The notes beneath the pieces were generated by a model. That model had not been told where the DNA came from and ran no database searches. It was given only the letters and a program-made list of their open reading frames with translations. The translations under genes and the position numbers were made by a program. A stretch of 64,000 bases of DNA from Micromonospora globbae (GTDB lineage: Bacteria > Actinomycetota > Actinomycetes > Mycobacteriales > Micromonosporaceae): the NCBI RefSeq assembly GCF_003610785.1, contig NZ_RAQQ01000020.1, positions 1 through 64,000 on the forward strand, given 5' to 3'. Positions 1-64,000 of the stretch are shown piece by piece. The stretch's first letter is position 1. Each line of letters starts with the position of its first letter.

Positions 1-69
1 CAGCGACGCCAGCACCGCCCACTGCGCGTCGGTCAGGTCGTGCCGCCTCGTCACCGCTATGGTGGCCAC
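1..69 (-). CDS. IS5-family transposase, N-terminal end only (partial)
   Basis: Read leftward, the frame begins VATIAVTRRHDLTDAQWAVL and runs off the window edge. The TRRHDLTDAQWAVLASL stretch is the typical opening of the DUF4096-type N-terminal domain of IS5-family DDE transposases. A GTG at 69 is preceded by GGAGA with a 5-base spacer, so I take it as the start; a second in-frame GTG lies at 54. Only about 23 codons are visible, so whether the rest of the gene is intact cannot be judged. The start and its ribosome site lie inside a perfect inverted repeat (69-125). Confidence 0.6.
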   Translation of the reverse strand, partial: MATIAVTRRHDLTDAQWAVLASL

Positions 70-125
70 GAGGTCTCCGGTATTCAGGTTCTTCTTGGTC
101 GATGAACCCTCTACCGGAGACCTCG
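69..125. repeat. Perfect 14-bp inverted repeat over the transposase start
   Basis: CGAGGTCTCCGGTA at 69-82 is the exact reverse complement of TACCGGAGACCTCG at 112-125, with 29 bases between. In a leftward transcript the arm nearest the gene carries the Shine-Dalgarno bases and the first base of the GTG start. A transcript entering from outside would therefore fold and hide the start, whereas one beginning inside the loop would not. It could also belong to the element's end or to a preferred target; the true IS terminus cannot be fixed here. Confidence 0.6.
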
Positions 126-191
126 CCGTCTATCGACCACCGACACGCCGCACCCGACTTCGAGACACTGCCTAGTTCGATCCTGTCGACC

Positions 192-765
192 TGCCCCGTA
201 TCTGAGGCACATGCCTCCCGGCGGATCCGGGTCACATGCCTGCCGGCGGTCAGCACCGTCGCACGGGCCGGGCAGCCAGTCGAAGGCCATTGATCAGCTC
301 GCCGCCCCTCGGCATGGCGGCATGCCCTGGCGGACGCCATGCCGGCAGCATCGCCAGCAAGGCATCTTCACTGAGGTGAGCCCGTTTGGGCCGGCCGCAC
401 CCCCGTCCCGGCCCGGCCACACCGGTCTGGCGGATGCTGTCGACCTGCCCCATATCTGGGGCACCCGCCTTCGTGGCGGGTCAAAACCGTCCCGATGGCG
501 CGCCCGGGTCGGCATCTGGTTGACGCCCCGTTATCGGCTCGTGCGTCTGGTCACTGATGCGTGCCCCTTGGGCGGGTGAATCTGCGCCGCCCCGGCGCCT
601 GGGCCGAGCCGCCCCCGCGGCGGCATCCGGTCGACACGGCACTCGTGCAGCAACGAGTCGATTCACCGTGTCCGGGCGGGAGCACTCCGTGGATCGGGCG
701 GCACCATCCCGCCCTACACAAGTCCCTTCGCGGGGATGCCAGCAGCCTGCCCCATATCCGGGGCA
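192..765. repeat. Three dispersed 18-bp palindromes (REP-like)
   Basis: TGCCCCATATCTGGGGCA at 446-463, TGCCCCATATCCGGGGCA at 748-765 and TGCCCCGTATCTGAGGCA at 192-209 are versions of one palindrome with 6-base arms around a 6-base AT-rich centre. The first two copies also share the flank CTGTCGACC. Spacings are about 254 and 302 bases. They occur only in the non-coding left end, which suits REP-like hairpins or transposase-mobilised palindromes. A protein-binding role cannot be excluded. Confidence 0.6.
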
Positions 766-890
766 GCTCGACAGCACACGCCCACATGTGGTGTCGCCAT
801 CACAGGGGTGGCCAGCGCGGTAAGGGGCGTCGCCGGCAGCGTGCCCGCCGGGATTCCCAGGCCGTTGCCGACCGCCGTGCCGGTGTGGTC

Positions 891-939
891 GTCGGAGCCT
901 TTAGAGCTGATGTCTCGTCGGAGCCTTAGAGCTGACGTC
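891..939. repeat. Tandem direct repeat, 26-bp period
   Basis: A 24-base unit beginning GTCGGAGCCTTTAGAGCTGA at 891 is repeated at 917-939 with one base missing and one changed. The core CCTTTAGAGCTGA recurs in inverted orientation near 1409-1422, which suggests it is part of an element end. Confidence 0.55.
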
Positions 940-1422
940 GTAGACGATTCGGCACCCGGTCCCCGCCGAACGACCGGGTTGTGCCTTCAACGGCGCCCCG
1001 CCCGACAACGTCCCGGAAGTTGGCGCCCACCGCGCGCCGACCCCGCCTTCAGCCGGGGAGTTGTCCCCTGGACCGTGCCCCGGCCGGACGGGCAGGGACG
1101 CCGTGGCCTCGGGGTGCGCGCCGAGGCCGAGTCGCACCACCCCGGGCATGGTGTGCCCCGGGGCGGCGCGCCGAGGCCACAACATCGGGGATGTTGTCGC
1201 CTCGATCGTCCCTCGATGCGACAACATCCAGGAAATTGCGCGATCTTGTCGAGCGATCGGCGCGCGGGGGGGCGTCGTGCGTGGCCCCGCAGGTGGCCTC
1301 GGCGGACGACGAACCGGGAACGACACCGGGCTCGCACCCGCAACGCGCGGGGTCGCACAGGATTACGCGGGATGGGGGCTGGGGCGTGGCCGGCGATGTC
1401 GGAGACGATTCAGCTCTAGAGG
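898..1422. mobile_element. Possible MITE-like segment bounded by inverted repeats
   Basis: CCTTTAGAGCTGA (898-910) reappears as the reverse complement TCAGCTCTAGAGG (1410-1422), with one mismatch. The roughly 525 bases between have no gene but contain several short palindromes. Inverted termini, small size, lack of coding and an adjacent transposase end fit a miniature non-autonomous element. No clear target-site duplication was found, so the boundaries are tentative. Confidence 0.3.
1003..1243. repeat. Dispersed CGACAACATCC-type palindromic repeats
   Basis: Related palindromes are CGACAACGTCCCGGAAGTTG (from 1003), ACAACATCGGGGATGTTGT (from 1180) and GCGACAACATCCAGGAAATT (from 1218); a half copy, GGAGTTGTCCCC, lies near 1058. 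The common pattern is GACAAC, an 8-10 base centre, then GTTGTC. They look like copies of one hairpin family or weak protein-binding sites. No gene explains them. Confidence 0.5.
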
Positions 1423-1550
1423 ACCCGCCCAACCCCGGTGGCCGCGGCGACGAACGTGGAAGGACACGGGGCCTGCGCCGGGAACACCCATACGGGCCCG
1501 ATCTGCGCCAACGGGCTGCTGCGGGGTCGTGCGGGATGGGGCCCGGCTGC

Positions 1551-1766
1551 CGCGCCGTCGTGGCCAACATCGCCGGCACCGCCGTGGACACCGACGGCAA
1601 TACCCACTCCTTCGAGGGCGGGCACTACATCAGCGTCATCGGCTACCGCGACGGCGGCAAGACCGTCACCATCGCCGACTCCGCCGACCCCACCATGGCC
1701 TCCTACCGGATGAGCGTCGACAACCTCGCCGACTGGATCGCCACCCGCGGCTACAGCGCCTCCTGA
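1551..1766 (+). pseudogene. C39-like peptidase, C-terminal remnant
   Basis: The last 71 residues of this frame read as the end of an actinobacterial secreted C39-like cysteine peptidase. The segment GGHYISVIGYRD contains the catalytic-histidine motif, followed by KTVTIADSADP and the family-typical ending LADWIATRGYSAS, then TGA. Upstream no frame carries the signal peptide or the catalytic-cysteine half, and codon bias is lost. The 5' part has therefore been deleted or replaced, and I call it a broken gene. A rho-independent-type hairpin follows at 1797-1835, probably the old gene's terminator. Confidence 0.6.
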
Positions 1767-1796
1767 CCTAACCCAACCGAGGCGCACCACCACAAG

Positions 1797-1835
1797 CGAA
1801 AGGGCCCGACCCCCAACCGGGGCCGGGCCCTTTCG
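1797..1835 (+). terminator. Strong hairpin terminator after the peptidase remnant
   Basis: CGAAAGGGCCCG (1797-1808) pairs exactly with CGGGCCCTTTCG (1824-1835), and the inner ACCCC/GGGGC bases extend the stem. It lies 30 bases after the remnant's stop codon. Confidence 0.75.
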
Positions 1836-1910
1836 TCGTCTCGTCATCCGACGGCGGCGACCCCGCCGGCGACCCCTCGTGCCGTCGCATCTCCGAGCGA
1901 GCCGGAACGT

Positions 1911-1959
1911 ATTGACAACTGTCGACGCGAGGTCGACCCTTGACGGTGAGAGCGCTCTC
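1911..1959 (+). promoter_or_regulatory. Promoter/operator region with a LacI-type palindrome
   Basis: GAGAGCGCTCTC at 1948-1959 is a perfect 12-bp palindrome of the type bound by actinobacterial LacI-family sugar regulators (the CebR box is built around GGGAGCGCTCCC). A TTGACGG hexamer sits directly before it at 1940. Upstream, ATTGACAACTGTCGAC at 1911-1926 matches 15 of 16 bases of a site before the cyclophilin gene (51702-51717, other strand). The region lies about 100 bases before the DUF1996 gene and probably controls it. Confidence 0.5.
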
Positions 1960-2057
1960 TCGTCCTTCCGCAACCACCACCAGCCCGGCCAGGAATCTCC
2001 GATGCCTTCGGCGGCGGCGCCGGACGTGCCCCTGGCCCACCCCGACAGGAGTCCGAG

Positions 2058-2951
2058 ATGGAAAGGGCCGTACCCCGCGCCGGCATCCGCCGCCGGCTGC
2101 GCCTCGCCACGGCGATCGGCGCCCTGCTGACGCTGCTCGGCATGTACGCCGTCTCCACCACCGCCCGGGCCGACGCCGCCCCGGGCACCAACGCCATCCG
2201 CGTGGCCGAGTTCCCGGCCGACTGCGGCTTCAGCCACCGGCTGCCGGACGACCCGATCATCTTCCCCGGGCTGCCCGGGGCGTCCCACATGCACAGCTTC
2301 TTCGGCAGCACGGTGACGAACGCGCACACCACCCTGCCGGACCTGCTGAACTCCACCACGACCTGCAACCCGGGCGTGGACACCTCGTCGTACTGGGTGC
2401 CGACGCTCTACCGCAACAACGTGCCGGTGGAACCGGCGATCGTCACGTTCTACTACCTGGGTGAGGGCGTACGCAGCGACGTGGTCGCCCGTACGGAGCC
2501 GCTCCCCCAGGGGCTGCGGATCGTGGCCGGCAACGCCCTCGCGACCGGGCCGGAGAACAGCATCGCCCGCTGGTCGTGCCTGCACGCGGGGCACGTGCCG
2601 CCGTCGAAGAACTTCGTGAACTGCCCGGCCGGCACGATGCTCGAGTCGTACCTCGACTTCCCGCAGTGCTGGAACGGCCGCGACCTGGACTCGCCGGACC
2701 ACAAGAGCCACATGGCGTACCCGGTGAACCAGGCCTGCCCGGCGAGCCACCCGGTGCCGGTGCCGAAGCTGCGGCAGGTGCTGCGGTACCCGGTCAACGG
2801 TGACCCGTCGCAGTTCCGGCTGGCCTCCGGGCCGGGCTACACGATGCACGGCGACTTCTTCAACGCCTGGCCCGTGGCGGAGATGGCCCGCCGGGTCAAC
2901 GACTGCATCCGCCCGGTCATCAAGTGCGGCCACGACGGACGGCCGCTCTGA
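2058..2951 (+). CDS. Secreted DUF1996-domain protein
   Basis: A 297-residue protein with a basic N-terminus and hydrophobic stretch (about residues 17-37) ending in an ARADA signal-peptidase site, so it is probably exported. The mature part matches the DUF1996 family: an opening AEFPADCGFSHRLPDDPI block, SHMHSFFG, a WVPTLY segment and a central CWNGRDLDSPDHKSHMAYP block. The conserved histidines, aspartates and cysteines suggest a metal- or glycan-binding fold, but the family has no proven activity. In actinomycetes such proteins often occur among secreted polysaccharide-degrading enzymes. The LacI-type palindrome upstream (1948-1959) fits carbohydrate control. A strong hairpin terminator follows at 2967. 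Confidence 0.85.
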   Translation: MERAVPRAGIRRRLRLATAIGALLTLLGMYAVSTTARADAAPGTNAIRVAEFPADCGFSHRLPDDPIIFPGLPGASHMHSFFGSTVTNAHTTLPDLLNSTTTCNPGVDTSSYWVPTLYRNNVPVEPAIVTFYYLGEGVRSDVVARTEPLPQGLRIVAGNALATGPENSIARWSCLHAGHVPPSKNFVNCPAGTMLESYLDFPQCWNGRDLDSPDHKSHMAYPVNQACPASHPVPVPKLRQVLRYPVNGDPSQFRLASGPGYTMHGDFFNAWPVAEMARRVNDCIRPVIKCGHDGRPL

Positions 2952-2966
2952 CCCGAATCGATCCAG

Positions 2967-2995
2967 GAGCGGGCCCCATGGCACGGGGCCCGCTC
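2967..2995 (+). terminator. Hairpin terminator after the DUF1996 gene
   Basis: GAGCGGGCCCC (2967-2977) and GGGGCCCGCTC (2985-2995) form a perfect 11-bp stem with a 7-base loop, 15 bases after the stop. No T-run follows, as is common at this G+C content. Confidence 0.7.
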
Positions 2996-3019
2996 CCCTC
3001 GGGCGCGAGAGGAGGCCCG

Positions 3020-3649
3020 ATGCGTACGACGGCCGCGTCGTCCGCCCTGGTGGCGGTGACTCTGCTGGTGAGCGGCTGCGCGCACGCCGGTCCGGCCGCG
3101 CGGCCTCCCACGGCCACCACCGGCAACGCCGCGTCACCCGCCGGCACCGCCGGCCCAGGGGGTACGCGCGGCGCGCCGGCGTTCAACGGGACCGACGTCG
3201 CCTGGCTCCAGCTGCACGTGGCGATGGCCGAACGGCTGCTCCCGGCGCTCGACCTGGTGCCGGCCCGCACCACCGACCCGGCCTGGCGGCGACTCGCCGC
3301 GCAGGTCGCCGCCACCCACCGCGCCGACCTCACACGGGCCCGGGGACTGCTGGCCGGCTCCGGCGCACCCGCGACCAACCCGCACGAGGGCCACGACATG
3401 CCGGGGATGGTCACCGCCGAGCAGCTCGCCGAGCTGCGGTCGGCGAGCGTCGCCGCGCTGCACCGGTTGCTCGCCCAGCACCTGCGCGCCCACCTCACGC
3501 AGGCCGTCCGGGTCGCCGCCGCCGAGCAGCGGTCCGGTGCGCATCCCGCGGTCACCGCGCTGGCGGCCGCCGTCGTCCGGAACGGCACCGCCGCCCTGGC
3601 CCGGCTCGACCGGCTCGACCCGCCGCCCGCCTCGGCCGGGGCGCGGTAG
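3020..3649 (+). CDS. DUF305-like lipoprotein
   Basis: The ATG at 3020 follows GGAGG at 3011, which decides the start over upstream in-frame codons. The 209-residue product begins with a lipoprotein signal whose lipobox is LVSGC (Cys about residue 17), followed by a Thr/Pro/Gly linker. The rest is a helical, histidine- and methionine-rich domain (QLHVAMAERLL, HRADLTRARGLL, HEGHDMPGM, HRLLAQHLRAHL) resembling DUF305, a four-helix ferritin-like fold linked to copper or other metals. It departs from the usual DUF305 HH..AI motif, so family membership is likely but not certain. It is probably its own transcription unit, since a terminator lies just upstream. Confidence 0.7.
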   Translation: MRTTAASSALVAVTLLVSGCAHAGPAARPPTATTGNAASPAGTAGPGGTRGAPAFNGTDVAWLQLHVAMAERLLPALDLVPARTTDPAWRRLAAQVAATHRADLTRARGLLAGSGAPATNPHEGHDMPGMVTAEQLAELRSASVAALHRLLAQHLRAHLTQAVRVAAAEQRSGAHPAVTALAAAVVRNGTAALARLDRLDPPPASAGAR

Positions 3650-3679
3650 CCGAGGCCGGCCCGACGAGGCGTCGGCCGC

Positions 3680-4222
3680 TCAGGCCCGGTCGGCGGGGAG
3701 CAGCGGTTCGAGGAGCCGGTGCGGGCGCTGGCGCAGCGCGACGCTGACCGGATCCTGGCGGGGCTCGTCGGGCACGCCCGGCCCGGGAACCGTCTCGACG
3801 TCACCGGGCGGGACGTCGGCGTTGCCGCAGGCCGGGCAGCGGCCGCCCGGGTCGAGTTCGGTCCCGCAGGCGGCGTGGCGGAAGCTGCGCAGCCACTGGC
3901 CGGTGGCGAAGTGCCGGGCGCCCCAGTGCATCAGCGGGTAGATCACCGACCAGAGTTCGACGCCCCGCTCGGTGAGCACGTACTCGTCCCGGGGTGGGGA
4001 CTCCTGGTAGCGGTGCCGCTGGAGGATGCCCGCCCCCACGAGCGTGGCGAGGCGGTCGGCGAGCACGGCGCGGGGGATGTCGAGGTGGCTGAGGAAGTCG
4101 CCGTAGCGGCGTACGCCGTAGAAGGCGTCGCGGACGACGAGCAGTGTCCACCGCTCGCCGACCAGTTCCAGTGCTCTGGCCAGGGAGCAGTGCTGCCCTT
4201 CGTAGTTCTTCCCCAGTGCCAC
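3680..4222 (-). CDS. HxlR-family transcriptional regulator
   Basis: A 180-residue protein starting at GTG 4222. Residues 10-105 form the HxlR winged-helix domain: C-S-L-A-R-A-L-E-L-V-G at the start, ERWTLLVVRDAFYGVRRYGD, then the LADRLATLVGAGIL recognition region and LTERGVEL wing. The cysteine near residue 12 is a conserved redox-sensing position in related regulators. The C-terminal 70 residues add a small CxxCG zinc-ribbon-like piece (GGRCPACG) with an upstream cysteine, plus a basic tail. It is transcribed divergently from the MFS exporter at 4312, with a strong palindrome between (4241-4297). It most likely represses that exporter and itself. Confidence 0.88.
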   Translation of the reverse strand: MALGKNYEGQHCSLARALELVGERWTLLVVRDAFYGVRRYGDFLSHLDIPRAVLADRLATLVGAGILQRHRYQESPPRDEYVLTERGVELWSVIYPLMHWGARHFATGQWLRSFRHAACGTELDPGGRCPACGNADVPPGDVETVPGPGVPDEPRQDPVSVALRQRPHRLLEPLLPADRA

Positions 4223-4240
4223 GGTGTGATCCTACCCCCG

Positions 4241-4297
4241 GGTCGGTTCATTCAGCGAACCATCGCTGCTATTGTCGGTTCGTCGAATGAACCGACC
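4241..4297. promoter_or_regulatory. Double palindromic operator between HxlR and MFS genes
   Basis: GGTCGGTTCATTC (4241-4253) and GAATGAACCGACC (4285-4297) are a perfect 13-bp inverted repeat. Each side also contains its own GGTTC...GAACC dyad: a 17-bp site at 4245-4261 and its near-reverse-complement at 4277-4293, two mismatches apart and 32 bases centre to centre. This suits two dimers of an HxlR repressor sitting on back-to-back promoters. The bases are much more AT-rich than the flanks, as expected of a promoter. Confidence 0.7.
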
Positions 4298-4311
4298 CGA
4301 GAGGCTTCCGC

Positions 4312-5748
4312 ATGTCGACATCCGCCGGCGTCACCGCACCGACCGCCGTCGCCCCTGACCCGGACGCCGCCCGTTCCGGCTCCCGGGCCCTGTTCGCGGT
4401 CTGCGCCGCGACGCTGCTCGTCCTCGTGAACTACACCGCGCCGGTGGCCGTCCTGCCGCAGACGGCGCGGAGCCTGGGGGCGGGCCTCACCACCCAGACC
4501 TGGTTGATCAACGCGATCACGCTCGGGCTCGCCGCCACCCTGCTGGTGGCCGGCAGCCTCGGCGACGACTTCGGGCGGCGCCGGATCTTCCGGGCCGGCC
4601 TGGCGCTGCTGGCCGTCAGCACGGTCGGCGCCGCCGTCGCCCCCGACTCCGGCACCTTCGTGGCCGCCCGCGTGGTGCAGGGCGCCGCGAGCGCGGCGAT
4701 CCTCGCCGCCGGGCTGGGGCTGCTCGGGCACGCCTTCCGCACCCACCACGGACGGTCCCACGCGACGGCCCGCTGGGCGTCGATGCTCGGCGCCGGCATC
4801 GCGGTCGGGCCGCTGGCCTCGGCCGTCCTCACCGCGCTCGGCAGTTGGCGCTGGTTGTACCTGGTGCTCGCGGTGCTGTCCGCCGTGCTCGCGGTGTTCG
4901 GCGGGCGGCTGCTCGCCGAGTCCCGCGCGGAGCGGACCGCCCGGGTCGACGTGGCCGGGGTGCTGACCCTCGGCGCCGGACTGGCGCTGCTGCTCGTCGC
5001 CGTCACCGCCGGGCGTACCGGCTGGGTGCGGCCGGCCGTACTGATCCCGCTGGTGCTCGGGGTCCTGCTGGTCGCCGCCTTCGTGGCGGTCGAGGCCCGC
5101 GGCCGCGCGCCGATGCTCGACCTGGCGCTGTTCCGCCGGCCGGACTTCCGGACGGCCACCCTCGGCGCGTTCCTCACGGGGCTCGCCGCGCTCGGCCCGA
5201 GCACGGTCCTGCCCACGCTGGTGCAGCGGTTGATCGGCGTCAGCGCGCTGGGCGCGGCCGGCCTGGCCTTCCTGTGGGCGGGCGCCTCGTTCGTGGTCAG
5301 CAACCAGATGCGTCACCTCGGCGCGCGCGTGGCGCCCACCCGGCAGCTCGCGCTCGGGTTCCTCCTCACCGCCGCCGGATACCTGGCCATGCTCGGTTAC
5401 GCCGACGCGCACTCCTGGGTCCGCACCGTGCCCGGTCTGCTGATCTCCGGGGCGGGCAGCGGTCTGCTCAACGCGGCGCTGGCCCGGATGGCCGTCACGA
5501 GCGTCCCGGCGGACCGGGTCGCGATGGGGTCCGGCGCCAACAACACGGCCCGCTACGTCGGCTCGGCCCTCGGCGTCGCCGCCAGCATCACCGCGGCCTC
5601 GAGCCTGCTGCCCGCCGGGCAGACGGGCGGCTTCTCGGCCCACGGCGCCGACGCCGTCCTGCTGCTCGGCGCCGTCGTGGCCCTGCTCGGCACCGCGGCG
5701 ACCGTGGGCCGGCGCCGGGTCGCCGCTCCGGTCCCGGCCGCCGGCTGA
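4312..5748 (+). CDS. MFS drug exporter, 14-helix DHA2-like
   Basis: A 478-residue integral membrane protein with about 14 hydrophobic segments. The MFS loop-2/3 motif appears as GSLGDDFGRRRIFRAG (about residues 82-97), and the G-rich motif C region (LGAGIAVGPLASA) lies near residue 160. It resembles EmrB/QacA-type proton-coupled exporters, although its last segments are somewhat short. It starts at ATG 4312 with GAGAGG upstream and is divergent from an HxlR regulator across paired palindromes. Expression is probably released when that regulator binds its ligand. The substrate is unknown. Confidence 0.85.
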   Translation: MSTSAGVTAPTAVAPDPDAARSGSRALFAVCAATLLVLVNYTAPVAVLPQTARSLGAGLTTQTWLINAITLGLAATLLVAGSLGDDFGRRRIFRAGLALLAVSTVGAAVAPDSGTFVAARVVQGAASAAILAAGLGLLGHAFRTHHGRSHATARWASMLGAGIAVGPLASAVLTALGSWRWLYLVLAVLSAVLAVFGGRLLAESRAERTARVDVAGVLTLGAGLALLLVAVTAGRTGWVRPAVLIPLVLGVLLVAAFVAVEARGRAPMLDLALFRRPDFRTATLGAFLTGLAALGPSTVLPTLVQRLIGVSALGAAGLAFLWAGASFVVSNQMRHLGARVAPTRQLALGFLLTAAGYLAMLGYADAHSWVRTVPGLLISGAGSGLLNAALARMAVTSVPADRVAMGSGANNTARYVGSALGVAASITAASSLLPAGQTGGFSAHGADAVLLLGAVVALLGTAATVGRRRVAAPVPAAG

Positions 5749-5819
5749 GCCCGCCGCAAGCGCGGCGAGCCGCGCCGTCGGCACGTCCCCCGGCGGGCGA
5801 GGCCGACGGCGCGGCCCCG

Positions 5820-5910
5820 GGCCCGACGGGCCAGGCCGGACGGGCCAGGCCCGACGGGCCAGGCCGGACGGGCCAAGCCGGCAAGCTGAACGGGCCAGGC
5901 CGGATGGGCA
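5820..5910. repeat. 14-bp GC-rich tandem repeat between convergent genes
   Basis: Four exact-length units alternate GGCCCGACGGGCCA and GGCCGGACGGGCCA (5820-5875), giving a 28-bp higher-order period. Two decayed units follow, up to 5910. The array occupies the space between the ends of the MFS gene and the citE-like gene. Each unit can form a small hairpin, so the array may act as a two-way terminator or simply be slippage-prone DNA. Confidence 0.7.
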
Positions 5911-5987
5911 GCTCGGGCCGCGCGGCGTTCGCGGCGCGGTCCGGGCCGGCGCTGGCACGCCCCCGGGCGAGGCGGCGACGGGTGCCG

Positions 5988-6809
5988 TCAGGCGGCGTAG
6001 CGGGCGGCCAGGTCGACGGTGCGGCGGGCCGCGGCGACCATCGCCCGGTCGGCGAAGCGGCCGTCCGGGAGCACCACGGTCCCCGAGTCCCGCCGTTCCG
6101 CCTCGGCGACCGCGGCCAGCAGCTCCGCGGCCCGGGCCACCTCCCGCTCGTCCGGCCGGAACGCCTCGACGATCACCGGCAGCTGCCGAGGGTGGATCGC
6201 CGCCCGGCCGAGGAAGCCGAGCCGCCGGCCCACGGCACAGGAGGCGGCCAGCCCCTCGACGTCGACGACGTCGGCGTACACCGACATGGCGGGCGGCGCC
6301 AGACCGGCCGCGCGGGCCGCCACCACCACCCGGCCGCGGGCCCAGGCCAGCCCGGCGTCGTCGCTGACCCCCAGGTCCGAGCGGAGGTCGGCCTCGCCGA
6401 GACCGATCGAGGCCACCGCCGGGTGGGCGCTCGCGATGGCGTACGCGGCCTCCAGCCCAAGCGCCGACTCGACGAGCGGGTGCAGCGGCACGTCGACCCG
6501 GGCGGCGATCGACGCCACCGTCCCGGCCGACTCGACCTTGGGCAGCCGCAGCCCGGACAGCCCCGGCCGGCCGGTCACGGCGGCCAGGTCGGCCTCGACG
6601 TCCGGGCCGGTCAGCTCGTTGATCCGCACCTGCACCGGCACCGGGTGCTCCGCGGCGAGGAAGTCGGCGACCGCCTCCCGGGCGTACGCCTTGCGCCCCG
6701 CCACCACCGCGTCCTCCAGGTCGAGGATGACCGCGTCGGCGCCCGAGGCGACCGCCTTGGCGAACCGGTCGGGCCGGTCACCGGGCACGTAGAGCCAGGT
6801 GAGCAGCAT
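5988..6809 (-). CDS. CitE-like lyase (HpcH/HpaI aldolase family)
   Basis: A 273-residue TIM-barrel protein of the citrate lyase beta/malyl-CoA lyase type. YVPGDRPDRFAKA (residues 7-19) holds the substrate-phosphate arginine region, ILDLEDAV follows at about 28-35, LPKVES near 89, a Mg-binding glutamate in HPLVESALGLEAA, and GLGEADLRSDLG with the second acidic ligand. Family members cleave or form beta-hydroxyacyl- or malyl-type CoA thioesters. Its ATG overlaps the stop of the class III CoA-transferase by one base. The two probably act in sequence: CoA activation of an acid, then C-C cleavage. It is the last gene of the 11-gene operon. The substrate is unknown. Confidence 0.85.
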   Translation of the reverse strand: MLLTWLYVPGDRPDRFAKAVASGADAVILDLEDAVVAGRKAYAREAVADFLAAEHPVPVQVRINELTGPDVEADLAAVTGRPGLSGLRLPKVESAGTVASIAARVDVPLHPLVESALGLEAAYAIASAHPAVASIGLGEADLRSDLGVSDDAGLAWARGRVVVAARAAGLAPPAMSVYADVVDVEGLAASCAVGRRLGFLGRAAIHPRQLPVIVEAFRPDEREVARAAELLAAVAEAERRDSGTVVLPDGRFADRAMVAAARRTVDLAARYAA

Positions 6810-8011
6810 CAGATCACGCCCCGCTCGCGCAGCGCGGCCAGCTCGTCTGCGCTGAGCCCGAGCGCGCCGAACACGGCGTCGGTGTCCTGGCCGTGCCGCC
6901 GTCCGGCGTGCCGGATGTCGCCGGGGGTGTCGGAGAGCCGGAACGGCACGTTCTGCATCCGCACCTCACCCAGCTCCTCGTCGGGCACGGTGCGGACGGT
7001 GCCGAGCGCCGCGTACTGCGGGTCGGCGAGGATGTCCCGCACGTCGTAGACGGGGGCGACCGCCGCCTGCGCGGCCTCGAACGCGGCCACGACCTCGTCC
7101 CGGTCCCGCTGCGCCACCCAGGCGCTCACGGCCGCGTCCAGCTCGTCGGCGTGCGCGGCCCGGCCGCTGCCGGTGGCGAACCACGGCTCGTCGACCAGCT
7201 CGGGGCGGCCGACGAGGCGCATCACCCGCTCGGCGATGCTCTGCGCGCTCGTGGAGACGGCCACCCACCGGCCGTCCGCGCACCGGTACGTGTTGCGCGG
7301 CGCGTTGTTGTTGGAGCGGTTGCCCAGCCGGGGCTGGATGTAGCCGAGCTGGTCGTACCAGGTGATCTGCGGGCCGAGCATCGCCATGATCGGCTCGATG
7401 ATGGCGAGGTCGACGACCTGCCCGGCGCCCGTGACGTCCCTCGCCCGCAGGGCGAGCATCACCGCGTACGCGGCCGCGAGGGCGGTCACCGAGTCGGCCA
7501 GCCCGAACGGGGGCAGGGTGGGCGGCCCGTCCGGCTCCCCGGTCGCGGCCGCGAAGCCGCTCATCGCCTCGGCGAGAGTGCCGAACCCGGGTCGGCGCGC
7601 GTACGGGCCGACCTGCCCGAACCCGCTGATCCGGGTGATCACCAGGCGCGGGTTGACGGCGTGCAGCTCGGCCGGGCCGAGCCCCCAGCGTTCCAGCGTG
7701 CCGGGGCGGAAGTTCTCCACGAGCACGTCGGCGTCGGCGAGCAGGCGGCGCAGCAGCTCCGCGCCGTCGGGGTCGGAGAGGTTGCAGGTGACGGTCCGCT
7801 TGTTGCGGCCGAGCACCTTCCACCACAGCCCGACGCCGTCCTTGGCCGGGCCGTGCCCCCGCGACGGGTCCGGCTTCGCCGGATGCTCCACCTTGATCAC
7901 GTCGGCGCCGAAGTCGCCGAGGAACGCCGCCGCGAGCGGCCCGGCGAACAGGGTGGCCAGGTCGACCACCGTCACGCCGTCGAGCGGGCCACGGCCCGCG
8001 CCGGCCGTCAC
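6809..8011 (-). CDS. Class III CoA-transferase (CaiB/BaiF family)
   Basis: A 400-residue protein matching the intertwined-dimer CoA-transferases (formyl-CoA transferase, CaiB). Recognised blocks are PLDGVTVVDLATLFAGP, GADVIKVEHP (about 33-42), NKRTVTCNL, LVENFRPGTLERWGL, ISGFGQVGPYARRPGF and a PFGLADSVTALAAAYAVM segment carrying the catalytic aspartate. It should move CoA from a donor thioester to a carboxylic acid. The start is GTG 8011, overlapping the stop of the esterase gene by 4 bases, and its own stop overlaps the citE-like start. It is inferred to activate an acid released upstream in the same pathway, with CitE as next step. Confidence 0.88.
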   Translation of the reverse strand: MTAGAGRGPLDGVTVVDLATLFAGPLAAAFLGDFGADVIKVEHPAKPDPSRGHGPAKDGVGLWWKVLGRNKRTVTCNLSDPDGAELLRRLLADADVLVENFRPGTLERWGLGPAELHAVNPRLVITRISGFGQVGPYARRPGFGTLAEAMSGFAAATGEPDGPPTLPPFGLADSVTALAAAYAVMLALRARDVTGAGQVVDLAIIEPIMAMLGPQITWYDQLGYIQPRLGNRSNNNAPRNTYRCADGRWVAVSTSAQSIAERVMRLVGRPELVDEPWFATGSGRAAHADELDAAVSAWVAQRDRDEVVAAFEAAQAAVAPVYDVRDILADPQYAALGTVRTVPDEELGEVRMQNVPFRLSDTPGDIRHAGRRHGQDTDAVFGALGLSADELAALRERGVI

Positions 8012-10173
8012 GGCGTCCCCTTCGCGGGGTCGACCGCGGCGAGGAAGACGTCACCGTTGCCGCGCGCCCCGCCGCCCACCGGTGTCCCGGCGGTCAGTCC
8101 GCTGACCAGCAGCCGTCCGTCGGCGGCGAGGGTGGCGTAGACGTTCTCCTCGCCGAACGCGTCGGCCGCGTCGTCGCGCGCGGTGCCGTACTGGGCGACG
8201 CCGAGCTGGCGGCCCCGGGCGTCCAGCCGCAGGGTCAGGACGTCGGCGCCACCGACCGGCAGGCCGAGCCGGCTGCCGGTGAAGCCGACCACGGCGACCC
8301 CGCCGCCGGGCAGCGGCACGACGTCCGCGCCCGCGTCCGCGCCGGTCCCGCCGGTGACGGTCCGCCACCGCTGCCGGCCGGCCGGGGTGTACGCCACGGT
8401 CAGCACGTCGGTGCCGCCGGCCGTGGCCTCACCGCCGGTGGACCCGGTGGCCACCACCGTCCCGTCGGCCGCCACCGCGACGCCGCCGAGCAGGTCGTCG
8501 CCCGCGCCGCCGACGGCGTTCACCCAGCCGGGCGTGCCGTCGGGCGCGTACCGGGCCAGCCAGCCGTCGGCGCCGCCGAGCGGGGTCGTGCCGGGCAGCC
8601 CCGCCGAGGTGGTGCCGGCCACGTAGACGCCCTTCACGTCGGCCGCCACCGCGTACGCCTTGTCCTCGCCCGGGCCGCCGAGCTGCCGGCTCCAGGCGAT
8701 CCGCCCGTCGGGGGCGACCCGGACCAGCACGGCGTCCTTGTCGCCGGCCGTCGCCGCACCGGCGAACGACCCGCTCGTGTAGCCGGCCAGGTAGGCGCCG
8801 CCGTCCGGGGCGGGGGCCACGGCGTAGAAGCGGTCCGCCTTGGCGGGATCGCCGGTCTGGGTGAGCCAGGCCCGCTCGCCGGTGGCGGTCAGGCGGGTGA
8901 CGAACGCGTCGTCGGCGGGGCTGTCGGGGTGCCGCCCGTCGAGGTGGCCCCGGGTGTACCCGGCCGCGATCACACCGCCGTCGGCCAGCGGCACCACCCC
9001 GTACAGGCGGTCGTTGGCGGGGGTGCCGAACTGGGTCGTCCACCGTGCGGCGCCGGCGCCGTCGAGGCGGGTCACCACGGCGTCCAGCCCGCCGGCGTAC
9101 GGCTGGCCCGACACCGCGCCGGAGGCCGCGTACGCCAGGGTGGTGGTGCCGTCCGGGTGCGCCGCGACGCCGCCGGCCCAGTCGGTGCCCGGGGTGCCGT
9201 GCAGCGGACCGGGCAGCCCGGCGGGCGGGGTGACGCTCAGCGTGCCGGCGAGGTGCCTCAGACCGTCCACGAAGGCCGGTCGCCACACGTCCCAGTCGTG
9301 CCCGCCGTCCAGGACGCGGAACTCGGCGGCGACCCCGTCGGCGCGGCGCACGGTGTTGTAGAGGGTGGCGGCCTCGTAGTCGAGGTCGTGGGCCGCGTCG
9401 GCGGGGTCGGGGTTGGCCCACTCGTCGTCGCCGACGGCGATGTACATCCGAACGGGCGACTCCGGGTCCAGCCCCGGCAGCAGGGCCGGGTAGTTGAGCC
9501 GCTCGTACACCTCGTCGGAGAAGCGCTGCTCGCCGTCTCCGAACGCGCCGTACTCGCGGGCGGAGGAGTCGGCCGGCGGCAGGGGGCGGTAGACCGCGGG
9601 GCTGAGCACCAGCGCGTTGGCGAAGAGGTCGGAGTGGGCGAGGGCGTACCGCAGGGCGCCCGCGCCGCCCATCGAGTAGCCGCCGACGAGCCGGGCGCCG
9701 CGGTGCGCGGCCGTGCGGTACGTGGCGTCGACGTGCGCCACCAGGTCCCGGGTGAGGGCCGTCTCGACGGGTCGGCCCGGGTCGTCCGCGCCGGTGTACC
9801 GGGAGTCGACGTACCAGTTGCCCCGGCTGCTCCACGGCGCGTCGGGCAGCACGGCGATCACCGGCGGCACCTCGCCGTCGGCGATCATCCGGTCCAGGTC
9901 GGCCTTCACCCGGGTCCACGCCTGCATCGTGTCGCCGCGCCCGTGCAGCAGGTAGAGCACCGGGTAACGGGTGCCGGTGTCGCCGGCGTACCCGTACGGC
10001 AGGTAGACGGTGTAGTCGATGGTCCCGCCGAGCGCCGGGGACGGCGCGGTGGCCGTCGTCAGCGTGCCGGCCCGGGGCTTCTTCGCGCCGGCCGCGCCGG
10101 GCACCGCGCCGGCCAGGCCGAGCGCCAGGAGCACGGCGGCCAGGGCGCCGCCGATCCGCCAACCTCTGCTCAT
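8008..10173 (-). CDS. Secreted esterase fused to a beta-propeller-like repeat domain
   Basis: A 721-residue exported protein. A signal peptide (about 1-30, ending GAAGAKK) precedes an esterase-D/antigen-85-like alpha/beta hydrolase at about 38-310. That domain has LLHGRGDTMQAW for the oxyanion region, nucleophile motif GYSMGGAG, and catalytic histidine in GGHDWDVW. Residues 330-721 carry about seven to eight SBBP-like repeats with a pattern such as AWLTQTGDPAKADRFYAV then GGAYLAGYTSG, predicted to fold as a beta-propeller. The fusion is unusual and suggests cleavage of an ester on a bound polymer or glycoside outside the cell. It lies 4 bases after the SUMF1 fusion gene, with a GAGGAG ribosome site. 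It probably releases the acid or ribosyl part that the operon then uses. Confidence 0.82.
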   Translation of the reverse strand: MSRGWRIGGALAAVLLALGLAGAVPGAAGAKKPRAGTLTTATAPSPALGGTIDYTVYLPYGYAGDTGTRYPVLYLLHGRGDTMQAWTRVKADLDRMIADGEVPPVIAVLPDAPWSSRGNWYVDSRYTGADDPGRPVETALTRDLVAHVDATYRTAAHRGARLVGGYSMGGAGALRYALAHSDLFANALVLSPAVYRPLPPADSSAREYGAFGDGEQRFSDEVYERLNYPALLPGLDPESPVRMYIAVGDDEWANPDPADAAHDLDYEAATLYNTVRRADGVAAEFRVLDGGHDWDVWRPAFVDGLRHLAGTLSVTPPAGLPGPLHGTPGTDWAGGVAAHPDGTTTLAYAASGAVSGQPYAGGLDAVVTRLDGAGAARWTTQFGTPANDRLYGVVPLADGGVIAAGYTRGHLDGRHPDSPADDAFVTRLTATGERAWLTQTGDPAKADRFYAVAPAPDGGAYLAGYTSGSFAGAATAGDKDAVLVRVAPDGRIAWSRQLGGPGEDKAYAVAADVKGVYVAGTTSAGLPGTTPLGGADGWLARYAPDGTPGWVNAVGGAGDDLLGGVAVAADGTVVATGSTGGEATAGGTDVLTVAYTPAGRQRWRTVTGGTGADAGADVVPLPGGGVAVVGFTGSRLGLPVGGADVLTLRLDARGRQLGVAQYGTARDDAADAFGEENVYATLAADGRLLVSGLTAGTPVGGGARGNGDVFLAAVDPAKGTP

Positions 10174-10177
10174 GGGG

Positions 10178-12127
10178 TCACTCCTCGGGGGTGGGGAGGT
10201 CGGCCGCGCAGCGGAAGCCGACCTGGTCGGAGCGGGTGAGTCCGGCCCCGGTGAGCAGGAGCTTCACCGAGACCTCCGGCGGCTGCGGGCCGCCGTCGAA
10301 GTACCAGTCGGAGCCCTCGGCCCGGTAGGCGGCGCCGCCCTTGAGGATCACGAAACGGGTACGCCCGTCGGAGTGCTCGCTCTCGGTCAGGTTCCACACG
10401 AGCGGCTCCCGGCGGGCGAGCAGCCCCGCCTCGGCGGCCACCTGCCACTCGTCCTCGGTGGGCAGCCGCAGCCCGGCCCAGGCCGCGTACGCCCGCGCGT
10501 CGGCCAGGTCGACCCCGGTGACCGGGGCGTCGGCCGGCCCCTGACCGGCCGTGAACCGCTCGGGGCGGACGGGCCGGTAGCCGGTGGCGCGCAGGAACCG
10601 GGCGTACTGGCCGTGGGTGACCTCGTGCGTGGCGATGGCGAAGCGGCCCAGCGTGACGGCGCGGCGCAGCGTGGCGGTGTGGTGCAGCCGGGGCGGCAGC
10701 GGCTTCCACTCGTCGACGTACGGCGTCTCGCCGTACAGGCCGGTCTCCCGGACCCGGTGGCGGACCACCAGCTCACGGCGGCCCGCCTCGACGGCCGCCA
10801 TGCCCTCGGGCACCTCCGTCCGCGGCGCCCACGGTGTGCGGGTGCGCACCGCCGCGCGGGCCGGGAAGGACGGGTCGCCGGTCGGCGGCGCGTGCCGGGT
10901 GACCGGGGCGTCGGTCACGACGACCGCCGCGACGGCCCCGGCCGGCAGCGGGCCGCCCACGGCGACCGTTCCCGGCCCCGAGTCGGTGACCCTCAGCTCG
11001 GCGCCGGTCACCAGGTCGACGAAGCGCCGACCGGGCCGGGCGTCGGTGACCAGCCATGGCCCGTCGTGGTCGCCGCCGGTGTTGGCCACCGTCCACAGTG
11101 GTTGGCCCTCGTGCGTCCAGCGGGACGCGTACACCTGACCGGAGCCGGGGTAGTCGGCGAGCGGAACCCAGTCCTCCGACCGCAGCCACGCGGCGTGGCC
11201 GGCCTGGACCCGGCGCATGGCCCGCAGCACCGCGCGGTCCCGCTCGTTCCAGCCGACCCAGACGCCGAACACGCTCTCCCACACCAGCACGCCGACGCCG
11301 TTGAGCCAGGCCGAGTGCAGCTCCTCGAGGTGGTCCCGGTGCCAGCGGCGGGTGTGGTGCAGGACGTGTCGGCGCTCGAACCACTTGGCGCGCAGCACCC
11401 CGGGGACCGGCGAGTCGGCGAACCACTGCGCCCAGGACATGGCGTGGTCGCCGATGCGCGCGAGCGGGACGCGGCTCTCCCCCTCCAGCACGAGGCCCGG
11501 TCGGACGGCGTCGAGCGCCGCGCGCAGCTCGCCGGCGCCCTCCTTCAGGGTGTCGAGGAAGACGCCGTCGACGCCAAGCTTCCCGGCCAGCGCCGCGACC
11601 TCCTCGGCGTCGCTGCCCGCCTCCCGTCGGGTGCCGGTGTCCCAGGGGTTGTAGTCGACGAAGACCCGCACCCCGCGGGCCTGGAACGCCCGCACCACCT
11701 CGGGCAGCTCCGGCACGTCCCGGTACCAGTCGAACTGGTTGCGCTCGTCCAGGCCGATCACCGGGTACGCGTGCCAGAGCACCACCCCGTCGAAGCCGCC
11801 GAAGTCCCGCTCGGCGGCGTCGAGGAACGCGTCGACGGTGAACACGCCGCGGGCGTGGTCGTAGAGCGTCTCGTCCCACAACCAGGCGAGGCAGACGGTG
11901 AAGCAGTCGCCGGTGATCTCGTCGTAGTGGGTGCCGGTGTAGCCGAGGCGGGCCCGCGCGTCGGCCCGCCACCGGGTCAGCTGTTCCCGCCAGGCGGGCC
12001 AGTGCGCCGGGTCGTCCGGCGCCGCGAAGATCTTCGCCTCGTCGAGGACGGTCAGGTCGGCCCGCTCGTCGAGCGGCACCTCCGTCGGCCGGTCGATGGG
12101 GCGCGGGACGTACGGGTTGAAGCTCAC
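10178..12127 (-). CDS. TIM-barrel glycosidase-like protein fused to a SUMF1-fold domain
   Basis: A 649-residue, apparently cytoplasmic protein (no signal). Residues 40-300 look like a glycosidase-type TIM barrel: DGVVLWHAYPVIG, GVRVFVDYNPWDTGTRREAG, GVDGVFLDTLKEG and LVLEGESRVPL supply carboxylates on successive strands. A beta-sandwich follows to about 410. Residues 455-645 match the SUMF1/formylglycine-enzyme fold (ATHEVTHGQYARFLRATGY, PVTGVDLADARAYAAWAG, LRLPTEDEW, QVGFRC). The cysteine pair used by true formylglycine-generating enzymes is absent, so this is not expected to make formylglycine. The GTG start overlaps the ribokinase stop by 4 bases. Glycoside cleavage or binding within the ribosyl-compound pathway is inferred. 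Confidence 0.72.
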   Translation of the reverse strand: MSFNPYVPRPIDRPTEVPLDERADLTVLDEAKIFAAPDDPAHWPAWREQLTRWRADARARLGYTGTHYDEITGDCFTVCLAWLWDETLYDHARGVFTVDAFLDAAERDFGGFDGVVLWHAYPVIGLDERNQFDWYRDVPELPEVVRAFQARGVRVFVDYNPWDTGTRREAGSDAEEVAALAGKLGVDGVFLDTLKEGAGELRAALDAVRPGLVLEGESRVPLARIGDHAMSWAQWFADSPVPGVLRAKWFERRHVLHHTRRWHRDHLEELHSAWLNGVGVLVWESVFGVWVGWNERDRAVLRAMRRVQAGHAAWLRSEDWVPLADYPGSGQVYASRWTHEGQPLWTVANTGGDHDGPWLVTDARPGRRFVDLVTGAELRVTDSGPGTVAVGGPLPAGAVAAVVVTDAPVTRHAPPTGDPSFPARAAVRTRTPWAPRTEVPEGMAAVEAGRRELVVRHRVRETGLYGETPYVDEWKPLPPRLHHTATLRRAVTLGRFAIATHEVTHGQYARFLRATGYRPVRPERFTAGQGPADAPVTGVDLADARAYAAWAGLRLPTEDEWQVAAEAGLLARREPLVWNLTESEHSDGRTRFVILKGGAAYRAEGSDWYFDGGPQPPEVSVKLLLTGAGLTRSDQVGFRCAADLPTPEE

Positions 12128-13062
12128 GGTGCACCTCGGTAGGTCGCGTCGTGCAGGGCGTCGATGGCCGCCCGCTCCGGCAGCGCGGTGGACGCGCCGG
12201 GGCGCTGGGCGCAGGCCGCGCCGGCGGCGCACGCCCAGCGCAGGCTCGCCGCCACGGTCTCCGCGCTGATCGCGCCGCCGCGCTCGGCCCAGGAGACGGC
12301 GAGCGCGCCGGTGAAGGCGTCGCCCGCGGCGGTGGTGTCGACGGCCGTGATCGACGGGGCCGGGATGTCCAGCCGCAGGCCGCGCCGGTCGGCGTACGCG
12401 GCGCCGCGCGCCCCGAGCGTCAGCACCACGCGGGGCACCAGCTCCAGCAGCGCGTCGAGCAGGACGGCGGGGTCGTCGGAGAACACCCCGCCGACGGTGG
12501 CCGCCTCGTGCTCGTTGACCACGAGCACGTCGACCAGGTCCAGCAGTTCCGCCGGGAGCACCGCGGCCGGCGCCGCGTTGAGCACCACGACGGTGCCCTC
12601 GGCCCGGGCGCAGTCGGCCGCCTGGACCACGGTGGACAGCGGCACCTCCAGCTGGAGCAGCAGCACGTCGGCCGAGGCGATCGCCGCCCGGTCCTCGGCG
12701 TCGAGGTCGGTGAGGGTGCTGTTGGCGCCGGGCGCGACCACGATGAAGTTCTCCGCCGACCGGTCGACGGCGATCAGCGCGACGCCCGAGGGACCGGGGA
12801 CGGTGCGCAGGCGGCGCACGTCCACACCGGAGTCGACGAGGCTCGCCCGCAACTGGGAGCCGAACGCGTCGTCGCCGACCGCGCCGACGAAGTCGCACGC
12901 GGCGCCGGCCCGGGCCGCGGCGACCGCCTGGTTGGCGCCCTTGCCGCCGGGGACGGTGCGGAAGTCCTCGCCCAGTACCGTCTCGCCGGGGCGGGGCAGT
13001 TGCGGCGCCGTCACCACCAGGTCGAGGTTGGTGCTGCCCACCACCACCACGCGTGCGCTCAT
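12124..13062 (-). CDS. rbsK: Ribokinase-like PfkB-family sugar kinase
   Basis: A 312-residue PfkB kinase. The start at ATG 13062 is chosen because AAGGAGG lies 7 bases upstream and the protein then opens MSARVVVVGSTNLDLVV, as ribokinases do. Signature 1 is GGKGANQAVAAARAG (about 39-53). Signature 2 is DTTAAGDAFTGALAVSWAE (about 250), with the catalytic aspartate in the AAGD element instead of the usual GAGD. Binding of ribose or another pentose is expected from the family. Together with two ADP-ribosylglycohydrolase homologues in the same operon it would phosphorylate the freed ribose to ribose 5-phosphate. It overlaps the next gene by 4 bases. Confidence 0.85.
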   Translation of the reverse strand: MSARVVVVGSTNLDLVVTAPQLPRPGETVLGEDFRTVPGGKGANQAVAAARAGAACDFVGAVGDDAFGSQLRASLVDSGVDVRRLRTVPGPSGVALIAVDRSAENFIVVAPGANSTLTDLDAEDRAAIASADVLLLQLEVPLSTVVQAADCARAEGTVVVLNAAPAAVLPAELLDLVDVLVVNEHEAATVGGVFSDDPAVLLDALLELVPRVVLTLGARGAAYADRRGLRLDIPAPSITAVDTTAAGDAFTGALAVSWAERGGAISAETVAASLRWACAAGAACAQRPGASTALPERAAIDALHDATYRGAP

Positions 13063-13147
13063 CCCCTGCCTCCTTCCTTCTCCCGCGCGACGGCCGTCGC
13101 CCCCACGACGCCCGTCCCCCGACCCGGCGCCGGCCGGTGCCGCCCCC

Positions 13148-14494
13148 TCATGACCCGGCACCGGCCAGCGCGCGGGTACGCGCGGCCAGCTCGTCGAAGC
13201 CGACCCCGTCGAAGCCGGCGATGCTGCTCGCCAGCCGGTTGCGCAGCGGCGCCACCCAGCGGTCGGGGAGCCCCGACGCGCCGGTGAGCGCCCCGGTCAC
13301 CGCGCCGACCGTGGCGCCCGTCGAGTCGGTGTCCCAGCCGCCGCTGACCACCGCGCAGATCGACCGCTCCAGGTCGCCCCGCCCGTACGCGAGCGCGGCG
13401 GCCACCAGGGCGGCGTTGTTGCGTACGTGCACCCAGTGCAGGTGGCCGTGCCGGGCGTACAGCTCGTCGACCACGCGCTCCCAGTCCTCGGCGTCCGTGG
13501 CGAGGGCACGCGCCTCGCGGACGGTGGCCGCGAAGCGGCTGCGCGGCGGCAGCACCGACTCGGCGGCGTCGAGCACGTCGTCCACGGTGTCGGCGACCGG
13601 CGCGGCCGCGGCGAGCGCGGCGGCCCACACGGCGCCGTGCACACCGCCCCGCACGTGGCTGACGGTGGCGTCGCGCCAGGCCAGCTCGGCGGCCCGGTCC
13701 GGGCGGCCGGGGTTGACCCAGCCGTACACGTCGGTGCGGATCTGCGCGCCGATCCACTCCCGGAACGGGTTGTGCCGCCGGGCGCTCTCGGGCGGGGCGT
13801 ACCCGAGCAGCAGGTTGCGGTAGGCGACCCGCTCGGCGGTGAAGACCCGCCCGCCGGGCAGCCAGTCCAGCCACGCCTGCGCCACGTCGGCGCTCGTGAA
13901 GTCCCGCCCGTGCGTCTCCAGCACCCGCAGCGCCAGCAGCGCGTAGTTGAGGTCGTCGTCCTCGGGCATGCCGTCGATGTTCTCGGCGAGGCTGGTCGGC
14001 GCGCTGCGCCGGTTCCACGGCCAGCGGGCCGCCACCTCGGCCGGCAACCCGCGCGCCGTGAACCAGTCGCGCAGCGGCCAGCGCCCGGTCGCGGTGAGAA
14101 TCTCCCGGATGCCCTCCCGGGGGATCTTCTCGACCGGCTTGCCGAGCAGGCAGCCCACCGCCCGGCCGAGCCAGGCGCCGTGCAGCCGGTCGTGCGTCAC
14201 GTCGGTCGGCAGCGACCACTGTCGCGGCCAGGTCGCCCGGAGGTCGGCCAGGTCGTCGGGCTCGTCCTCGGCGGCGGCCGGGGGCAGCGCGTCAGCGGCG
14301 TCGAGCAGTTCGGCGGCCAGCGCCCGCAGCCGCGGCGACGCCGGGTTCGGCGAGGCGCCGCTGACCGGCGGGGTGAGGTCGCCGCCGGCCTCCGTCCAGC
14401 GCCGCGCGAGCGCGCTGACGTCGCGTCCTTCGTCCCGGCTCGCCGCCAGCTCGTGCGGCAGCAGGTCCTCCGGCTGCACCCAGGTGATCCTCAC
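13148..14494 (-). CDS. ADP-ribosylglycohydrolase-family protein 1
   Basis: A 448-residue protein starting at GTG 14494, which overlaps the stop of its paralogue by 4 bases. After a 100-residue N-terminal extension (an unusual ITWVQPEDLLPHEL opening) comes the ARH/DraG all-helical fold: DRLHGAWLGRAVGCLLGKPVE, then ENIDGMPEDDDLNYALL, where the acidic run replaces the usual TDDT metal site. The second metal site is near the end (SGGWDTDSTGATVGAV). The family removes ADP-ribose or other ribosyl groups from proteins, nucleosides or small molecules using two Mg ions. Placement beside ABC-importer genes points to a small-molecule N- or O-riboside rather than a protein substrate. An 85-base gap separates it from rbsK. 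Confidence 0.85.
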   Translation of the reverse strand: MRITWVQPEDLLPHELAASRDEGRDVSALARRWTEAGGDLTPPVSGASPNPASPRLRALAAELLDAADALPPAAAEDEPDDLADLRATWPRQWSLPTDVTHDRLHGAWLGRAVGCLLGKPVEKIPREGIREILTATGRWPLRDWFTARGLPAEVAARWPWNRRSAPTSLAENIDGMPEDDDLNYALLALRVLETHGRDFTSADVAQAWLDWLPGGRVFTAERVAYRNLLLGYAPPESARRHNPFREWIGAQIRTDVYGWVNPGRPDRAAELAWRDATVSHVRGGVHGAVWAAALAAAAPVADTVDDVLDAAESVLPPRSRFAATVREARALATDAEDWERVVDELYARHGHLHWVHVRNNAALVAAALAYGRGDLERSICAVVSGGWDTDSTGATVGAVTGALTGASGLPDRWVAPLRNRLASSIAGFDGVGFDELAARTRALAGAGS

Positions 14495-15678
14495 CGGGCC
14501 GGCTCCGCGTCCTGCTCGGCCGGGCCGGGCTGCGCCGGCACGCCGCCGGTCAGCCCCGCGAAGCGCTCGGCGCGCCGGGTGAACCGCGCCCGGTCCCGGT
14601 CGAAGACCTCGCCGGCGACCGCCGCGAGGACCCGGGCGGGCTCGACGAGGTCGGTGCGGGACGCGGTGGCGACCGCCTCGGCCCACTCCGCCGGCACCGC
14701 CGCGGCGCCGCCGAGCGCACCGGCGATCGCGCCGGCCATGGTGGCCGTGGAGTCGGCGTCGCGTCCGTAGTTCACGGCGCCGAGCACCGCGGGCCGGTAC
14801 TCGCCGCCGGCCACCACCAGCATGCCGATCGCCACCGGCAGCTCCTCGATGGAGTGCAGCCGGCTGGGGCGGCGCGCGCCGAGGCCCGGGTTGCGGTACT
14901 CCTCCCCCACCGTGTCGTACGGGGCGACGGCGGCCCGCAGCGCGGGGATCGCGGTCTTCCAGTCGTGGTGCCCCCGGGCCTCCTTCACGACGGCGTCGAT
15001 GGCCGCCCGGGTTCCGTCGCGCGCCAGGTCCAGCGCGGCCGCGACCACGTCGTCGACGGTGGCCCCGGGGGTGGCCGCCGCGGCGACCGCCGCCGCGAAG
15101 ACCGCGGCGGCCTCCCGCCCGTAGCTGTGCTGGTGCGCCCCGGCGATCTCCACCGCCTCGGCGTACGCCCCGGCCGGATCGCCCGCGTTGACGATGCCGA
15201 CCGGGGCCATGTACATGGCCGCACCGCAGTTGACGATGTTGCCCACCCCGGCCTCGCGCGGGTCCGCGTGCGCGTGGTGCAGGCGGGTGACCAACCACCG
15301 CTCGGCGGCCGCGAGGCGGTGGAAGGTCAGCCCCTCCCGCTCGAGGTCGGGGATGTAGACCACCCGCTCGATCAGGTCGGGGACCAGCAGCTCCACCACG
15401 TCGTACGCGTCGAGGTGGTCGCGCTTGGCCGCGTAGGCCCGGACGAGGGCGTGGGTCATCAACGTGTCGTCGGTGATGTGCCCGTCGCCCTTGTGGTACG
15501 GCGCGAGCGGCCGCGCGGTGGCCCAGTCGGCGTGGTACGGGGGCACGATGCCCTCGACCCAGCCGCCGAACCGTGCGCGGATCTGCTCGGGCAGGGCCGT
15601 CTCGGTGGCGCCACCGAGGGCGTCCCCGACCGCCGCGCCGACCAGGCATCCGACCGAAGTGTCGAGCAAGAGTGACAT
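14491..15678 (-). CDS. ADP-ribosylglycohydrolase-family protein 2
   Basis: A 395-residue ARH/DraG-fold hydrolase. SVGCLVGAAVGDALGGATE opens the domain, DGHITDDTLMTHALVRAY (about 64-81) gives the first metal site with the full TDDT motif, and VNYGRDADSTATMAGAIAGAL (about 300-320) gives the second. It thus keeps the canonical metal ligands, unlike its 448-residue paralogue next door. The start at ATG 15678 has AAGGAA close upstream and lies 4 bases after the binding-protein gene. Two different paralogues in one operon suggest two bonds are cut, or two forms of one ribosylated substrate. Cytoplasmic. Confidence 0.87.
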   Translation of the reverse strand: MSLLLDTSVGCLVGAAVGDALGGATETALPEQIRARFGGWVEGIVPPYHADWATARPLAPYHKGDGHITDDTLMTHALVRAYAAKRDHLDAYDVVELLVPDLIERVVYIPDLEREGLTFHRLAAAERWLVTRLHHAHADPREAGVGNIVNCGAAMYMAPVGIVNAGDPAGAYAEAVEIAGAHQHSYGREAAAVFAAAVAAAATPGATVDDVVAAALDLARDGTRAAIDAVVKEARGHHDWKTAIPALRAAVAPYDTVGEEYRNPGLGARRPSRLHSIEELPVAIGMLVVAGGEYRPAVLGAVNYGRDADSTATMAGAIAGALGGAAAVPAEWAEAVATASRTDLVEPARVLAAVAGEVFDRDRARFTRRAERFAGLTGGVPAQPGPAEQDAEPAR

Positions 15679-15682
15679 TTCC

Positions 15683-16975
15683 TTACCTCAGAACCTGCTT
15701 GCCACCGTCGACCAGCTGCGTGGCGAGCTGGTCCAGGGTGATCTTGTTGGCGAAGTACTGCTGGAGGGCCGGGGTGGCGTACTTGGTCTTCCACTCGGGG
15801 TAGCCGTCGGCCATCTGGAACGGGGCGACCGTCAGGTCCGCGGCGCTGTCCGCGGCGACGTCCCAGCCCTGCTTGCCGCCGGTGAGCTTGACCAGCTCCT
15901 CGTTGGCCTGCTTGCCGGTGGGCACCAGCCAGTCACCCTTGGCCAGGGCGGCCATGTTGGTGGGGTTGAGGAAGTACTCCAGGAACTCCGCGGCCTGCTT
16001 CTTGTGCTTCGAGTCCTCGGCGATGGACAGCGTCTGCGGGTTGGCCGCCTGTTTGGTGGACAGGCCCTTGACGGGCGGCAGCGTGACCCACTCGAAGCCC
16101 TCCGGCGCCTGCTCGACCATCTGCTGGCGCAGCGACACCGAGCCGGGCAGCATCGCGTACTTGCCGCCGAAGAAGCCGGGCAGGGTGTCCGCGCCGCTCA
16201 TGCCGAGCGCCTCCGGCGAGGCGGACTTCGTCGTGTAGATCATGTCGTGGATGCGCTTCGGAACCTCCTTCTCGGCGTCGCCGATGCGGACCTCGGTGCG
16301 CCCGCCGTCGGTGTAGAAGAACTTCCCGTCGAAGTTGAGCGCCAGGTTCAGCACGCGGTTCGTCGGCGACTTCAGCGCCCACGCCACGCCGTACTGGCCG
16401 GGCTTGGTGAGCTTCTGCGCGTTGGCCTGGAACTCGTCCCAGGTCCAGCCGCCGTCGGCCGGCGGCACCGCGATGCCGGCGGCGTCGAGCAGCTTCTTGT
16501 TGGCGATGACGACCTGCGACTCCAGCAGGAACGGCACCCCGGCGACCTTGTCGTCGAACGTGACCGTGTCCCAGACGCCCTGGTCGATCTGGCCCTTCAG
16601 GTCGTCGGAGATCAGGTCGGACAGGTCGGCCAGGTAGCCCTGCTTGCTGAACTCGCCGATCGCCGACGCCTCGTAGTGCACGATGTCGGGGGCGTCGCCG
16701 CCCTCGAACGAGGTGACGAGCTGGTCGTGGATCGAGTTCCAGTCGCCCTGGACGTACTCGACCTGGATGTCCGGGTGCTCGGCGTTCCACTTGGCGACCA
16801 GGTCCTTGTTGGCCTGCAGCGACTCCTTCTGCCAGGCGAGGCTGAGGAAGCGCAGCTTGACCGGACCGGATGTGGCCTCGTCGTCGCCGCCGTCACCGCA
16901 GGCGGCGAGCGCGCCGAGGCCGACGACCGCGACCGCGGTGGCCGCGGCGAGTCGACGGAATCGGGTACGGAGCAT
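15683..16975 (-). CDS. Sugar ABC transporter substrate-binding lipoprotein
   Basis: A 430-residue family-1-type extracellular binding protein. The signal peptide ends in the lipobox LAAC (Cys about residue 26), followed by an acidic GDGGDDEA linker. The mature protein shows VKLRFLSLAWQKE, VAKWNAEHPDIQVEYVQGDW, GGDAPDIVHYEA and typical C-terminal FLEYFLNPTNMAALAKGDWLVPTGK blocks. ATG 16975 follows AAGGAGG. It captures the solute for the two permeases encoded just upstream. As is usual in actinobacteria no ATPase gene is present, so a shared MsiK-type ATPase elsewhere probably energises the importer. The substrate is unknown; context suggests a ribosyl glycoside. Confidence 0.9.
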   Translation of the reverse strand: MLRTRFRRLAAATAVAVVGLGALAACGDGGDDEATSGPVKLRFLSLAWQKESLQANKDLVAKWNAEHPDIQVEYVQGDWNSIHDQLVTSFEGGDAPDIVHYEASAIGEFSKQGYLADLSDLISDDLKGQIDQGVWDTVTFDDKVAGVPFLLESQVVIANKKLLDAAGIAVPPADGGWTWDEFQANAQKLTKPGQYGVAWALKSPTNRVLNLALNFDGKFFYTDGGRTEVRIGDAEKEVPKRIHDMIYTTKSASPEALGMSGADTLPGFFGGKYAMLPGSVSLRQQMVEQAPEGFEWVTLPPVKGLSTKQAANPQTLSIAEDSKHKKQAAEFLEYFLNPTNMAALAKGDWLVPTGKQANEELVKLTGGKQGWDVAADSAADLTVAPFQMADGYPEWKTKYATPALQQYFANKITLDQLATQLVDGGKQVLR

Positions 16976-17008
16976 GGGGGATTACCTCCTTGGTGGTGGG
17001 GGGATGGT

Positions 17009-17848
17009 TCAGCCCTTGACCGCGCCGGCGAGCGACCCGGACGAGAGCCGGCGTTGCATGAACGCGAAGAAGATGAGACTGGGCAGGGTGGCCAGTAGCG
17101 AGCCGGCCGCGAGGGGCCCGAGACGGGCGGTGCCCTCGATGCCGACGAACCGGGCCAGGGCGACCGGCAGGGTCGCCAGCTCCGGCGTCTTGACCAGCAC
17201 CAGCGCGAAGAAGAACTCGTTCCAGGCCGAGATGAAGGAGAACAGCGCGGTCGCCACGATGCCGGGCGCGAGCAGCGGGAAGACCACCCGGCGCAGCACC
17301 TGGAGCCGGGTCGCGCCGTCGACGCTGGCCGCCTCCTCCAGCTCGCGGGGGATGTTGCGGACGAACCCCTGGAGCATCCACAGCGCGAACGGCAGCGCCC
17401 AGACCACGTAGATGAGCACGAGCCCGGCGTGGGTGTTGGCCAGGCCGACCTGCCGCAGGATCAGGAAGATCGGGATGATCAGCAGCACGAACGGGAACAG
17501 CTGCGACAGCAGCACCCAGCCCAGCGCCGCGGTGCCGAGCTTCGAGCGGAACCGCGCGAGCGCGTACGACGCCGGCATGGCGACCAGGACGGTGAGCACC
17601 GCGGAGGCCAGCGACACCTGGAGGCTGTTGAGCGCCGCGCGGCCCAGCTCCTGCTCGGTGAAGGCCTGGACGAAGTTCTGCGTGGTGGGGTTCGTCGGGA
17701 TGAGGCTCGGGTGCAGCTGCACCAGCTCCCGCGGGGGCTTGAACGCCGTCGAGAGGAGCCAGACCAGCGGGAACCCGAGGAAGATCAGGTAGCCGGCGAG
17801 GGCCAGGTACTGCAGCGTCCGCCCGACGCGGCTGGTTTTCCCGAACAT
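17009..17848 (-). CDS. Sugar ABC transporter permease (MalG-type)
   Basis: A 279-residue inner-membrane permease with six hydrophobic segments. The EAA loop that docks the ATPase reads ELEEAASVDGATRLQVLRRVVFPLLAPG (about residues 180-207). The N-terminal periplasmic piece LIPTNPTTQNFVQAF is typical of MalG-like partners. It starts one base after the stop of the first permease and lies 33 bases before the binding-protein gene, so it is co-transcribed. Confidence 0.92.
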   Translation of the reverse strand: MFGKTSRVGRTLQYLALAGYLIFLGFPLVWLLSTAFKPPRELVQLHPSLIPTNPTTQNFVQAFTEQELGRAALNSLQVSLASAVLTVLVAMPASYALARFRSKLGTAALGWVLLSQLFPFVLLIIPIFLILRQVGLANTHAGLVLIYVVWALPFALWMLQGFVRNIPRELEEAASVDGATRLQVLRRVVFPLLAPGIVATALFSFISAWNEFFFALVLVKTPELATLPVALARFVGIEGTARLGPLAAGSLLATLPSLIFFAFMQRRLSSGSLAGAVKG

Positions 17849-17849
17849 C

Positions 17850-18782
17850 TCAGTTTGCCTCCCTCATCCGGCGGCGGAGATAGACGGCCAGCAGCGCCAC
17901 GATGATCACGACCATGACGTTGCCGAGTGCGGCGGCGTAGCCGTAGTTGCCGTAGCGGAACGCCTCCTCGTAGGCGAACAGCATCGGCAGCATGGTCTTG
18001 CCGCCCGGACCGCCGGCGGTGAGCACGTAGACCAGGCCGAACGAGTTGAAGTTCCAGATGAAGTCCAGCGAGGTGATCGCGACGATGACCGGGGTCAGGG
18101 CGGGCAGCGTCACGTGCCGGAACCGGTGCCAGGCGCTGGCGCCGTCCACCGCGGCCGCCTCGTGCAGCTCGCGGGCCACCCCCTGCAGGCCGGCGAGCAG
18201 GACGACGGTCGTCTGGGGCATGCCGGCCCAGACACCGACGATGATCACCGCGGGCAGGGCGGTGCTGAAGTCGCCGAGCCAGTTCGTCCGCAGACCGTCG
18301 GCCCCGATCCGGTGGAAGAACTCGTTGAGCAGACCGGCGTCCGGGTGGTAGACGAGCTTCCAGAGGATGCCGACCACGACGGGCGGCATGGCCCAGGGCA
18401 CCACGGCCAGCACCCGCGCCACCCCACGGAACCGCAGCTGCTGGTTGAGCAGCAGGGCCAGCCCGAGGGCGAGCAGGAACTGCAGCACGGTCACCCCGAG
18501 GGCCCAGAGCAGACCGATCTTGAACGAGTTCCAGAACAGTCCGTCGCCGAGGAGTTCCCGGTAGTTCTCCAGGCCGGTGAAGCTGACGTCGACGTTGCGC
18601 CCGGCGCGGGCGTCGGTGAAGCCGAGGTAGATGCCGCGCAGCAGCGGGAAGACCGACAACACCAGGATGGGCAGCAGCGACGGCAGCAGCAGCAGGTAGA
18701 TGGCGGTGCGGTCGGATCGGCGGTTCGGGCGGCGGGACCGCCCGGCCCGTGTGACGTCCGGCCGTTCGGCCAGCGTGGTCAT
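17850..18782 (-). CDS. Sugar ABC transporter permease (MalF-type)
   Basis: A 310-residue permease with a basic cytoplasmic N-terminus (RRPNRRSDR) and six predicted membrane segments. Its EAA loop, ELHEAAAVDGASAWHRFRHVTLPALTPV, lies at about residues 205-232. It pairs with the MalG-type permease encoded directly after it. The ATG at 18782 overlaps the stop of the LacI regulator gene by 4 bases, so transport and regulation are translated together. Confidence 0.92.
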   Translation of the reverse strand: MTTLAERPDVTRAGRSRRPNRRSDRTAIYLLLLPSLLPILVLSVFPLLRGIYLGFTDARAGRNVDVSFTGLENYRELLGDGLFWNSFKIGLLWALGVTVLQFLLALGLALLLNQQLRFRGVARVLAVVPWAMPPVVVGILWKLVYHPDAGLLNEFFHRIGADGLRTNWLGDFSTALPAVIIVGVWAGMPQTTVVLLAGLQGVARELHEAAAVDGASAWHRFRHVTLPALTPVIVAITSLDFIWNFNSFGLVYVLTAGGPGGKTMLPMLFAYEEAFRYGNYGYAAALGNVMVVIIVALLAVYLRRRMREAN

Positions 18783-19972
18783 GAGCTCGCCCCTTCGCTG
18801 GACGGGTGGGAGGGCGGGGTGCCGACCGGCCCGGAGGCGGGGTCGGCGGGCGGTCCGGCCGCTGGCGCGGGGTCCGTGGTGACGGCCGAGGCCGCGCCGG
18901 TGGACGGTCCGGAGAACGGGTCGCCGGCCGGCCGCGGCGACGGCAGCGGCGCGCCGCTGGAGGCGCGGACGACGAGGCTCGGGGGCACCTGCTCGCGCCG
19001 CGGCGGTAGGGCGGGATCGGCGATGCGTTGCAGGAGCAGCTCGGCGGCCCGGCGACCGCGCTCGGCGGAGCCGAGCGAGACGCTGGACAGCTGCGGGAAC
19101 ATCATCCGGGCCAGTTCGGTGTCGTCCATGCCGACCAGCGCGACGTCCTCGGGCACCCGGCGCCCGGCGGCCAGCAGGGCGTGCAGCGCGCCGACGGCGA
19201 TGAGGTCGTTGGCGCAGAGCAGCGCGTCGGGACGGGCCCGGGCGAGGAGCCGTTCGGTGGCGGCGCGGCCGGCCGCGTACTGGAAGTCGCCCACCTCGAC
19301 CAGGTCCTCGTCGAGGTCGATGCCGTGCCGGGCCAGCGCGGCACGGAACCCCGCGTCGCGCACCGCGCCGGGAACGGTGTCGAGCGGGCCGTTGACGAAG
19401 CCGATCCGACGGCGGCCGGTGGCGACGAGGTGCTCGACGGCCAGCGCGACGCCCTGCCGGGAGTCGGTCCGTACGTTGTCCACCGGCGCGTCGGCGCCCA
19501 GCTGGCCGACGACCACCACGGGCACCGGGCTGTCCACGAGCGCGGCGAGGTGGTCGTCGGTGACCCGGATCGGCGAGATGATCATCCCGTCGACGTAGCG
19601 GTTCGCGAGCCGCCGCAGCAGCGCCGTCTCGTTGTCGATGCGCCCGCCGGTGGCATGCACGAGAAGTTGGCGCCCGGAGTCGGCGACCACCGCCTCGATC
19701 GCCCGCATCATCGCCACGTAGACCGGGTTGCCGATGTCCTCGACGGCGAGCGCCACCAGGCCGGTGCGCTGGGACTGGAGGGAGCGGGCGATCGCGTTCG
19801 GCACGTACCCCACCTCCGCCGCCGCCGCGCGCACCTTGCGGATCGTCTCCGGGCTGCCGCCGACGCCGTTGAGGACGCGGGAGGCGGACGCGATGGAGAC
19901 GCCGGCGCGGGCGGCGACGGTGTGCACCGTGGGCCGGCCGTCCGCCGACTCCGGTAAACGTTTACGACCCAC
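18779..19972 (-). CDS. LacI-family regulator of the ribosyl-compound operon
   Basis: I choose GTG 19972, since GGAGG lies 8 bases before it; a GTG at 19987 has no ribosome site. The 397-residue product has a LacI helix-turn-helix (VHTVAARAGVSIASASRVLNG), the hinge helix LQSQRTGLVALAVED and a periplasmic-binding-protein-like sensor with GMIISP, VNGPLDTVPG and ALVGMDDTELARMMFP. The last 65 residues are an unusual Pro/Ala/Ser-rich tail. It heads the 11-gene operon. Three AAACGTTT-type operators surround its start, one of them inside its own first codons, so it almost certainly represses itself and the operon until a pathway sugar binds. Confidence 0.9.
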   Translation of the reverse strand: MGRKRLPESADGRPTVHTVAARAGVSIASASRVLNGVGGSPETIRKVRAAAAEVGYVPNAIARSLQSQRTGLVALAVEDIGNPVYVAMMRAIEAVVADSGRQLLVHATGGRIDNETALLRRLANRYVDGMIISPIRVTDDHLAALVDSPVPVVVVGQLGADAPVDNVRTDSRQGVALAVEHLVATGRRRIGFVNGPLDTVPGAVRDAGFRAALARHGIDLDEDLVEVGDFQYAAGRAATERLLARARPDALLCANDLIAVGALHALLAAGRRVPEDVALVGMDDTELARMMFPQLSSVSLGSAERGRRAAELLLQRIADPALPPRREQVPPSLVVRASSGAPLPSPRPAGDPFSGPSTGAASAVTTDPAPAAGPPADPASGPVGTPPSHPSSEGASS

Positions 19973-20065
19973 GCCCGGCACCTCCACCCGATTGCTGTAA
20001 ACGTTTCCGGGGAGTCTGCGCCGCGCCCTGTGGAGAGGTCAAGGGCCCGTTACGAAAACGTTTCC
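19954..20065. promoter_or_regulatory. Three LacI-type operators controlling the 11-gene operon
   Basis: GTAAACGTTTAC at 19954-19965 is a perfect palindrome and lies within codons 3-6 of the regulator gene. GTAAACGTTTCC at 19997-20008 and GAAAACGTTTCC at 20054-20065 are near copies. All are built on AAACGTTT, the classic core for LacI/GalR proteins. The sites are 43 and 57 bases apart (about 4 and 5.4 helical turns), compatible with cooperative binding or short looping over the promoter. The surrounding bases are clearly more AT-rich. Confidence 0.8.
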
Positions 20066-20142
20066 AACCGGGGTCGGCGGCCCCCGACGCGCGGCAGCGT
20101 CGACCGCCGCGGCTCGCCGTCGGGGCCGCGTCCGAGCCGAGC

Positions 20143-20862
20143 TCAGGAGCGGCGCTCGCGCTCCTGGGCGAGGCGTTCGTCGAGGCGGCCCAGCTCGTAG
20201 ATCGCGTTCAGGTTGGTCGGCAGCCGGGTGACGTTCCCGGTCGTCTCGTCGGGACCGGGCGGCACCGGCCCCACGCCGGCCCCGGTCGCGGCCGGCACCG
20301 GAGCCGGCGGCGCCGGACGCCGCCGCAGGAACAGGGCGACGGCCAGCCCCACCACACCGACCCCGAGCACCATGACGGCCCATCGCAGGAACGGGTCGGA
20401 CCCGACGACGGTGGGCACGCCCAGGTTCTCCGACGTCGAAGGCGCCGGGCCTCCGTCGCCACCCGGCGGCGCCGCCGTCACGGCCGCCGGCTCGCCGGGG
20501 CCGCCTCCCGGCATTCCCCGGCCGGGCCCGCCGGCCGGGAGGCCGTTCGGTCCGGCGCTCGGCACGCCGGTCGGCACGGCGGTCGGCACGGCCGTACCCG
20601 ACGGCGCGACGCCGGGGGGCACGGAGCCGGAGGGTACGACGGGACCGGGCGTGGGCACCGACGTGGCGGACGGGGTGGGCGTCGGCGGCGCGGTGGTCGG
20701 TGTACCGCTCGGCGCGCCGCCGCCCGCGCCCAGCAGGCCGTCGACGAGGTCCCCGAGGCCACCGAGCAGGCCGCCCACCGGCCCGCTGGACTGTGGTGGC
20801 GGTGACGGCGTCGGCGCGGGCGTCAACGCGAGGGTCAGTGCGAGCGCGGCCACGACAGGCAT
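20143..20862 (-). CDS. Pro/Gly-rich single-pass membrane protein, unknown function
   Basis: I do not recognise a family. The 239-residue protein has a short hydrophobic N-terminus (VVAALALTLALTPAP), then a low-complexity Pro/Thr/Gly/Ser stretch (about 17-150), one membrane helix near the C-terminal third (FLRWAVMVLGVGVVGLAVALFLRRR), and a charged cytosolic tail with LPTNLNAIYELGRLDERLAQERERRS at the end. The low-complexity part would span the cell wall and the tail may form a short coiled coil. GAGG 6 bases before the ATG supports translation. It is separate from the LacI operon (operator and promoter lie between) and has no partner gene nearby. Confidence 0.65.
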   Translation of the reverse strand: MPVVAALALTLALTPAPTPSPPPQSSGPVGGLLGGLGDLVDGLLGAGGGAPSGTPTTAPPTPTPSATSVPTPGPVVPSGSVPPGVAPSGTAVPTAVPTGVPSAGPNGLPAGGPGRGMPGGGPGEPAAVTAAPPGGDGGPAPSTSENLGVPTVVGSDPFLRWAVMVLGVGVVGLAVALFLRRRPAPPAPVPAATGAGVGPVPPGPDETTGNVTRLPTNLNAIYELGRLDERLAQERERRS

Positions 20863-20970
20863 GGTTCACCTCGGAAGGGGTCGATATGCGAGGCACGCTA
20901 CCGCACGCTGCGCCCGCGCGGTGTGACCCCCCGCAGTCGTCGCCGCTCGCGCCGACCCCGTACGCGGCGG

Positions 20971-20998
20971 CGCGGGGGATGCCGCCACATCCCCCGCG
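20971..20998 (-). terminator. Hairpin after the fusion protease gene
   Basis: CGCGGGGGATG (20971-20981) pairs exactly with CATCCCCCGCG (20988-20998), loop 6 bases. It lies 20 bases beyond the protease stop codon on the minus strand, the likely end of that transcript. No T-run follows. Confidence 0.6.
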
Positions 20999-21018
20999 CC
21001 GGGCTCGTGTGCGTCGGG

Positions 21019-22203
21019 TCAGGACGGCAGGCCCCCGACCTGGGTGTTGATCCAGGACCGGATGGCCGGCAGGTCGCCGTAGATGGACGGTCCGGTCGCA
21101 CAGGTCGGGTTGTTGTTGCCGGCGCGGCTGGTGGCCCCGATCAGGTTCCACACGCCGTTGACCCGCCGCACCTGCGGGCCACCGGAGTCGCCGTAGCAGG
21201 CGCCGGAGTTGCCGTTCGTGTTGTTGGTGCAGATCTCGTACGGGCCGTTGATGCCCAGGCACCGGCTGTCCGAGACGATGGAGGTGTCCAGTTCGTACGC
21301 CACCGTGGGCGCCGAGCCGCAGCCGCGCGTCGGGCACGTCTGCCCCCACCCGATGATCCGGGTGGCCGTGCCGACGGCGCCCGAGGTGCTCGGGATCGGT
21401 GCCGGCGCGTGGCTCACCGAACTGGCCAGTTGCAGCAGCTTCACGTCGATGGTCGGGTGGTTGACGGCCCGGGTCACGCCGACCACCGTCCCGCCGCTGG
21501 TGCGGTTGGTGCTGCCCACCCGCACCGACGAGGGGGTCGGGCAGTGCTTGGCGGTGACCGCCCAGTTCGCCTTGATCAGCGAGCCGGTGCAGCCGGACAG
21601 GTACACGAGGAACGAGTAGTTCTCGCTGGCCGGCCGGCCACCGACCACGAGCGGGCTCACGTCCGCGTCGCCGCTCCAGGTGTACGTGCCGACCGCCTCC
21701 GCCGCGGCGAGGCTGCCGGCGAAGAGCTGGTTGACGCGGCTCGCCTCGGTCGCGTTCGGGTACGCGTTGGTGCAGGACACCGGGGCACTGCTGCCCGACA
21801 TGAGGTCCGCGCAGAGGCCGGTGCGGCGGTCCGGCAGGCCGAGGATGTGCCCGAACTCGTGGGCGGCGATGCGGGTGCGGTGGTACCCCTGGTTCACGGC
21901 GGTGCGGCCCATCCAGATCCGGCCGGAGCCGAGGCCGGTGACCTGGGCGCGCGGCCAGCCGTCGTCGACGTAGATGGTGATGCTGGCCGGGGTGCCCGGC
22001 ACGAGCCGGACGTTGCTGACCCGGCTGTTCCAGATCTGCGCGGCCTGGTCGAAGTTGGTGCGGAACTCGCCGGTGCGGCTCGCGTCGTAGTAGACGGTCC
22101 GCGCGGCGGAGGCTCCCGCACCCGTGGCGACCTGAAGGCCGGCCGCCGCGAGGACGGCCGCCAGCGCGGTCACCGCCGTCCGCAGCAGTTGTCGTCGGAA
22201 CAT
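21019..22203 (-). CDS. Secreted snapalysin-trypsin fusion protease
   Basis: ATG 22203 is preceded by GGGGAG and opens a signal peptide (MFRRQLLRTAV... to about residue 35). The 394-residue protein then has two protease domains. The first, about 36-165, is a snapalysin (M7) metalloprotease with IAAHEFGHILGLPD, the HExxHxxGxxD zinc site, and NQLFAG at its end. The second, about 180-394, is a trypsin (S1) domain: VTAKHC (His), IDVKLLQL (Asp) and GDSGGP (Ser), with several cysteine pairs. Mature S1 normally begins IVGG; here LVVGG occurs after the M7 domain, so the metalloprotease may sit in the place of a propeptide. All catalytic residues of both domains are present. Confidence 0.88.
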   Translation of the reverse strand: MFRRQLLRTAVTALAAVLAAAGLQVATGAGASAARTVYYDASRTGEFRTNFDQAAQIWNSRVSNVRLVPGTPASITIYVDDGWPRAQVTGLGSGRIWMGRTAVNQGYHRTRIAAHEFGHILGLPDRRTGLCADLMSGSSAPVSCTNAYPNATEASRVNQLFAGSLAAAEAVGTYTWSGDADVSPLVVGGRPASENYSFLVYLSGCTGSLIKANWAVTAKHCPTPSSVRVGSTNRTSGGTVVGVTRAVNHPTIDVKLLQLASSVSHAPAPIPSTSGAVGTATRIIGWGQTCPTRGCGSAPTVAYELDTSIVSDSRCLGINGPYEICTNNTNGNSGACYGDSGGPQVRRVNGVWNLIGATSRAGNNNPTCATGPSIYGDLPAIRSWINTQVGGLPS

Positions 22204-22320
22204 CACGCACTCCCCTGGTCCTCCGGCGGCGACACCGCCACCGAGACATTGATGTACGTGGATGTTAGATCGACGCCCGGCGATGTCGGTCATAACGGAT
22301 CCGTCATACCGGCCCCGACC

Positions 22321-22418
22321 ACGCCGGGAACCGGCGGGTCACGCCACGCCGGGAACCGACGGGGCAGGCGCGCCGGGAACCGGGGGGTCAGGGCGCGGCG
22401 AGAACGGGCGGGTCAGGG
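22321..22418. repeat. Four-unit 24/25-bp tandem repeat
   Basis: Units start at 22321, 22346, 22370 and 22395 and follow the pattern ACGCCGGGAACCGGCGGGTC plus 4-5 bases. The last unit is more diverged and contains the stop codon of the DUF5937-type gene at 22413-22415. The array fills the 3' flank of that minus-strand gene, about 110 bases from the upstream region of the fusion protease. Confidence 0.65.
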
Positions 22419-23396
22419 TGCGGCGGCGCCGGCGGCGGCCACCAGGGCCTCCCCCGCGGTCGTCCGCGCGTACAGCACGAAGCGACCGGCCCGGTGCGTG
22501 CCGGCCAGACCGGCGTCGCGCAGCGCCCCGAGATGCGCCGACACCGTGGCCGGCGCCAGCCCGCACCGCTCGGCCAGCTCCGTGGTGGATGTGGGCACGG
22601 CCAGTTCGTGCAGCAGGGCCGCCCGGGTGCGCCCCAGCACGCGGGCCAGCCCCCGCCCGGGCGGCAGCGGATCCCGCTCCCAGAGCGTCCCCACCGCCCG
22701 GGCCGGATACCGCAGGACCGGCTGCCCGGGCGAGCCGAAGTTGGACCACACGCGGGGGCCACAGAAGACCGAGGGCACCAGCAACAGGCCCCGACCGTCC
22801 AGCCGCACCGCGCCGGAGACCACCAGATGCTCGACGTGCAGGGTGTCGCCCTCCAGCCGGACGTACGGGTCGAGGTGGTTGAGCAGCCCGTTCACGCCGT
22901 CGGTCGCCATCCGCCGCGCGCCGAGCAGCACCTCCCGTTCCAGCAGCGTCCGCATCCGGGGCCAGTAGGGCGCGATCACGGCGTCCCCGTACGCCCGGAC
23001 GACCTGGGCCAGCCGGCGCAGGCCGGCGGGCGGATCGTCGTACAACTCGGCCACCCGCGGCGAGCGCGGCCCGGGCTGGGCGTCCAGGTCGGCGCGGACG
23101 GCGTCGGCCGGCGCGGCGGCCAGGGCGGCCAGCTCCACGTCGAGTGTCGGCTGTGAGGTGGACGGGGGCGGGCAGACGAAGCTGGGGACGACGCCGCTGT
23201 CCGGCGGGAACAGCTCGGCCAGCAGCCGCCAGTCCAGTCCCGCCAGCCGTGCCCGCGCCCGCTCCGCCCAGGGCAGGTGTTCCGGGAAGCGGTGCGGTCG
23301 CGTGACGACCCGGACGCTGGCCACGACCTCCCACAGGGGCGACACCGCGAACCGGGTGGTGGCCAGGTCCCGGGCGTCGAGCCCGACCAGCATCAT
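22413..23396 (-). CDS. DUF5937 / ArsR-type winged-helix regulator
   Basis: A 327-residue protein starting at ATG 23396 after GAAGGAG. The N-terminal 240 residues match DUF5937-like proteins, with a TTRFAVSPLWEVVASVRVV opening and a VPSVFCGPRVWSNFGSPGQP segment. The C-terminal 80 residues are an ArsR-type winged helix: LGRTRAALLHELAVPTSTTELAERCGLAPATVSAHLGALRDAGL. Such proteins are one-component repressors. It is divergent from the MFS exporter at 23472 with a 75-base gap, so it likely controls the exporter. The inducer is unknown. Confidence 0.82.
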   Translation of the reverse strand: MMLVGLDARDLATTRFAVSPLWEVVASVRVVTRPHRFPEHLPWAERARARLAGLDWRLLAELFPPDSGVVPSFVCPPPSTSQPTLDVELAALAAAPADAVRADLDAQPGPRSPRVAELYDDPPAGLRRLAQVVRAYGDAVIAPYWPRMRTLLEREVLLGARRMATDGVNGLLNHLDPYVRLEGDTLHVEHLVVSGAVRLDGRGLLLVPSVFCGPRVWSNFGSPGQPVLRYPARAVGTLWERDPLPPGRGLARVLGRTRAALLHELAVPTSTTELAERCGLAPATVSAHLGALRDAGLAGTHRAGRFVLYARTTAGEALVAAAGAAAP

Positions 23397-23471
23397 GGCT
23401 ACTCCTTCGGTGGATTCGGCGAGGGTCGAATCTATCGCCCCGCGACCGGCGCGGCCGGCACCGTGACCGGC

Positions 23472-24728
23472 ATGACCATCGCCACCCCGACGGCCGCGGG
23501 CCGGGCGCCGACCCGATGGCCGCGCTCCTTCCGGCTGCTCTACACCGCCGCCGTCGCCCACGACGTCGGCTTCCACGTCGGACAGCTCGCCGTGCCCGTG
23601 CTCGCCGTCTCCCTGCTCTCCGCCGGCCCCGCCCAGGTGGGCCTGCTCGGCGCGCTGAGCACCGCCGCGTTCCTGCTGGTCGGCCTGCCCGCCGGGGTCT
23701 GGGTCGACCGGTGGCCCCGCCGCAGCGTGCTGGTCGCCGCGGACCTGCTCCGGGCGGTCCTGGTCGCCTCGGTGCCGGTGGCGTGGTGGGCCGGCTGGCT
23801 GAGCATCCACCAGCTCTACGTCGTCGTCTTCCTGACCGGGCTGGGCACCGTCTTCGCCGACGTGGCGGCGCAGAGCTACCTGCCGGAGCTCGTCGGCCGG
23901 GACCGGCTGGTGGCGGCGAACTCGCTGCTCGTGACGACCAGCGGCACGCTGCAGATCGCCGGCCGGGGCGTCGGCGGGCTGCTGGTGCAGCTGCTCACGG
24001 CACCGGCGGCGATCGTGCTGGACGCGGTGGGTTACGCGGTCGCGGCCGCGGCCGTCGGCCGCATCCCCGCCGGCGGGCCACGCTCCGGCCCTACCCGGGA
24101 GCCCGGCGGGTTCGCCCGCCAGCTCGGCGCCGGCGTCCGGCACGTCCTCGGCAGCCCGCTGCTGCGGCCGCTCGCCGCCTCCACGGCGAGCATCAACCTC
24201 ACGATGCAGCTCACCACCACGATGCTGCCGGTGGTGTTCCTCCGCGAGCTGGGCCTCGGCGCGGCCGCCCTCGGTCTCTTCCTCGGGGTCGGCGGGGTGG
24301 GCAGCCTGCTCGGCGCCCTGACCGCCCGGCGGCTCGCCGGCCGGATCGGGCACGGCCGGGCGCTCTGGCTGCCCGGCCTGCTCGTCGCACCGCTCGGACT
24401 GCTCGTCGCGCTGGTCGACACCGGGCCGATGCTGTGGCTCGCCGGCCTCGGGTGGCTGGCGCTGGCCTGGCGGACCGGCATCGGCAACGTCATCGGGGTC
24501 AGCCTGCGCCAGGCCGCCACCCCCGACGCGCTGCTCGGCCGGATGAACGCCACCTTCCGGTTCCTGCTCACCGGGGCGCTCACCGTGGGCGCGGCGATCG
24601 CCGGCCTGCTCTCCCAGTTCACCGACGTACGGACGTCGCTGCTGGTCGGCGCCGTCGCCAACGGGCTGACCTGGCTTCCGGTCTTCCTGTCGCCGCTGCG
24701 CGCGCTGCGCCGGCCGCCCGGCGCGTGA
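23472..24728 (+). CDS. MFS exporter, EntS-like
   Basis: A 418-residue, 12-helix MFS protein of the MFS_3/EntS type. The loop-2/3 motif reads GVWVDRWPRRSVLVAADLLRA, the central helix 5 region QSYLPELVGRDRLVAANSLL is typical, and there is a pseudo-symmetric second half (GALTARRLAGRIGHGRALW). ATG 23472 is used; a GTG 9 bases upstream is possible, and neither has a strong ribosome site. Divergent from a DUF5937/ArsR regulator. Probably exports a hydrophobic compound or siderophore-like molecule; no biosynthetic genes are nearby to identify it. Confidence 0.85.
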   Translation: MTIATPTAAGRAPTRWPRSFRLLYTAAVAHDVGFHVGQLAVPVLAVSLLSAGPAQVGLLGALSTAAFLLVGLPAGVWVDRWPRRSVLVAADLLRAVLVASVPVAWWAGWLSIHQLYVVVFLTGLGTVFADVAAQSYLPELVGRDRLVAANSLLVTTSGTLQIAGRGVGGLLVQLLTAPAAIVLDAVGYAVAAAAVGRIPAGGPRSGPTREPGGFARQLGAGVRHVLGSPLLRPLAASTASINLTMQLTTTMLPVVFLRELGLGAAALGLFLGVGGVGSLLGALTARRLAGRIGHGRALWLPGLLVAPLGLLVALVDTGPMLWLAGLGWLALAWRTGIGNVIGVSLRQAATPDALLGRMNATFRFLLTGALTVGAAIAGLLSQFTDVRTSLLVGAVANGLTWLPVFLSPLRALRRPPGA

Positions 24729-24765
24729 CCGGGTGCCGCCTTCGTGGCTCCCGGGCCACCCGGTC
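24727..24765 (+). terminator. Hairpin at the end of the MFS gene
   Basis: GACCGGGTG (24727-24735, overlapping the stop codon) pairs exactly with CACCCGGTC (24757-24765). The loop of 21 bases can fold further. Weak evidence without a T-run. Confidence 0.35.
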
Positions 24766-24892
24766 GGTGGTGCGTCCGGACGACGGTTGCGCTGCCGATT
24801 CGCCCGATCCGCCCCGTACGGGCGCGAACGGTGCCACGATGCCGGCAGGGCGTGCCGGCGACGGCCGGAGCCGAGGGAGCGAAGCCGGAGCC

Positions 24893-25657
24893 ATGACAGA
24901 CATCCCCGCGGGAGCACCCGCCTGGGTCGACCTGGTCACCACCGACCTTCCCGGCGCGGCGGGCTTCTACGCGCCCTTGTTCGGCTGGGCCGTCGCCGGG
25001 GCGGACCGGCAACCCCCGGCCGACGCTCACCTCGTATTCCACCAGCAGGGCAGACCGGTGGCCGGCGCCGGGCGGGGAGCCGGCCCGCACGGACCCGCCT
25101 GGGTGCCCTACCTGGCGGCCGACGACGCCGAGGAGACCTGCCGGCGGGTGACCGCCGCCGGAGGCCGGGTCCTGACCGAGCCCGTCGACGTCCCCGGTTC
25201 CCGGCGGACGGCGCTCGTCGCCGACCCGGCCGGGGCGCCGTTCGGGGTGTGGCAGTCGCTCGGCATGCCGGGTGCTGAGGTGTTCGACGTACCCGGCTCG
25301 CTGACCTGGGCCGAGTTGACCACGCGGGAGTGGGACCGGGCCAAGGAGTTCTACGGGTCGGTGTTCGGCTGGACGGCGGACGACCAGCCGATGGGCCCGA
25401 TCACCTACACCACCTGGCAGCGGGAGGGTCGCCCCGTCGCCGGGATGATGCCCATGATCGGCGAAGACTGGGGTGATCTCCCGTCGCACTGGATGGTCTA
25501 CTTCGCGGTCACCGACACCGACAGCGTCGCCGCCGAGGCGCTGCGGCTGGGTGCGACCCTCGCCGTCCAGCCGACGGACCTGACGCGGGGTCGGTTCGCG
25601 GTGCTCACCGATCCCCAGGGCGCGTTCTTCTCGATACTCGGGACCACTCCGCCCTGA
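24893..25657 (+). CDS. Two-domain VOC (glyoxalase-like) protein
   Basis: A 254-residue cytoplasmic protein made of two glyoxalase/bleomycin-resistance-type (VOC) modules. Module 1 (about 8-120) begins WVDLVTTDLPGAAGFYAPLFGW and ends DPAGAPFGVWQS. Module 2 (about 135-252) begins WAELTTREWDRAKEFYGSVFGW and ends TDPQGAFFSILGTT. The usual metal ligands are only partly conserved. The arrangement resembles streptomycete hydroxylase-like VOC proteins (27-kDa antigen CFP30B type). The role could be binding or detoxifying a small molecule; I would not name a reaction. A purine-rich leader (GGAGCC) precedes ATG 24893. It is convergent with the nucleotidase gene. Confidence 0.85.
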   Translation: MTDIPAGAPAWVDLVTTDLPGAAGFYAPLFGWAVAGADRQPPADAHLVFHQQGRPVAGAGRGAGPHGPAWVPYLAADDAEETCRRVTAAGGRVLTEPVDVPGSRRTALVADPAGAPFGVWQSLGMPGAEVFDVPGSLTWAELTTREWDRAKEFYGSVFGWTADDQPMGPITYTTWQREGRPVAGMMPMIGEDWGDLPSHWMVYFAVTDTDSVAAEALRLGATLAVQPTDLTRGRFAVLTDPQGAFFSILGTTPP

Positions 25658-25677
25658 CCGCACCCGGGGCGAGCGCG

Positions 25678-27498
25678 TTACGGCTTGGCCCGGATGCGGT
25701 CGAGCGCCGGCGGGGCGAGCGGCGCGTGCGCGCGCAGGTAGCCGGCCAGCGCGTCGGGGCCGGAGTAGGCCGTCCGGTGCTGGTGGTGGGCGTCGAGCAG
25801 GGCGCTGAACCCGGGGACGGCGTACCGGGTCACGAAGTCCTTGGACAGCGTCGCGACGCGGTAGGTGGCGTTGGGCTTGAGCGGCTTGCCGTCGATGCGG
25901 ACCTGCCCGAAGTCGACGCGGTCGCCGACGGGCGCCGTGGGGTCGTAGCGGTAGCTCACGTTGCTCGAGACCGCCAGCGGCCGGAAGGTGACCGAGCCGT
26001 CGGCGGCCTGCTGCCACTGGCTCTCCAGCAGCTGGTCGAGCCCGCGGCCGGTCAGCTCACCGCTCGTGAGTGCCGCGCCGAAGCCGCCGCTCTCGTGGAT
26101 CACGCCGACCATCAGCTCTCCGAACAGCACCTGGCCGGGAGCGTCGGCGGCGTTGCCGGCGGTCGGCGCGTAGGTGACGTCGCGCAGCAGGGTGTTCGGC
26201 ATCACGATCCCGACGTCGGCACCACCGTCCTGCTGCGCCGCCCAGCGGAACGCGTCGGCGGTGGCGTTACCCAGGGTCGACTCCTCCGCGTCGGCGGACG
26301 TGCGGGCGAGGTCGCCGGCGATGTCCACGACGGGCTCGTTCCGGCGCTGTTGTGCGCGGTCGCGCCAGTACTGGGCCATCCTGAGGACCTCGGGGTCCGG
26401 AGTCACGGTACGGGTGTTGGCGTGATTGGTGGAGGTGGTCCGATCGCGCAGGACATCGCCGGTCTCGGGGTCCAGCTGCAGGTTGATCTCGCTGATGAGG
26501 CGGCCGTGGTTGGCGGCCTCGACGACCGGGCGGGGGTTGCCTGCCGGGTCGGGCAGCAGGCAGTTGGCGAGGGCGTGCCAGTGCCCGGTGACGATGGCGT
26601 CGACGGCGGGTGAGATCTGCTTGTTCATCTCGACCATCGGCCCGGAGGGGTTCGTGCAGTCGTTGTAGAAGTCACCGACCTGCGCGAATCCCTCGTGCAC
26701 GACGGCGACGACGGCCTGCACGCCCTGGGCCTGGAGCTCGGCGGCGTACCGGTTGATCTCCGCCGCCTCCGGCAGGAAGCGCAGCTGGTCGGCCGGCCAG
26801 TACGAGAGTCCCTCGTTGGGCGTGCCGCTCGTGGTCGCGTGGATGAAGCCCACGGGGAGCGTTCCGCCGTGCCCGTCGTCGACCCGCTCGACGTGGTACG
26901 GCTTCACGACCAGCTCGCCGGTCGCGCCGTCGACGACGTTCGCGGAGTAGTAGTCGAAGTCGGCTCCGGCGAACCGCTCGCCGGTGGAGTCGGTGAAGCA
27001 GAGGTCGCCGTCGGGGCGGCCCTCGCACGTGCCGTCCATCATGTGGCGCAGGTAGTCGAGGTTGCGGTCCAGCTCGTGGTTCCCGATGGTCGAGAACCGC
27101 ACACCGATGTGGTTGAGGTACTCGATCGTGGGCTCGTTCCAGAAGTACGCGGTCTCGGTGGGCCAGCCGGAGAAGTCGTCGCCCGCCGAGAACAGGATCG
27201 AGTTCGCCTCGGGCAGGGCGGCCTGGTCGCGGAGACGGTTCAGGTGGGCCGCCAGGTAGGCGCCGCCGCCAACGGTCTGCGTCGCCTCACCGGCGTGAGC
27301 GCCCGGCACGGTGGTGGTGTAGTCACCGAAGTAGCCGTGGAGGTCGGTGATCGACAGCAACTGCACCCGGACCGGGTTCGCGTCGGCGGCGGTGGCGTCC
27401 GCCCTGGCGGCGGGCGACGCCGCAGTCAGGACGAGGCCCGCGGCGGTCGCGGTGACCAGTCGATGCCAGCGAGGGCGCGTGGTCCGGGCGTTGGACAT
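25678..27498 (-). CDS. Secreted 5'-nucleotidase / 2',3'-cyclic phosphodiesterase family
   Basis: A 606-residue exported protein starting at ATG 27498 (GAAGGAG upstream), with signal peptide about 1-33. The metallophosphatase domain (about 45-330) shows LLSITDLHGYFG (metal site 1), SAGDDFSGWP, the IGNHELDRN asparagine-histidine pair, VVHEG and TGHWHALANC. The nucleotide-specificity domain (about 380-600) has the family's GNATADAFRWAAQQDGGADVGI and VLFGELMVGVIHESG region. Family members split nucleotides, UDP-sugars or cyclic nucleotides outside the cell and salvage phosphate or nucleosides. It is one of three phosphatase-type genes in 4 kb. Convergent with the VOC gene (20-base gap). Confidence 0.9.
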   Translation of the reverse strand: MSNARTTRPRWHRLVTATAAGLVLTAASPAARADATAADANPVRVQLLSITDLHGYFGDYTTTVPGAHAGEATQTVGGGAYLAAHLNRLRDQAALPEANSILFSAGDDFSGWPTETAYFWNEPTIEYLNHIGVRFSTIGNHELDRNLDYLRHMMDGTCEGRPDGDLCFTDSTGERFAGADFDYYSANVVDGATGELVVKPYHVERVDDGHGGTLPVGFIHATTSGTPNEGLSYWPADQLRFLPEAAEINRYAAELQAQGVQAVVAVVHEGFAQVGDFYNDCTNPSGPMVEMNKQISPAVDAIVTGHWHALANCLLPDPAGNPRPVVEAANHGRLISEINLQLDPETGDVLRDRTTSTNHANTRTVTPDPEVLRMAQYWRDRAQQRRNEPVVDIAGDLARTSADAEESTLGNATADAFRWAAQQDGGADVGIVMPNTLLRDVTYAPTAGNAADAPGQVLFGELMVGVIHESGGFGAALTSGELTGRGLDQLLESQWQQAADGSVTFRPLAVSSNVSYRYDPTAPVGDRVDFGQVRIDGKPLKPNATYRVATLSKDFVTRYAVPGFSALLDAHHQHRTAYSGPDALAGYLRAHAPLAPPALDRIRAKP

Positions 27499-27515
27499 CG
27501 TGCTACGGCTCCTTC

Positions 27516-27579
27516 GAGGTAGGCGGCCGCGGCGGACTCGCATGCCCACGTCCGGGCACCACGCTGAGGTAGGCGGCCG
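27516..27579. repeat. 14-bp direct repeat in the nucleotidase leader
   Basis: GAGGTAGGCGGCCG occurs at 27516-27529 and again at 27566-27579, exactly 50 bases apart, just upstream of the nucleotidase start. Fifty bases is close to five helical turns, so paired binding sites on one face of the DNA are possible; a chance duplication is equally open. Confidence 0.35.
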
Positions 27580-27671
27580 TCGTGAGTGTCCTGTCCGGAT
27601 CCGAACACGGGGTGACGTACGCGCCACGGGAGCCGGAACTTCTGTTCCGGCCTCGCCGTGCCCGACCCGCC

Positions 27672-28343
27672 TCAGGCCACCGCGCTGCGCACGCCGAGGC
27701 CGACCAGGACCGCGCCGGTCAGCCGGTCCAGCAGGCGGCGGACGGCGGCCGTCCGCAGCAGGGTGGCGGCGGCGCCGGAGAGGACCGTCCACCCCGCCAG
27801 CCAGACGGTGTGCAGCGCGGCGTGCCCGGTGGCGAGGAGCAGCATCGGCGCCAGCACCGGCCGGTCCGGGGTGAGGAACTGCGGCGCGAGCGTGAGGTAG
27901 ACGGCGGCGGCCTTGGGGTTCAGCACGTTGCCGAGCAGCCCCTGGAGGTAGGGGTGGTGCCCCCGCCACGGCAACCGGGGCAGGCGGCGCCGCTCCACCC
28001 GGGACGCCGTGACGTCGCGCGGGTCGCCCGGGCGTCCGCGGCCGGGACGCCGGGCCGCGGACCACAGCAGCCACAGCCCGAGTCCCACGAGGTACGCGAC
28101 GCCGAGCAGCTTGACCGCCCAGAACGCCCGCGAGGAGGCGAGCACGAGCGCGGCGAGCCCCAGCGCGGCCAGTGTGGCGTGGACGTAGAGCCCGGTCACC
28201 GTCCCGAGGATGACCCACCAGCCCTGCCGCCGCCCCCCGGCGGCGACCCGCGAGACGACGAGGGTCAGGCTCGCGCCGGGCGTCGTGGTGATCGGCGCGA
28301 CGGCGACGAGGAACCCGAGCAGCGCGGCACCGTGCACGCTCAC
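27672..28343 (-). CDS. LysE/RhtB-family exporter
   Basis: A 223-residue protein with about six hydrophobic helices matching the LysE superfamily: GFLVAVAPITTTPGASLTLVVSRVAAGGRRQG at the start (the usual PGP is TPGA here), GTVTGLYVHATLAALGLAALV, VKLLGVAYLVGLGLWLLW and the NVLNPKAAAVYLTLAPQF block. Family members export amino acids, cations or similar small metabolites. The GTG start at 28343 overlaps the stop of the metallophosphoesterase gene by 4 bases, so the two are translationally coupled. Substrate not predictable. Confidence 0.87.
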   Translation of the reverse strand: MSVHGAALLGFLVAVAPITTTPGASLTLVVSRVAAGGRRQGWWVILGTVTGLYVHATLAALGLAALVLASSRAFWAVKLLGVAYLVGLGLWLLWSAARRPGRGRPGDPRDVTASRVERRRLPRLPWRGHHPYLQGLLGNVLNPKAAAVYLTLAPQFLTPDRPVLAPMLLLATGHAALHTVWLAGWTVLSGAAATLLRTAAVRRLLDRLTGAVLVGLGVRSAVA

Positions 28344-29086
28344 ACCACCACCCGGTAGTGGGTCGTGAGCAGCCCCGTGTCGTCGTACACGTGGAAGGCC
28401 ACGCCGGAGGGCTGTGCCTGGGTGGTCAGCGTCCCCTCCCCCTCCCACGGCATCCGCAGCGTCGAGACGACGCCGGGCGCGATGCGCAGTGGACGGCCGG
28501 CGAACGTGCTCGCCGCGGGGGTGTGGAAGTGCCCGGTCAGCACGGCGACGACCTGCGGGTGCGCGGCCACCAGCTCGGCCAGGGGCTCGGCGGGAAGGAG
28601 CCGGGTCGGGTCGATGACGGGGTGGTGCAGCGCGACGGGCGGGTGGTGGAAGGCGACGAACGTGGGTGTGTCGGCCGGTACGGAGGCCAGCTCGGCGGCG
28701 AGCCAGTCCAGCGTCTCCTGGTCGAGGTGGCCGTCGTCCTCTCCGGGGACCGTGGAGTCGGCGAGCAGGAAGACCGCGCCCGCCACGTCGTGCCGGGCGT
28801 TGATCGGCCCGGTCGCGCCGGAGTCGTCGCCGAGCAAGCCCTTGCGGTACGCGGGACGCACGTCGTGGTTGCCGGGACACACCAGGACCGGCGTCGGGGA
28901 GGCGAGGAGCCTCGCGGCGGTCTCGTACTCCGCCACCTCGCCGTGGTCGGCGACGTCGCCGGTCACGAGGATCGCGTCGACCGGTCGGGGCAGTCCGTTC
29001 AGGTGGTCCATCACCCGGGCGGTCCGCTCGGCGGAGCGCGGGTGGCTGTCGATGTGGGTGTCGCTGAGGTGGGCGATGACCAGCAC
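28340..29086 (-). CDS. Metallophosphoesterase (CpdA-like)
   Basis: A 248-residue cytoplasmic calcineurin-like phosphoesterase. HLSDTHID (residues 6-13), VTGDVADHGEVAEYETAARLL, CPGNHDVRPAYRKGL, AFHHPPVALHH and LTGHFHTPAAS are the five metal-site blocks in the expected order. It is closest to class III cyclic-nucleotide phosphodiesterases (CpdA/Icc). The start is GTG 29086 with AGGGAG upstream. Coupled with a LysE exporter. It may hydrolyse cAMP or another phosphodiester; the true substrate is open. Confidence 0.88.
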   Translation of the reverse strand: MLVIAHLSDTHIDSHPRSAERTARVMDHLNGLPRPVDAILVTGDVADHGEVAEYETAARLLASPTPVLVCPGNHDVRPAYRKGLLGDDSGATGPINARHDVAGAVFLLADSTVPGEDDGHLDQETLDWLAAELASVPADTPTFVAFHHPPVALHHPVIDPTRLLPAEPLAELVAAHPQVVAVLTGHFHTPAASTFAGRPLRIAPGVVSTLRMPWEGEGTLTTQAQPSGVAFHVYDDTGLLTTHYRVVV

Positions 29087-29181
29087 GGCCGCTCCCTAAT
29101 GGTTGTTGGCGCTTCAAGCATTAGGCACGGTACAGTTGATCTCGACGGCGACGCAAGCCGGTCCCGGAGGGAGGAGTTCGC

Positions 29182-29784
29182 ATGGCCCAGCACCTCGCGC
29201 TGGCCCTGGCCGGCACGATCCGGCACGACGGCGACGGCGGGGTCGCCGACGACCTCGACGACGTCGCCGGGCTGTCCGCCTGGCTCCGGGAGCAGGCCAC
29301 GTCCCTGCGGCCGTACGCCGGCGACCTCGACGGCCTCGACGCCGCCGACGAGAGCCTGCGGCGGGACGTCGTGGCGCTGCGTCGCGCGGTGCGCACCCTC
29401 TTCGCGGAGGCGGTGCGCCCCGGCCCGCCCAGCCGGGCCGACTCCGCGTCCCCGCTGTCTCCCCGGGAGGCCGTCGACCGGCTCAACCGGGCCGCCGCGG
29501 CGGTGCCGGTCTGCCCGGTGCTGGCCTGGGAGCCCGACGCCGTGCCGACGCTCACCTGGCGGACCGACGTGAGCGACGCGCGGCTGCGACTCGTCGCCGG
29601 GCTCGCCCGCGCCGCCGTCGAGTTCCTCGCCGGCCCCGACCGCGAACGGTTGCGCGCCTGCCACGCGCCCCGCTGCGTGCGCTACTTCGTCAAGGAGCAC
29701 CCCCGACAGGAGTGGTGCAAGCCGTCCTGCGGCAACCGCGCCCGCGTCGCCCGGCACTACCAGCGCCACGCCGCCGGGCGCTGA
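29182..29784 (+). CDS. CGNR zinc-finger / ABATE-domain regulator
   Basis: A 200-residue protein with an N-terminal ABATE-type stress-responsive region (about 1-140) and a C-terminal CGNR zinc finger (about 150-195). The finger reads RACHAPRCVRYFVKEHPRQEWCKPSCGNRARVARHY, with the four cysteines and the CGNR signature. These are presumed DNA-binding regulators. ATG 29182 follows GGAGG. It is divergent from the metallophosphoesterase gene and may control that pair, an inference from position only. A perfect 9-bp hairpin follows at 29802. Confidence 0.87.
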   Translation: MAQHLALALAGTIRHDGDGGVADDLDDVAGLSAWLREQATSLRPYAGDLDGLDAADESLRRDVVALRRAVRTLFAEAVRPGPPSRADSASPLSPREAVDRLNRAAAAVPVCPVLAWEPDAVPTLTWRTDVSDARLRLVAGLARAAVEFLAGPDRERLRACHAPRCVRYFVKEHPRQEWCKPSCGNRARVARHYQRHAAGR

Positions 29785-29801
29785 CCGCGCTCCCCCGACA
29801 C

Positions 29802-29825
29802 CGCCGTAACCCTGCTGTTACGGCG
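29802..29825. terminator. Perfect hairpin between the CGNR and AMIN-like genes
   Basis: CGCCGTAAC (29802-29810) and GTTACGGCG (29817-29825) pair exactly around CCTGCT. It lies 18 bases after the CGNR stop and about 100 before the next start. It could be a terminator, or an operator for the downstream gene because the stem has a 6-base spacer. Confidence 0.5.
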
Positions 29826-29922
29826 CGGCGAAGCTGCCGTGGCCGTGCCGCCCGACCGTCGAGGTCGACGCCGGCGACGACGCCGGCGGGTGACCACCCG
29901 GGACGGGCGAGGGGAGACGACG

Positions 29923-30501
29923 ATGAGGACGAGAAGCACACTGGCCGCGCTGGCCGTGCTGGTCACCGGTCTGGTGGCGGGCACGGCGGGCGCCGGCACG
30001 GCGGCCACCAACCGGGCGGCCGCCGCCGCATCGTACTGCGGGATCACCTGGGGCAGCGGCACGAAGGCGGCCGGCACGCTCAGCACCGACCCGCTGGTCG
30101 AGGTGCGCACCGGCCGGCACGACTGCTACGACCGGGTGGTGTTCGAGTTCGCCGGCCCGGCGAACGGCTACACGGTCGAGTACGGCGAGACCTGGACCGA
30201 GGGCGAGGGCCTGCCGCTGTCGCCGTACACCGCCGGGGGTGCGCTGCTGCGGGTCTCCCTCCGCGCGCCCGCGTACGACGCGGAACGCGCGGCCACGGTG
30301 CCGTACCGCGTCGGCGAGCACGCGGCCACCGTGCTGCGCTACCGGACGCTGCGCGACGTGGTGTTCGGCGGCAGCTTCGAGGGCTACACGACGTTCGCGG
30401 TCGGGGTGCGGGCGCGGCTGCCGTTCCGGGCGTTCGTCCTCGACGGTCCCGGCGCCCACAGCCGCATCGTGGTCGACGTGGCCCACCAGTGGCAGGAGTG
30501 A
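29923..30501 (+). CDS. Secreted AMIN-like domain protein
   Basis: A 192-residue protein with a signal peptide (about 1-35, hydrophobic LAALAVLVTGLVAG, then an Ala-rich cleavage region). The mature part matches actinobacterial AMIN-like proteins: SYCGITWGSGTKAAGTL, RHDCYDRVVFEFAG, GYTVEYG and a closing FRAFVLDGPGAHSRIVVDVAHQW. Two cysteines (CG and DCYD) probably form a disulfide. AMIN folds bind peptidoglycan or envelope glycans. GGGGAGACGACG precedes ATG 29923. It lies 95 bases before the two-component system, whose accessory lipoprotein is also an envelope protein, so a shared cell-wall role is plausible. Confidence 0.8.
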   Translation: MRTRSTLAALAVLVTGLVAGTAGAGTAATNRAAAAASYCGITWGSGTKAAGTLSTDPLVEVRTGRHDCYDRVVFEFAGPANGYTVEYGETWTEGEGLPLSPYTAGGALLRVSLRAPAYDAERAATVPYRVGEHAATVLRYRTLRDVVFGGSFEGYTTFAVGVRARLPFRAFVLDGPGAHSRIVVDVAHQWQE

Positions 30502-30596
30502 ACCGCACGGACGAGGGCCCGGCGCCACCCGGGCCCCCGTCACCGTCCGTTGCGCCAGGGTCGCCCGCGGTCGCGCGGGCCTACGCTGGTGGCGTC

Positions 30597-31277
30597 ATGG
30601 ACGGCCGCGTGCTGGTGGTCGAGGACGATGCCTCCATCCGGGAGGTCAGCGCCCTCGGACTGCGCCGGGCCGGGTTCCGGGTGACCACCGCCGTCGATGG
30701 CCGGGAGGCGCTCGCGGTCTGGCGCGCGCGACCGGTCGACCTCATCGTGCTCGACGTGATGCTGCCCGGCCTCGACGGCCTGCAGGTGTGCCGGGAGGTC
30801 CGCCGCAGCAGCGCCGTGCCGATCCTCATGCTCACCGCCCGCACCGACACCATCGACGTCGTCGTCGGCCTGGAGTGCGGCGCCGACGACTACCTGCGCA
30901 AGCCGTTCGACCTGCCGGAGCTGGTGGCCCGGGTGCGGGCGGTGCTGCGGCGGGCCACCGCGCCCGCCGAGCCGGGCGTCCTGACCGTCGGCGGGTTGGA
31001 GATCGACCCGGGCAGCTTCGTGGTCCGCAAGGCCGGACGGGAGCTGCCGCTGACCACCACCGAGTTCCGGCTGCTGCTGGAGCTGGCCCGTCGCCCCGGT
31101 CAGGTCTTCACCCGCGAGCTGCTGCTCGACCGGGTGTGGAACCACAGCTATCTCGGCGACTCGCGGCTCGTCGACGTGGCCGTGCAACGGCTGCGCGCCA
31201 AGATCGAGGACGACCCCGCCCACCCGCGCCTCGTCCGCACCGTACGCGGCGCCGGCTACAAGCTCACGGCGACGTGA
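30597..31277 (+). CDS. OmpR/PhoB-type response regulator
   Basis: A 226-residue regulator. Receiver domain (1-115): VVEDDASIREV acidic pocket, LIVLDVMLPGLDG with the phosphorylated aspartate (about residue 51), MLTARTD and the lysine of YLRKPFD. The C-terminal winged helix (about 130-222) has LTTTEFRLLLELARRPGQVFTRELLLDRVW and VDVAVQRLRAKIEDDP...VRGAGYKL. It resembles MtrA-type regulators. The start codon ATG 30597 lacks a strong ribosome site; GTG 30594 is an alternative. First gene of a three-gene operon with its kinase (10-base gap) and a GerMN lipoprotein. Confidence 0.93.
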   Translation: MDGRVLVVEDDASIREVSALGLRRAGFRVTTAVDGREALAVWRARPVDLIVLDVMLPGLDGLQVCREVRRSSAVPILMLTARTDTIDVVVGLECGADDYLRKPFDLPELVARVRAVLRRATAPAEPGVLTVGGLEIDPGSFVVRKAGRELPLTTTEFRLLLELARRPGQVFTRELLLDRVWNHSYLGDSRLVDVAVQRLRAKIEDDPAHPRLVRTVRGAGYKLTAT

Positions 31278-31287
31278 GCGTGCCGCG

Positions 31288-32790
31288 ATGGCCGCGAACC
31301 GCGTGCCCCCGGGCCGGCTCCGGCGCCGGCTGACCGTCGCGTTCGTGCTCGTCGCCGGCGTCTCCGCCGGGTCCCTGGCGGGCGGGTCGTACCTGCTGCT
31401 GCGGCAGGCACGGCTGGACGCCTCCGTGCAGCAGGCCGCCGCGGACGCCCGCTACCAGCTCGTGCTCGCCGGGCAGTTCCGGCCGCTGACCGAGCAGCGC
31501 CGCGCGGAGCTGCTGCGCAGCTTCGAGGGCAGCGGCCGGCACGTGCTGCTCGCCGCCGACGGGGACGTGCAGGCCTCGAACGCCTCGTTCGCGCCGCCGC
31601 CCGGGCCGGCGTTGCGGGCCACGGTGGCCGCCGGCGAGCTGGGGTACGAGCGTTCCGCTCCCTCGGCCCGGCCACGGCTGCTCCTGGTCGGCGGCCGGAT
31701 ACCGGGCTCCGACGGCGAGCTCTACGTGGTCACCTCCGAGGAGGACCTGCACCGCGGCCTCGACCAGCTCCGTACGGCGTTGCTGGCCGGCTGGGGGCTC
31801 GTCGTGCTCGTCGCCGCGGCGGTCGGGCACGGCCTGGCCCGGCGCACCCTCGAACCGGTCGGGCGGGCCAGCCGGGCCGCCCGGGCGGTCGCCGAGGGGT
31901 TGCTCGCCACCCGCCTGCCAGTGCACGGCCGCGACGAGTTCAGCGACTGGGCGGCGTCCTTCAACGGCATGGCCGAGGCGTTGGAGGCCAAGATCGAGGC
32001 GCTCTCGCGGGCCCAGGCGCGGGAGCGGCGGTTCACCGCCGACGTCGCGCACGAGCTGCGTACGCCCGTGACCGCCCTCGTGGCGGCGGCCTCGCTGCTG
32101 CGCGAGCACACCGACCGGCTCCCGGGCGACGCCCGGCGGGTGGCCGAACTGCTGGTGGCCGACGTGATCCGGCTGCGCCGCCTTGTCGAGGACCTCATGG
32201 AGATCTCCCGGGTCGACGCCGGGCAGGAGCCGCTCGCCCCGCGCCCGGTCGATCCCCTGGCCCTGCTGGACGCCCTGGTCGCCGCGCGCGGTTGGCGGGA
32301 CCGCGTCACCGTCGCCGGGACGGCCACCCCCGTGCGCACCGATCCGCGCCGGCTGGAACGGGTGCTCGCCAACCTCGTGGGCAACGCCGTCGAGCACGGC
32401 GGCGGCGAGGTCCGGGCGACGGTGACACGCGACGCCGCTCGGTTGCTCGTCGACGTGACCGACCGCGGGCCGGGCATCGCCCCGGAGCACCTGCCGCGCC
32501 TCTTCGACCGCTTCTACAAGGTCGACCCGGCGCGTTCCGGGCCGGGCAGCGGCCTGGGGCTGGCGATCGCGCAGGAGAACACCCGGCTGCTCGGCGGCCA
32601 CCTGACGGTGCACAGCGCGCCCGGCGACGGCACCCGGTTCCGGCTCGCGCTGCCGGTGTCCGGCCCGCCCGACGCCACGCCGGCCCCGGCCGACGCCGCC
32701 GCGGCACCGACCACCCACGCCGGACCGGACGACGCCGCCGCGGCACCGGCCCGCCACGCCGGACCGGCCGACCGCCAGGAGGCGCCGTGA
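31288..32790 (+). CDS. Sensor histidine kinase (MtrB-like order)
   Basis: A 500-residue membrane kinase: first helix about 12-34 (LTVAFVLVAGVSAGSLAGG), an extracytoplasmic sensor of about 115 residues, second helix about 155-175, HAMP domain, then HisKA with FTADVAHELRTPVTALVAA (His about 255). The catalytic domain shows NLVGNAVEHGGG (N box), DRGPGIAPEHLPRLFDRFYK (G1/F boxes) and GSGLGLAIAQE (G2). The C-terminus carries an odd Ala/Pro/Thr-rich tail containing a 13-residue duplication encoded by a 39-bp tandem repeat (32692-32769). It phosphorylates the regulator encoded upstream; its stop overlaps the next gene by 4 bases (GTGA). Confidence 0.92.
   Translation: MAANRVPPGRLRRRLTVAFVLVAGVSAGSLAGGSYLLLRQARLDASVQQAAADARYQLVLAGQFRPLTEQRRAELLRSFEGSGRHVLLAADGDVQASNASFAPPPGPALRATVAAGELGYERSAPSARPRLLLVGGRIPGSDGELYVVTSEEDLHRGLDQLRTALLAGWGLVVLVAAAVGHGLARRTLEPVGRASRAARAVAEGLLATRLPVHGRDEFSDWAASFNGMAEALEAKIEALSRAQARERRFTADVAHELRTPVTALVAAASLLREHTDRLPGDARRVAELLVADVIRLRRLVEDLMEISRVDAGQEPLAPRPVDPLALLDALVAARGWRDRVTVAGTATPVRTDPRRLERVLANLVGNAVEHGGGEVRATVTRDAARLLVDVTDRGPGIAPEHLPRLFDRFYKVDPARSGPGSGLGLAIAQENTRLLGGHLTVHSAPGDGTRFRLALPVSGPPDATPAPADAAAAPTTHAGPDDAAAAPARHAGPADRQEAP
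32692..32769 (+). repeat. 39-bp in-frame tandem repeat in the kinase tail
   Basis: A 39-base unit beginning GACGCCGCCGCGGCACCG at 32692 is repeated at 32731. It encodes two copies of a DAAAAP...HAGP peptide at the kinase C-terminus. In-frame slippage is the likely origin, and the copy number may vary between strains. Confidence 0.7.
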
Positions 32791-33692
32791 GACGTCCGCT
32801 GGTCGCGCTGCTGGTCGCCGGGGTGCTGGTGGGCTGCGCGCCGCCCCGCTCCGGGTCGCTGGGCCCCGCCCCCACCGCGGCGCCGGAGACCGCCACACCC
32901 GGCGCGACGCCGCCCGCCCCGGTGCCGGTGACGCCGGCCGGGGAACCGGCCACATCCGGCCCGCGCTCCCCGCGTCCCGCCCCACCGCCGGTGACCGACG
33001 CCCCGACGACGGCCGGCGCCGTGACGGTCGAGCTGTGGTTCGTCCGCGACGGGCGGCTGGTGCCGACCCGGCGTACCCGGCCGAGCACCCTGGCCACCTC
33101 CCGGCTGGCCCTCACCGAGCTGGCCGCCGGACCGACCGCCGGGGAGGCCGCCACCGGGATGACCACGCTGCTGCCGGCCGGCACCGAACCGCTCGGAGTG
33201 TCCGGGGGCGTCGCGACCGTCCGGCTCGCCGCGGTGGGCGGCGACCCGCGCACCGACCGCCTACGCCGGGGCCAGGTCGTCTGGACGCTCACCCAGTTCT
33301 CCACCGTCCGCCGGGTGCGATTCGACCCGCCGGTGGCCGGCGCCGACGCGCCGGTGGGGCGGGCGGACTACGCCGACCTGCTGCCGCCGATCGTGGTCAC
33401 GGGGCCCACCGTCGGGCAGCGGGTCACCAGCCCGCTCACCGTCACCGGCACCGCCGACGTGTTCGAGGCGACCGTCAGCCTGCGGGTGCTCGACGCGGGC
33501 GGCCGGGAGATCGCCACGGCGTTCACCACCGCGAGTTGCGGCAGCGGCTGCCGGGGCGACTACCGTGCCGTGGTCACCTGGCGGGCCGCCCGCGAACAGG
33601 CCGGCACCGTCGAGGTGTACGAGGTGTCCGCGAACGACGGCAGCCGCGTGAACGTCGTCCGCGTGCCCGTGCGGCTCGCACCCGCCCGGTGA
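32787..33692 (+). CDS. GerMN/Gmad2 lipoprotein of the two-component operon
   Basis: A 301-residue lipoprotein: lipobox LVGC (Cys about residue 17), then a Pro/Thr-rich linker to about 75. The GerMN domain at about 78-185 has VTVELWFVRDGRLVPTRR and ALTELAAGPTAGE...LLPAGTEPLGVSGGVATVRL. The Gmad2 immunoglobulin-like domain is at about 190-300 (PPIVVTGPTVGQRVTSPLTVTGTADVFEATVSLRVLD). The GTG start overlaps the kinase stop. Regulator, kinase and GerMN lipoprotein in this order recall MtrA-MtrB-LpqB of actinobacteria, where LpqB tunes the kinase. Here the lipoprotein is half the size of LpqB and has Gmad2 in place of the propeller, so it is an analogue rather than an orthologue. Confidence 0.88.
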   Translation: MRRPLVALLVAGVLVGCAPPRSGSLGPAPTAAPETATPGATPPAPVPVTPAGEPATSGPRSPRPAPPPVTDAPTTAGAVTVELWFVRDGRLVPTRRTRPSTLATSRLALTELAAGPTAGEAATGMTTLLPAGTEPLGVSGGVATVRLAAVGGDPRTDRLRRGQVVWTLTQFSTVRRVRFDPPVAGADAPVGRADYADLLPPIVVTGPTVGQRVTSPLTVTGTADVFEATVSLRVLDAGGREIATAFTTASCGSGCRGDYRAVVTWRAAREQAGTVEVYEVSANDGSRVNVVRVPVRLAPAR

Positions 33693-33880
33693 CCACCCGG
33701 CGTGGCCCGACCGGGGGCGGATGCCGCAAGCCGCTGCGCGGACCGGATCGCGCCCACTAGCGTCGGACGTGAACGTCGTTCGCGGGGGCGGGGCAGGCGA
33801 AAGACGGCACCCGGACGTGGGCCGGGCGCGACCGTCCCGTCGCGCCGAGCCGGATCCTCGTCCGCACGGAGGGCCTCGCC

Positions 33881-35368
33881 ATGCCCGGAACACCCTCGAC
33901 CACCGCCGACGTGCCCGGCGCCGGGACGCAGGGCGGGCACCCGCGCCGCTGGGCCGTGCTCGCGGTCATCGCGGTCGCGCAGCTCATGGTGGTGCTGGAC
34001 GCCACCATCGTGAACATCGCGCTCCCCCACGCCCAGGCCGACCTGGGCATCAGCGACGCCGACCGGCAGTGGGTGGTGACCGCGTACACGCTGACGTTCG
34101 GCGGGCTGCTGCTGCTCGGCGGCCGCCTCGCCGACTACTGGGGACGCAAGCGCGCCTTCCTGGTCGGCATGGTCGGCTTCGCCCTCGCCTCCGCCGTGGG
34201 CGGCCTGGCCACCAACGGCGCGCTGCTCTTCGGCGCCCGCGCGTTGCAGGGCGTCTTCGGCGCGCTGCTCGCCCCGGCCTCGCTGGCGCTGCTCACGGTG
34301 CTGTTCACCGAGACGCGGGAGCGGGCGAAGGCGTTCGCCGTGTACGGCGCGATCGCCGGCGGCGGCTCCGCCGTGGGCCTGCTCCTCGGCGGGGTGCTCA
34401 CCGAGTACACGAGCTGGCGCTGGTGCCTGCTGGTCAACATCCCGATCGCCGCGTTCGCGCTGCTCCTGGCGCTCCCGCTGGTGCCGGAGAGCCGGGCGCA
34501 CGGCGACACCCGCTACGACGTGCCGGGCGCGCTGGTCGTCACCCTGGGCCTGGTGAGCCTCGTGTACGGGTTCACGCGGGCCGCCGAGGACGGCTGGGAC
34601 GCCGCCGGGACGCTCGCGTTCATCGCCGCCGGCGTGGCGTTGCTCGCGGCGTTCGTCGTCATCGAGCTGCGCTCCAGCCACCCGCTGCTGCCGATGCGGA
34701 TCCTGCTCGACCGCAACCGGGGCGGCGCGTACCTCGCCTCCACGCTGATCGGCGCCGGCCTCTTCGGGGCGTTCCTCTTCCTGACCTTCTACTTCCAGGT
34801 GGTGCTCCGGTACACGCCGCTGGAGGCGGGGCTCGCGTCGCTGCCGGTCACCGCCGGGGTGCTCATCGCCGCGGGCGCGGCCAGCCAGCTCCTGCCCCGG
34901 GTCGGTGCCAAGCCCCTGATGCTCGCCGGCGCGGTGCTCGCCGCGGCGGGCATGGTGGCGCTCACCCAGGTGGACGTGGACACCTCGTTCGCCGCCCACC
35001 TGCTGCCCGCCCAGGTCGTCCTCGGCATGGGGCTCGGCTTCACGTTCGTGCCGCTGTCCAGCCTCGCCCTGTACGGCGTCCCGGAGCACGACGCGGGCGC
35101 GGCCAGCGCCACCCTCAACGCCACCCAGCAGGTCGGGGGCTCCCTCGGCACGGCCCTGCTCAACACCATGTACACGAGCGCGGTCACCGGGTACCTGGCG
35201 ACCCGGGTGCCGGATCCGGGCACCCAGGTGCGGGCGCTGGTGCACGGCTACTCGGTGGCGTTCGCCTGGGGCACCGGGCTGATCCTGCTCTCGGGCCTGA
35301 CCACCCTGCTGCTGATCCGCGTACGCCGGCAGGACGTGCCCACCGGCGCGCCGGCGCACCTGGGCTGA
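33881..35368 (+). CDS. MFS drug exporter, DHA2 (EmrB/QacA) family
   Basis: A 495-residue 14-helix transporter. AQLMVVLDATIVNIALPHAQADLGIS (about 27-52) is the hallmark DHA2 motif D1, GGRLADYWGRKRAFLVG is motif A, and GGGSAVGLLLGGVLTEYTSWRWCLLVNIPI gives motif C with the following TSWRW signature. It is a proton-coupled multidrug exporter of the inner membrane. A 190-base gap separates it from the upstream operon, so it likely has its own promoter, but I see no adjacent regulator. Confidence 0.93.
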   Translation: MPGTPSTTADVPGAGTQGGHPRRWAVLAVIAVAQLMVVLDATIVNIALPHAQADLGISDADRQWVVTAYTLTFGGLLLLGGRLADYWGRKRAFLVGMVGFALASAVGGLATNGALLFGARALQGVFGALLAPASLALLTVLFTETRERAKAFAVYGAIAGGGSAVGLLLGGVLTEYTSWRWCLLVNIPIAAFALLLALPLVPESRAHGDTRYDVPGALVVTLGLVSLVYGFTRAAEDGWDAAGTLAFIAAGVALLAAFVVIELRSSHPLLPMRILLDRNRGGAYLASTLIGAGLFGAFLFLTFYFQVVLRYTPLEAGLASLPVTAGVLIAAGAASQLLPRVGAKPLMLAGAVLAAAGMVALTQVDVDTSFAAHLLPAQVVLGMGLGFTFVPLSSLALYGVPEHDAGAASATLNATQQVGGSLGTALLNTMYTSAVTGYLATRVPDPGTQVRALVHGYSVAFAWGTGLILLSGLTTLLLIRVRRQDVPTGAPAHLG

Positions 35369-35523
35369 CCGCGCCGGCCGCACCGCGTCACCCGATCGGG
35401 CGGCCACGGGGACCACCTCGGACGTTGGCCAGCGGACCGCCCGGATGCGCACGATCCTTGACCTGTCCGGCGCGGCCCCGGTGTCCGCCCGGCCACGACG
35501 ACGGCGCACGTGAGGAGGGCGAC

Positions 35524-35808
35524 GTGGCGACGTACGACTACCGGTGCCCGAACGACGGCGACGTCGAGGCGCGGTTCCCGCTCGGCGAGGCACCACCGAC
35601 GCTGCCCTGCCCGGCCTGCGGCGGCGCGGCCGGCCGGGTCTGGTCGGCGCCGCGGCTGACCCGCACGCCCCGCGCGCTCCGGACGGCGCTGGACCGGGCC
35701 GCGGCGAGCGCGGAGACGCCCCAGGTGGTGACCCGCGTACCGGGACGGCGACCGGCCACCCCGAGGGCCTCTGCCCACCCGGCCCACTCCCGGCTCCCGC
35801 GCCTGTGA
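35524..35808 (+). CDS. fmdB: FmdB-type zinc-ribbon protein
   Basis: A 94-residue protein starting at GTG 35524 (GAGGAGGG upstream). The N-terminal 40 residues form the FmdB regulatory zinc ribbon: TYDYRCPNDGDVEARFPLGEAP then LPCPACGGAAGRVWSAP. The last 50 residues are basic and disordered. In Methylophilus FmdB is linked to control of formamidase FmdA. Here fmdA follows 87 bases downstream on the same strand, which supports a common role. The first cysteine pair is CxxD, not CxxC (RCPND), so one zinc ligand may be missing. Confidence 0.85.
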   Translation: MATYDYRCPNDGDVEARFPLGEAPPTLPCPACGGAAGRVWSAPRLTRTPRALRTALDRAAASAETPQVVTRVPGRRPATPRASAHPAHSRLPRL

Positions 35809-35895
35809 CACGACCGGCGGCGCCGATCCCGCGCTGTGCCGCCGCCAGACGACAGACCACCACCGTGGCGGACGGTGGGAACGGAAGGACGGCAC

Positions 35896-37149
35896 ATGCC
35901 CGAGGTCATCTTCCCTCTCGACTCGACGAAGAAGTTCAGGGATCAGGAGAAGATCGGACACAACCGGTGGCACCCGGACATCCCGCCGGTGGCCACGGTC
36001 AAGCCGGGAGCGACGTTCCGCGTGCACTGCCGGGAGTGGTTCGACGGCGAGATCCACAACGACGACTCGGCGGACGACGTCCGCGACGCCCCGCTGTCCA
36101 TCGTGCACGCGCTCAGCGGCCCGTTCGCCGTGCAGGGCGCCGAACCGGGTGACCTGCTGCTGGTCGACATCCTCGACGTCGGCCCGATCCCGCAGGAGGA
36201 CTCCGGCCCGCTCGCCGGCCAGGGCTGGGGGTACACGGGGATCTTCGCCAAGCAGAACGGCGGCGGGTTCCTGACCGACCAGTTCCCCGACGCGTACAAG
36301 GCGATCTGGGACTTCAGCGGGCAGCGGGCCACCTCGCGGCACATCCCGGGCGTCTCCTTCACCGGCATGATCCACCCCGGCCTGATGGGCACCGCCCCGT
36401 CGGCCGACCTCCTGGACAGGTGGAACCGGCGGGAGCGGACGCTCGCGGAGACCGACCCCGACCGGGTGCCGCCACTGGCGCTGCCCCCGTTGCCGCAGGA
36501 CGCGATCCTCGGTTCGTTGACCGGCTCCGCGTACGAGGCCGCCGCGGCCGTCGCGGCGCGGACCGCGCCACCCCGGGAGAACGGCGGCAACCAGGACATC
36601 AAGAACCTCACCAAGGGGTCCCGCGTCTTCTATCCGGTGTACGTGCCGGGCGGCAACCTCTCCGTCGGCGACCTGCACTTCTCCCAGGGCGACGGGGAGA
36701 TCACGTTCTGCGGCGCCATCGAGATGGGCGGCTTCGTCGACCTGCACGTCGACCTCATCAAGGACGGGATGCGCACGTACGGGGTCTCCGAGAACGCGAT
36801 CTTCCTGCCGGGCAACACCAACCCCCAGTACTGTCAGTGGCTCGCCTTCTCCGGGATCTCGGTGACCCTCGACGGGGAGCAGCGCTACCTGGACTCGCAG
36901 CTGGCGTTCCAGCGGGCCTGCCTGCACGCCATCGACTACCTCACCACGTTCGGCTACAGCCCGGAGCAGGCGTACCTGCTCCTGGGGGCCGCGCCGATCG
37001 AGGGACGCTTCTCGGGCGTGGTGGACATCCCGAACTCCTGCGCGACCATCTACATCCCCACCGAGATCTTCGACTTCGACGTCCGGCCCTCGGCCAGCGG
37101 GCCCACGAAGATCAAGCAGAAGGTGACCGCACCGAAGTCGACCTTCTGA
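35896..37149 (+). CDS. fmdA: Formamidase (acetamidase/formamidase family)
   Basis: A 417-residue enzyme matching FmdA over its full usual length. Landmarks are FPLDSTKKFRDQEKIGHNRWHPDIPP, CREWFDGEIHNDDSADDV, VHALSGPFAVQGAEPGDLLLVDILD, FTGMIHPGLMGTAPS, GGNQDIKNLTKGSRVFYPVYVPGG, LHFSQGDGEITFCGAIEMGG and QRACLHAIDYL. It hydrolyses formamide (and possibly acetamide) to ammonia and formate in the cytoplasm, a nitrogen-scavenging role. GGAAGGAC lies before ATG 35896. It follows fmdB and precedes a UBP zinc-finger gene. A 16-bp palindrome at 37153 is just after its stop. Confidence 0.95.
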   Translation: MPEVIFPLDSTKKFRDQEKIGHNRWHPDIPPVATVKPGATFRVHCREWFDGEIHNDDSADDVRDAPLSIVHALSGPFAVQGAEPGDLLLVDILDVGPIPQEDSGPLAGQGWGYTGIFAKQNGGGFLTDQFPDAYKAIWDFSGQRATSRHIPGVSFTGMIHPGLMGTAPSADLLDRWNRRERTLAETDPDRVPPLALPPLPQDAILGSLTGSAYEAAAAVAARTAPPRENGGNQDIKNLTKGSRVFYPVYVPGGNLSVGDLHFSQGDGEITFCGAIEMGGFVDLHVDLIKDGMRTYGVSENAIFLPGNTNPQYCQWLAFSGISVTLDGEQRYLDSQLAFQRACLHAIDYLTTFGYSPEQAYLLLGAAPIEGRFSGVVDIPNSCATIYIPTEIFDFDVRPSASGPTKIKQKVTAPKSTF

Positions 37150-37152
37150 GGA

Positions 37153-37168
37153 TGTGCCGGCCGGCACA
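37153..37168. terminator. 16-bp perfect palindrome after fmdA
   Basis: TGTGCCGGCCGGCACA is self-complementary and lies 4 bases after the fmdA stop. As RNA it would need a tight turn, so it is a weak terminator candidate and may instead be a protein-binding site before the next gene. Confidence 0.35.
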
Positions 37169-37219
37169 CGTGCGGGGGCGGGGTGGGCCCGGGCCCTCGC
37201 GCGTGCCAGACTGCCGAAC

Positions 37220-37603
37220 GTGGGTGAACAGACGAGGCCGGAGCCCGAGCCGCAGTCCGTGAGCGCGGCGATCGACCCGGCCGCGCCGCCGAGCGGCCCC
37301 GGCTGCCTGGAGTGCGAATCGACCGGCGGGTGGTGGTTCCACCTGCGCCGCTGCGCGGCCTGCGGCCACGTCGGCTGCTGCGACTCGTCGCCGAGCCGGC
37401 ACGCGACCGCCCACGCCGCCGCGACGGGCCACCCGATCATCCAGAGCTACGAGCCCGGCGAGTCGTGGTTCTGGGACTACTCCACCGACCAGTTCTACGC
37501 CGAGGGGCCGGTGCTGGCCGAGCCGCACTCGCACCCGCTCGACCAGCCCGCACCCGGCCCGCGCGGCCGGGTGCCGGAGGACTGGAAGACCCGCCTGCAC
37601 TGA
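37220..37603 (+). CDS. UBP-type zinc-finger protein
   Basis: A 127-residue protein. After a Pro/Glu-rich N-terminus, residues 30-95 form a UBP (ubiquitin-hydrolase-type) zinc finger: CLECESTGGWWFHLRRCAACGHVGCCDSSPSRHATAHAAATGHPIIQSYEPGESW. In eukaryotes this fold binds the ubiquitin C-terminus; bacterial members are common in actinobacteria and their role is unknown. GTG 37220 is my start, but the N-terminus is uncertain since no strong ribosome site is visible. It ends 28 bases before the converging rtcB stop. Confidence 0.85.
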   Translation: MGEQTRPEPEPQSVSAAIDPAAPPSGPGCLECESTGGWWFHLRRCAACGHVGCCDSSPSRHATAHAAATGHPIIQSYEPGESWFWDYSTDQFYAEGPVLAEPHSHPLDQPAPGPRGRVPEDWKTRLH

Positions 37604-37630
37604 CGGGCGGTCGTCCTCCGGCCCTCCGGT

Positions 37631-38830
37631 TCAGCCCTTCACGCACACCACCTGCTTGAGGTGCGCGACCACCTCGACCAGATCCTCCTGCTGCGCCATC
37701 ACCTCGGCGATGTCCTTGTACGCGGCGGGGATCTCGTCGACCACCCCGGCGTCCTTGCGGCACTCCACGCCCGCGGTCTGCGCCACGAGATCCGCGGTGC
37801 CGTAGGTCCGCTTGGCCTGCGCCCGCGACATCCGCCGCCCCGCACCGTGCGACGCCGAGCAGTACGCGTCCGCGTTGCCCTTCCCGCGCACGATGTACGA
37901 ACCGGTGCCCATCGAGCCGGGAATGATGCCGAGGTCGCCCCGGCCGGCCCGGATCGCGCCCTTGCGGGTCACGAGCACCTCCACGCCGCCGTAGCTCTCC
38001 TCCGCCACGTAGTTGTGGTGGCAGCTGATCGGCTCGTCGTAGCGCACCTGCGGGAACCGCTCCCGGACGACGCCGCAGAGCACCGCCAGCATCACGGCCC
38101 GGTTGCGCCGCGCGTACTCCTGCGCCCACCACAGGTCCCGGCGGTAGGCGTCCATCTCCGGCGTGCCGGCGAGGAACACCGCGAGGTCCCGGTCGGGCAG
38201 GTCGGCGTTGTGCGGCAGCCGCCGGGCGACCGCCATGTGCCGCTCGGCCAGCTCCTTGCCGATGTTGCGGGAGCCGGAGTGCAGCATCAGCCAGACCCGC
38301 CCGGAGTCGGCGCCGCCCTGCTCCAGGCAGACCTCGATGAAGTGGTTCCCGCCGCCGAGGGTGCCCAGCTGCCGCTGCGCGCGGACCTCGAGCTGCGCGA
38401 CCCCCCGGTGCAGGTCGGCGAACCGGGCCCAGAAGTCGGCCCAGCCGCCCTGCTCCAGCCCGCGCACCCGGCGCGGGTCGACCGGCTCGTCGCGCTGCGC
38501 GAAGCCCACCGGGATCGCCGCCTCGATGGCCGAGCGCAGCCCGGCCAGGTCGTCGGGCAGGTCGGCGGCGGTGAGCGAGGTGCGCACCGCGGACATGCCG
38601 CACCCGATGTCCACGCCGACCGCCGCCGGGGACACGGCCTGCCGCATGGCGATCACCGAGCCGACCGTGGCGCCCTTGCCGAAGTGCACGTCCGGCATCA
38701 CCGCGACACCCTCCACCCAGGGCAGCGCGCCGATGTTGCGCAGCTGCCGGGCCGCCTGCGGCTCGATGGCGTACGGGTCGGTCCAGACCCGGACCGGTGC
38801 CCGGGTGCCGGCCAGCGTGGTGAAGCCCAT
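37631..38830 (-). CDS. rtcB: RtcB RNA-splicing ligase
   Basis: A 399-residue protein, close to the 408 of E. coli RtcB, with no intein. Metal- and GTP-site blocks are all present: MPDVHFGKGATVGSVIAM (about 45-62), GVDIGCGMSAVRT (about 72-84), GGGNHFIEVCLEQ, MLHSGSRNIG, CHHNYVAEE and SHGAGRRMSRAQAK with the guanylylated histidine. RtcB joins 2',3'-cyclic-phosphate and 5'-OH RNA ends, the kind left by anticodon-loop nucleases, using GTP and Mn. The ATG at 38830 follows GAGGAG. Two tRNA-like genes lie only 35 and 140 bases upstream on the same strand, so they may share its transcript. No archease or RtcA gene is in the window. Confidence 0.95.
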   Translation of the reverse strand: MGFTTLAGTRAPVRVWTDPYAIEPQAARQLRNIGALPWVEGVAVMPDVHFGKGATVGSVIAMRQAVSPAAVGVDIGCGMSAVRTSLTAADLPDDLAGLRSAIEAAIPVGFAQRDEPVDPRRVRGLEQGGWADFWARFADLHRGVAQLEVRAQRQLGTLGGGNHFIEVCLEQGGADSGRVWLMLHSGSRNIGKELAERHMAVARRLPHNADLPDRDLAVFLAGTPEMDAYRRDLWWAQEYARRNRAVMLAVLCGVVRERFPQVRYDEPISCHHNYVAEESYGGVEVLVTRKGAIRAGRGDLGIIPGSMGTGSYIVRGKGNADAYCSASHGAGRRMSRAQAKRTYGTADLVAQTAGVECRKDAGVVDEIPAAYKDIAEVMAQQEDLVEVVAHLKQVVCVKG

Positions 38831-38865
38831 GGTCGTCTCCTCGTGTCGATGCGGATGGTGTCGGA

Positions 38866-38938
38866 GCGGCTGGCCGGAGTCGAACCGGCGACCTTCACCG
38901 TGGCGAGGTGACGCGCTGCCAGGCTGCGCTACAACCGC
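38866..38938 (-). tRNA. Atypical tRNA-like gene 1 (nominal GCC anticodon, C33)
   Basis: 73 bases fold into a full cloverleaf: acceptor GCGGTTG/CAGCCGC (one G-U), D-stem GCGC/GCGC with A14, G18, G19 and A21, anticodon stem TCACC/GGTGA, variable AGGTC, T-stem GCCGG/CCGGC with a canonical TTCGACT loop. The anticodon loop is TCGCCAC, giving nominal GCC (Gly), but position 33 is C, not the near-universal U. The discriminator would be U and no CCA is encoded. It is therefore unlikely to be an ordinary translating tRNA. The 3' end lies 35 bases before the rtcB start codon, and a second tRNA-like gene is 32 bases upstream. Confidence 0.75.
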
Positions 38939-38970
38939 GAGACGTGCGGCGCCCGGCGGCGCCGACGCGT

Positions 38971-39041
38971 GAGCCGTACGGGATTCGAACCCGTGACCTC
39001 CCGGGTGAGAACCGGGTGAGCTTCCGCTGCTCCAACGGCCC
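38971..39041 (-). tRNA. Atypical tRNA-like gene 2 (nominal CUC anticodon)
   Basis: 71 bases give a complete cloverleaf: acceptor GGGCCGT/ACGGCTC (one G-U), D-stem GAGC/GCTC with a 7-base loop keeping G18-G19, anticodon stem CCCGG/CCGGG, loop TTCTCAC (U33, anticodon CUC, nominally Glu), variable AGGTC, T-stem ACGGG/CCCGT with loop TTCGAAT. Position 9 is G, the discriminator A, and the genome does not encode CCA. Body and acceptor do not look like the usual actinobacterial tRNA-Glu. It pairs with tRNA-like gene 1 upstream of rtcB. It may be a functional isoacceptor, but the context suggests a specialised RNA. Confidence 0.78.
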
Positions 39042-39044
39042 GTG

Positions 39045-39075
39045 CCCGGGCGGGCGACCCCCCGGCCCGCCCGGG
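39045..39075 (-). ncRNA. GC-rich hairpin just before tRNA-like gene 2
   Basis: CCCGGGCGGGC (39045-39055) and GCCCGCCCGGG (39065-39075) form a perfect 11-bp stem with a 9-base loop. In the rtcB direction it ends 3 bases before the tRNA-like 5' end. It could be a leader structure, a processing signal or a second terminator of the small gene upstream. Confidence 0.4.
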
Positions 39076-39092
39076 GCCGGGGTCACGGACGG

Positions 39093-39126
39093 AAAAGCCG
39101 CCCGGACCCCGGCGGGGTGGGCGGCT
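39093..39126 (-). terminator. Rho-independent terminator of the small basic ORF
   Basis: Read on the minus strand, AGCCGCCC and GGGCGGCT pair around an ACCCC...GGGGT inner stem and are followed by TTTT, a classic terminator and rare for this window in having a T-run. It lies about 20 bases after the stop of the 43-codon gene at 39146, which supports that gene being real and sets it apart from the tRNA-like/rtcB unit. Confidence 0.75.
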
Positions 39127-39145
39127 GCGTACGTACGCGGGCGCG

Positions 39146-39277
39146 TCAGTCGCGCCGCCTCACCCGGTGCCGGCCCCCCACGTACCGGCGCTGACCCAGG
39201 ACCCGTTCCGTTGTGGACAGCCACGCACCGCCGCGCGGCGTGGGCCGCGTGGACCGGATGGTGGCGTGCGCTGGCAC
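39146..39277 (-). CDS. Small basic protein upstream of the rtcB locus
   Basis: A 43-residue frame from GTG 39277 with AGGGAGG 6 bases upstream, ending TGA, followed by a true T-run terminator. The product is strongly basic and arginine-rich: MPAHATIRSTRP at the start, then AWLSTTERVLGQRRYVGG and an RHRVRRRD tail. I do not recognise a family; the charge suggests RNA or DNA binding or a ribosome-associated protein. Being followed by the tRNA-like pair and rtcB on the same strand makes a link with RNA metabolism attractive, but this rests on position. The ribosome site plus terminator are the main support for it. Confidence 0.5.
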   Translation of the reverse strand: MPAHATIRSTRPTPRGGAWLSTTERVLGQRRYVGGRHRVRRRD

Positions 39278-39400
39278 GGCGTCCTCCCTGGGATGATCAG
39301 GTGACCTTGCGCCGACGACGGTATGCGGGACGGGCCCGGGCCGGCAATCGATATTCGCCGCGCCACCGCGCGCCGGCTACCGTTCACGATCGTGGCCCTC

Positions 39401-40207
39401 ATGCGCGTGGACTTCTACTCCGAGGTGCTCGCCCTCAGCACCTCCATGACCGTGATCCTGCCGCAGCGGACGTCGTCGCAGATCGGGATGGCCGGCGGCA
39501 CCACGGGCGGCGACCCGCCGGTGCTCTACCTGCTGCACGGGCTCACCGACGACGACACGATCTGGGTGCGCCGCACGTCCGTCGAGCGGTACGTGGCGCC
39601 GCTCGGCCTCGCCGTGGTGATGCCCCAGGTCGGCCGGAGCTTCTACGCCGACGAGGCGCACGGCAACCGCTACTGGACGTTCCTCAGCGAGGAGCTGCCG
39701 GAGCTGTGCCGGTCGTTCTTCCGCATCTCCGACCGCCGGGAGGACACGTTCGTGGCCGGGCTGTCGATGGGCGGCTACGGGGCGGTGAAGTGGGCGCTGC
39801 GGCAGCCGGGACGGTTCGCCGCGGCGGCCAGTCTCTCCGGGGCGCTGGACATCACCCACCGGCTGGAGCACCCGACCGACCCGCTCGATGAGGCGGTGCG
39901 GCGCACCGTCTTCGGCGACCGCCCGGTCGCCGGCACCGACGAGGACACCCTGGCCCTGCTGGACCGGGTGAGCGGCGGGCCCGCCGTCCGGCCCGCGCTC
40001 TACGTCGCCTGCGGCACAGAGGACTTCCTGTACGAGGACAACGTCCGCTTCGTCGCCGCCGCGCGGGAGCGGGGTGTGCCGCTCACCGTCGACTTCTCCC
40101 CCGGCGACCACGACTGGGCGTACTGGGACGCGAAGATCGCCGACGTGCTCGCCTGGCTGCCGCTGCCACGGGCCACCACCGACCCGGCGCCGCCCGGCCC
40201 CGCGTGA
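39401..40207 (+). CDS. Esterase, FrmB / antigen-85-like alpha/beta hydrolase
   Basis: A 268-residue cytoplasmic hydrolase (no signal peptide). LYLLHGLTDDDTIW gives the oxyanion region, GLSMGGYGAVKWAL the nucleophile serine (about residue 127), an acid in ACGTEDFLYEDN, and SPGDHDWAYWD the histidine. It is of the esterase-D type, which includes S-formylglutathione hydrolase and tributyrin esterases. ATG 39401 is used; GTG 39392 is in frame just upstream. It is divergent from the small basic ORF. Substrate unknown. Confidence 0.85.
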   Translation: MRVDFYSEVLALSTSMTVILPQRTSSQIGMAGGTTGGDPPVLYLLHGLTDDDTIWVRRTSVERYVAPLGLAVVMPQVGRSFYADEAHGNRYWTFLSEELPELCRSFFRISDRREDTFVAGLSMGGYGAVKWALRQPGRFAAAASLSGALDITHRLEHPTDPLDEAVRRTVFGDRPVAGTDEDTLALLDRVSGGPAVRPALYVACGTEDFLYEDNVRFVAAARERGVPLTVDFSPGDHDWAYWDAKIADVLAWLPLPRATTDPAPPGPA

Positions 40208-40253
40208 CCGCCGCCGCGGCGGCGCCGGGCCGCCAGCCGGCCCACACCGGGTC

Positions 40254-40760
40254 TCAGGCGCCGACGGTGCCGTCGATCGCCTCCCGGAGGAAGTCGGCGT
40301 GACCGTTGTGCCGGGCGTACTCGTGGATCAGGTGCAGCATCACCAGGCGCAGGGACACGTCCGCGCCCCACCGGGCGTTGTGGCCGGTGACGTCCAGCGA
40401 CTCCGCCTCCCGTTCGATCCGCCGCGAGTGCTCGACCTCGCGCCGCCACGCGGCGAACGCCTCCGCCCGGGTCGCCGAGCGCGCGTCGTACGCCTCCTGG
40501 AAGTCGCCGCTGCTCGACCACACCAGGGGGATGTCCTCGCCGTTGATGACCCGGCGGAACCAGGTCCGTTCCACCTCGGCCATGTGCCGGACCAGCCCGA
40601 GCAGGGAGAGCGTCGACGGCGGCGAGGACTGCCGCCGCAGTTCCTCGTCGGTCAGCCCGTCGCACTTGAGGGCGAGCGTCGCCCGGTGGTAGTCCAGAAA
40701 GGCGCGCAGCGTCTCACGCTCCCCGCCGGTCAGTGGTGGGGCGATGCGCTCCGTCGTCAT
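40254..40760 (-). CDS. DinB-family protein (DUF664 type)
   Basis: A 168-residue four-helix protein of the DinB/DUF664 family: FLDYHRATLALKCDGLTDEELRRQ, then LLGLVRHMAEVERTWFRRV with a metal-ligand histidine, and a closing HLIHEYARHNGHADFLREAIDG with the other two histidines. Relatives act as metal-dependent thiol-S-transferases using bacillithiol or mycothiol. ATG 40760 follows GGAAGG. It ends 46 bases from the converging esterase gene. Confidence 0.92.
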   Translation of the reverse strand: MTTERIAPPLTGGERETLRAFLDYHRATLALKCDGLTDEELRRQSSPPSTLSLLGLVRHMAEVERTWFRRVINGEDIPLVWSSSGDFQEAYDARSATRAEAFAAWRREVEHSRRIEREAESLDVTGHNARWGADVSLRLVMLHLIHEYARHNGHADFLREAIDGTVGA

Positions 40761-40831
40761 GTGCCGTCTTCCTTCCCCGCGGTGGTGCTGGCCGGTCCCG
40801 CCGATCATGCCGTACGCGCCGGACGGTCCGC

Positions 40832-41752
40832 TCAGCGCACGGACGAGCGGGCCACCGGGGCGTCGAAGTAGGTGTCCGGGTACGGCTCGTCCCGGAGGCG
40901 GTAGTGCCACCACTCGCGGTCGTAGTTGACGAACCCGGCGTCGGTCATGAGCCGCCGCAGCAGCATCCGGTTCTCCCGGGCCGTGCCGGTGACGGCGGGG
41001 TCGGCAGTGTGGGCCCGGGCGTCGAAGCAGTCGAAGCCGGTGCCCATGTCCACGCTGTTGTCCGGGAACCGCTGGGCGCGCGGCGCCGTGCAGGCGACGA
41101 GCGGCTGGCCGGGCACGTACGGCGGCTGCGTCGGCGCGGGCACGTCGACCAGGGTCAGGTCCAGGGTGCTGCCGCGGCTGTGCGCGGTCGGCGCGCCGAT
41201 GTAGCCGTCCTCGAACAGCCGGGCCTTGTCCACGTGGGGATAGAACTCGGCCTTCATCTGCTGCTCGTCCGGCCGTTCGGCCCAGGCCACGAAGTCGTCC
41301 GCGGCCGGCACGGGTCGGTAGCAGTCGTACACCTTGAGGCTGTGACCGCCGGCGAGGGCGGCCTCCTGCACCCGGCGCAGCGCCTCGGCGGCCCGCCGGG
41401 TGAGCAGGCAGAGCGGTTCGGTGTAACCGGTGATCGGCCGGCCCACGAAGTTGTGCGGGGTGGCGTACCGGATGTCGGTGAGGATGCGGGGGTCGACGTC
41501 GCCGAGCACCACGAAGCCGGGCAGGGGTGGCGGGCCGGTGGGCGACGCCGACGGGGGGCCGGTCGGTGACGGCTGCGGGACGGGCGGGGTCGGCGCGGGG
41601 CGTGGCTCGGGCCGCCCGCAGGCGCCGAGCAGCGTGCCGGCCGCGAGGAGCGCGGCCACGAGCCGGGCGGCCCGCCGGCGCGGGGGCGGGGGCCGACGCG
41701 CGCGCCGCCGCGTCGGCGCCGCGCCGGGCCACGTCCGGGCTGACCTGCGCAC
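40832..41752 (-). CDS. VanX-like D-Ala-D-Ala dipeptidase lipoprotein (M15)
   Basis: A 306-residue protein with a long Arg-rich N-terminus, a hydrophobic signal and lipobox LGAC (Cys about residue 46), then a Pro/Ser linker and an M15D dipeptidase domain (about 78-306). Zinc-site motifs are AHSRGSTLDLTLV (His and Asp) and REWWHYRL (Glu and His), and YDCYRPV holds the arginine for the peptide carboxylate. Family members hydrolyse D-Ala-D-Ala outside or inside the cell; as a lipoprotein this one would act on wall peptides. GTG 41752 lies 12 bases after the acetyl esterase stop, so it may be the last gene of the sugar operon. No VanH or VanA is present, so vancomycin resistance is not indicated. 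Confidence 0.87.
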   Translation of the reverse strand: MRRSARTWPGAAPTRRRARRPPPPRRRAARLVAALLAAGTLLGACGRPEPRPAPTPPVPQPSPTGPPSASPTGPPPLPGFVVLGDVDPRILTDIRYATPHNFVGRPITGYTEPLCLLTRRAAEALRRVQEAALAGGHSLKVYDCYRPVPAADDFVAWAERPDEQQMKAEFYPHVDKARLFEDGYIGAPTAHSRGSTLDLTLVDVPAPTQPPYVPGQPLVACTAPRAQRFPDNSVDMGTGFDCFDARAHTADPAVTGTARENRMLLRRLMTDAGFVNYDREWWHYRLRDEPYPDTYFDAPVARSSVR

Positions 41753-41764
41753 CCGTCCTGTCTA

Positions 41765-42763
41765 TCAGCCGGCGACCGGCTCCGGAGCGGCCTCGGCGTC
41801 CCCGGTCAGGTGCGCGGCGAGGAACCGCAGCGCCGCCGCGTCGTCGTCGATCCCGCCCGCCTCGTGGCCGTTGTAGCGCCACACCGACAGCTCCGTGGGC
41901 CCGGCGTGGGCGTTCACGGCGGCGAAGACGGTCGACGGCGGCACGATCTCGTCCATGAGGGCGACCGAGTAGCGGGTTGGGACGTGGCAGCGCCGGGCGA
42001 AGTTGACCCCGTCGACGTACGCCAGGGTGGCGAGCACCCGCTGCTCGGCGTCGCGGTGGACGGCCAGGAAGTCGCGGATCTCGCGGTAGGGCCGGGCGTC
42101 GGTGACCACGACGGCGCGGGGGATGTCGCAGAGGAACGGCACCCCGGCGACCACGGCCCGCAGGTCGGGCGCCAGCGCGCCGGCCGCGAGCGCCAGCGCG
42201 CCGCCCTGGCTGTGGCCGAGCACCGCGACCCGGGCCGGGTCGACGGCCGGCAGGGTCCGGACGGCGTCCACGGCCCGGACGGCGTCGGTGACGAGCCGCC
42301 GGTAGTAGTAGGTGCGCGGGTCGGCGATGCCCCGGGTCAGCACCCCGGGCGCCTCCGGGCCGGCCACGGCCGGGTCCGGGGTATCGCCGCGGCTCCACCC
42401 CGAACCCTGCCCCCGCGTGTCCATCTGGAGGTGGGCGTACCCGGCCGCGGCCCACAGCAGGTTCTCCAGCGGGTGCCCGCGGCCGCCGCCGTAACCGGCG
42501 TACTGCACGACGGCCGGCAGCGGCGGCCGGCCGCCGCGGGGTACCCGCAGCCAGCCCCGGACGGGCTGGCCGGCGAAGCCGGGGAACGTCACGTCGTACA
42601 CGTCGATGCCGGCGAGCCCGGTGGGTACGGGCTCGACCCGCACGGACGGGTCGGCGGAGCGGGCCTCGGCCAGCGTGGTGGCCCAGAACCGGTCGAAGTC
42701 GGCCGGGTCGCGCACCCCGCTGCGGTACCCGCGCAGCTGCTCCTCGGGCAGGTCGGTGAACAC
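41765..42763 (-). CDS. Acetyl xylan esterase / cephalosporin-C deacetylase family (CE7)
   Basis: A 332-residue cytoplasmic esterase with CE7 landmarks: FTDLPEEQLRGYRSG at the start, FPGFAGQPVRGWLRVPRG, VVQYAGYGGGRG, a QMDTRGQGSG motif typical of CE7, nucleophile GHSQGG (about residue 195), MDEIVPPS with the catalytic Asp and GHEAGG with His. It removes acetyl groups from imported xylo-oligosaccharides or related acetylated sugars. The GTG start at 42763 follows the GH3 stop by 2 bases. Together with GH3 and the ABC importer this is a hemicellulose-oligosaccharide pathway. Confidence 0.9.
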   Translation of the reverse strand: MFTDLPEEQLRGYRSGVRDPADFDRFWATTLAEARSADPSVRVEPVPTGLAGIDVYDVTFPGFAGQPVRGWLRVPRGGRPPLPAVVQYAGYGGGRGHPLENLLWAAAGYAHLQMDTRGQGSGWSRGDTPDPAVAGPEAPGVLTRGIADPRTYYYRRLVTDAVRAVDAVRTLPAVDPARVAVLGHSQGGALALAAGALAPDLRAVVAGVPFLCDIPRAVVVTDARPYREIRDFLAVHRDAEQRVLATLAYVDGVNFARRCHVPTRYSVALMDEIVPPSTVFAAVNAHAGPTELSVWRYNGHEAGGIDDDAAALRFLAAHLTGDAEAAPEPVAG

Positions 42764-42765
42764 CG

Positions 42766-45144
42766 TCAGCCGGCGCTCGGGGTGACGGTGAAACCCGGGT
42801 GCATCCGCCGCGTGTGGTCGACGTGCCGCGCCGGCCCGCGCAGCTCGACACCGGCCGTCAGGCGGGTGTCGGTGCTGGACGCGGCGAGCCGCAGCTCCAA
42901 CGCGCCCGACTCGACCACGCGCCGCCCGTCGCGCCCGGTGAACGAGAACAGGTCGGCCGGCACGGTGACCTCGATCCGGCAGGACTCCCCCGGGTCCAGG
43001 GGCACCCGCTGGTAGCCGATGAGCCGCTGCACCGGTTGCACCACCGAGGCCACCGGGTCGTGCGCGTACAGCTGCACGACCTCGCTGCCCCACCGGTCGC
43101 CGCTGTTGCGCAGCGTGAAGGCCAGCCGCAGCTCGCCGTCGGTCTCCGCCACCGCCTGTTCGACCGTCAGCTCCGACCAGTCGAAGCGGGTGTAGGTGAG
43201 GCCGTGCCCGAAGCCGTACGCCGGGGCGGGGTCGAGGTTGGAGACGTCGGTGGCGTGCCCGAGCCGGGCCGCGAGGTAGGTGGCCGGCTGCGCGCCCGTC
43301 CGGCGGGGCACGCTCACGGGCAGCCGCCCCTGCGGCTCGACCCGCCCGCTGAGCACCCCGGCGATGGCCGGTGGCCCCTCCTGGCCGGGGAAGAACGACT
43401 GCACGATGGCGGCCGCGTCGTCGACCGCCCGGCCCAGCGCGTACGGCCGGCCCGCGACCATGACCACCACCACGGGCGTGCCGGTGTCCAGCAGCGCGTC
43501 GAGCAGCTGCTGCTGCACACCCGGCAGGGCCAGCGACTCGACGTCGCAGCCCTCGCCGCTGGTGCCCCGCCCGAACAGCCCCGCCCGGTCACCGAGGGCC
43601 GCGATCACCACGTCCGCGTCCCGGGCCGCCGCGACGGCCGCCGCGAGGCCGTCGGTGTCCGGCCCGTCGACGCTCGCGCCGGTCTCGACCACCACCTCGC
43701 TGGACGGGAACTCGGCCCGCAGGGCCGCCACCAGCGTCGGCAGCTCGATCCCGTACGGCGTCCCGGGGTGGCGGGAACCGACGTGCACCGGGAAGGAGTA
43801 GCAGCCGAGCACCGCCGTCGGGCTCTCCGCCTGCGGGCCGACCACCGCGATGCGCGCCGGCGCGGCCAGCGGCAGGATGCCGTCGTTGCGCAGCAGGACG
43901 ACCGCCTCCTCGGCGATCTGCCGGGCCAGCTCGCGGTTGGCCGGCGGGTCCAGGTCGACGGCGCCGCGCACGGCCTCCGGGTCGTCCAGGTCGACCCCGT
44001 CCAGCGCCGGCGGCACCGGGCTCCACCCGGCGTCGAGCAGCCCCAGCTCGGCCTTCTGGAGCAGCACCCGGCGCACGGCGCGGTCGACGAGCGCCTCGGG
44101 CACCACGCCGTCGGCGATCGCCGCGCGCAGCGGCTCGCCGAACGTCTTCACGGTGGGCAGCTCGACGTCCACGCCGGCGGCCAGGGCGGCACCGGCCGCC
44201 TCGCCCCAGCTGCCGGCCACCCCGTGCAGCATGCGCAGGAACGCGATGCCGAAGTAGTCGGCGACCACCGTGCCGGTGAAGCCCCACGTGTCGCGGAGCA
44301 GCCCGGTGAGCAGTTCCTCGTCCGCCGCCGACGGCATCCCGTCGGTGTCGGTGTAGGCGTGCATCACCGAGCGCGCGCCGCTCTCGCGTACCGCCATCTC
44401 GAACGGCAGGAGCATGACGTCGGCCCGTTCGCGGGGCCCCATGCCGACCGGTGCGAGGTTGCGGCCGGCGCGGGAGGCCGAGTAGCCGACGAAGTGCTTG
44501 AGCGTGGCCACCACACCCTCGGACTCCAGGCCCTGGATGTACGCGGTGCCGACCGTGCCGACCAGGTAGGGGTCCTCGCCGATGGTCTCCTCGACCCGTC
44601 CCCAGCGGGCGTCGCGCACCACGTCGAGCACCGGGGCGAGCCCCTGGTGCACGCCGACGCGGCGCATGTCGGCCCCGATGGCGGCGGCCATCCGGCGGAT
44701 CAGCGGCGGGTCGAACGTCGCTCCCCAGGACAGCGGCACCGGGTAGGCGGTGGCTCCCCAGGTGGCGAAGCCGGCCAGGCACTCCTCGTGGGCCACGGCG
44801 GGGATGCCGAAGCGGTTCGCCGCGACGATGCGCTGCTGGGTGCGCAGCAGCGAGAGCGCGCCGAGCGCCGGGTCCACCGGCGCGGTCCCGAACGGCCGGG
44901 TCAGCTGGCCGAGGCCGGTCCCCAGCAGGGCCTCGAGGTCGACCGGGTCCTCCATCTCGTGCTGGTACGGGGCGACCTCGCCGCCGTCGGCGGAGGCGCC
45001 CACCCAGACTCCGTACAGCTGGGCGATCTTCTCGGGCAGGGTCATGGCGGCGACCAGGGCGTCCACCCGGGTGGCGGGGTCGTAGGAGGGGTCGTTCCAG
45101 ATGGCGGTGCTGCGTTCGATGTCCACGGTCACGGTGTCGGTCAC
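42766..45144 (-). CDS. GH3 beta-glycosidase (beta-glucosidase/xylosidase type)
   Basis: A 792-residue cytoplasmic GH3 enzyme starting at GTG 45144 with GGAGGAAA just upstream. The N-terminal barrel begins MTLPEKIAQLYG and AVAHEECLAGF and carries ATLKHFVGYSASRAGRNLAP. The nucleophile aspartate sits in GTVVADYFGIAF (about residue 270). The second alpha/beta domain has AVVGPQAESPTAVLGCYSFP and the GEGCDVESLALPG segment. A fibronectin-III-like C-terminal domain starts near GHGLTYTRFDWSELTV. It cleaves terminal beta-linked glucose or xylose from oligosaccharides. It lies 89 bases after the permease gene. Confidence 0.93.
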   Translation of the reverse strand: MTDTVTVDIERSTAIWNDPSYDPATRVDALVAAMTLPEKIAQLYGVWVGASADGGEVAPYQHEMEDPVDLEALLGTGLGQLTRPFGTAPVDPALGALSLLRTQQRIVAANRFGIPAVAHEECLAGFATWGATAYPVPLSWGATFDPPLIRRMAAAIGADMRRVGVHQGLAPVLDVVRDARWGRVEETIGEDPYLVGTVGTAYIQGLESEGVVATLKHFVGYSASRAGRNLAPVGMGPRERADVMLLPFEMAVRESGARSVMHAYTDTDGMPSAADEELLTGLLRDTWGFTGTVVADYFGIAFLRMLHGVAGSWGEAAGAALAAGVDVELPTVKTFGEPLRAAIADGVVPEALVDRAVRRVLLQKAELGLLDAGWSPVPPALDGVDLDDPEAVRGAVDLDPPANRELARQIAEEAVVLLRNDGILPLAAPARIAVVGPQAESPTAVLGCYSFPVHVGSRHPGTPYGIELPTLVAALRAEFPSSEVVVETGASVDGPDTDGLAAAVAAARDADVVIAALGDRAGLFGRGTSGEGCDVESLALPGVQQQLLDALLDTGTPVVVVMVAGRPYALGRAVDDAAAIVQSFFPGQEGPPAIAGVLSGRVEPQGRLPVSVPRRTGAQPATYLAARLGHATDVSNLDPAPAYGFGHGLTYTRFDWSELTVEQAVAETDGELRLAFTLRNSGDRWGSEVVQLYAHDPVASVVQPVQRLIGYQRVPLDPGESCRIEVTVPADLFSFTGRDGRRVVESGALELRLAASSTDTRLTAGVELRGPARHVDHTRRMHPGFTVTPSAG

Positions 45145-45233
45145 TTTCCTCCGACGCCCGTCGGTCCCTGCGGGAGGGCCCGGCGGGCGAACAGGTAGAC
45201 GGTCATGCGGTGTGTCGTCCTCGCCGGCCGCGG

Positions 45234-46094
45234 TCAGCCCTTGACCGCGCCCTGCAGGCCACCGACGATCTGCTTCTCGGCGAGGGTGAAGAAGAGGAGT
45301 GCCGGCAACATCGCCAGCGAGGTGAAGGCGAGGATCCCCGCCGTGTCGGAGGTGTACTGGCTGGAGAAGTTCTGCACGCCCAGCGGCAGGGTGTGCAGGT
45401 CGACGTCGCCGAGGACGAGCAGTGGCAGGAGGAAGGCGTTCCAGCTGGCCACGAACGCGAGGACCCCGACGGTGACGAGCGCGGGCCGGGACAGCGGCAG
45501 CATGATGCGCCAGAGGAAGCTCAGCCGTCCGGCCCCGTCGATGGCGGCGGCGTCCTCCAGTTCGCGGGGGACCGCGGACAGGAACGGGCGGAGGATCACG
45601 ATCGTGATCGGCAACGAGAAGGCGACCTGCGGGAGGATCACCGCGTAGTAGGAGTTGATCAGGTTCAGGTCGCGCAGCATGAGGTAGAGCGGCAGGATCG
45701 CCGCGCCGGCGGGGAACAGCAGGCCGAGGGTGAAGAAGGTGTAGAGCGCCTCGCGCCCCCGGAAGGTGTACCGGGCGAGCACGAACGCCGCGCAGACGCC
45801 GAGTACGACGACACCGAGGGTCGTGCCCAGGGCGATCACGGCGCTGTTGAACGCCTGGCGCCAGAAGTCGCTCTCCGTGAGCACCCTGGCGTAGTTGTCC
45901 AGCACCCACGGATCGGGCAGCCCGGCCGGGTCCGCGACGATCTGCGGGGTGGTGCGGAAGCCGCCGACGATCACGTAGACCACCGGGGCGATCGACACGG
46001 CGGCCACCGCGAGCGCCAGCGCGTACGTGAGCGGGTTGGCCCACGACCACGGGCGACGCGGGGCGGGCGGGGAGGGGACGGTGGTCGCGGGCAC
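45234..46094 (-). CDS. Sugar ABC permease (MalG-type) of the GH3 operon
   Basis: A 286-residue membrane protein with six helices and EAA loop ELEDAAAIDGAGRLSFLWRIMLPLSRPA (about 178-205). The GTG start at 46094 lies 2 bases after the stop of the partner permease. Its C-terminal KQIVGGLQGAVKG is typical of this family. Confidence 0.92.
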   Translation of the reverse strand: MPATTVPSPPAPRRPWSWANPLTYALALAVAAVSIAPVVYVIVGGFRTTPQIVADPAGLPDPWVLDNYARVLTESDFWRQAFNSAVIALGTTLGVVVLGVCAAFVLARYTFRGREALYTFFTLGLLFPAGAAILPLYLMLRDLNLINSYYAVILPQVAFSLPITIVILRPFLSAVPRELEDAAAIDGAGRLSFLWRIMLPLSRPALVTVGVLAFVASWNAFLLPLLVLGDVDLHTLPLGVQNFSSQYTSDTAGILAFTSLAMLPALLFFTLAEKQIVGGLQGAVKG

Positions 46095-46096
46095 GG

Positions 46097-47095
46097 TCAG
46101 TTCGTCCTTCCGGTGATGGCGCCCTCGATGTCGCGGCGGAGGAGGAAGCGCTGGAACAGCAGCGCCGCGATGAACGAGATGACGAACAGGATCACGGCCA
46201 CCGCGTTGCCGTAGCCCCACAGCCGGGCGAAGAAGCCGTTGTCCACCATGTACGTGGCCATGGTGGCCGAGGCGCCGAGCGACCGTACGGCGGGCACCGA
46301 GGTCACCCAGATGACGTCGAACACCTGCAGCGAACCGATGATCGACAGGAACATCCAGATCCGGATCGTGGGCCCCAGCAGCGGGAGCGTGACGTGGCGC
46401 TGCGTCTGCCACCAGCTCGCGCCGTCGATCGCGGCGGCCTCGGTCAGCTCCGGCGGCACGTTCGACAGGCCGGCGAGCAGGAGGATGATGGCGAAGCCGA
46501 CGTACTTCCAGGTGAGGACGAACAGCATCGTCCAGATGACGATGTCGAGGTCGGCCAGCCACGCGTGCACCAGGCCGCCCAGACCGAGCTGGCGCAGCAG
46601 CGCGTCGACGGTGCCGCCGTCGGTCAGGAGCAGCTTCCACATGATGCCGACGGTGACCTCGGCGAGCACGTAGGGCACGAACACGAGCAGGCGGAACACG
46701 GTGCGCCCGCGGAAGCGGCGGTTGAGCAGCAGGGCCACGGCCAGGGCGATGGGGCCCTGGACGAGCAGCGATCCGACCACGATGACGGCGTTGTTGCGCA
46801 GCGCGTCGAGGAAGATCGGGTCCTGGAAGGCCAGGACGTAGTTGTCGAGCCCGACGAACTCGGTGGGTGGTCCCACGCCGCGCCATCGGTAGAGGCTGTA
46901 GTAGACGGCGAAGCCCATCGGCACCAGCACGAACATCACGTAGACGACGATCGCCGGCGTGGTGAGCCCGACGATCTCGTACCACTTGCGTCGGGTCTGT
47001 GCGGCGCGGGCGGACGACCGCCCGGCGGGCCGGGGGCCCGCCGGCGGCGCTGACGCGCCGCCGGCGGGGTTCAGGGTCGGGTTGGTGGCGGTCAC
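46097..47095 (-). CDS. Sugar ABC permease (MalF-type) of the GH3 operon
   Basis: A 332-residue permease with a 40-residue Pro/Ala/Arg-rich cytoplasmic N-terminus, then six membrane segments. EAA loop: ELTEAAAIDGASWWQTQRHVTLPLLGPT (about 215-242). GTG 47095 overlaps the stop of the binding-protein gene by 4 bases. No ATPase gene accompanies the system, so a shared MsiK-like ATPase is expected elsewhere. Confidence 0.92.
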   Translation of the reverse strand: MTATNPTLNPAGGASAPPAGPRPAGRSSARAAQTRRKWYEIVGLTTPAIVVYVMFVLVPMGFAVYYSLYRWRGVGPPTEFVGLDNYVLAFQDPIFLDALRNNAVIVVGSLLVQGPIALAVALLLNRRFRGRTVFRLLVFVPYVLAEVTVGIMWKLLLTDGGTVDALLRQLGLGGLVHAWLADLDIVIWTMLFVLTWKYVGFAIILLLAGLSNVPPELTEAAAIDGASWWQTQRHVTLPLLGPTIRIWMFLSIIGSLQVFDVIWVTSVPAVRSLGASATMATYMVDNGFFARLWGYGNAVAVILFVISFIAALLFQRFLLRRDIEGAITGRTN

Positions 47096-48399
47096 TTGCG
47101 TGCGGCCGCCTTCATGGCGTCCACGACCTGCTGCGGGGTGCCGTTTCCGGCGAAGATGGCGACGATCGCGTCGTTCATCGCGTTGCCGACCGTGCTGCCG
47201 AAGGCCGTGTCCAGCCAGAGCTGCACGTACGTCGCGCCGGCGGTCGCCTCCAGGATGGACTTCAGCGCGGGGTCGGTCACGGCGTCCGCCGCGCCCTTGA
47301 CGACGGGCAGGCCGGTGCCGGTCCCGGCGTAGCCCTTCTGCACCTCCGGGCTCACGATGTACTTGAGGAACTCGACACACTCCGGCGGGGCGTTCTTGGC
47401 GCACGCGAACCCGTCGCCGCCGCCGAGGGCGGCCTTCGGGTCGCCGGGCGAACCGGAGATCGCCGGCACGGGGAACCAGCCGAGGAACTTCGTGAGCTTC
47501 GCCGGGTCCTCGGCGACGGTCTCCAGGGTGCCGCGGTTCCAGTCGCCCATCAGCTCCATGGCGGCCTTGCCGTTGGCGAGCAGGCCGTTCGCGCTGGTCG
47601 GGTCGTTCTGCCCCGGCGTGGCGATGAAGTTCTGCTGGAACGGTTCGGTCGCGATGAACGTCTTCAGGTCCTCGCCGGCCTTGACGAAGCAGGGGTCGTC
47701 GAAGACGAGGTCGACCGAGGCCTTCTTGAGCGTGTCGACGGAGCAGGCGCGCAGCGCGAAGTTGTACCACCAGTGGGCGGCGGGCCACTTGTCGCCGGCG
47801 CCGAGGGCGATCGGGGTGACGTTGATGGCCTTGAGCTTCGTGACGGCCGCGTTGAGCTCCTCGAAGGTGGTCGGAGGAGCGGTGATGCCCGCCTTGGCGA
47901 ACAGGTCCTTGTTGTACCAGACGCCCTCGATGCCCATCCGGAACGGCAGGCCGTACTGCTTGCCGTCCACCTGCCAGATCTCCGCCGCGCTGCCCATGTC
48001 GGCGACCTCGGTCTTGACCTGGTCGGTGATGTCCTTGAGGTAGTCGGCCTCCACCTGCTCGCGCATCTCACCGCCGCCCCACGCCTGGAAGATGTCCGGC
48101 GGGTCGTTGGTCAGGAGCGCGGCGGGGAGCCGGGTGCGCTGCAACTGGTTGGTCTCGATCGCCTCGATCTGGATCGTGACGGTCGGGTGGAGCGTGGAGA
48201 AGTCCTTGGCGACCTTCTCCCAGTAGGTCTTGCCGGGGCCGTCCTGCGAGGCGTTGTGCCACCACGTCAGGGTCACCGGCTTCTGGAACGGCTCTTCCTC
48301 ATTCGGCGTCTCGCTCTCGCCGCCGTTGCAACCGGCGACGAGGAGTGCGCTGGTCGTCAACAGCGCCAGAGCGGCGCCCGCGCGGTGCTTCATCGCCAT
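47092..48399 (-). CDS. Sugar-binding lipoprotein of the GH3 operon
   Basis: A 435-residue solute-binding protein. The start at ATG 48399 (GAGGAG upstream) is preferred over an upstream ATG because the signal MAMKHRAGAALALLTTSALLVAGC begins there; the lipobox is LVAGC. The mature protein has LTWWHNASQDGPGKTYWEKVAKDF, PPDIFQAWGGGE and a GDWNRGTL segment, and clusters with cellobiose/xylobiose binders (CebE/BxlE-like). First gene of a minus-strand operon of five or six genes, divergent from the LacI gene with a 14-bp palindrome between. Confidence 0.92.
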   Translation of the reverse strand: MAMKHRAGAALALLTTSALLVAGCNGGESETPNEEEPFQKPVTLTWWHNASQDGPGKTYWEKVAKDFSTLHPTVTIQIEAIETNQLQRTRLPAALLTNDPPDIFQAWGGGEMREQVEADYLKDITDQVKTEVADMGSAAEIWQVDGKQYGLPFRMGIEGVWYNKDLFAKAGITAPPTTFEELNAAVTKLKAINVTPIALGAGDKWPAAHWWYNFALRACSVDTLKKASVDLVFDDPCFVKAGEDLKTFIATEPFQQNFIATPGQNDPTSANGLLANGKAAMELMGDWNRGTLETVAEDPAKLTKFLGWFPVPAISGSPGDPKAALGGGDGFACAKNAPPECVEFLKYIVSPEVQKGYAGTGTGLPVVKGAADAVTDPALKSILEATAGATYVQLWLDTAFGSTVGNAMNDAIVAIFAGNGTPQQVVDAMKAAARK

Positions 48400-48475
48400 C
48401 GAATCGTCTCCTCGACTAGCAGTCCGCGGTACTCGGCTGGGGGGGAGTTTTACAGCCGTGTAACTCAGTGTCAAT

Positions 48476-48489
48476 CGTTATCGATAACG
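48476..48489. promoter_or_regulatory. LacI operator between the binding-protein and lacI genes
   Basis: CGTTATCGATAACG is a perfect 14-bp palindrome, 76 bases before the binding-protein ATG and about 50 before the lacI start, in a locally AT-rich stretch. A second half-site-like AACGTTTTCG overlaps its right edge. It should be the operator for the adjacent regulator, serving both divergent promoters. Confidence 0.75.
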
Positions 48490-48539
48490 TTTTCGAATCT
48501 CCGGTGACGGCCTCTGGAGCGGCCTCTATCATCGTCGGC

Positions 48540-49613
48540 GTGGCGTTCCCGCAGCGTGTGAAGATGTCGGACGTGGCCCGCACGGCCGGCGTCTCGGTGG
48601 CGACCGTATCCAAGGTCGTGAACGGCCGTTACGGCGTGGCCCAGGCGACCGTGGAGCGCGTCCGACAGGTCATCCACCAGCTCGGGTACGAGGCCAGCCT
48701 CGGTGCGCAGAGCCTGCGCAGTCACCGCACGAACGTGCTGGGCATCCTGGTCTCCGAGTTCGAGCCGTTCTCGACCGAGCTGCTCAAGGGGGCGTCGAGA
48801 GAGGTCGCCGGCACCGGCTACCAGTTGCTCGCGTACTCGGGCGGCGACGGCGACGGCGCGGGCATCGGCTGGGAACGACGCTCGCTGGCCCGCCTGTCCG
48901 GGACGCTCATCGACGGGGCCGTGATCGTCACGCCCACCGTGGTGGAGACCCGACAGGGCTTCCACGTCGTCGCCGTCGACCCCCACACCGGCCCGTCCGG
49001 CCTGCCCACCGTCGACTCCGACAACTTCACCGGCGCGATGCTCGCGACGAACTACCTGCTGTCGCTCGGCCACCGCCGCATCGCGCACCTCAGCGGACGC
49101 CCCGACCTCGAGTCGGCGCGGCTGCGCGAGGCGGGCTTCCGCAAGGCCATGGCCGACGCCGGCGTGCCCGTCGACGAGCGGCTCGTACGCGTCGGCGGGT
49201 TCCGGGTCGAGAGCGCGGCGGCCACGGCCGCCGAACTGCTCGCGCTCGCCGACCGGCCGACCGCCGTCTTCGCCGGCAACGACCTCTCGGCGATCTCCAC
49301 GATGGACGTCGCCCGGAGCATGGGCCTCGCGGTGCCCGACGACCTGTCCGTGATCGGATTCGACAACGTTCCCGAGTCGGCGCTGGTCAACCCTCCCCTG
49401 ACGACGATCGCGCAACCCCTGCAACGCATGGGCGCCGAGGCCATGCGGCTGCTCATCGACGTCATCGGGGGCGTCGAACGCGACCCGCACGTCCGGCTCC
49501 CCACCGAACTGGTCATCCGGGCCTCCTGCGCCGCGTACCCCCCTCCCCCGCGCCCGGGACGACCGGTGCCCGCCGCGACCGCCGGGGACGCCCCTCCGAT
49601 CACCGGCGGTTGA
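48540..49613 (+). CDS. LacI-family regulator of the GH3/acetyl-esterase operon
   Basis: Translation upstream of 48540 would run through the operator, so GTG 48540 is taken (ATG 48564 is the alternative); neither has a good ribosome site. The 357-residue product has a helix-turn-helix KMSDVARTAGVSVATVSKVVNG, hinge LRSHRTNVLGILVSE, and a sensor domain with GAVIVTP, LGHRRIAHLSGRPD, AVFAGNDLSAISTMDVA and SVIGFDNVPESALVNPPLTTIAQP. It likely represses the divergent sugar-import operon until an oligosaccharide is bound. Confidence 0.9.
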   Translation: MAFPQRVKMSDVARTAGVSVATVSKVVNGRYGVAQATVERVRQVIHQLGYEASLGAQSLRSHRTNVLGILVSEFEPFSTELLKGASREVAGTGYQLLAYSGGDGDGAGIGWERRSLARLSGTLIDGAVIVTPTVVETRQGFHVVAVDPHTGPSGLPTVDSDNFTGAMLATNYLLSLGHRRIAHLSGRPDLESARLREAGFRKAMADAGVPVDERLVRVGGFRVESAAATAAELLALADRPTAVFAGNDLSAISTMDVARSMGLAVPDDLSVIGFDNVPESALVNPPLTTIAQPLQRMGAEAMRLLIDVIGGVERDPHVRLPTELVIRASCAAYPPPPRPGRPVPAATAGDAPPITGG

Positions 49614-49767
49614 CCCTGCCGGTGACGACCTGCCGTGTCGGCGACCACCCTCCGTACGGCAAGATGACCGGGGCGGCACGCGACGCCGGGGCTCCCGGCG
49701 CCGACGCCGCGAGCCGGGAACCCGGCGCCGGCGCCGCGTCCGCCCCCGGTTGGGGAGGGAGACGCGG

Positions 49768-50817
49768 GTGGACGCCGACGACGGACGCAGGGTGACCATC
49801 ACCGCCATCGCGCGGGAGGCCGGGGTCTCGGTGCCGACCGTGTCACGGGTGCTGAACGGGCGCTCGGACGTGGCCCCCGACACCCGGGAACGGGTCGAGG
49901 AACTGCTGCGCCATCACGGCTACCGGCGCCGGACCAACCGCGGGGTGCGGCGCGCCGGCCTGCTCGACCTGGTCTTCAACGACCTCGACAGCCCGTGGGC
50001 CGTGGAGATCATCCGCGGTGTGGAGGACGTCGGGCGGGGCGCCGGGGTCGGCACCGTGGTCTCCGCCATCCACCGCCAGCCGACGGCGGCCCGGCAGTGG
50101 CTGCAGAACCTGCGCGCCCGGGCGACCGACGGCGTCATCTTCGTGACCTCGCACGTCAGCGCGCCGCTGCACGCCCAGCTGCGCCGGCTCGACGTACCCG
50201 TGGTGGTGGTCGATCCGGCCGGCGTGCCGGCGACCGACGTACCGACGATCGGCGCCACCAACTGGGCCGGTGGGCTCGCCGCGACCGAGCACCTGCTCTC
50301 GCTCGGGCACCGGCGGATCGGCTTCGTGGCCGGACCGACCCACCTCCTGTGCAGCCGGGCCAGGATGGACGGCTACCGGGCCGGGCTGGAGGCCGCCGGC
50401 GTCCCGGTCGACGACCGGTTGATGCGGCCGGGCGACTTCTACCACTCCTCCGGCTTCGCCGGCGGCCAGGCGCTGCTCGACCTCGACGAGCCCCCGACGG
50501 CCATCTTCGCCTCCAGCGACCAGATGGCGTTCGGCGTCTACGAGGCCATCCGCCGGCGCGGCCTGCGCGTGCCGGACGACGTCAGCGTGGTGGGCTTCGA
50601 CGACCTTCCGGAGGCACGCTGGGCGTCGCCGCCGCTGACCACGGTGCGGCAGCCCCTGGTCGAGATGGGGCGGCTGGCCGCCCGCACCGTGCTGCGGCTG
50701 TCCCAGGGCGAGGGTGTCGACTCGCCGCGCGTGGAACTCGCCACCGAACTGGTCGTCCGGGACAGCTCCGCCGCACCGCCCGACCGGGCCGGCGCGGCGA
50801 GCGTCTCCGGTCGGTAG
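49768..50817 (+). CDS. LacI-family regulator, orphan
   Basis: A 349-residue repressor. GTG 49768 has GGGAGG upstream and gives VDADDGRRVTITAIAREAGVSVPTVSRVLNG, the LacI helix-turn-helix. The sensor has LLDLVFNDLDSPWAVEIIRGVE, VIFVTSHVSAP, LGHRRIGFVAGP, AIFASSDQMAFGVYEAI and SVVGFDDLPEARWASPPLTTVRQP. It stands 154 bases after another lacI gene on the same strand, with no metabolic gene beside it, so its regulon is elsewhere. The short CATCACCGCCATC start region carries no clear palindrome. Confidence 0.9.
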   Translation: MDADDGRRVTITAIAREAGVSVPTVSRVLNGRSDVAPDTRERVEELLRHHGYRRRTNRGVRRAGLLDLVFNDLDSPWAVEIIRGVEDVGRGAGVGTVVSAIHRQPTAARQWLQNLRARATDGVIFVTSHVSAPLHAQLRRLDVPVVVVDPAGVPATDVPTIGATNWAGGLAATEHLLSLGHRRIGFVAGPTHLLCSRARMDGYRAGLEAAGVPVDDRLMRPGDFYHSSGFAGGQALLDLDEPPTAIFASSDQMAFGVYEAIRRRGLRVPDDVSVVGFDDLPEARWASPPLTTVRQPLVEMGRLAARTVLRLSQGEGVDSPRVELATELVVRDSSAAPPDRAGAASVSGR

Positions 50818-50834
50818 CCGCCCGGCCTCGTCCG

Positions 50835-51650
50835 TCAGCGGTGGTGCCGGACGACCGAGCGGATGTGGACCGGCAGCGCGGGCGCGCCGTCGACCGGCGC
50901 CGGGTCCTCCTCGGTCGGGGCCACCCCGCCGGCCGCGATCCGGTCGAGCGTCGCCAGCCCGGCGGCGTCGACGGAGCCGAAGACGGTGTAGTTCGGCCGC
51001 AGCGCCGAGTCGGCGTACACCAGGAAGAACTGGCTGCCGTTGGTGTCCGGACCGGCGTTGGCCATGGCGAGCGTGCCGCGGGCGTAGAGCCGCCGCTCGC
51101 CGGTCGGGTCGGTGGGCGCGGGCGGCAGGTCGGTGGGCAGTTCGTCGCGGTAGCGGTAGCCCGGCCCGCCGGACCCGGTGCCGGACGGGTCACCGCACTG
51201 CAGGACGCTCAACGTGGGGTACGCGGTCAGCCGGTGGCAGGAGGTCCGGTCGTAGAAGCGGTGCCGGGCCAGGTGCAGGAAGCTCTGCACGGTGCACGGC
51301 GCCGCCGAGCGGTCGAGGGTCAGCCCGATCGGTCCGTGGTTGGTCCGGAGCGTGACGCGGACCCGGCCCTTGTCCGGCGTCCGGCGCGGGTCGGGCGGCA
51401 ACGGCACCGGCCGGACCGCGGGGTCCTCCGGCGTCGCCGTGTACCCGCACGGCCCGGGCGTCGTACGCGGCCCGCCGGCGCTCGCCGGCGCGGTGGCGGA
51501 CACCGACGTCGTGGCCGGCGCGGCCGCCGCGACGGCGCCGCCGGAGGCGACGAGCACCCCGGTCAGCAGCGCCGTGCCGGCGAGGCGCGGCAGCGTACGC
51601 CCGGGACGGCGCGGGGCGGGAACGGGATGCGGTCGAGGTTCACACGACAC
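50835..51650 (-). CDS. Secreted cyclophilin-type peptidyl-prolyl isomerase
   Basis: A 271-residue exported protein; GTG 51650 has AGGAGG upstream. After a signal (about 20-48) and an Ala/Thr/Pro linker, residues 100-268 form a cyclophilin: RVTLRTNHGPIGLTLD, APCTVQSFLHLARHRFYDRTSCHRL, QCGDPSGTGSGGPGYRYRDE, GTLAMANAGPDTNGSQFFLVY and NYTVFGSV. It should speed proline isomerisation in exported proteins. The upstream promoter carries a 16-base motif also present before the DUF1996 gene. Convergent with the orphan lacI gene. Confidence 0.9.
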   Translation of the reverse strand: MSCEPRPHPVPAPRRPGRTLPRLAGTALLTGVLVASGGAVAAAAPATTSVSATAPASAGGPRTTPGPCGYTATPEDPAVRPVPLPPDPRRTPDKGRVRVTLRTNHGPIGLTLDRSAAPCTVQSFLHLARHRFYDRTSCHRLTAYPTLSVLQCGDPSGTGSGGPGYRYRDELPTDLPPAPTDPTGERRLYARGTLAMANAGPDTNGSQFFLVYADSALRPNYTVFGSVDAAGLATLDRIAAGGVAPTEEDPAPVDGAPALPVHIRSVVRHHR

Positions 51651-51701
51651 GGGGATCCTCCTGGACTCGTGGTGCCGGAGCGACCGGAGTCTATGCATAC
51701 C

Positions 51702-51717
51702 GTCGACAGTTGTCGAT
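51702..51717 (-). promoter_or_regulatory. Shared 16-bp motif in the cyclophilin promoter
   Basis: On the minus strand this reads ATCGACAACTGTCGAC, differing by one base from ATTGACAACTGTCGAC at 1911-1926. The core TCGACA/TGTCGA is nearly palindromic. A TATGCATAGACT stretch lies about 15 bases downstream, at a distance suitable for a -10 region. It may be a shared operator or the -35 part of a promoter class for exported proteins. Confidence 0.45.
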
Positions 51718-51743
51718 CCGCACGCGCACGGAGCGGGTCGGTG

Positions 51744-53000
51744 TCAGGGTCGCCGCCGCCGCGCCGACCGTCGTGCCCACAGCAGCCCGGCCAGCAGCAG
51801 GACGGCGGCCGCGGCGACCACCGCACCCACCGACCAGTAGCTCGGCCACCCGTCGCCGGCCGGACCGCTCGCGGCGGCCGGGCGATTCCCGGCGGGGGCG
51901 GGGAGCGGGGTGGGTTCGACCGTCGGGCTCGCCGACAGCTCATCCGGCTCGACGAGCCGGCCGACGGACGCCGAGCGGGGCAGGGAGAAGCCCCAGTCGA
52001 GCAGTGCCGCGCCTTGCTCCCAGCCGCGCAGCGGTCGCGGCTCGGCGCCGAGCAGGGTGGCGACGAGCCGTCGCCCGTCGCGTTCCGCCGCGCCGACGTA
52101 CGTGTGCCGGGCCAGGTCGGTGAAGCCGGTCTTGCCGCCGAGCGCCCCCGGGTACCGGTAGATGAGCTGGTTCTCGTTCTGGATCTGGAAGCCCTTGGTC
52201 CGCAGGGCGGGCTGGGCCGGGATCTGGGCGCGTTCGGTGAGCGCGTACCGGCGGAACGTCGGGTCGGCGAAACAGACCCGCGCGATGAGCGCCAGGTCGT
52301 ACGCGCTGGTGAACTGGCCGGGGCCGTCGAGCCCGGACGGGGTCACGGCGTGCGTCTGGAGGGCGCCGAGCCGGTGCGCGTACTCGTTCATCGCGCGCAC
52401 TCCCCCGGCCGCGCCGTCGGCGCCGCCACCCAGCCGGGCGAGCAGGTTGGCCGCCTCGTTGCCGGAGTTCAGCAGCAGCCCGAGCCAGACGGTCTCCACC
52501 GTGTACCGGCCACCCTCGACCAGACCCACGGCGGACGACCCGGGCTCGATGTCCATGTCCTCGGCGGTGACCGTGACGACCTGCTTCGGGTCCAGGCGCG
52601 GCAGCATGGTGGCGGCCAGCAGCAGCTTCTGCACGCTCGCCGGGGTGCCGTACTCGTGCGGGCCGCATCCGCCGAGCACCTGCCCGGTGTCGAGGTCGGC
52701 CACGAGCCACGACGTCGCGGTGATCTTCGGCGGGGCCGGCGCGCCCGGCGGGACGACCAGTCCGGCCGTGGCGAGCGCGTCACCTCCCACCACCCGCTCC
52801 TCGGGCACGGCCGGCGGCGGGGACGGTCGCGGCGGCCGGGAGACCTTCGGCGCCGGGGCCCGGGGGCAGGGCACGGTCGGCGCCGCGGCCACGTGGGCGG
52901 CGGTGCCGGCGGGCGGCGCACCCGCAGGTACCGCCGCGGGCACCGCGGTGCCGGTGGTGAGCAGGACGGCGGTCGCCGTGGTGGCCAGCAGCCGGGTCAT
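51744..53000 (-). CDS. D-alanyl-D-alanine carboxypeptidase (S11, DacC/PBP5-like)
   Basis: A 418-residue exported protein with a signal peptide (about 1-25) and Pro-rich linker. The penicillin-binding domain (about 95-350) has the three S11 motifs: SVQK (in PASVQKLLLA) with the active serine, SGN (in NSGNEAANLLARLGG) and KTG (in GGKTGFTDLARHTYVG). A single C-terminal membrane helix (SVGAVVAAAAVLLLAGLLWARR) anchors it outside the membrane. It trims the terminal D-Ala of peptidoglycan stem peptides. Transcribed leftward; 92 bases separate it from the next gene. Confidence 0.93.
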   Translation of the reverse strand: MTRLLATTATAVLLTTGTAVPAAVPAGAPPAGTAAHVAAAPTVPCPRAPAPKVSRPPRPSPPPAVPEERVVGGDALATAGLVVPPGAPAPPKITATSWLVADLDTGQVLGGCGPHEYGTPASVQKLLLAATMLPRLDPKQVVTVTAEDMDIEPGSSAVGLVEGGRYTVETVWLGLLLNSGNEAANLLARLGGGADGAAGGVRAMNEYAHRLGALQTHAVTPSGLDGPGQFTSAYDLALIARVCFADPTFRRYALTERAQIPAQPALRTKGFQIQNENQLIYRYPGALGGKTGFTDLARHTYVGAAERDGRRLVATLLGAEPRPLRGWEQGAALLDWGFSLPRSASVGRLVEPDELSASPTVEPTPLPAPAGNRPAAASGPAGDGWPSYWSVGAVVAAAAVLLLAGLLWARRSARRRRP

Positions 53001-53104
53001 GCCAGCACCCTAGTGGGAGTGCGAGGTGCCCGTGGCGGGCCGGTCCACCCGGCCGGGGTCGGTGGGGGTGCCGGCCGGTCGGCCCGGCGCGGGAGCCGTC
53101 GGGT

Positions 53105-53830
53105 TCAGGTGCCGGGCGACCCGCGGTCGCGCAGGTAGTCGTACAGGGCGGCGGACGCGCCCAACCGGCGCAGGCTGCGCGCGTGCAGGTCCTGCTCGCG
53201 GCGCGCCAGCTCGGCCCGCGCCCGCTGCGGGCTGCCCGTGGTCCGCAGCTCGGCCACCACCGCCGCGATGATGTCGAACGGGTACGCGCCCCGGCGCAAC
53301 AGCGCGACCACCTGCGCGGCGCGCTGCTCGGCCTCGTCGTACACCCGGTAGCCGGTGCCGCGGGCGCGGACCGGCCGCAGCAGCCCGCGGGCCTCCCACA
53401 GCCGCAGCTGGGAGGTGCGGACACCGACCAGGTCGGCGACCTCGCCGATGCGGGCCGGGCGGCGCGGCGCCGGGACCGGTCTCGCCGGGCTCGTCACCAC
53501 CGTCTCGAACGCCGCGAGCGCCCGGCGGATGTCGGCGCGCTCGCGGTCCAGCTCGGCGTGGCCGGCGTCGAGCGACGCCAGCGCCGCCGGCAGGTCGCCC
53601 CGGTGCACCGCGGCCATGATCTCCCGGGTACGCGTCCACCCGTAGCCCTCGGCCATCCGCCGCGCCACCGCCAGCGCCCGCGCGTGCTCGGCCGTGAAGA
53701 TCCGGTAGCCGCTGTCGGTGCGCCGCACCGGAGGGAGCACACCGAGGTCGACGTAGTTGCGCACCTGCTGCACCGAGATGCCCGCGCCGGCGGCCAGGTC
53801 GACCGCCCGCAGCCGCTCCACCGTCCCCAT
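53105..53830 (-). CDS. TioE-type double-MerR transcriptional regulator
   Basis: A 241-residue protein with two MerR-like winged-helix units. The first (about 6-75) is LRAVDLAAGAGISVQQVRNYVDLGVLPPVRRTDSGYR; the second (about 125-195) is RIGEVADLVGVRTSQLRLWEARGLLRPVRARGTGYRVYDEAE. This two-MerR form matches the TioE family, named from the thiocoraline cluster of Micromonospora. It is divergent from a UvrA-like ATPase gene (169-base intergenic), a pairing also seen for self-resistance genes of DNA-binding antibiotics. The intergenic stretch has CCCTCCACGGGGG near 53911, a possible regulator site. Confidence 0.87.
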   Translation of the reverse strand: MGTVERLRAVDLAAGAGISVQQVRNYVDLGVLPPVRRTDSGYRIFTAEHARALAVARRMAEGYGWTRTREIMAAVHRGDLPAALASLDAGHAELDRERADIRRALAAFETVVTSPARPVPAPRRPARIGEVADLVGVRTSQLRLWEARGLLRPVRARGTGYRVYDEAEQRAAQVVALLRRGAYPFDIIAAVVAELRTTGSPQRARAELARREQDLHARSLRRLGASAALYDYLRDRGSPGT

Positions 53831-53999
53831 CGGATCACCCCCGGGTCGTCACGTCGTTTGAGACTTTACGGGAGATTCCCCCGACAGTCCCGTGCTGATG
53901 ATCGTGAAACCCTCCACGGGGGCGTCAATGGGAGAATGAATCTGTCAGACCCCGGTGCCAGGGTGGGCGTTCGCCCGCCCCATCTCGCGAAGGGTTCGC

Positions 54000-56273
<2,274 letters not shown>

Positions 56274-56300
56274 GACCAGCGAACGCCGCCGGGGTCCGGA

Positions 56301-56406
56301 CCTCCGGGCCCCGGCGCGCGTGGTTCGGGCCTCCGGGCCCCGGCGCGCGTGGTTCGGGCCTCCGGACCCCGGCGCGCGTGGTTCGGGCCCACGGACCCCG
56401 GCGGGC
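56301..56406. repeat. 29-bp tandem repeat, about 3.6 units
   Basis: Units begin at 56301, 56330, 56359 and 56388 with the pattern CCTCCGGGCCCCGGCGCGCG followed by TGGTTCGGG. The first two are identical; the third has one change and the fourth is partial and diverged. The array follows the uvrA-like stop by 28 bases. Each unit contains a GGGCCC-type dyad, so it may serve as a terminator between convergent genes. Confidence 0.8.
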
Positions 56407-56466
56407 GCCACGGCGGCGCGGGACAGGGCGGGGCCGGCCTTCGGCCGATCCGGCCGGGGCGGTTTC

Positions 56467-56515
56467 CGGTGGTGGCCGCGCCCGACGTGTTCGGTGGTGG
56501 CCGCGCCCGACGTGT
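56467..56515. repeat. 25-bp direct duplication next to the phosphatase stop
   Basis: CGGTGGTGGCCGCGCCCGAC plus GTGT(T/C) occurs at 56467-56491 and again from 56492, ending at the phosphatase stop codon. Together with the 29-bp array it fills the space between the two convergent genes. Confidence 0.65.
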
Positions 56516-56934
56516 CAGGACAGCCGGCGAAGCCACCGCCGTTGCCAGGGCGTCTCGACCGCGCGGGGCCGGTAGTTCGCGCGTACCCAGTCGACCACTC
56601 GCTCCACGGGCATGCCGTCGAGCACGGCGAGCGCGGCCAGCGCCGTCCCCGTACGCCCCTGGCCTCCGCGGCAGGCGACCTCCACCCGCCCGCCGCCGTG
56701 CGCGCGGCGCAGCGCCTCGCGCAGCGCGTCGAGGGCATCGTCGCGGTCGAGCGGCACCCAGAAGTCGGGCCACCGGATCCGGCGGTACGGCCAGGTCGGT
56801 GCCGGTCCGGGAGCCAGCAGCAGAGCGAAGTCGGCGGGCGACGCCGGATCGGCGATGCGCCTCCCCCGTACCACGGCACCGCTCGGCAGGACGACCACGC
56901 CCGACTGCTCCGCCCAGGACGACTCCATGCTCAT
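56515..56934 (-). CDS. Protein-tyrosine-phosphatase-fold protein
   Basis: A 139-residue protein from ATG 56934. The C-terminal half carries the cysteine-phosphatase loop ACRGGQGRTGTALAALAVL, a CX5R signature (Cys about residue 96), and a preceding DALREALRRAHGGGRVEV region as in dual-specificity phosphatases. An upstream aspartate in WVPLDRDDALD may be the general acid. It is shorter than most members. Potential roles are dephosphorylating proteins or small phosphate esters. Codon bias is good, but the ribosome site is weak. Confidence 0.8.
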   Translation of the reverse strand: MSMESSWAEQSGVVVLPSGAVVRGRRIADPASPADFALLLAPGPAPTWPYRRIRWPDFWVPLDRDDALDALREALRRAHGGGRVEVACRGGQGRTGTALAALAVLDGMPVERVVDWVRANYRPRAVETPWQRRWLRRLS

Positions 56935-57277
56935 CCCGGCATTCTGCCGTCTCGCGCAACGATCGGGTGACCAGTCCCGGCACGGCCCTCTCCTCCCGCC
57001 GGCCCGGCTCGGGCACCGCAGCGGCGTACGGGGCTCCGGCGCACCCGCCGGTGTTCCCACCCCCCGATCCTCCGGTCGATCATGAGGTTGACGGGGCGGA
57101 TTGCCCGGTTCGTCCCCGCCAACCTCATGATCAACGGGACAGGATGGGGCCGGACGGGGCCGGACGGGGCCGGACGGGTGTGGACATGCCGCTGGCCGGC
57201 ACCCGTTCGGGTGCCGGCCAGCGTGTTTCCCCCTTGTGCCAGGTCTGTGGGGTCGTGCGGTGTCAGCTGTGGGGGTG
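56935..57277. other. Intergenic region with a long inverted repeat
   Basis: 343 bases without a gene. It holds a perfect 13-bp inverted repeat (57078-57132) and a GGGGCCGGAC triplet repeat at about 57147-57177. The rest is the leader of the phosphatase gene and the 3' flank of the lysozyme-like gene. I find no small ORF with a ribosome site. Confidence 0.6.
57078..57132. repeat. Perfect 13-bp inverted repeat
   Basis: GATCATGAGGTTG (57078-57090) and CAACCTCATGATC (57120-57132) are exact complements; ACGGGG and CCCCGC extend the stem inward. The arms are AT-rich for this DNA. It may be a hairpin terminator, a processed RNA, or the two ends of a small repeat dispersed in the genome; a genome-wide search would tell. 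Confidence 0.6.
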
Positions 57278-57868
57278 TCAGCTGTTCCAGTGCTGGGCGA
57301 CCAGGTCAGCGGCCTGCTGCTCCCACTGGGCGTAGGCGTCCGGGTACGCCGACACCTGCACCGTCTGCGCGGCGTCGGTCAGCGGCATGTCCTGCCAGCC
57401 GTCGACCTGCTTCAGACCCTTGAGGAACGCCATCGTCGAGTACTCCGGATCGGTGATCTGCTCCGGCGTACCCCAACCCGAACTCGGGCGCTGCTGGAAC
57501 AGGCCCAGCGAGTCGTGGTCGTTGCGGTCACCCAGGTGGCCCAGGTTCTCCAGCTTCGACTCCTGCAGGCTCGTCGCGATCGCGATGACCGCCGCCCGCT
57601 CGTCCATACCGGACTTCTTCGTCGCCGCGATGATCGCCTTGACGTTCGCGACCTGCTCGTCGTTCAGCTCGATACGCGACTGCGCACCCTGAGTGCCGTG
57701 CGGGATCAGCTTCCCGGTGTCGGGCTTGTCGGTCTGCACGACCGCCACCGGCCGCGCGTCGACCGCGTGGTGCTCGCTGGTGTGGGCCGCGATCGGGCCA
57801 CCGACCACGCCACCGGCGAACGCCAGACCAGCGATACCGAGCACGCTCTTCCGCAGGATCGTGTTCAT
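57278..57868 (-). CDS. Secreted lysozyme-like (transglycosylase-fold) protein
   Basis: A 196-residue exported protein. ATG 57868 follows a GAGGAGC site and gives a signal MNTILRKSVLGIAGLAFAGGVVGGPIAA. After an acidic/His-rich linker, residues 75-196 show AAVIAIATSLQESKLENL with the probable catalytic Glu, DSLGLFQQRPSSGWGTPEQI and AAQTVQVSAYPDAYAQWEQQAADLVAQHW. This is the conserved actinobacterial lysozyme/SLT-like domain found in many secreted proteins of unknown exact role. Likely a peptidoglycan-acting factor. It is a single gene with a 550-base upstream region rich in repeats. Confidence 0.83.
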   Translation of the reverse strand: MNTILRKSVLGIAGLAFAGGVVGGPIAAHTSEHHAVDARPVAVVQTDKPDTGKLIPHGTQGAQSRIELNDEQVANVKAIIAATKKSGMDERAAVIAIATSLQESKLENLGHLGDRNDHDSLGLFQQRPSSGWGTPEQITDPEYSTMAFLKGLKQVDGWQDMPLTDAAQTVQVSAYPDAYAQWEQQAADLVAQHWNS

Positions 57869-58419
57869 GATGAAAGCTCCTCGGGGGTGAAGGCCCACGC
57901 CCGTTCGGGGGATCGGGGCGTGGATCTCGGGGGACGAGCACACGGGTGCGCTCGAAGGGGGGAAAGTCTCGGGGTTCCGCGGCCTGTGGTGGGCGGGGGT
58001 GCCGCACCGGGCCGGGTCCGTGTCCAACGACCCGGGGCCGGCCGTCATTCCCGGCGCGAGGCCGGGTGACGCGACGCCCTACCGGGGCCGTGGATCGGTG
58101 TTCAACGGCCGGCGGCCGGCCATCATTCCCGGGACCTCACCTGTGCCGGCGGGCCACCGGGGCCGGGGGTCTTGCTGCCTCGGCCGTCAGGGGTGTTCAA
58201 CGACCCCGGCCCGCCCACGATTCCGGCCCCAGGGTGCCACCGACCACACCCCAGACCACCCACAATCGGACAAGCCGCCCCCGGTCATCCCGCCACAACG
58301 GGTGACCCACCCCGGGCCGGCGACATTGCGGCATCGGGGGCGTTCACAGGCCCCCGGGGCACGGCCCTCGATCGGCGCGGCGACCGGTCGAGACGCCCGC
58401 CGGAGGGTCGGATGAGCAC
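57869..58419. repeat. Long repeat-rich intergenic region
   Basis: 551 bases without a convincing gene. A degenerate block recurs three times, marked by GTGTCCAACGA (58020), GTGTTCAACGG (58098) and GTGTTCAACGA (58193); each is followed by a GGCCGG...CATCATTCCCGG-like tail and an ACCGGGGCC end. Spacings are 78 and 95 bases. Short frames here lack ribosome sites. It may hold the promoter of the lysozyme-like gene at its left end (57870-57960). Confidence 0.55.
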
Positions 58420-59064
58420 TCAGGTGGACAGGTACCTCAGGATCGCCAGCACCCGGCGGCTGTAGCCGACCGCCTCTCCCAGGTCGAGCTTGTCGAAGAT
58501 CGCGTTGACGTGTTTCTCCACCGCGCTGAGTGACACGTGCAGCCGCTGGGCGATCGCCGCGTTCGTGTGGCCCTGCGCCATGTGGTGCAGGACGTCCCGT
58601 TCGCGGGGGGTGAGCCGGGTGAGCGGGTCGGCCCGGTCCGAGCCGGCCACCACGCGGCGGACCACCTCGGGGTCGAGTGCCGTGGCGCCGGCGGCCACCC
58701 GGTCCAGGGCGTCGAGGAAGTCGTCGACCTGGGCGACCCGGTCCTTCAGCAGGTACCCGACTCCCTCGGGCCGGTCGGCGAGCAGTTGGCTCGCGTACCG
58801 CCGCTCGACGTACTGGGACAGGACGAGGACGCCGGTCTCGGGCCAGCGGCGGCGGATCTCCAGCGCGGCGCGCAGCCCGTCGTCGGTGTGGTTCGGTGGC
58901 ATCCGGACGTCGGTCACGACGACGTCGGGCCGTTCGCGCGCGACGGCGGCGACGAGTTCGTCGGCGGAGCCCACCGCCGCGACGACGTCGTGGCCCTCCT
59001 CGGCGAGCAGCCGGACGAGCCCTTCGCGGAGCAGCGCCGAGTCCTCGGCGAGGGTTACCCGCAC
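58420..59064 (-). CDS. NarL/LuxR-type response regulator
   Basis: A 214-residue regulator starting at GTG 59064. Receiver (1-120): LAEDSALLREGLVRLL acidic pocket, DVVVTDVRMPP with the phosphorylated Asp (about residue 51), and GYLLKDRV lysine. LuxR helix-turn-helix (about 145-210): LTPRERDVLHHMAQGHTNAAIAQRLHVSLSAVEKHVNAIFDKL. Its start overlaps the end of the kinase gene by 10 bases, so both are translated together. Confidence 0.93.
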   Translation of the reverse strand: MRVTLAEDSALLREGLVRLLAEEGHDVVAAVGSADELVAAVARERPDVVVTDVRMPPNHTDDGLRAALEIRRRWPETGVLVLSQYVERRYASQLLADRPEGVGYLLKDRVAQVDDFLDALDRVAAGATALDPEVVRRVVAGSDRADPLTRLTPRERDVLHHMAQGHTNAAIAQRLHVSLSAVEKHVNAIFDKLDLGEAVGYSRRVLAILRYLST

Positions 59065-60185
59065 GGCAGTTCCGTCAGCACGGTGGTCGGCCCGCCAGCG
59101 GGGCTCTCCACCCGCAGCCGCCCGTCGAGCGCCGCGACCCGGCGCGCCAGCCCGGACAGGCCCGGCCCGGAGGGGTCCGCGCCGCCCGCGCCGTCGTCGC
59201 GTACGCGCATCCGGACCGTCCCCTCCCGTACGCCGATGTCGATCGTGACCAGGGTAGCGGCGGCGTGTTTCGCGGCGTTCGTGAGCGCCTCGCAGGCCAC
59301 GAAGTACAGCACGGTCTCGATCTGCCGGTCGGGGCGTACCGGGAGGTCGCAGCGGATCCGCACCGGCACCGTGGACCGCTGGGCGACCATGCCGAGCACC
59401 TCACCCAGGTCGCTCTCCTCCAGCGCGGACGGGTAGACCCGCCACGCCACCTCGCGCAGCTCCTCGACCGCCCGCTGGAGGTCCTCGTGGGCCTGGGTGA
59501 CGAGGGCGTACGTGCGCTCGGCGTCCCGGCTGCGTCGGGCGCGGCCGAGCAGCATGCCGAGCGCGACGAGTCGTTGTTGCAGCCCGTCGTGGAGGTCGCG
59601 CTCGATGCGCCGGCGTTCGGCGTCCACGGCCGCGATCACGCCCGCGCGTGTGCTGGCCAGCTCGCGGACGCGGTCCTCCAGCGCCGCGCGGGCGTCGCGG
59701 TCGAGCAGCCGGCGGGCGATCCGGACGTCGAGCGCGCCGACGCTGGCGATGGCCTGCACGTTGAGCAGCAACAGGACCGCGCCGATGACGACCTGCAGCA
59801 GGATCTCGGCCAGGGACAGGTCACCGCGCACGGTGGCGGACACCAGGATCCAGGCCAGCACCGCGCCGATCCCCAGCAGCCCGAACGCCAGCGCGCCGAG
59901 CGCGCCCGGGAGCAGCCGGGCCGCCAGGTAGGCGACGTCCCGCCAGCCGGCCGTGCGGACCGGAGGCAGTTCGCTGGCGCCGAGCAGTTCGCCCAGCCGC
60001 CGTCGTTCGAGGCGTACCAGTGTCGTGGCGTACCGCGGGATGAGCGCGCCGATCCGGCGGCGGGCCGGCGCGACGAGGGCGGACGCGGCGCCGGCGACGG
60101 CGGCCGCCAGGAGGAAGGCGAGGCCGCCGGCGGCGGTCAGCACACCGGCGGCGACGCCGACCCCGACCCGGGCGGGGTGGGTCAT
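59055..60185 (-). CDS. NarL-family sensor histidine kinase
   Basis: A 376-residue kinase with four predicted membrane helices in the first 170 residues (GVGVAAGVLTAAGGLAFLLAA, LPGALGALAFGLLGIGAVLAW and LAEILLQVVIGAVLLLLNVQ among them) but no large external domain. The HisKA_3 block is ERRRIERDLHDGLQQRLVALGMLL (His about 208), and the ATP lid shows EALTNAAKHAAAT and VRDDGAGGADPSGPGLSGLARRV. ATG 60185 overlaps the dedA stop by 4 bases. It pairs with the regulator just downstream. Confidence 0.92.
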   Translation of the reverse strand: MTHPARVGVGVAAGVLTAAGGLAFLLAAAVAGAASALVAPARRRIGALIPRYATTLVRLERRRLGELLGASELPPVRTAGWRDVAYLAARLLPGALGALAFGLLGIGAVLAWILVSATVRGDLSLAEILLQVVIGAVLLLLNVQAIASVGALDVRIARRLLDRDARAALEDRVRELASTRAGVIAAVDAERRRIERDLHDGLQQRLVALGMLLGRARRSRDAERTYALVTQAHEDLQRAVEELREVAWRVYPSALEESDLGEVLGMVAQRSTVPVRIRCDLPVRPDRQIETVLYFVACEALTNAAKHAAATLVTIDIGVREGTVRMRVRDDGAGGADPSGPGLSGLARRVAALDGRLRVESPAGGPTTVLTELPCG

Positions 60186-60973
60186 CCCGCCGCGCCGCGT
60201 CCGTCGTCGCCCCACCCGCCGCTGCGGTAGAGGGTGCCTCGGCCGCTCGGGTCGGGAACGCCCGCGCCCAGGGTGGGGGCCGCCGCCGGTTCCGGGTCGC
60301 GGCCGCCCCGTCGGGCGCGGCGGACCCGGGTCACCACGAACCAGACGACGGCCGCCGCGCACACCAGGATGACGACGTTCTGGAGTACGCCGACGTACCC
60401 CTCCACGAGATGCCAGTTGTCACCGAGCAGGTAGCCGGCGAACACGAACGTGCTGTTCCAGATGAGGCTGCCCAGCGTCGTGTAGAGCGCGAACACGCCG
60501 ACCGGCATCCGCTCCACGCCGGCCGGGATGGAGATGAGGCTCCGGAAGATCGGGATCATCCGCCCGAAGAAGACCGCCTTGACACCGTGCCGGATGAACC
60601 ACGCCTCGGTGCGGTCGACGTCGCTGAGCTTCACCAGCGGCAGCCGTGCCGCGACCGCCCGGATGCGGTCCCGGCCGAGCGCGGCGCCGATGGCGTAGAG
60701 GGCCAGGGCGCCGAGCAGCGAGCCGAGCGTGGTCCAGAAGATCGCCCCCAGCACGCTCATCCGCCCCTGCCCGGCCACGAATCCGGCCAGCGGGAGGATC
60801 ACCTCGCTCGGGATCGGCGGGAAGAGGTTCTCCAGCGCCACGGCCAGGCCGGCGCCCGGGCCACCGAGCCGTTCCACGAGGTCCGTGACGTAGCCGACCA
60901 GTCCGTCCTGGGGCGGTTCGGCGTCGGCCGAGAGGTTTCCCGCGGCGAGGAGGACGTGCGAGGTACGAATCAT
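60182..60973 (-). CDS. DedA-family membrane protein
   Basis: A 263-residue protein with the DedA (VTT) signature: ENLFPPIPSEVILPLAGFVAGQG (about 47-69), then TLGSLLGALALYAIGAALGRD and GRMIPIFRSLISIPAGVERMPVGVF, which contains the conserved arginines. Family members move phospholipids or undecaprenyl phosphate across the membrane. Being first in an operon with a membrane-sensing two-component pair suggests envelope homeostasis. A 20-bp palindrome lies 68 bases upstream. Confidence 0.92.
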   Translation of the reverse strand: MIRTSHVLLAAGNLSADAEPPQDGLVGYVTDLVERLGGPGAGLAVALENLFPPIPSEVILPLAGFVAGQGRMSVLGAIFWTTLGSLLGALALYAIGAALGRDRIRAVAARLPLVKLSDVDRTEAWFIRHGVKAVFFGRMIPIFRSLISIPAGVERMPVGVFALYTTLGSLIWNSTFVFAGYLLGDNWHLVEGYVGVLQNVVILVCAAAVVWFVVTRVRRARRGGRDPEPAAAPTLGAGVPDPSGRGTLYRSGGWGDDGRGAAG

Positions 60974-61040
60974 GGCTCCAACGCTACGAACCGTTCCTGG
61001 GAACCGGCCATGGGGCAGGCCACCCGACCGGGCCGCGGAA

Positions 61041-61060
61041 CCGCACCCGGCCGGGTGCGG
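61041..61060. promoter_or_regulatory. 20-bp perfect palindrome upstream of dedA
   Basis: CCGCACCCGGCCGGGTGCGG is fully self-complementary. GAACCGCACC before it and GAAACCGCACC after it form a direct repeat. It sits between the divergent dedA and MOSC genes, so it may be an operator or a shared regulator site. Confidence 0.45.
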
Positions 61061-61180
61061 GAAACCGCACCCCGCCCGGGAGGACAGGTGGGCACGTCCC
61101 CGTCCCTGAGGTCCCGGCCCTCAGGTGCCTCGCGGCGGGCCTGGCGTACGGCGGGACGTGGCGCTCGTTAGGGTCGGGCG

Positions 61181-62017
61181 GTGACCGATTCCCGCGGGCG
61201 GGTGGCGCAGCTCTGGCGCTACCCCGTGAAGTCGATGCTCGGCGAGCAGCTCGCCGCCGCCGCGGTGGGGCCAGCCGGCGTCTCCGGCGACCGGGTGTGG
61301 GCGCTGCTGCACCCAGGGAGCGGGCGGGTGGTCAGCGCGAAGGACCCGCGGCGGTGGCGCGGCATGCTCACCCTCCGGGCGGCCGGCGGCGCTCCGGACC
61401 CGGTACGGATCACCCTGCCCGACGGTCGCGTCGTGTCCACATGCGACGACGACGCGGACACGGTGCTGTCCACGGTGCTCGGTGCGCCGGTGACGCTCAC
61501 CGACACCCCGCCCGCGGGCGCGACCCTCGACCGGGCGGTCCCGGACGCCGTGCTCGCCGCCGGGGTCACCGCCACGGTGCCGGTCGAGGTCACGACGCTC
61601 GGCGCGGCGGCGCCCGGCAGCTTCTTCGACTTCGCGCCGATCCACCTCGTCACCACCGCCACCCTGGACCGTGTCTCGGCCGAACTGCCCGACGGCCCGG
61701 TGGCGGCCGACCGGTACCGGCCCAACCTCGTGGTCGACGCGCCGGGGGCCGGGTTCGTGGAGAACGGCTGGGTGGGTCGCCACCTGCGCGTCGGCGCGGA
61801 ACTGGTGCTGCGGGTGCTCGCGCCGACGCCGCGCTGCGCCGTGCCGACCCTCGTGCACGGCCGCCTCCCGCGGCAGCCGGACGCGCTGCGGGTGCCGGCC
61901 CGGCTGAACCGGATCGAGCCGCTGCCCGGCCTCGGGCGGCAGCCGTGCGTCGGCGCGTACGCCCAGGTGGTCACGCCGGGCCGGGTCGCCGTGGGCGACC
62001 GGGTCGAGCTGGACTGA
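61181..62017 (+). CDS. MOSC-domain protein
   Basis: A 278-residue protein: an N-terminal MOSC_N beta-barrel (VAQLWRYPVKSMLGEQL, GVSGDRVWALL) and a C-terminal MOSC domain (RYRPNLVVDAPGAGFVENGWVG, LRVLAPTPRCAVPTLVHG with the sulfur-carrying cysteine, and CVGAYAQVVTPGRVAVGD). Relatives bind molybdenum cofactor and act in N-hydroxylated-compound reduction (mARC/YcbX). GTG 61181 is the start. Single gene. Confidence 0.9.
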   Translation: MTDSRGRVAQLWRYPVKSMLGEQLAAAAVGPAGVSGDRVWALLHPGSGRVVSAKDPRRWRGMLTLRAAGGAPDPVRITLPDGRVVSTCDDDADTVLSTVLGAPVTLTDTPPAGATLDRAVPDAVLAAGVTATVPVEVTTLGAAAPGSFFDFAPIHLVTTATLDRVSAELPDGPVAADRYRPNLVVDAPGAGFVENGWVGRHLRVGAELVLRVLAPTPRCAVPTLVHGRLPRQPDALRVPARLNRIEPLPGLGRQPCVGAYAQVVTPGRVAVGDRVELD

Positions 62018-62116
62018 GGGGCGGGCCCGCGACCGACGCGCGGAGTGCCGGCGGGGCGCAACCGACGCTCCCGCCCGGCGGACGCCACCGGTCCGCGCGG
62101 GGTCAGCCCGCCCGGG

Positions 62117-63568
62117 TCAGCCGTCGTCGCGGCCGACCCCGACGTCCACCCGGTCCAGCAGGTCGTCGAACCGGTCGGCGAGGTCGGGCGACAGCCGGTC
62201 CCGCTCGACGGCCTCGCCGATCCGCTTGCGCAGGTCCTCGACCCGCTTGGTCCGGTCCTTCGGCTTGCCCCGGAACAGGTCGGCCAGTTCGTCGCGCAGG
62301 TCCTCGGCGGTCCGCCGGTCGATCTGCCCCTGTGCCTGCGCCTGCGCGAGGAGCGCGGCGAACTCGGTGGCGAGCTCGCGCAGACTGATCGCGACGGGGG
62401 CGTCCGTGGTCGGCGGGGGTGCCGAGGTGGGCGGCGGCGTCGGCGACTCGGACGTGGCGGAGGGCGAGGGCGCGGACGGCGTGGCGCTCGGGCCGGTCGC
62501 GGACGGTGTGCCGCGCTCGTCGTCGAGGACGGCCATCGCGCCCAGAGCGACCAGGAGTGCGAGGCCGGCCGCCGTGATCGCGACCAGCGGGCTACGGGAG
62601 CGGCGGCGGGGCGTCGCGGCGGCCGGTTGCGGTGCGGCGGGTCGCCGGTCGACGAGGGTGGGCGCCTGCGCGCCCGCGACGGCCGCCCGCCCGGTGGGCA
62701 GGGCCGGCACGACGGCGGTGGGCGGGTCGGCCGGCGGGACGGCGCTGAGCCGGGTGGCGAGCTGCGCCGCGCGCGGGCGCCGGGCCGGGTCGGTGGCGAG
62801 GCAGGCGAGGACGAGGTCGGCGATGTCGGCGGGCAGGCCGGGGATCCGCAGCGGCGGTACGGGGGTACGCCGCCGGTGCACCTCCAGCGCGTCCTCCCAC
62901 GTCTGCACGGGCAGCGGCGCCCGTCCGGTGAGGGTGCGGTAGAGCAGTGCGCCGAGGGCGTAGACGTCGCTGGCGGGGTCGGGTGGGCCGGCGGTGAGCC
63001 GTTCCGGCGCGAAGTACGCGGGGGTGCCCATGAGCACCTCGCCGGTCTGCCCGGCGAGCGGGTGGTGCGGACCGGCGAGGGCGGCGATGCCGAAGTCGAG
63101 GACCTTGGCGCCCGTCTCGGTGAGCATCACGTTGCCGGGCTTGATGTCGTGGTGCACCACGCCGATCCGGTGGGCGGCGGCGAGCGCGGCGGCCACCTGT
63201 CCCCCGACCCGTACCGCCTCGGCCCACGGCAGCGGCCCCTCGGCGAGCCGGTCGGCCAGGTTGCGCCCGTCGACCAGCTCCATGACGAGGTAGGGCACGA
63301 CCTCGCCGCCGGGCAGGGTCGCCTCGCCGTAGTCGTACACGTGGGTGACGTGCGGGTGGGTCAGGCGGGCGGCGGCGCGGGCCTCGCGCTGGATGGTGGC
63401 CCGCAGGTGCGGGTCGGTGGCGAGCGGTGCGGCGAGCGCCTTGACGGCGACGGGTCGCCCGAGGACCTCGTCGTCGGCACGCCACACCTCGGACATTCCG
63501 CCCAGACCGATCCGTTCGTGCAGAACGTACCGATCGTGCAACCGGAGAGTGGGCGTGAACGGCGACAT
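62117..63568 (-). CDS. Membrane Ser/Thr protein kinase (PknB-like)
   Basis: A 483-residue kinase starting at ATG 63568. Kinase domain about 14-270: glycine loop IGLGGMSEVW, VAVKAL lysine, HHDIKPGNVML catalytic loop (an HHD in place of HRD, so a non-RD kinase), DFGIAAL and GTPAYFAPE. A Pro/Ala-rich stretch precedes one membrane helix (about 330-353, SPLVAITAAGLALLVALGAMAVL). The outer part has a Pro/Ser/Thr linker and a charged helical domain with AQAQAQGQIDRRTAEDLRDELADLF, unlike the PASTA repeats of true PknB. Sensor role outside, phosphorylation inside. Confidence 0.92.
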   Translation of the reverse strand: MSPFTPTLRLHDRYVLHERIGLGGMSEVWRADDEVLGRPVAVKALAAPLATDPHLRATIQREARAAARLTHPHVTHVYDYGEATLPGGEVVPYLVMELVDGRNLADRLAEGPLPWAEAVRVGGQVAAALAAAHRIGVVHHDIKPGNVMLTETGAKVLDFGIAALAGPHHPLAGQTGEVLMGTPAYFAPERLTAGPPDPASDVYALGALLYRTLTGRAPLPVQTWEDALEVHRRRTPVPPLRIPGLPADIADLVLACLATDPARRPRAAQLATRLSAVPPADPPTAVVPALPTGRAAVAGAQAPTLVDRRPAAPQPAAATPRRRSRSPLVAITAAGLALLVALGAMAVLDDERGTPSATGPSATPSAPSPSATSESPTPPPTSAPPPTTDAPVAISLRELATEFAALLAQAQAQGQIDRRTAEDLRDELADLFRGKPKDRTKRVEDLRKRIGEAVERDRLSPDLADRFDDLLDRVDVGVGRDDG

Positions 63569-63705
63569 GGTCGTCCAGTGTGCCCGGCCGACGGCCTGAC
63601 CCACCACTCAACGCGCCCGATTCGGCACCGATCGACGTGTCCGTGCCCGGATGCGGAGATGGCCGGGACCGTGGACCGGAGCCCACGGGCCCGGCGGGCG
63701 CGGGT

Positions 63706-63909
63706 TCAGGCGCAGGGCGGCGTGGACGGGACGGGTGCGGGCTGGATCCGGTCGGCGAGGCGGCGCAGCGCCGCGGCGGCGGCGAGTCGGGTGGGCGTGA
63801 GCCGGGGTGGGCGGGTGCGGTCGGCCCGGACCGGCGCGTCGGGGCGGGCCGAGTTGACGTGCCGGACCACCGCGTCGACGGCGGTGACGAAGCCGGTGGG
63901 CTGTTCCAT
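63706..63909 (-). CDS. Small unknown protein coupled to a LacI gene
   Basis: A 67-residue, Arg/Ala/Pro-rich protein beginning MEQPTGFVTAVDAVVRHV and including LTPTRLAAAAALRRLADRI. No signal or membrane segment, no known family. The ATG at 63909 begins one base after the stop codon of the gene upstream and AGGAG is part of that gene's end, so it is translated as the second gene of an operon with a LacI-family regulator. It could be a small regulatory partner, but no function can be assigned. Confidence 0.6.
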   Translation of the reverse strand: MEQPTGFVTAVDAVVRHVNSARPDAPVRADRTRPPRLTPTRLAAAAALRRLADRIQPAPVPSTPPCA

Positions 63910-63910
63910 G

Positions 63911-64000
63911 TCAGCTCCTCGGGACGGGTCCGGTGGAGGTCCGGACGACGAGTGCGGTGGGCAGCAGGACGTGTGCGGCCGCCGGGTCGGCGGGCGGGTC
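63911..64000 (-). CDS. LacI-family regulator, C-terminal end only (partial)
   Basis: The last 29 codons of a gene that enters from beyond the window. AAAHVLLPTALVVRTSTGP matches the common LacI C-terminal pattern (polar residues, LPT.LVVR.S). The stop codon TGA at 63911 is 1 base before the next ATG. Only the tail is visible. Confidence 0.6.
   Translation of the reverse strand, partial: DPPADPAAAHVLLPTALVVRTSTGPVPRS

Follow-up and report, generated by a model that had tools for sequence, protein, structure and literature searches.

A tRNA pair upstream of a second rtcB gene in Micromonospora globbae appears to be the remainder of an accessory tRNA array under joint control

Introduction

Two tRNA genes that precede an rtcB gene of Micromonospora globbae appear, from comparison with related genomes, to be what is left of an accessory tRNA array; a second rtcB gene is embedded in this array and seems to be switched on jointly with it. 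It is likely that the pair and rtcB belong to a translation-stress operon, in which a WhiB7-type promoter and a leader attenuator would govern the supply of replacement tRNAs together with a repair ligase. tRNA arrays, RNA repair by RtcB and WhiB7 attenuation are each known singly. Our search of the literature, which reached few subscription papers and preprints and so gives weak evidence of absence, found no report of tRNA arrays that embed rtcB or of tRNA arrays controlled by an attenuator. A shared promoter and attenuator would connect tRNA arrays, RNA repair and intrinsic antibiotic tolerance, and bears on the function of accessory tRNA arrays and on the occasions when most bacteria use RtcB. 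The DNA analysed, here called the window, is the stretch of 64,000 nucleotides at positions 1-64,000 of contig NZ_RAQQ01000020.1 (assembly GCF_003610785.1) in a genome (G000) of 7.09 Mb and 95 contigs.

The tRNA pair and the second rtcB gene

Both tRNA genes lie on the minus strand, which is also the strand of rtcB, and directly before it, as the initial annotation had proposed and as ARAGORN and Rfam family RF00005 confirmed. The gene nearer to rtcB is a tRNA-Gly(GCC) located at 38865-38938 by Rfam (58.7 bits) and at 38863-38938 by ARAGORN, and the other is a tRNA-Glu(CUC) with U33, A37 and C38, located at 38970-39041 (63.0 bits) and 38969-39041, respectively; both cover model positions 1-71 of 71 and score above the RF00005 gathering score of 29. 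The gap from rtcB is 34 nt to tRNA-Gly and 139 nt to tRNA-Glu, with 31 nt separating the two tRNAs. Rfam gave 52 tRNA matches in the genome, which holds, besides the pair, another two genes each for Gly(GCC) and Glu(CUC); other tRNAs for both codons are thus available elsewhere, and the pair consists of extra copies. Rescue of rare codons was set aside since both anticodons duplicate housekeeping genes.

Most of the features by which the pair had first been singled out were found as described, some of them read by eye, including C33 and the anticodon GCC in tRNA-Gly, the anticodon CUC, G9 and 7-nt D-loop in tRNA-Glu, and the lack of an encoded CCA in both. Several of these turned out to be ordinary, as only 15 of the 46 distinct housekeeping tRNA sequences encode CCA and 31 do not, the discriminator U of tRNA-Gly is shared by the housekeeping Gly(GCC), and G9 is present too (by eye) in housekeeping Asp and fMet tRNAs. 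C33 is truly unusual, since all 46 distinct housekeeping sequences of the genome have U33; this base, a usual tRNA trait that is no Rfam criterion, is absent in the window tRNA-Gly and present in tRNA-Glu. The perfect fold attributed to tRNA-Gly holds in the covariance-model alignment but not in the minimum-free-energy fold, which is without a standard anticodon arm (z -1.24). Compared by eye with the housekeeping Gly(GCC), the window tRNA-Gly has an identical anticodon stem and a loop that differs only at positions 33 and 38, where C33 and C38 replace U33 and A38. A further ARAGORN call in the window, a tRNA-Pro(cgg) at 56319-56402, is probably false, falling within four tandem copies of a 29-bp repeat (56293-56407) and having no Rfam support.

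The rtcB gene (37631-38830, minus strand) encodes a protein of 399 aa that covers positions 1-426 of 426 of the PF01139 profile with 415 bits. The other RtcB of the genome (559 bits, at G000:C24:20481-22228) adjoins an archease gene, and the window RtcB is therefore a second, separately placed ligase without a neighbouring archease.

tRNA arrays around rtcB in the Micromonosporaceae

Relatives of the locus were drawn from two sources. Among named RtcB relatives, 80 of 588 were kept and ARAGORN was run on their rtcB loci; within the Micromonosporaceae, 350 genomes were searched, RtcB was found in 209 at E <=1e-100, and 108 rtcB loci were read from these 209 genomes in order of score, with some lower ones, using flanks of 1.5 kb in 30 loci and of up to 5 kb in 78. 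When a tRNA was counted as adjacent if it lay on the same strand at most 700 nt before or 500 nt after rtcB, 38 of the 108 family loci, the window's included, had adjacent tRNAs and 70 kept rtcB with none called, so that the tRNAs are dispensable. At 75 loci with an RtcB at most 74% identical, ARAGORN called no tRNA on the rtcB strand closer than 1 kb, the nearest being 1.3 kb away (locus L154); set against the 38 family loci, this argues that the adjacency is not due to chance.

The fullest arrangement in the genus, Trp-Pro-Glu-Gly-[rtcB]-Arg-Gln-Leu-Leu-Arg-Cys, comprises 10 tRNAs besides the housekeeping set (L240), of which type of dense array the window retains just two. The isotype order around rtcB is constant in the genus, and in close relatives tRNAs occur on both sides of rtcB, as called by ARAGORN in Micromonospora yasonensis (Pro, Glu, Gly, rtcB, Arg, Gln, Leu, Arg) and Rhizocola hellebori (Trp, Ala, Gln, Leu, Tyr, rtcB, Arg). 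No tRNAs were called by ARAGORN at the rtcB locus of M. mirobrigensis (RtcB 89% identical), and a locus in another genus (L258) yielded 23 ARAGORN calls, including an Arg(tcg) that lies 2.5 kb off and is doubtful. The pair itself, Glu followed by Gly upstream of rtcB, recurs at 19 of the 108 family loci, the copy in L235 being 2 kb off, and is thus neither absent from other rtcB loci nor universal.

The distribution of the tRNAs on the rtcB tree (FastTree, with local support) is patchy, the presence of tRNAs requiring 13 changes, 11 of which are forced by well-supported branches, as compared with a mean of 31.7 after shuffling; the window falls on a supported branch that comprises seven loci, each of which retains Glu, Gly or the two together. 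Neighbouring genes recur as well. In a set of 83 loci, made up of 78 family loci and five named loci, 58 have one or more of eight window neighbours, whether or not tRNAs are present, most frequently an esterase gene upstream or an MFS transporter gene downstream, and 25 have none within the flanks read. Copies that look degenerate by eye were seen for Gly in L173, L244 and L254, for Trp in L213 and for Glu in L249. An ancestral array around rtcB has probably been eroded repeatedly; tree counts cannot separate gain from loss, and loss is preferred because the same set of tRNAs is unlikely to have been gained several times in an identical order and because degenerate copies are seen.

Two local variations were also recorded. 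In L182, L204 and L253 the gene directly before rtcB, some 55 nt from it, resembles tRNA-Ala(TGC); it measures 69-70 nt, and its D-arm region is very short. A gap of ~1 kb separates tRNA-Gln from tRNA-Arg downstream of rtcB in L194, L198, L199 and L215, and in L194 it contains opposite-strand ORFs which, by eye, resemble a small membrane protein and a helix-turn-helix protein.

Conservation of the pair and of C33

In the five genomes of the window's branch that carry both tRNA genes, mean identity was 98.9% for Glu and 98.0% for Gly, compared with 75.9% and 79.8% for the spacers and 82.7% for the third positions of rtcB. The conservation extends beyond the tRNAs, as the 150 nt upstream of the pair, containing a terminator and part of a leader ORF, were 91.5% conserved. 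Judged from these identities, the pair are genuine tRNA genes kept by selection. This makes it unlikely that they are decaying relics, left unused from an acquired array beside an rtcB gene that is kept for its own sake. Such decay is suggested by the 70 family loci that are missing adjacent tRNAs and by the degenerate copies, but within the window's clade the two tRNA genes vary far less than the spacers and the third positions of rtcB, and both score well as tRNAs by Rfam.

C33 is found in 16 of 21 Gly(GCC) genes upstream of rtcB, with U33 in 5, and also in the Gly(GCC) of the L258 array from another genus. More widely, a base other than U33 was present in 33 of 196 distinct array-type tRNA sequences, a set that also covers stand-alone arrays and contains a few ARAGORN miscalls. 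Altered anticodon loops such as these may confer resistance to anticodon nucleases, by analogy with phage tRNAs whose anticodon-loop mutations have been proposed to do so (PMC10264068). The phage tRNAs described there resemble the window tRNA-Gly in being extra tRNAs with an anticodon loop unlike that of the host copies; the window tRNAs differ in being chromosomal, and by Pfam none of the six neighbouring window proteins tested is a phage protein.

Leader ORF, terminator and the proposed control of the array

Upstream of the pair, on the same minus strand, lie a promoter, a leader ORF and a terminator which had been overlooked in the initial annotation. The leader ORF (39146-39277) encodes an Arg-rich peptide of 43 aa, starts with GTG after GGGAG and ends with TGA. 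An intrinsic terminator detected by a terminator scan (39093-39125; -23.7 kcal/mol, z -2.87) is located between the leader and the tRNAs, 51 nt before tRNA-Glu. The sequence GGCGGC just before the leader stop (39154-39159) can pair with the 5' arm of the terminator and is a candidate antiterminator. The duplex between this arm and the final 42 nt of the leader, compared with shuffled sequences, gave a mean z of -1.16 over 70 loci and -1.83 in the window; covariation was uninformative, the terminator core being nearly invariant, and the pairing is suggestive only.

The coupling of leader and terminator was assessed by a frame test in which start and terminator were found independently of the stop codon, using a promoter expression written after viewing sequences. 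In all 73 testable loci, frame 0 reached a stop 38-62 nt before the T-run, as compared with 1/73 for each of frames +1 and +2, and the lengths from start to terminator, taken modulo 3, were spread over all classes (29, 29 and 15 loci). The 35 of 108 loci left out comprised 21 with no promoter-plus-start match and 14 with no terminator match. Leaders were assigned to 87 loci, and to two more by hand, giving 89 of 108, with start motifs and a filter on the beginning of the peptide that were written after seeing examples; the frame test was run without this filter. A terminator was found in 70 of these 89 loci, and the stop lay 45-56 nt from the T-run in 65 of the 70. A short ORF closely before an intrinsic terminator, ahead of an operon, is the arrangement of a leader-peptide attenuator; it was found at 73 of 73 testable loci and has, as read from the DNA, the anatomy of ribosome-mediated attenuation.

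The terminator scan reported no site between the tRNAs and rtcB in the window; the accompanying promoter search knows only sigma-70 consensus sites and also missed the WhiB7-type promoter. With no terminator between them and with a common promoter, leader and terminator upstream, both tRNAs and rtcB are probably carried by one transcript. To this extent the initial annotation, which had linked the tRNA genes to rtcB, stands; its further suggestion of a dedicated decoy, sensor or guide pair is not supported. RtcB acts on RNAs cut in the anticodon loop, and the adjacency to rtcB and the C33 of tRNA-Gly would suit tRNAs that serve as anticodon-nuclease substrates and control rtcB instead of translating. 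It is improbable that they do, since the genes belong to an array of up to 10 tRNAs in the genus, with rtcB flanked on both sides by tRNAs of many isotypes whose order is constant, and homologues of the Glu gene occur in arrays that lack rtcB; moreover, the leader and terminator already offer control, and exist also at rtcB loci without tRNAs. A parallel had been drawn with the Salmonella rsr-yrlBA-rtcBA operon, in which a tRNA-like RNA likewise adjoins rtcB. The genome of the window differs in having no match to Ro60 (TROVE) or RtcR, and the window has no Y RNA match, by which the parallel with a Y-RNA/Ro60 RNA-repair operon was rejected.

There is similarly little probability that the product of the leader ORF is a small basic protein with a function of its own, with the terminator ending its transcript and the tRNAs and rtcB placed under another promoter. 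The good ribosome-binding site and start, and a pN/pS of 0.64 for the leaders of stand-alone arrays (11 sequences, one of differing length being unpaired), would be expected of such a protein. The leader peptides of rtcB loci, which are less conserved than those of the stand-alone arrays, have a pN/pS of 1.14 (255 pairs), that is, no purifying selection, and on this ground a conserved protein at rtcB loci was rejected; the narrow spacing between stop and terminator likewise speaks against it, as does the lack of a second promoter-like or terminator-like site near the tRNAs in a sigma-70-only scan that also missed the WhiB7-type promoter. A pN/pS of 1.14 fits an attenuator but weakens the case for a codon-specific sensor. 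The least probable reading, in which two extra tRNAs raise the dosage for GGC and GAG, common codons in GC-rich genomes, and stand before rtcB by chance, agrees with Rfam scores that are normal for tRNAs but not with the two further copies of each gene, with tRNAs recurring beside rtcB too often for coincidence, or with a regulatory region common to the loci.

A promoter resembling the WhiB7 type

The proposed translation-stress operon would be transcribed from a promoter at 39318-39356 (minus strand) that resembles the WblC/WhiB7 type and consists of GAATAT (39351-39356), CGA, TTGCCG as the -35 element, 18 nt and TACCGT as the -10 element (39318-39323). It has one mismatch to the published WblC consensus, GAAAWY-3 bp-TKGMNN-16..19 bp-TANNNT (PMC7157823), and is the only site with at most one mismatch on either strand of the window. 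Among the leader-bearing rtcB loci, 25, 71 and 88 of 89 have a site with <=1, <=2 and <=3 mismatches, respectively, against 0, 0 and 4 in 1.13 Mb of background. The exact consensus had no hits in the genome of the window. Among the 80 named rtcB loci, a stricter scan that required TANNNT found two, L079 from the window's group and L134. With the -10 element relaxed to [CT]ANNNT, a post hoc change made after viewing five sequences, 23 of the 75 rtcB loci outside the window's RtcB group had a match (21 of them in Streptomyces) and 52 had none, the background being 2 in 827 kb. These Streptomyces promoters (L086, L095, L098, L106, L110, L122 and others) read GAAAAC-N3-TTGC[CT]G-N19-CACAAT upstream of rtcB, which suggests that rtcB may be under WblC control in Streptomyces.

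Six Wbl proteins are encoded in the genome of the window. One of them, L274, is WhiB7-like, with GVWGG and RPRGRPRK, and has an AT-hook that we take to mark it as WhiB7. Its gene alone of the six has a promoter-like match of the WblC form, with one mismatch, ~0.5 kb upstream. The tRNA-rtcB operon may depend on WhiB7. In Streptomyces, WblC was described as activating 288 genes, tRNAs included, and wblC itself as subject to uORF attenuation (PMC7157823). The regulon described there shares with the window the promoter layout, the uORF attenuation (of wblC) and, with six tRNA genes among its targets, the type of gene controlled; it differs in that rtcB is unnamed, with 0 occurrences in the main text of the study.

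Stand-alone and plasmid tRNA arrays

The same regulatory elements accompany arrays that lie apart from rtcB. Fourteen stand-alone arrays of the genus that begin with Trp were compared (L042, L266, L278-L285, L288 and L291-L293), of which 11 have a WblC-type promoter with at most one mismatch and 12 a homologous leader; in eight further array loci (L276, L277, L286, L287, L289, L290, L297 and L303) a Trp array start was not reached. The 12 homologous leaders (L266, L278-L285, L288, L292 and L293) encode 42-44 aa and are mostly followed by a terminator before the first tRNA. L042 has a promoter match with no leader found, and L291 has neither. An rtcB gene is listed for all 14 genomes, on another contig or more than 0.6 Mb from the array. 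In L267, from another family, no promoter match with at most one mismatch was found, and a leader and terminator were recognised by eye.

All 20 amino acids are present within 43 residues in five of the 12 stand-alone leaders, with 19 in three and 18 in four, these leaders being related and not independent; for one such peptide the chance of containing all 20 is ~9e-4 under the window composition. The leaders of L257, L258 and L267, from other genera or another family, contain 19, 18 and 18 amino acids, with chances of 0.007, 0.058 and 0.043, respectively. With 18-20 amino acids in 43 residues, the loss of almost any tRNA could trip a switch based on such a leader. The diversity of rtcB leaders is not raised, with a mean of 14.2 amino acids at tRNA-bearing (n=34) and 14.6 at tRNA-less loci (n=55) against about 15.0 at random, and so the observation on all 20 amino acids does not extend to the window. 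The rtcB leaders are rich in Arg, and at tRNA-bearing loci also in Trp and Gln; Arg, Trp and Gln are isotypes encoded by their arrays.

In six actinobacterial plasmid arrays (L305-L310), neither such a promoter nor a homologous leader was found in 700 nt upstream of the first called tRNA, a position that may not be the start of the array. One of these plasmids, Curtobacterium pS16 (L307), carries an array of 30 tRNAs, preceded by a WhiB family regulator and with an ATP-dependent RNA ligase near its end; RtcB is encoded ~12 kb beyond the array on the same plasmid.

Proposed mechanism and relation to known systems

The array and rtcB would form one operon, in which the WhiB7-type promoter is followed by the leader-peptide attenuator. 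During free translation, a ribosome that has reached the leader stop would cover the GG(C/U)GGC sequence, allowing the terminator to form and transcription to stop ahead of the tRNAs. Stalling of the ribosome within the leader, caused by an antibiotic or by loss of a tRNA, would leave GG(C/U)GGC free to pair with the 5' arm of the terminator, upon which RNA polymerase would read through. Read-through would yield replacement tRNAs, some with altered anticodon loops, which would presumably be charged and used in translation, together with RtcB, which would reseal tRNAs cut in the anticodon loop. A broader and more tentative proposal, which we consider possible but somewhat doubtful, is that the Micromonosporaceae have a dedicated tRNA-damage response, in which leader attenuators that sense tRNA depletion control nuclease-resistant replacement tRNAs and a repair ligase.

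In function the closest counterpart is found in Anabaena PCC 7120, where a single repressor keeps an operon of 26 tRNAs silent, and rtcB as well, until translation is under stress, the two forming one regulon that is freed by translation-targeting antibiotics (PMC10272220). As described there, rtcB lies apart from the trn operon, the two being divided between chromosome and megaplasmid, and the repressor is the RHH protein TrcR (PMC10272220), unlike the window locus, in which rtcB is placed inside the array and control looks like that of a promoter with an attenuator. The tRNA array units of mycobacteria resemble the arrays described here in being dense accessory tRNA clusters of Actinobacteria, and differ in that the terms RtcB, ligase and promoter have 0 occurrences each in the main text of the report concerned (PMC5966550). 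RtcB is also encoded by phages, with 655 records, two at 60-80% identity and 653 under 60%; in Rhodococcus phage Weasels2 the RtcB gene lies among scattered tRNAs, which makes it a loose parallel to the window locus.
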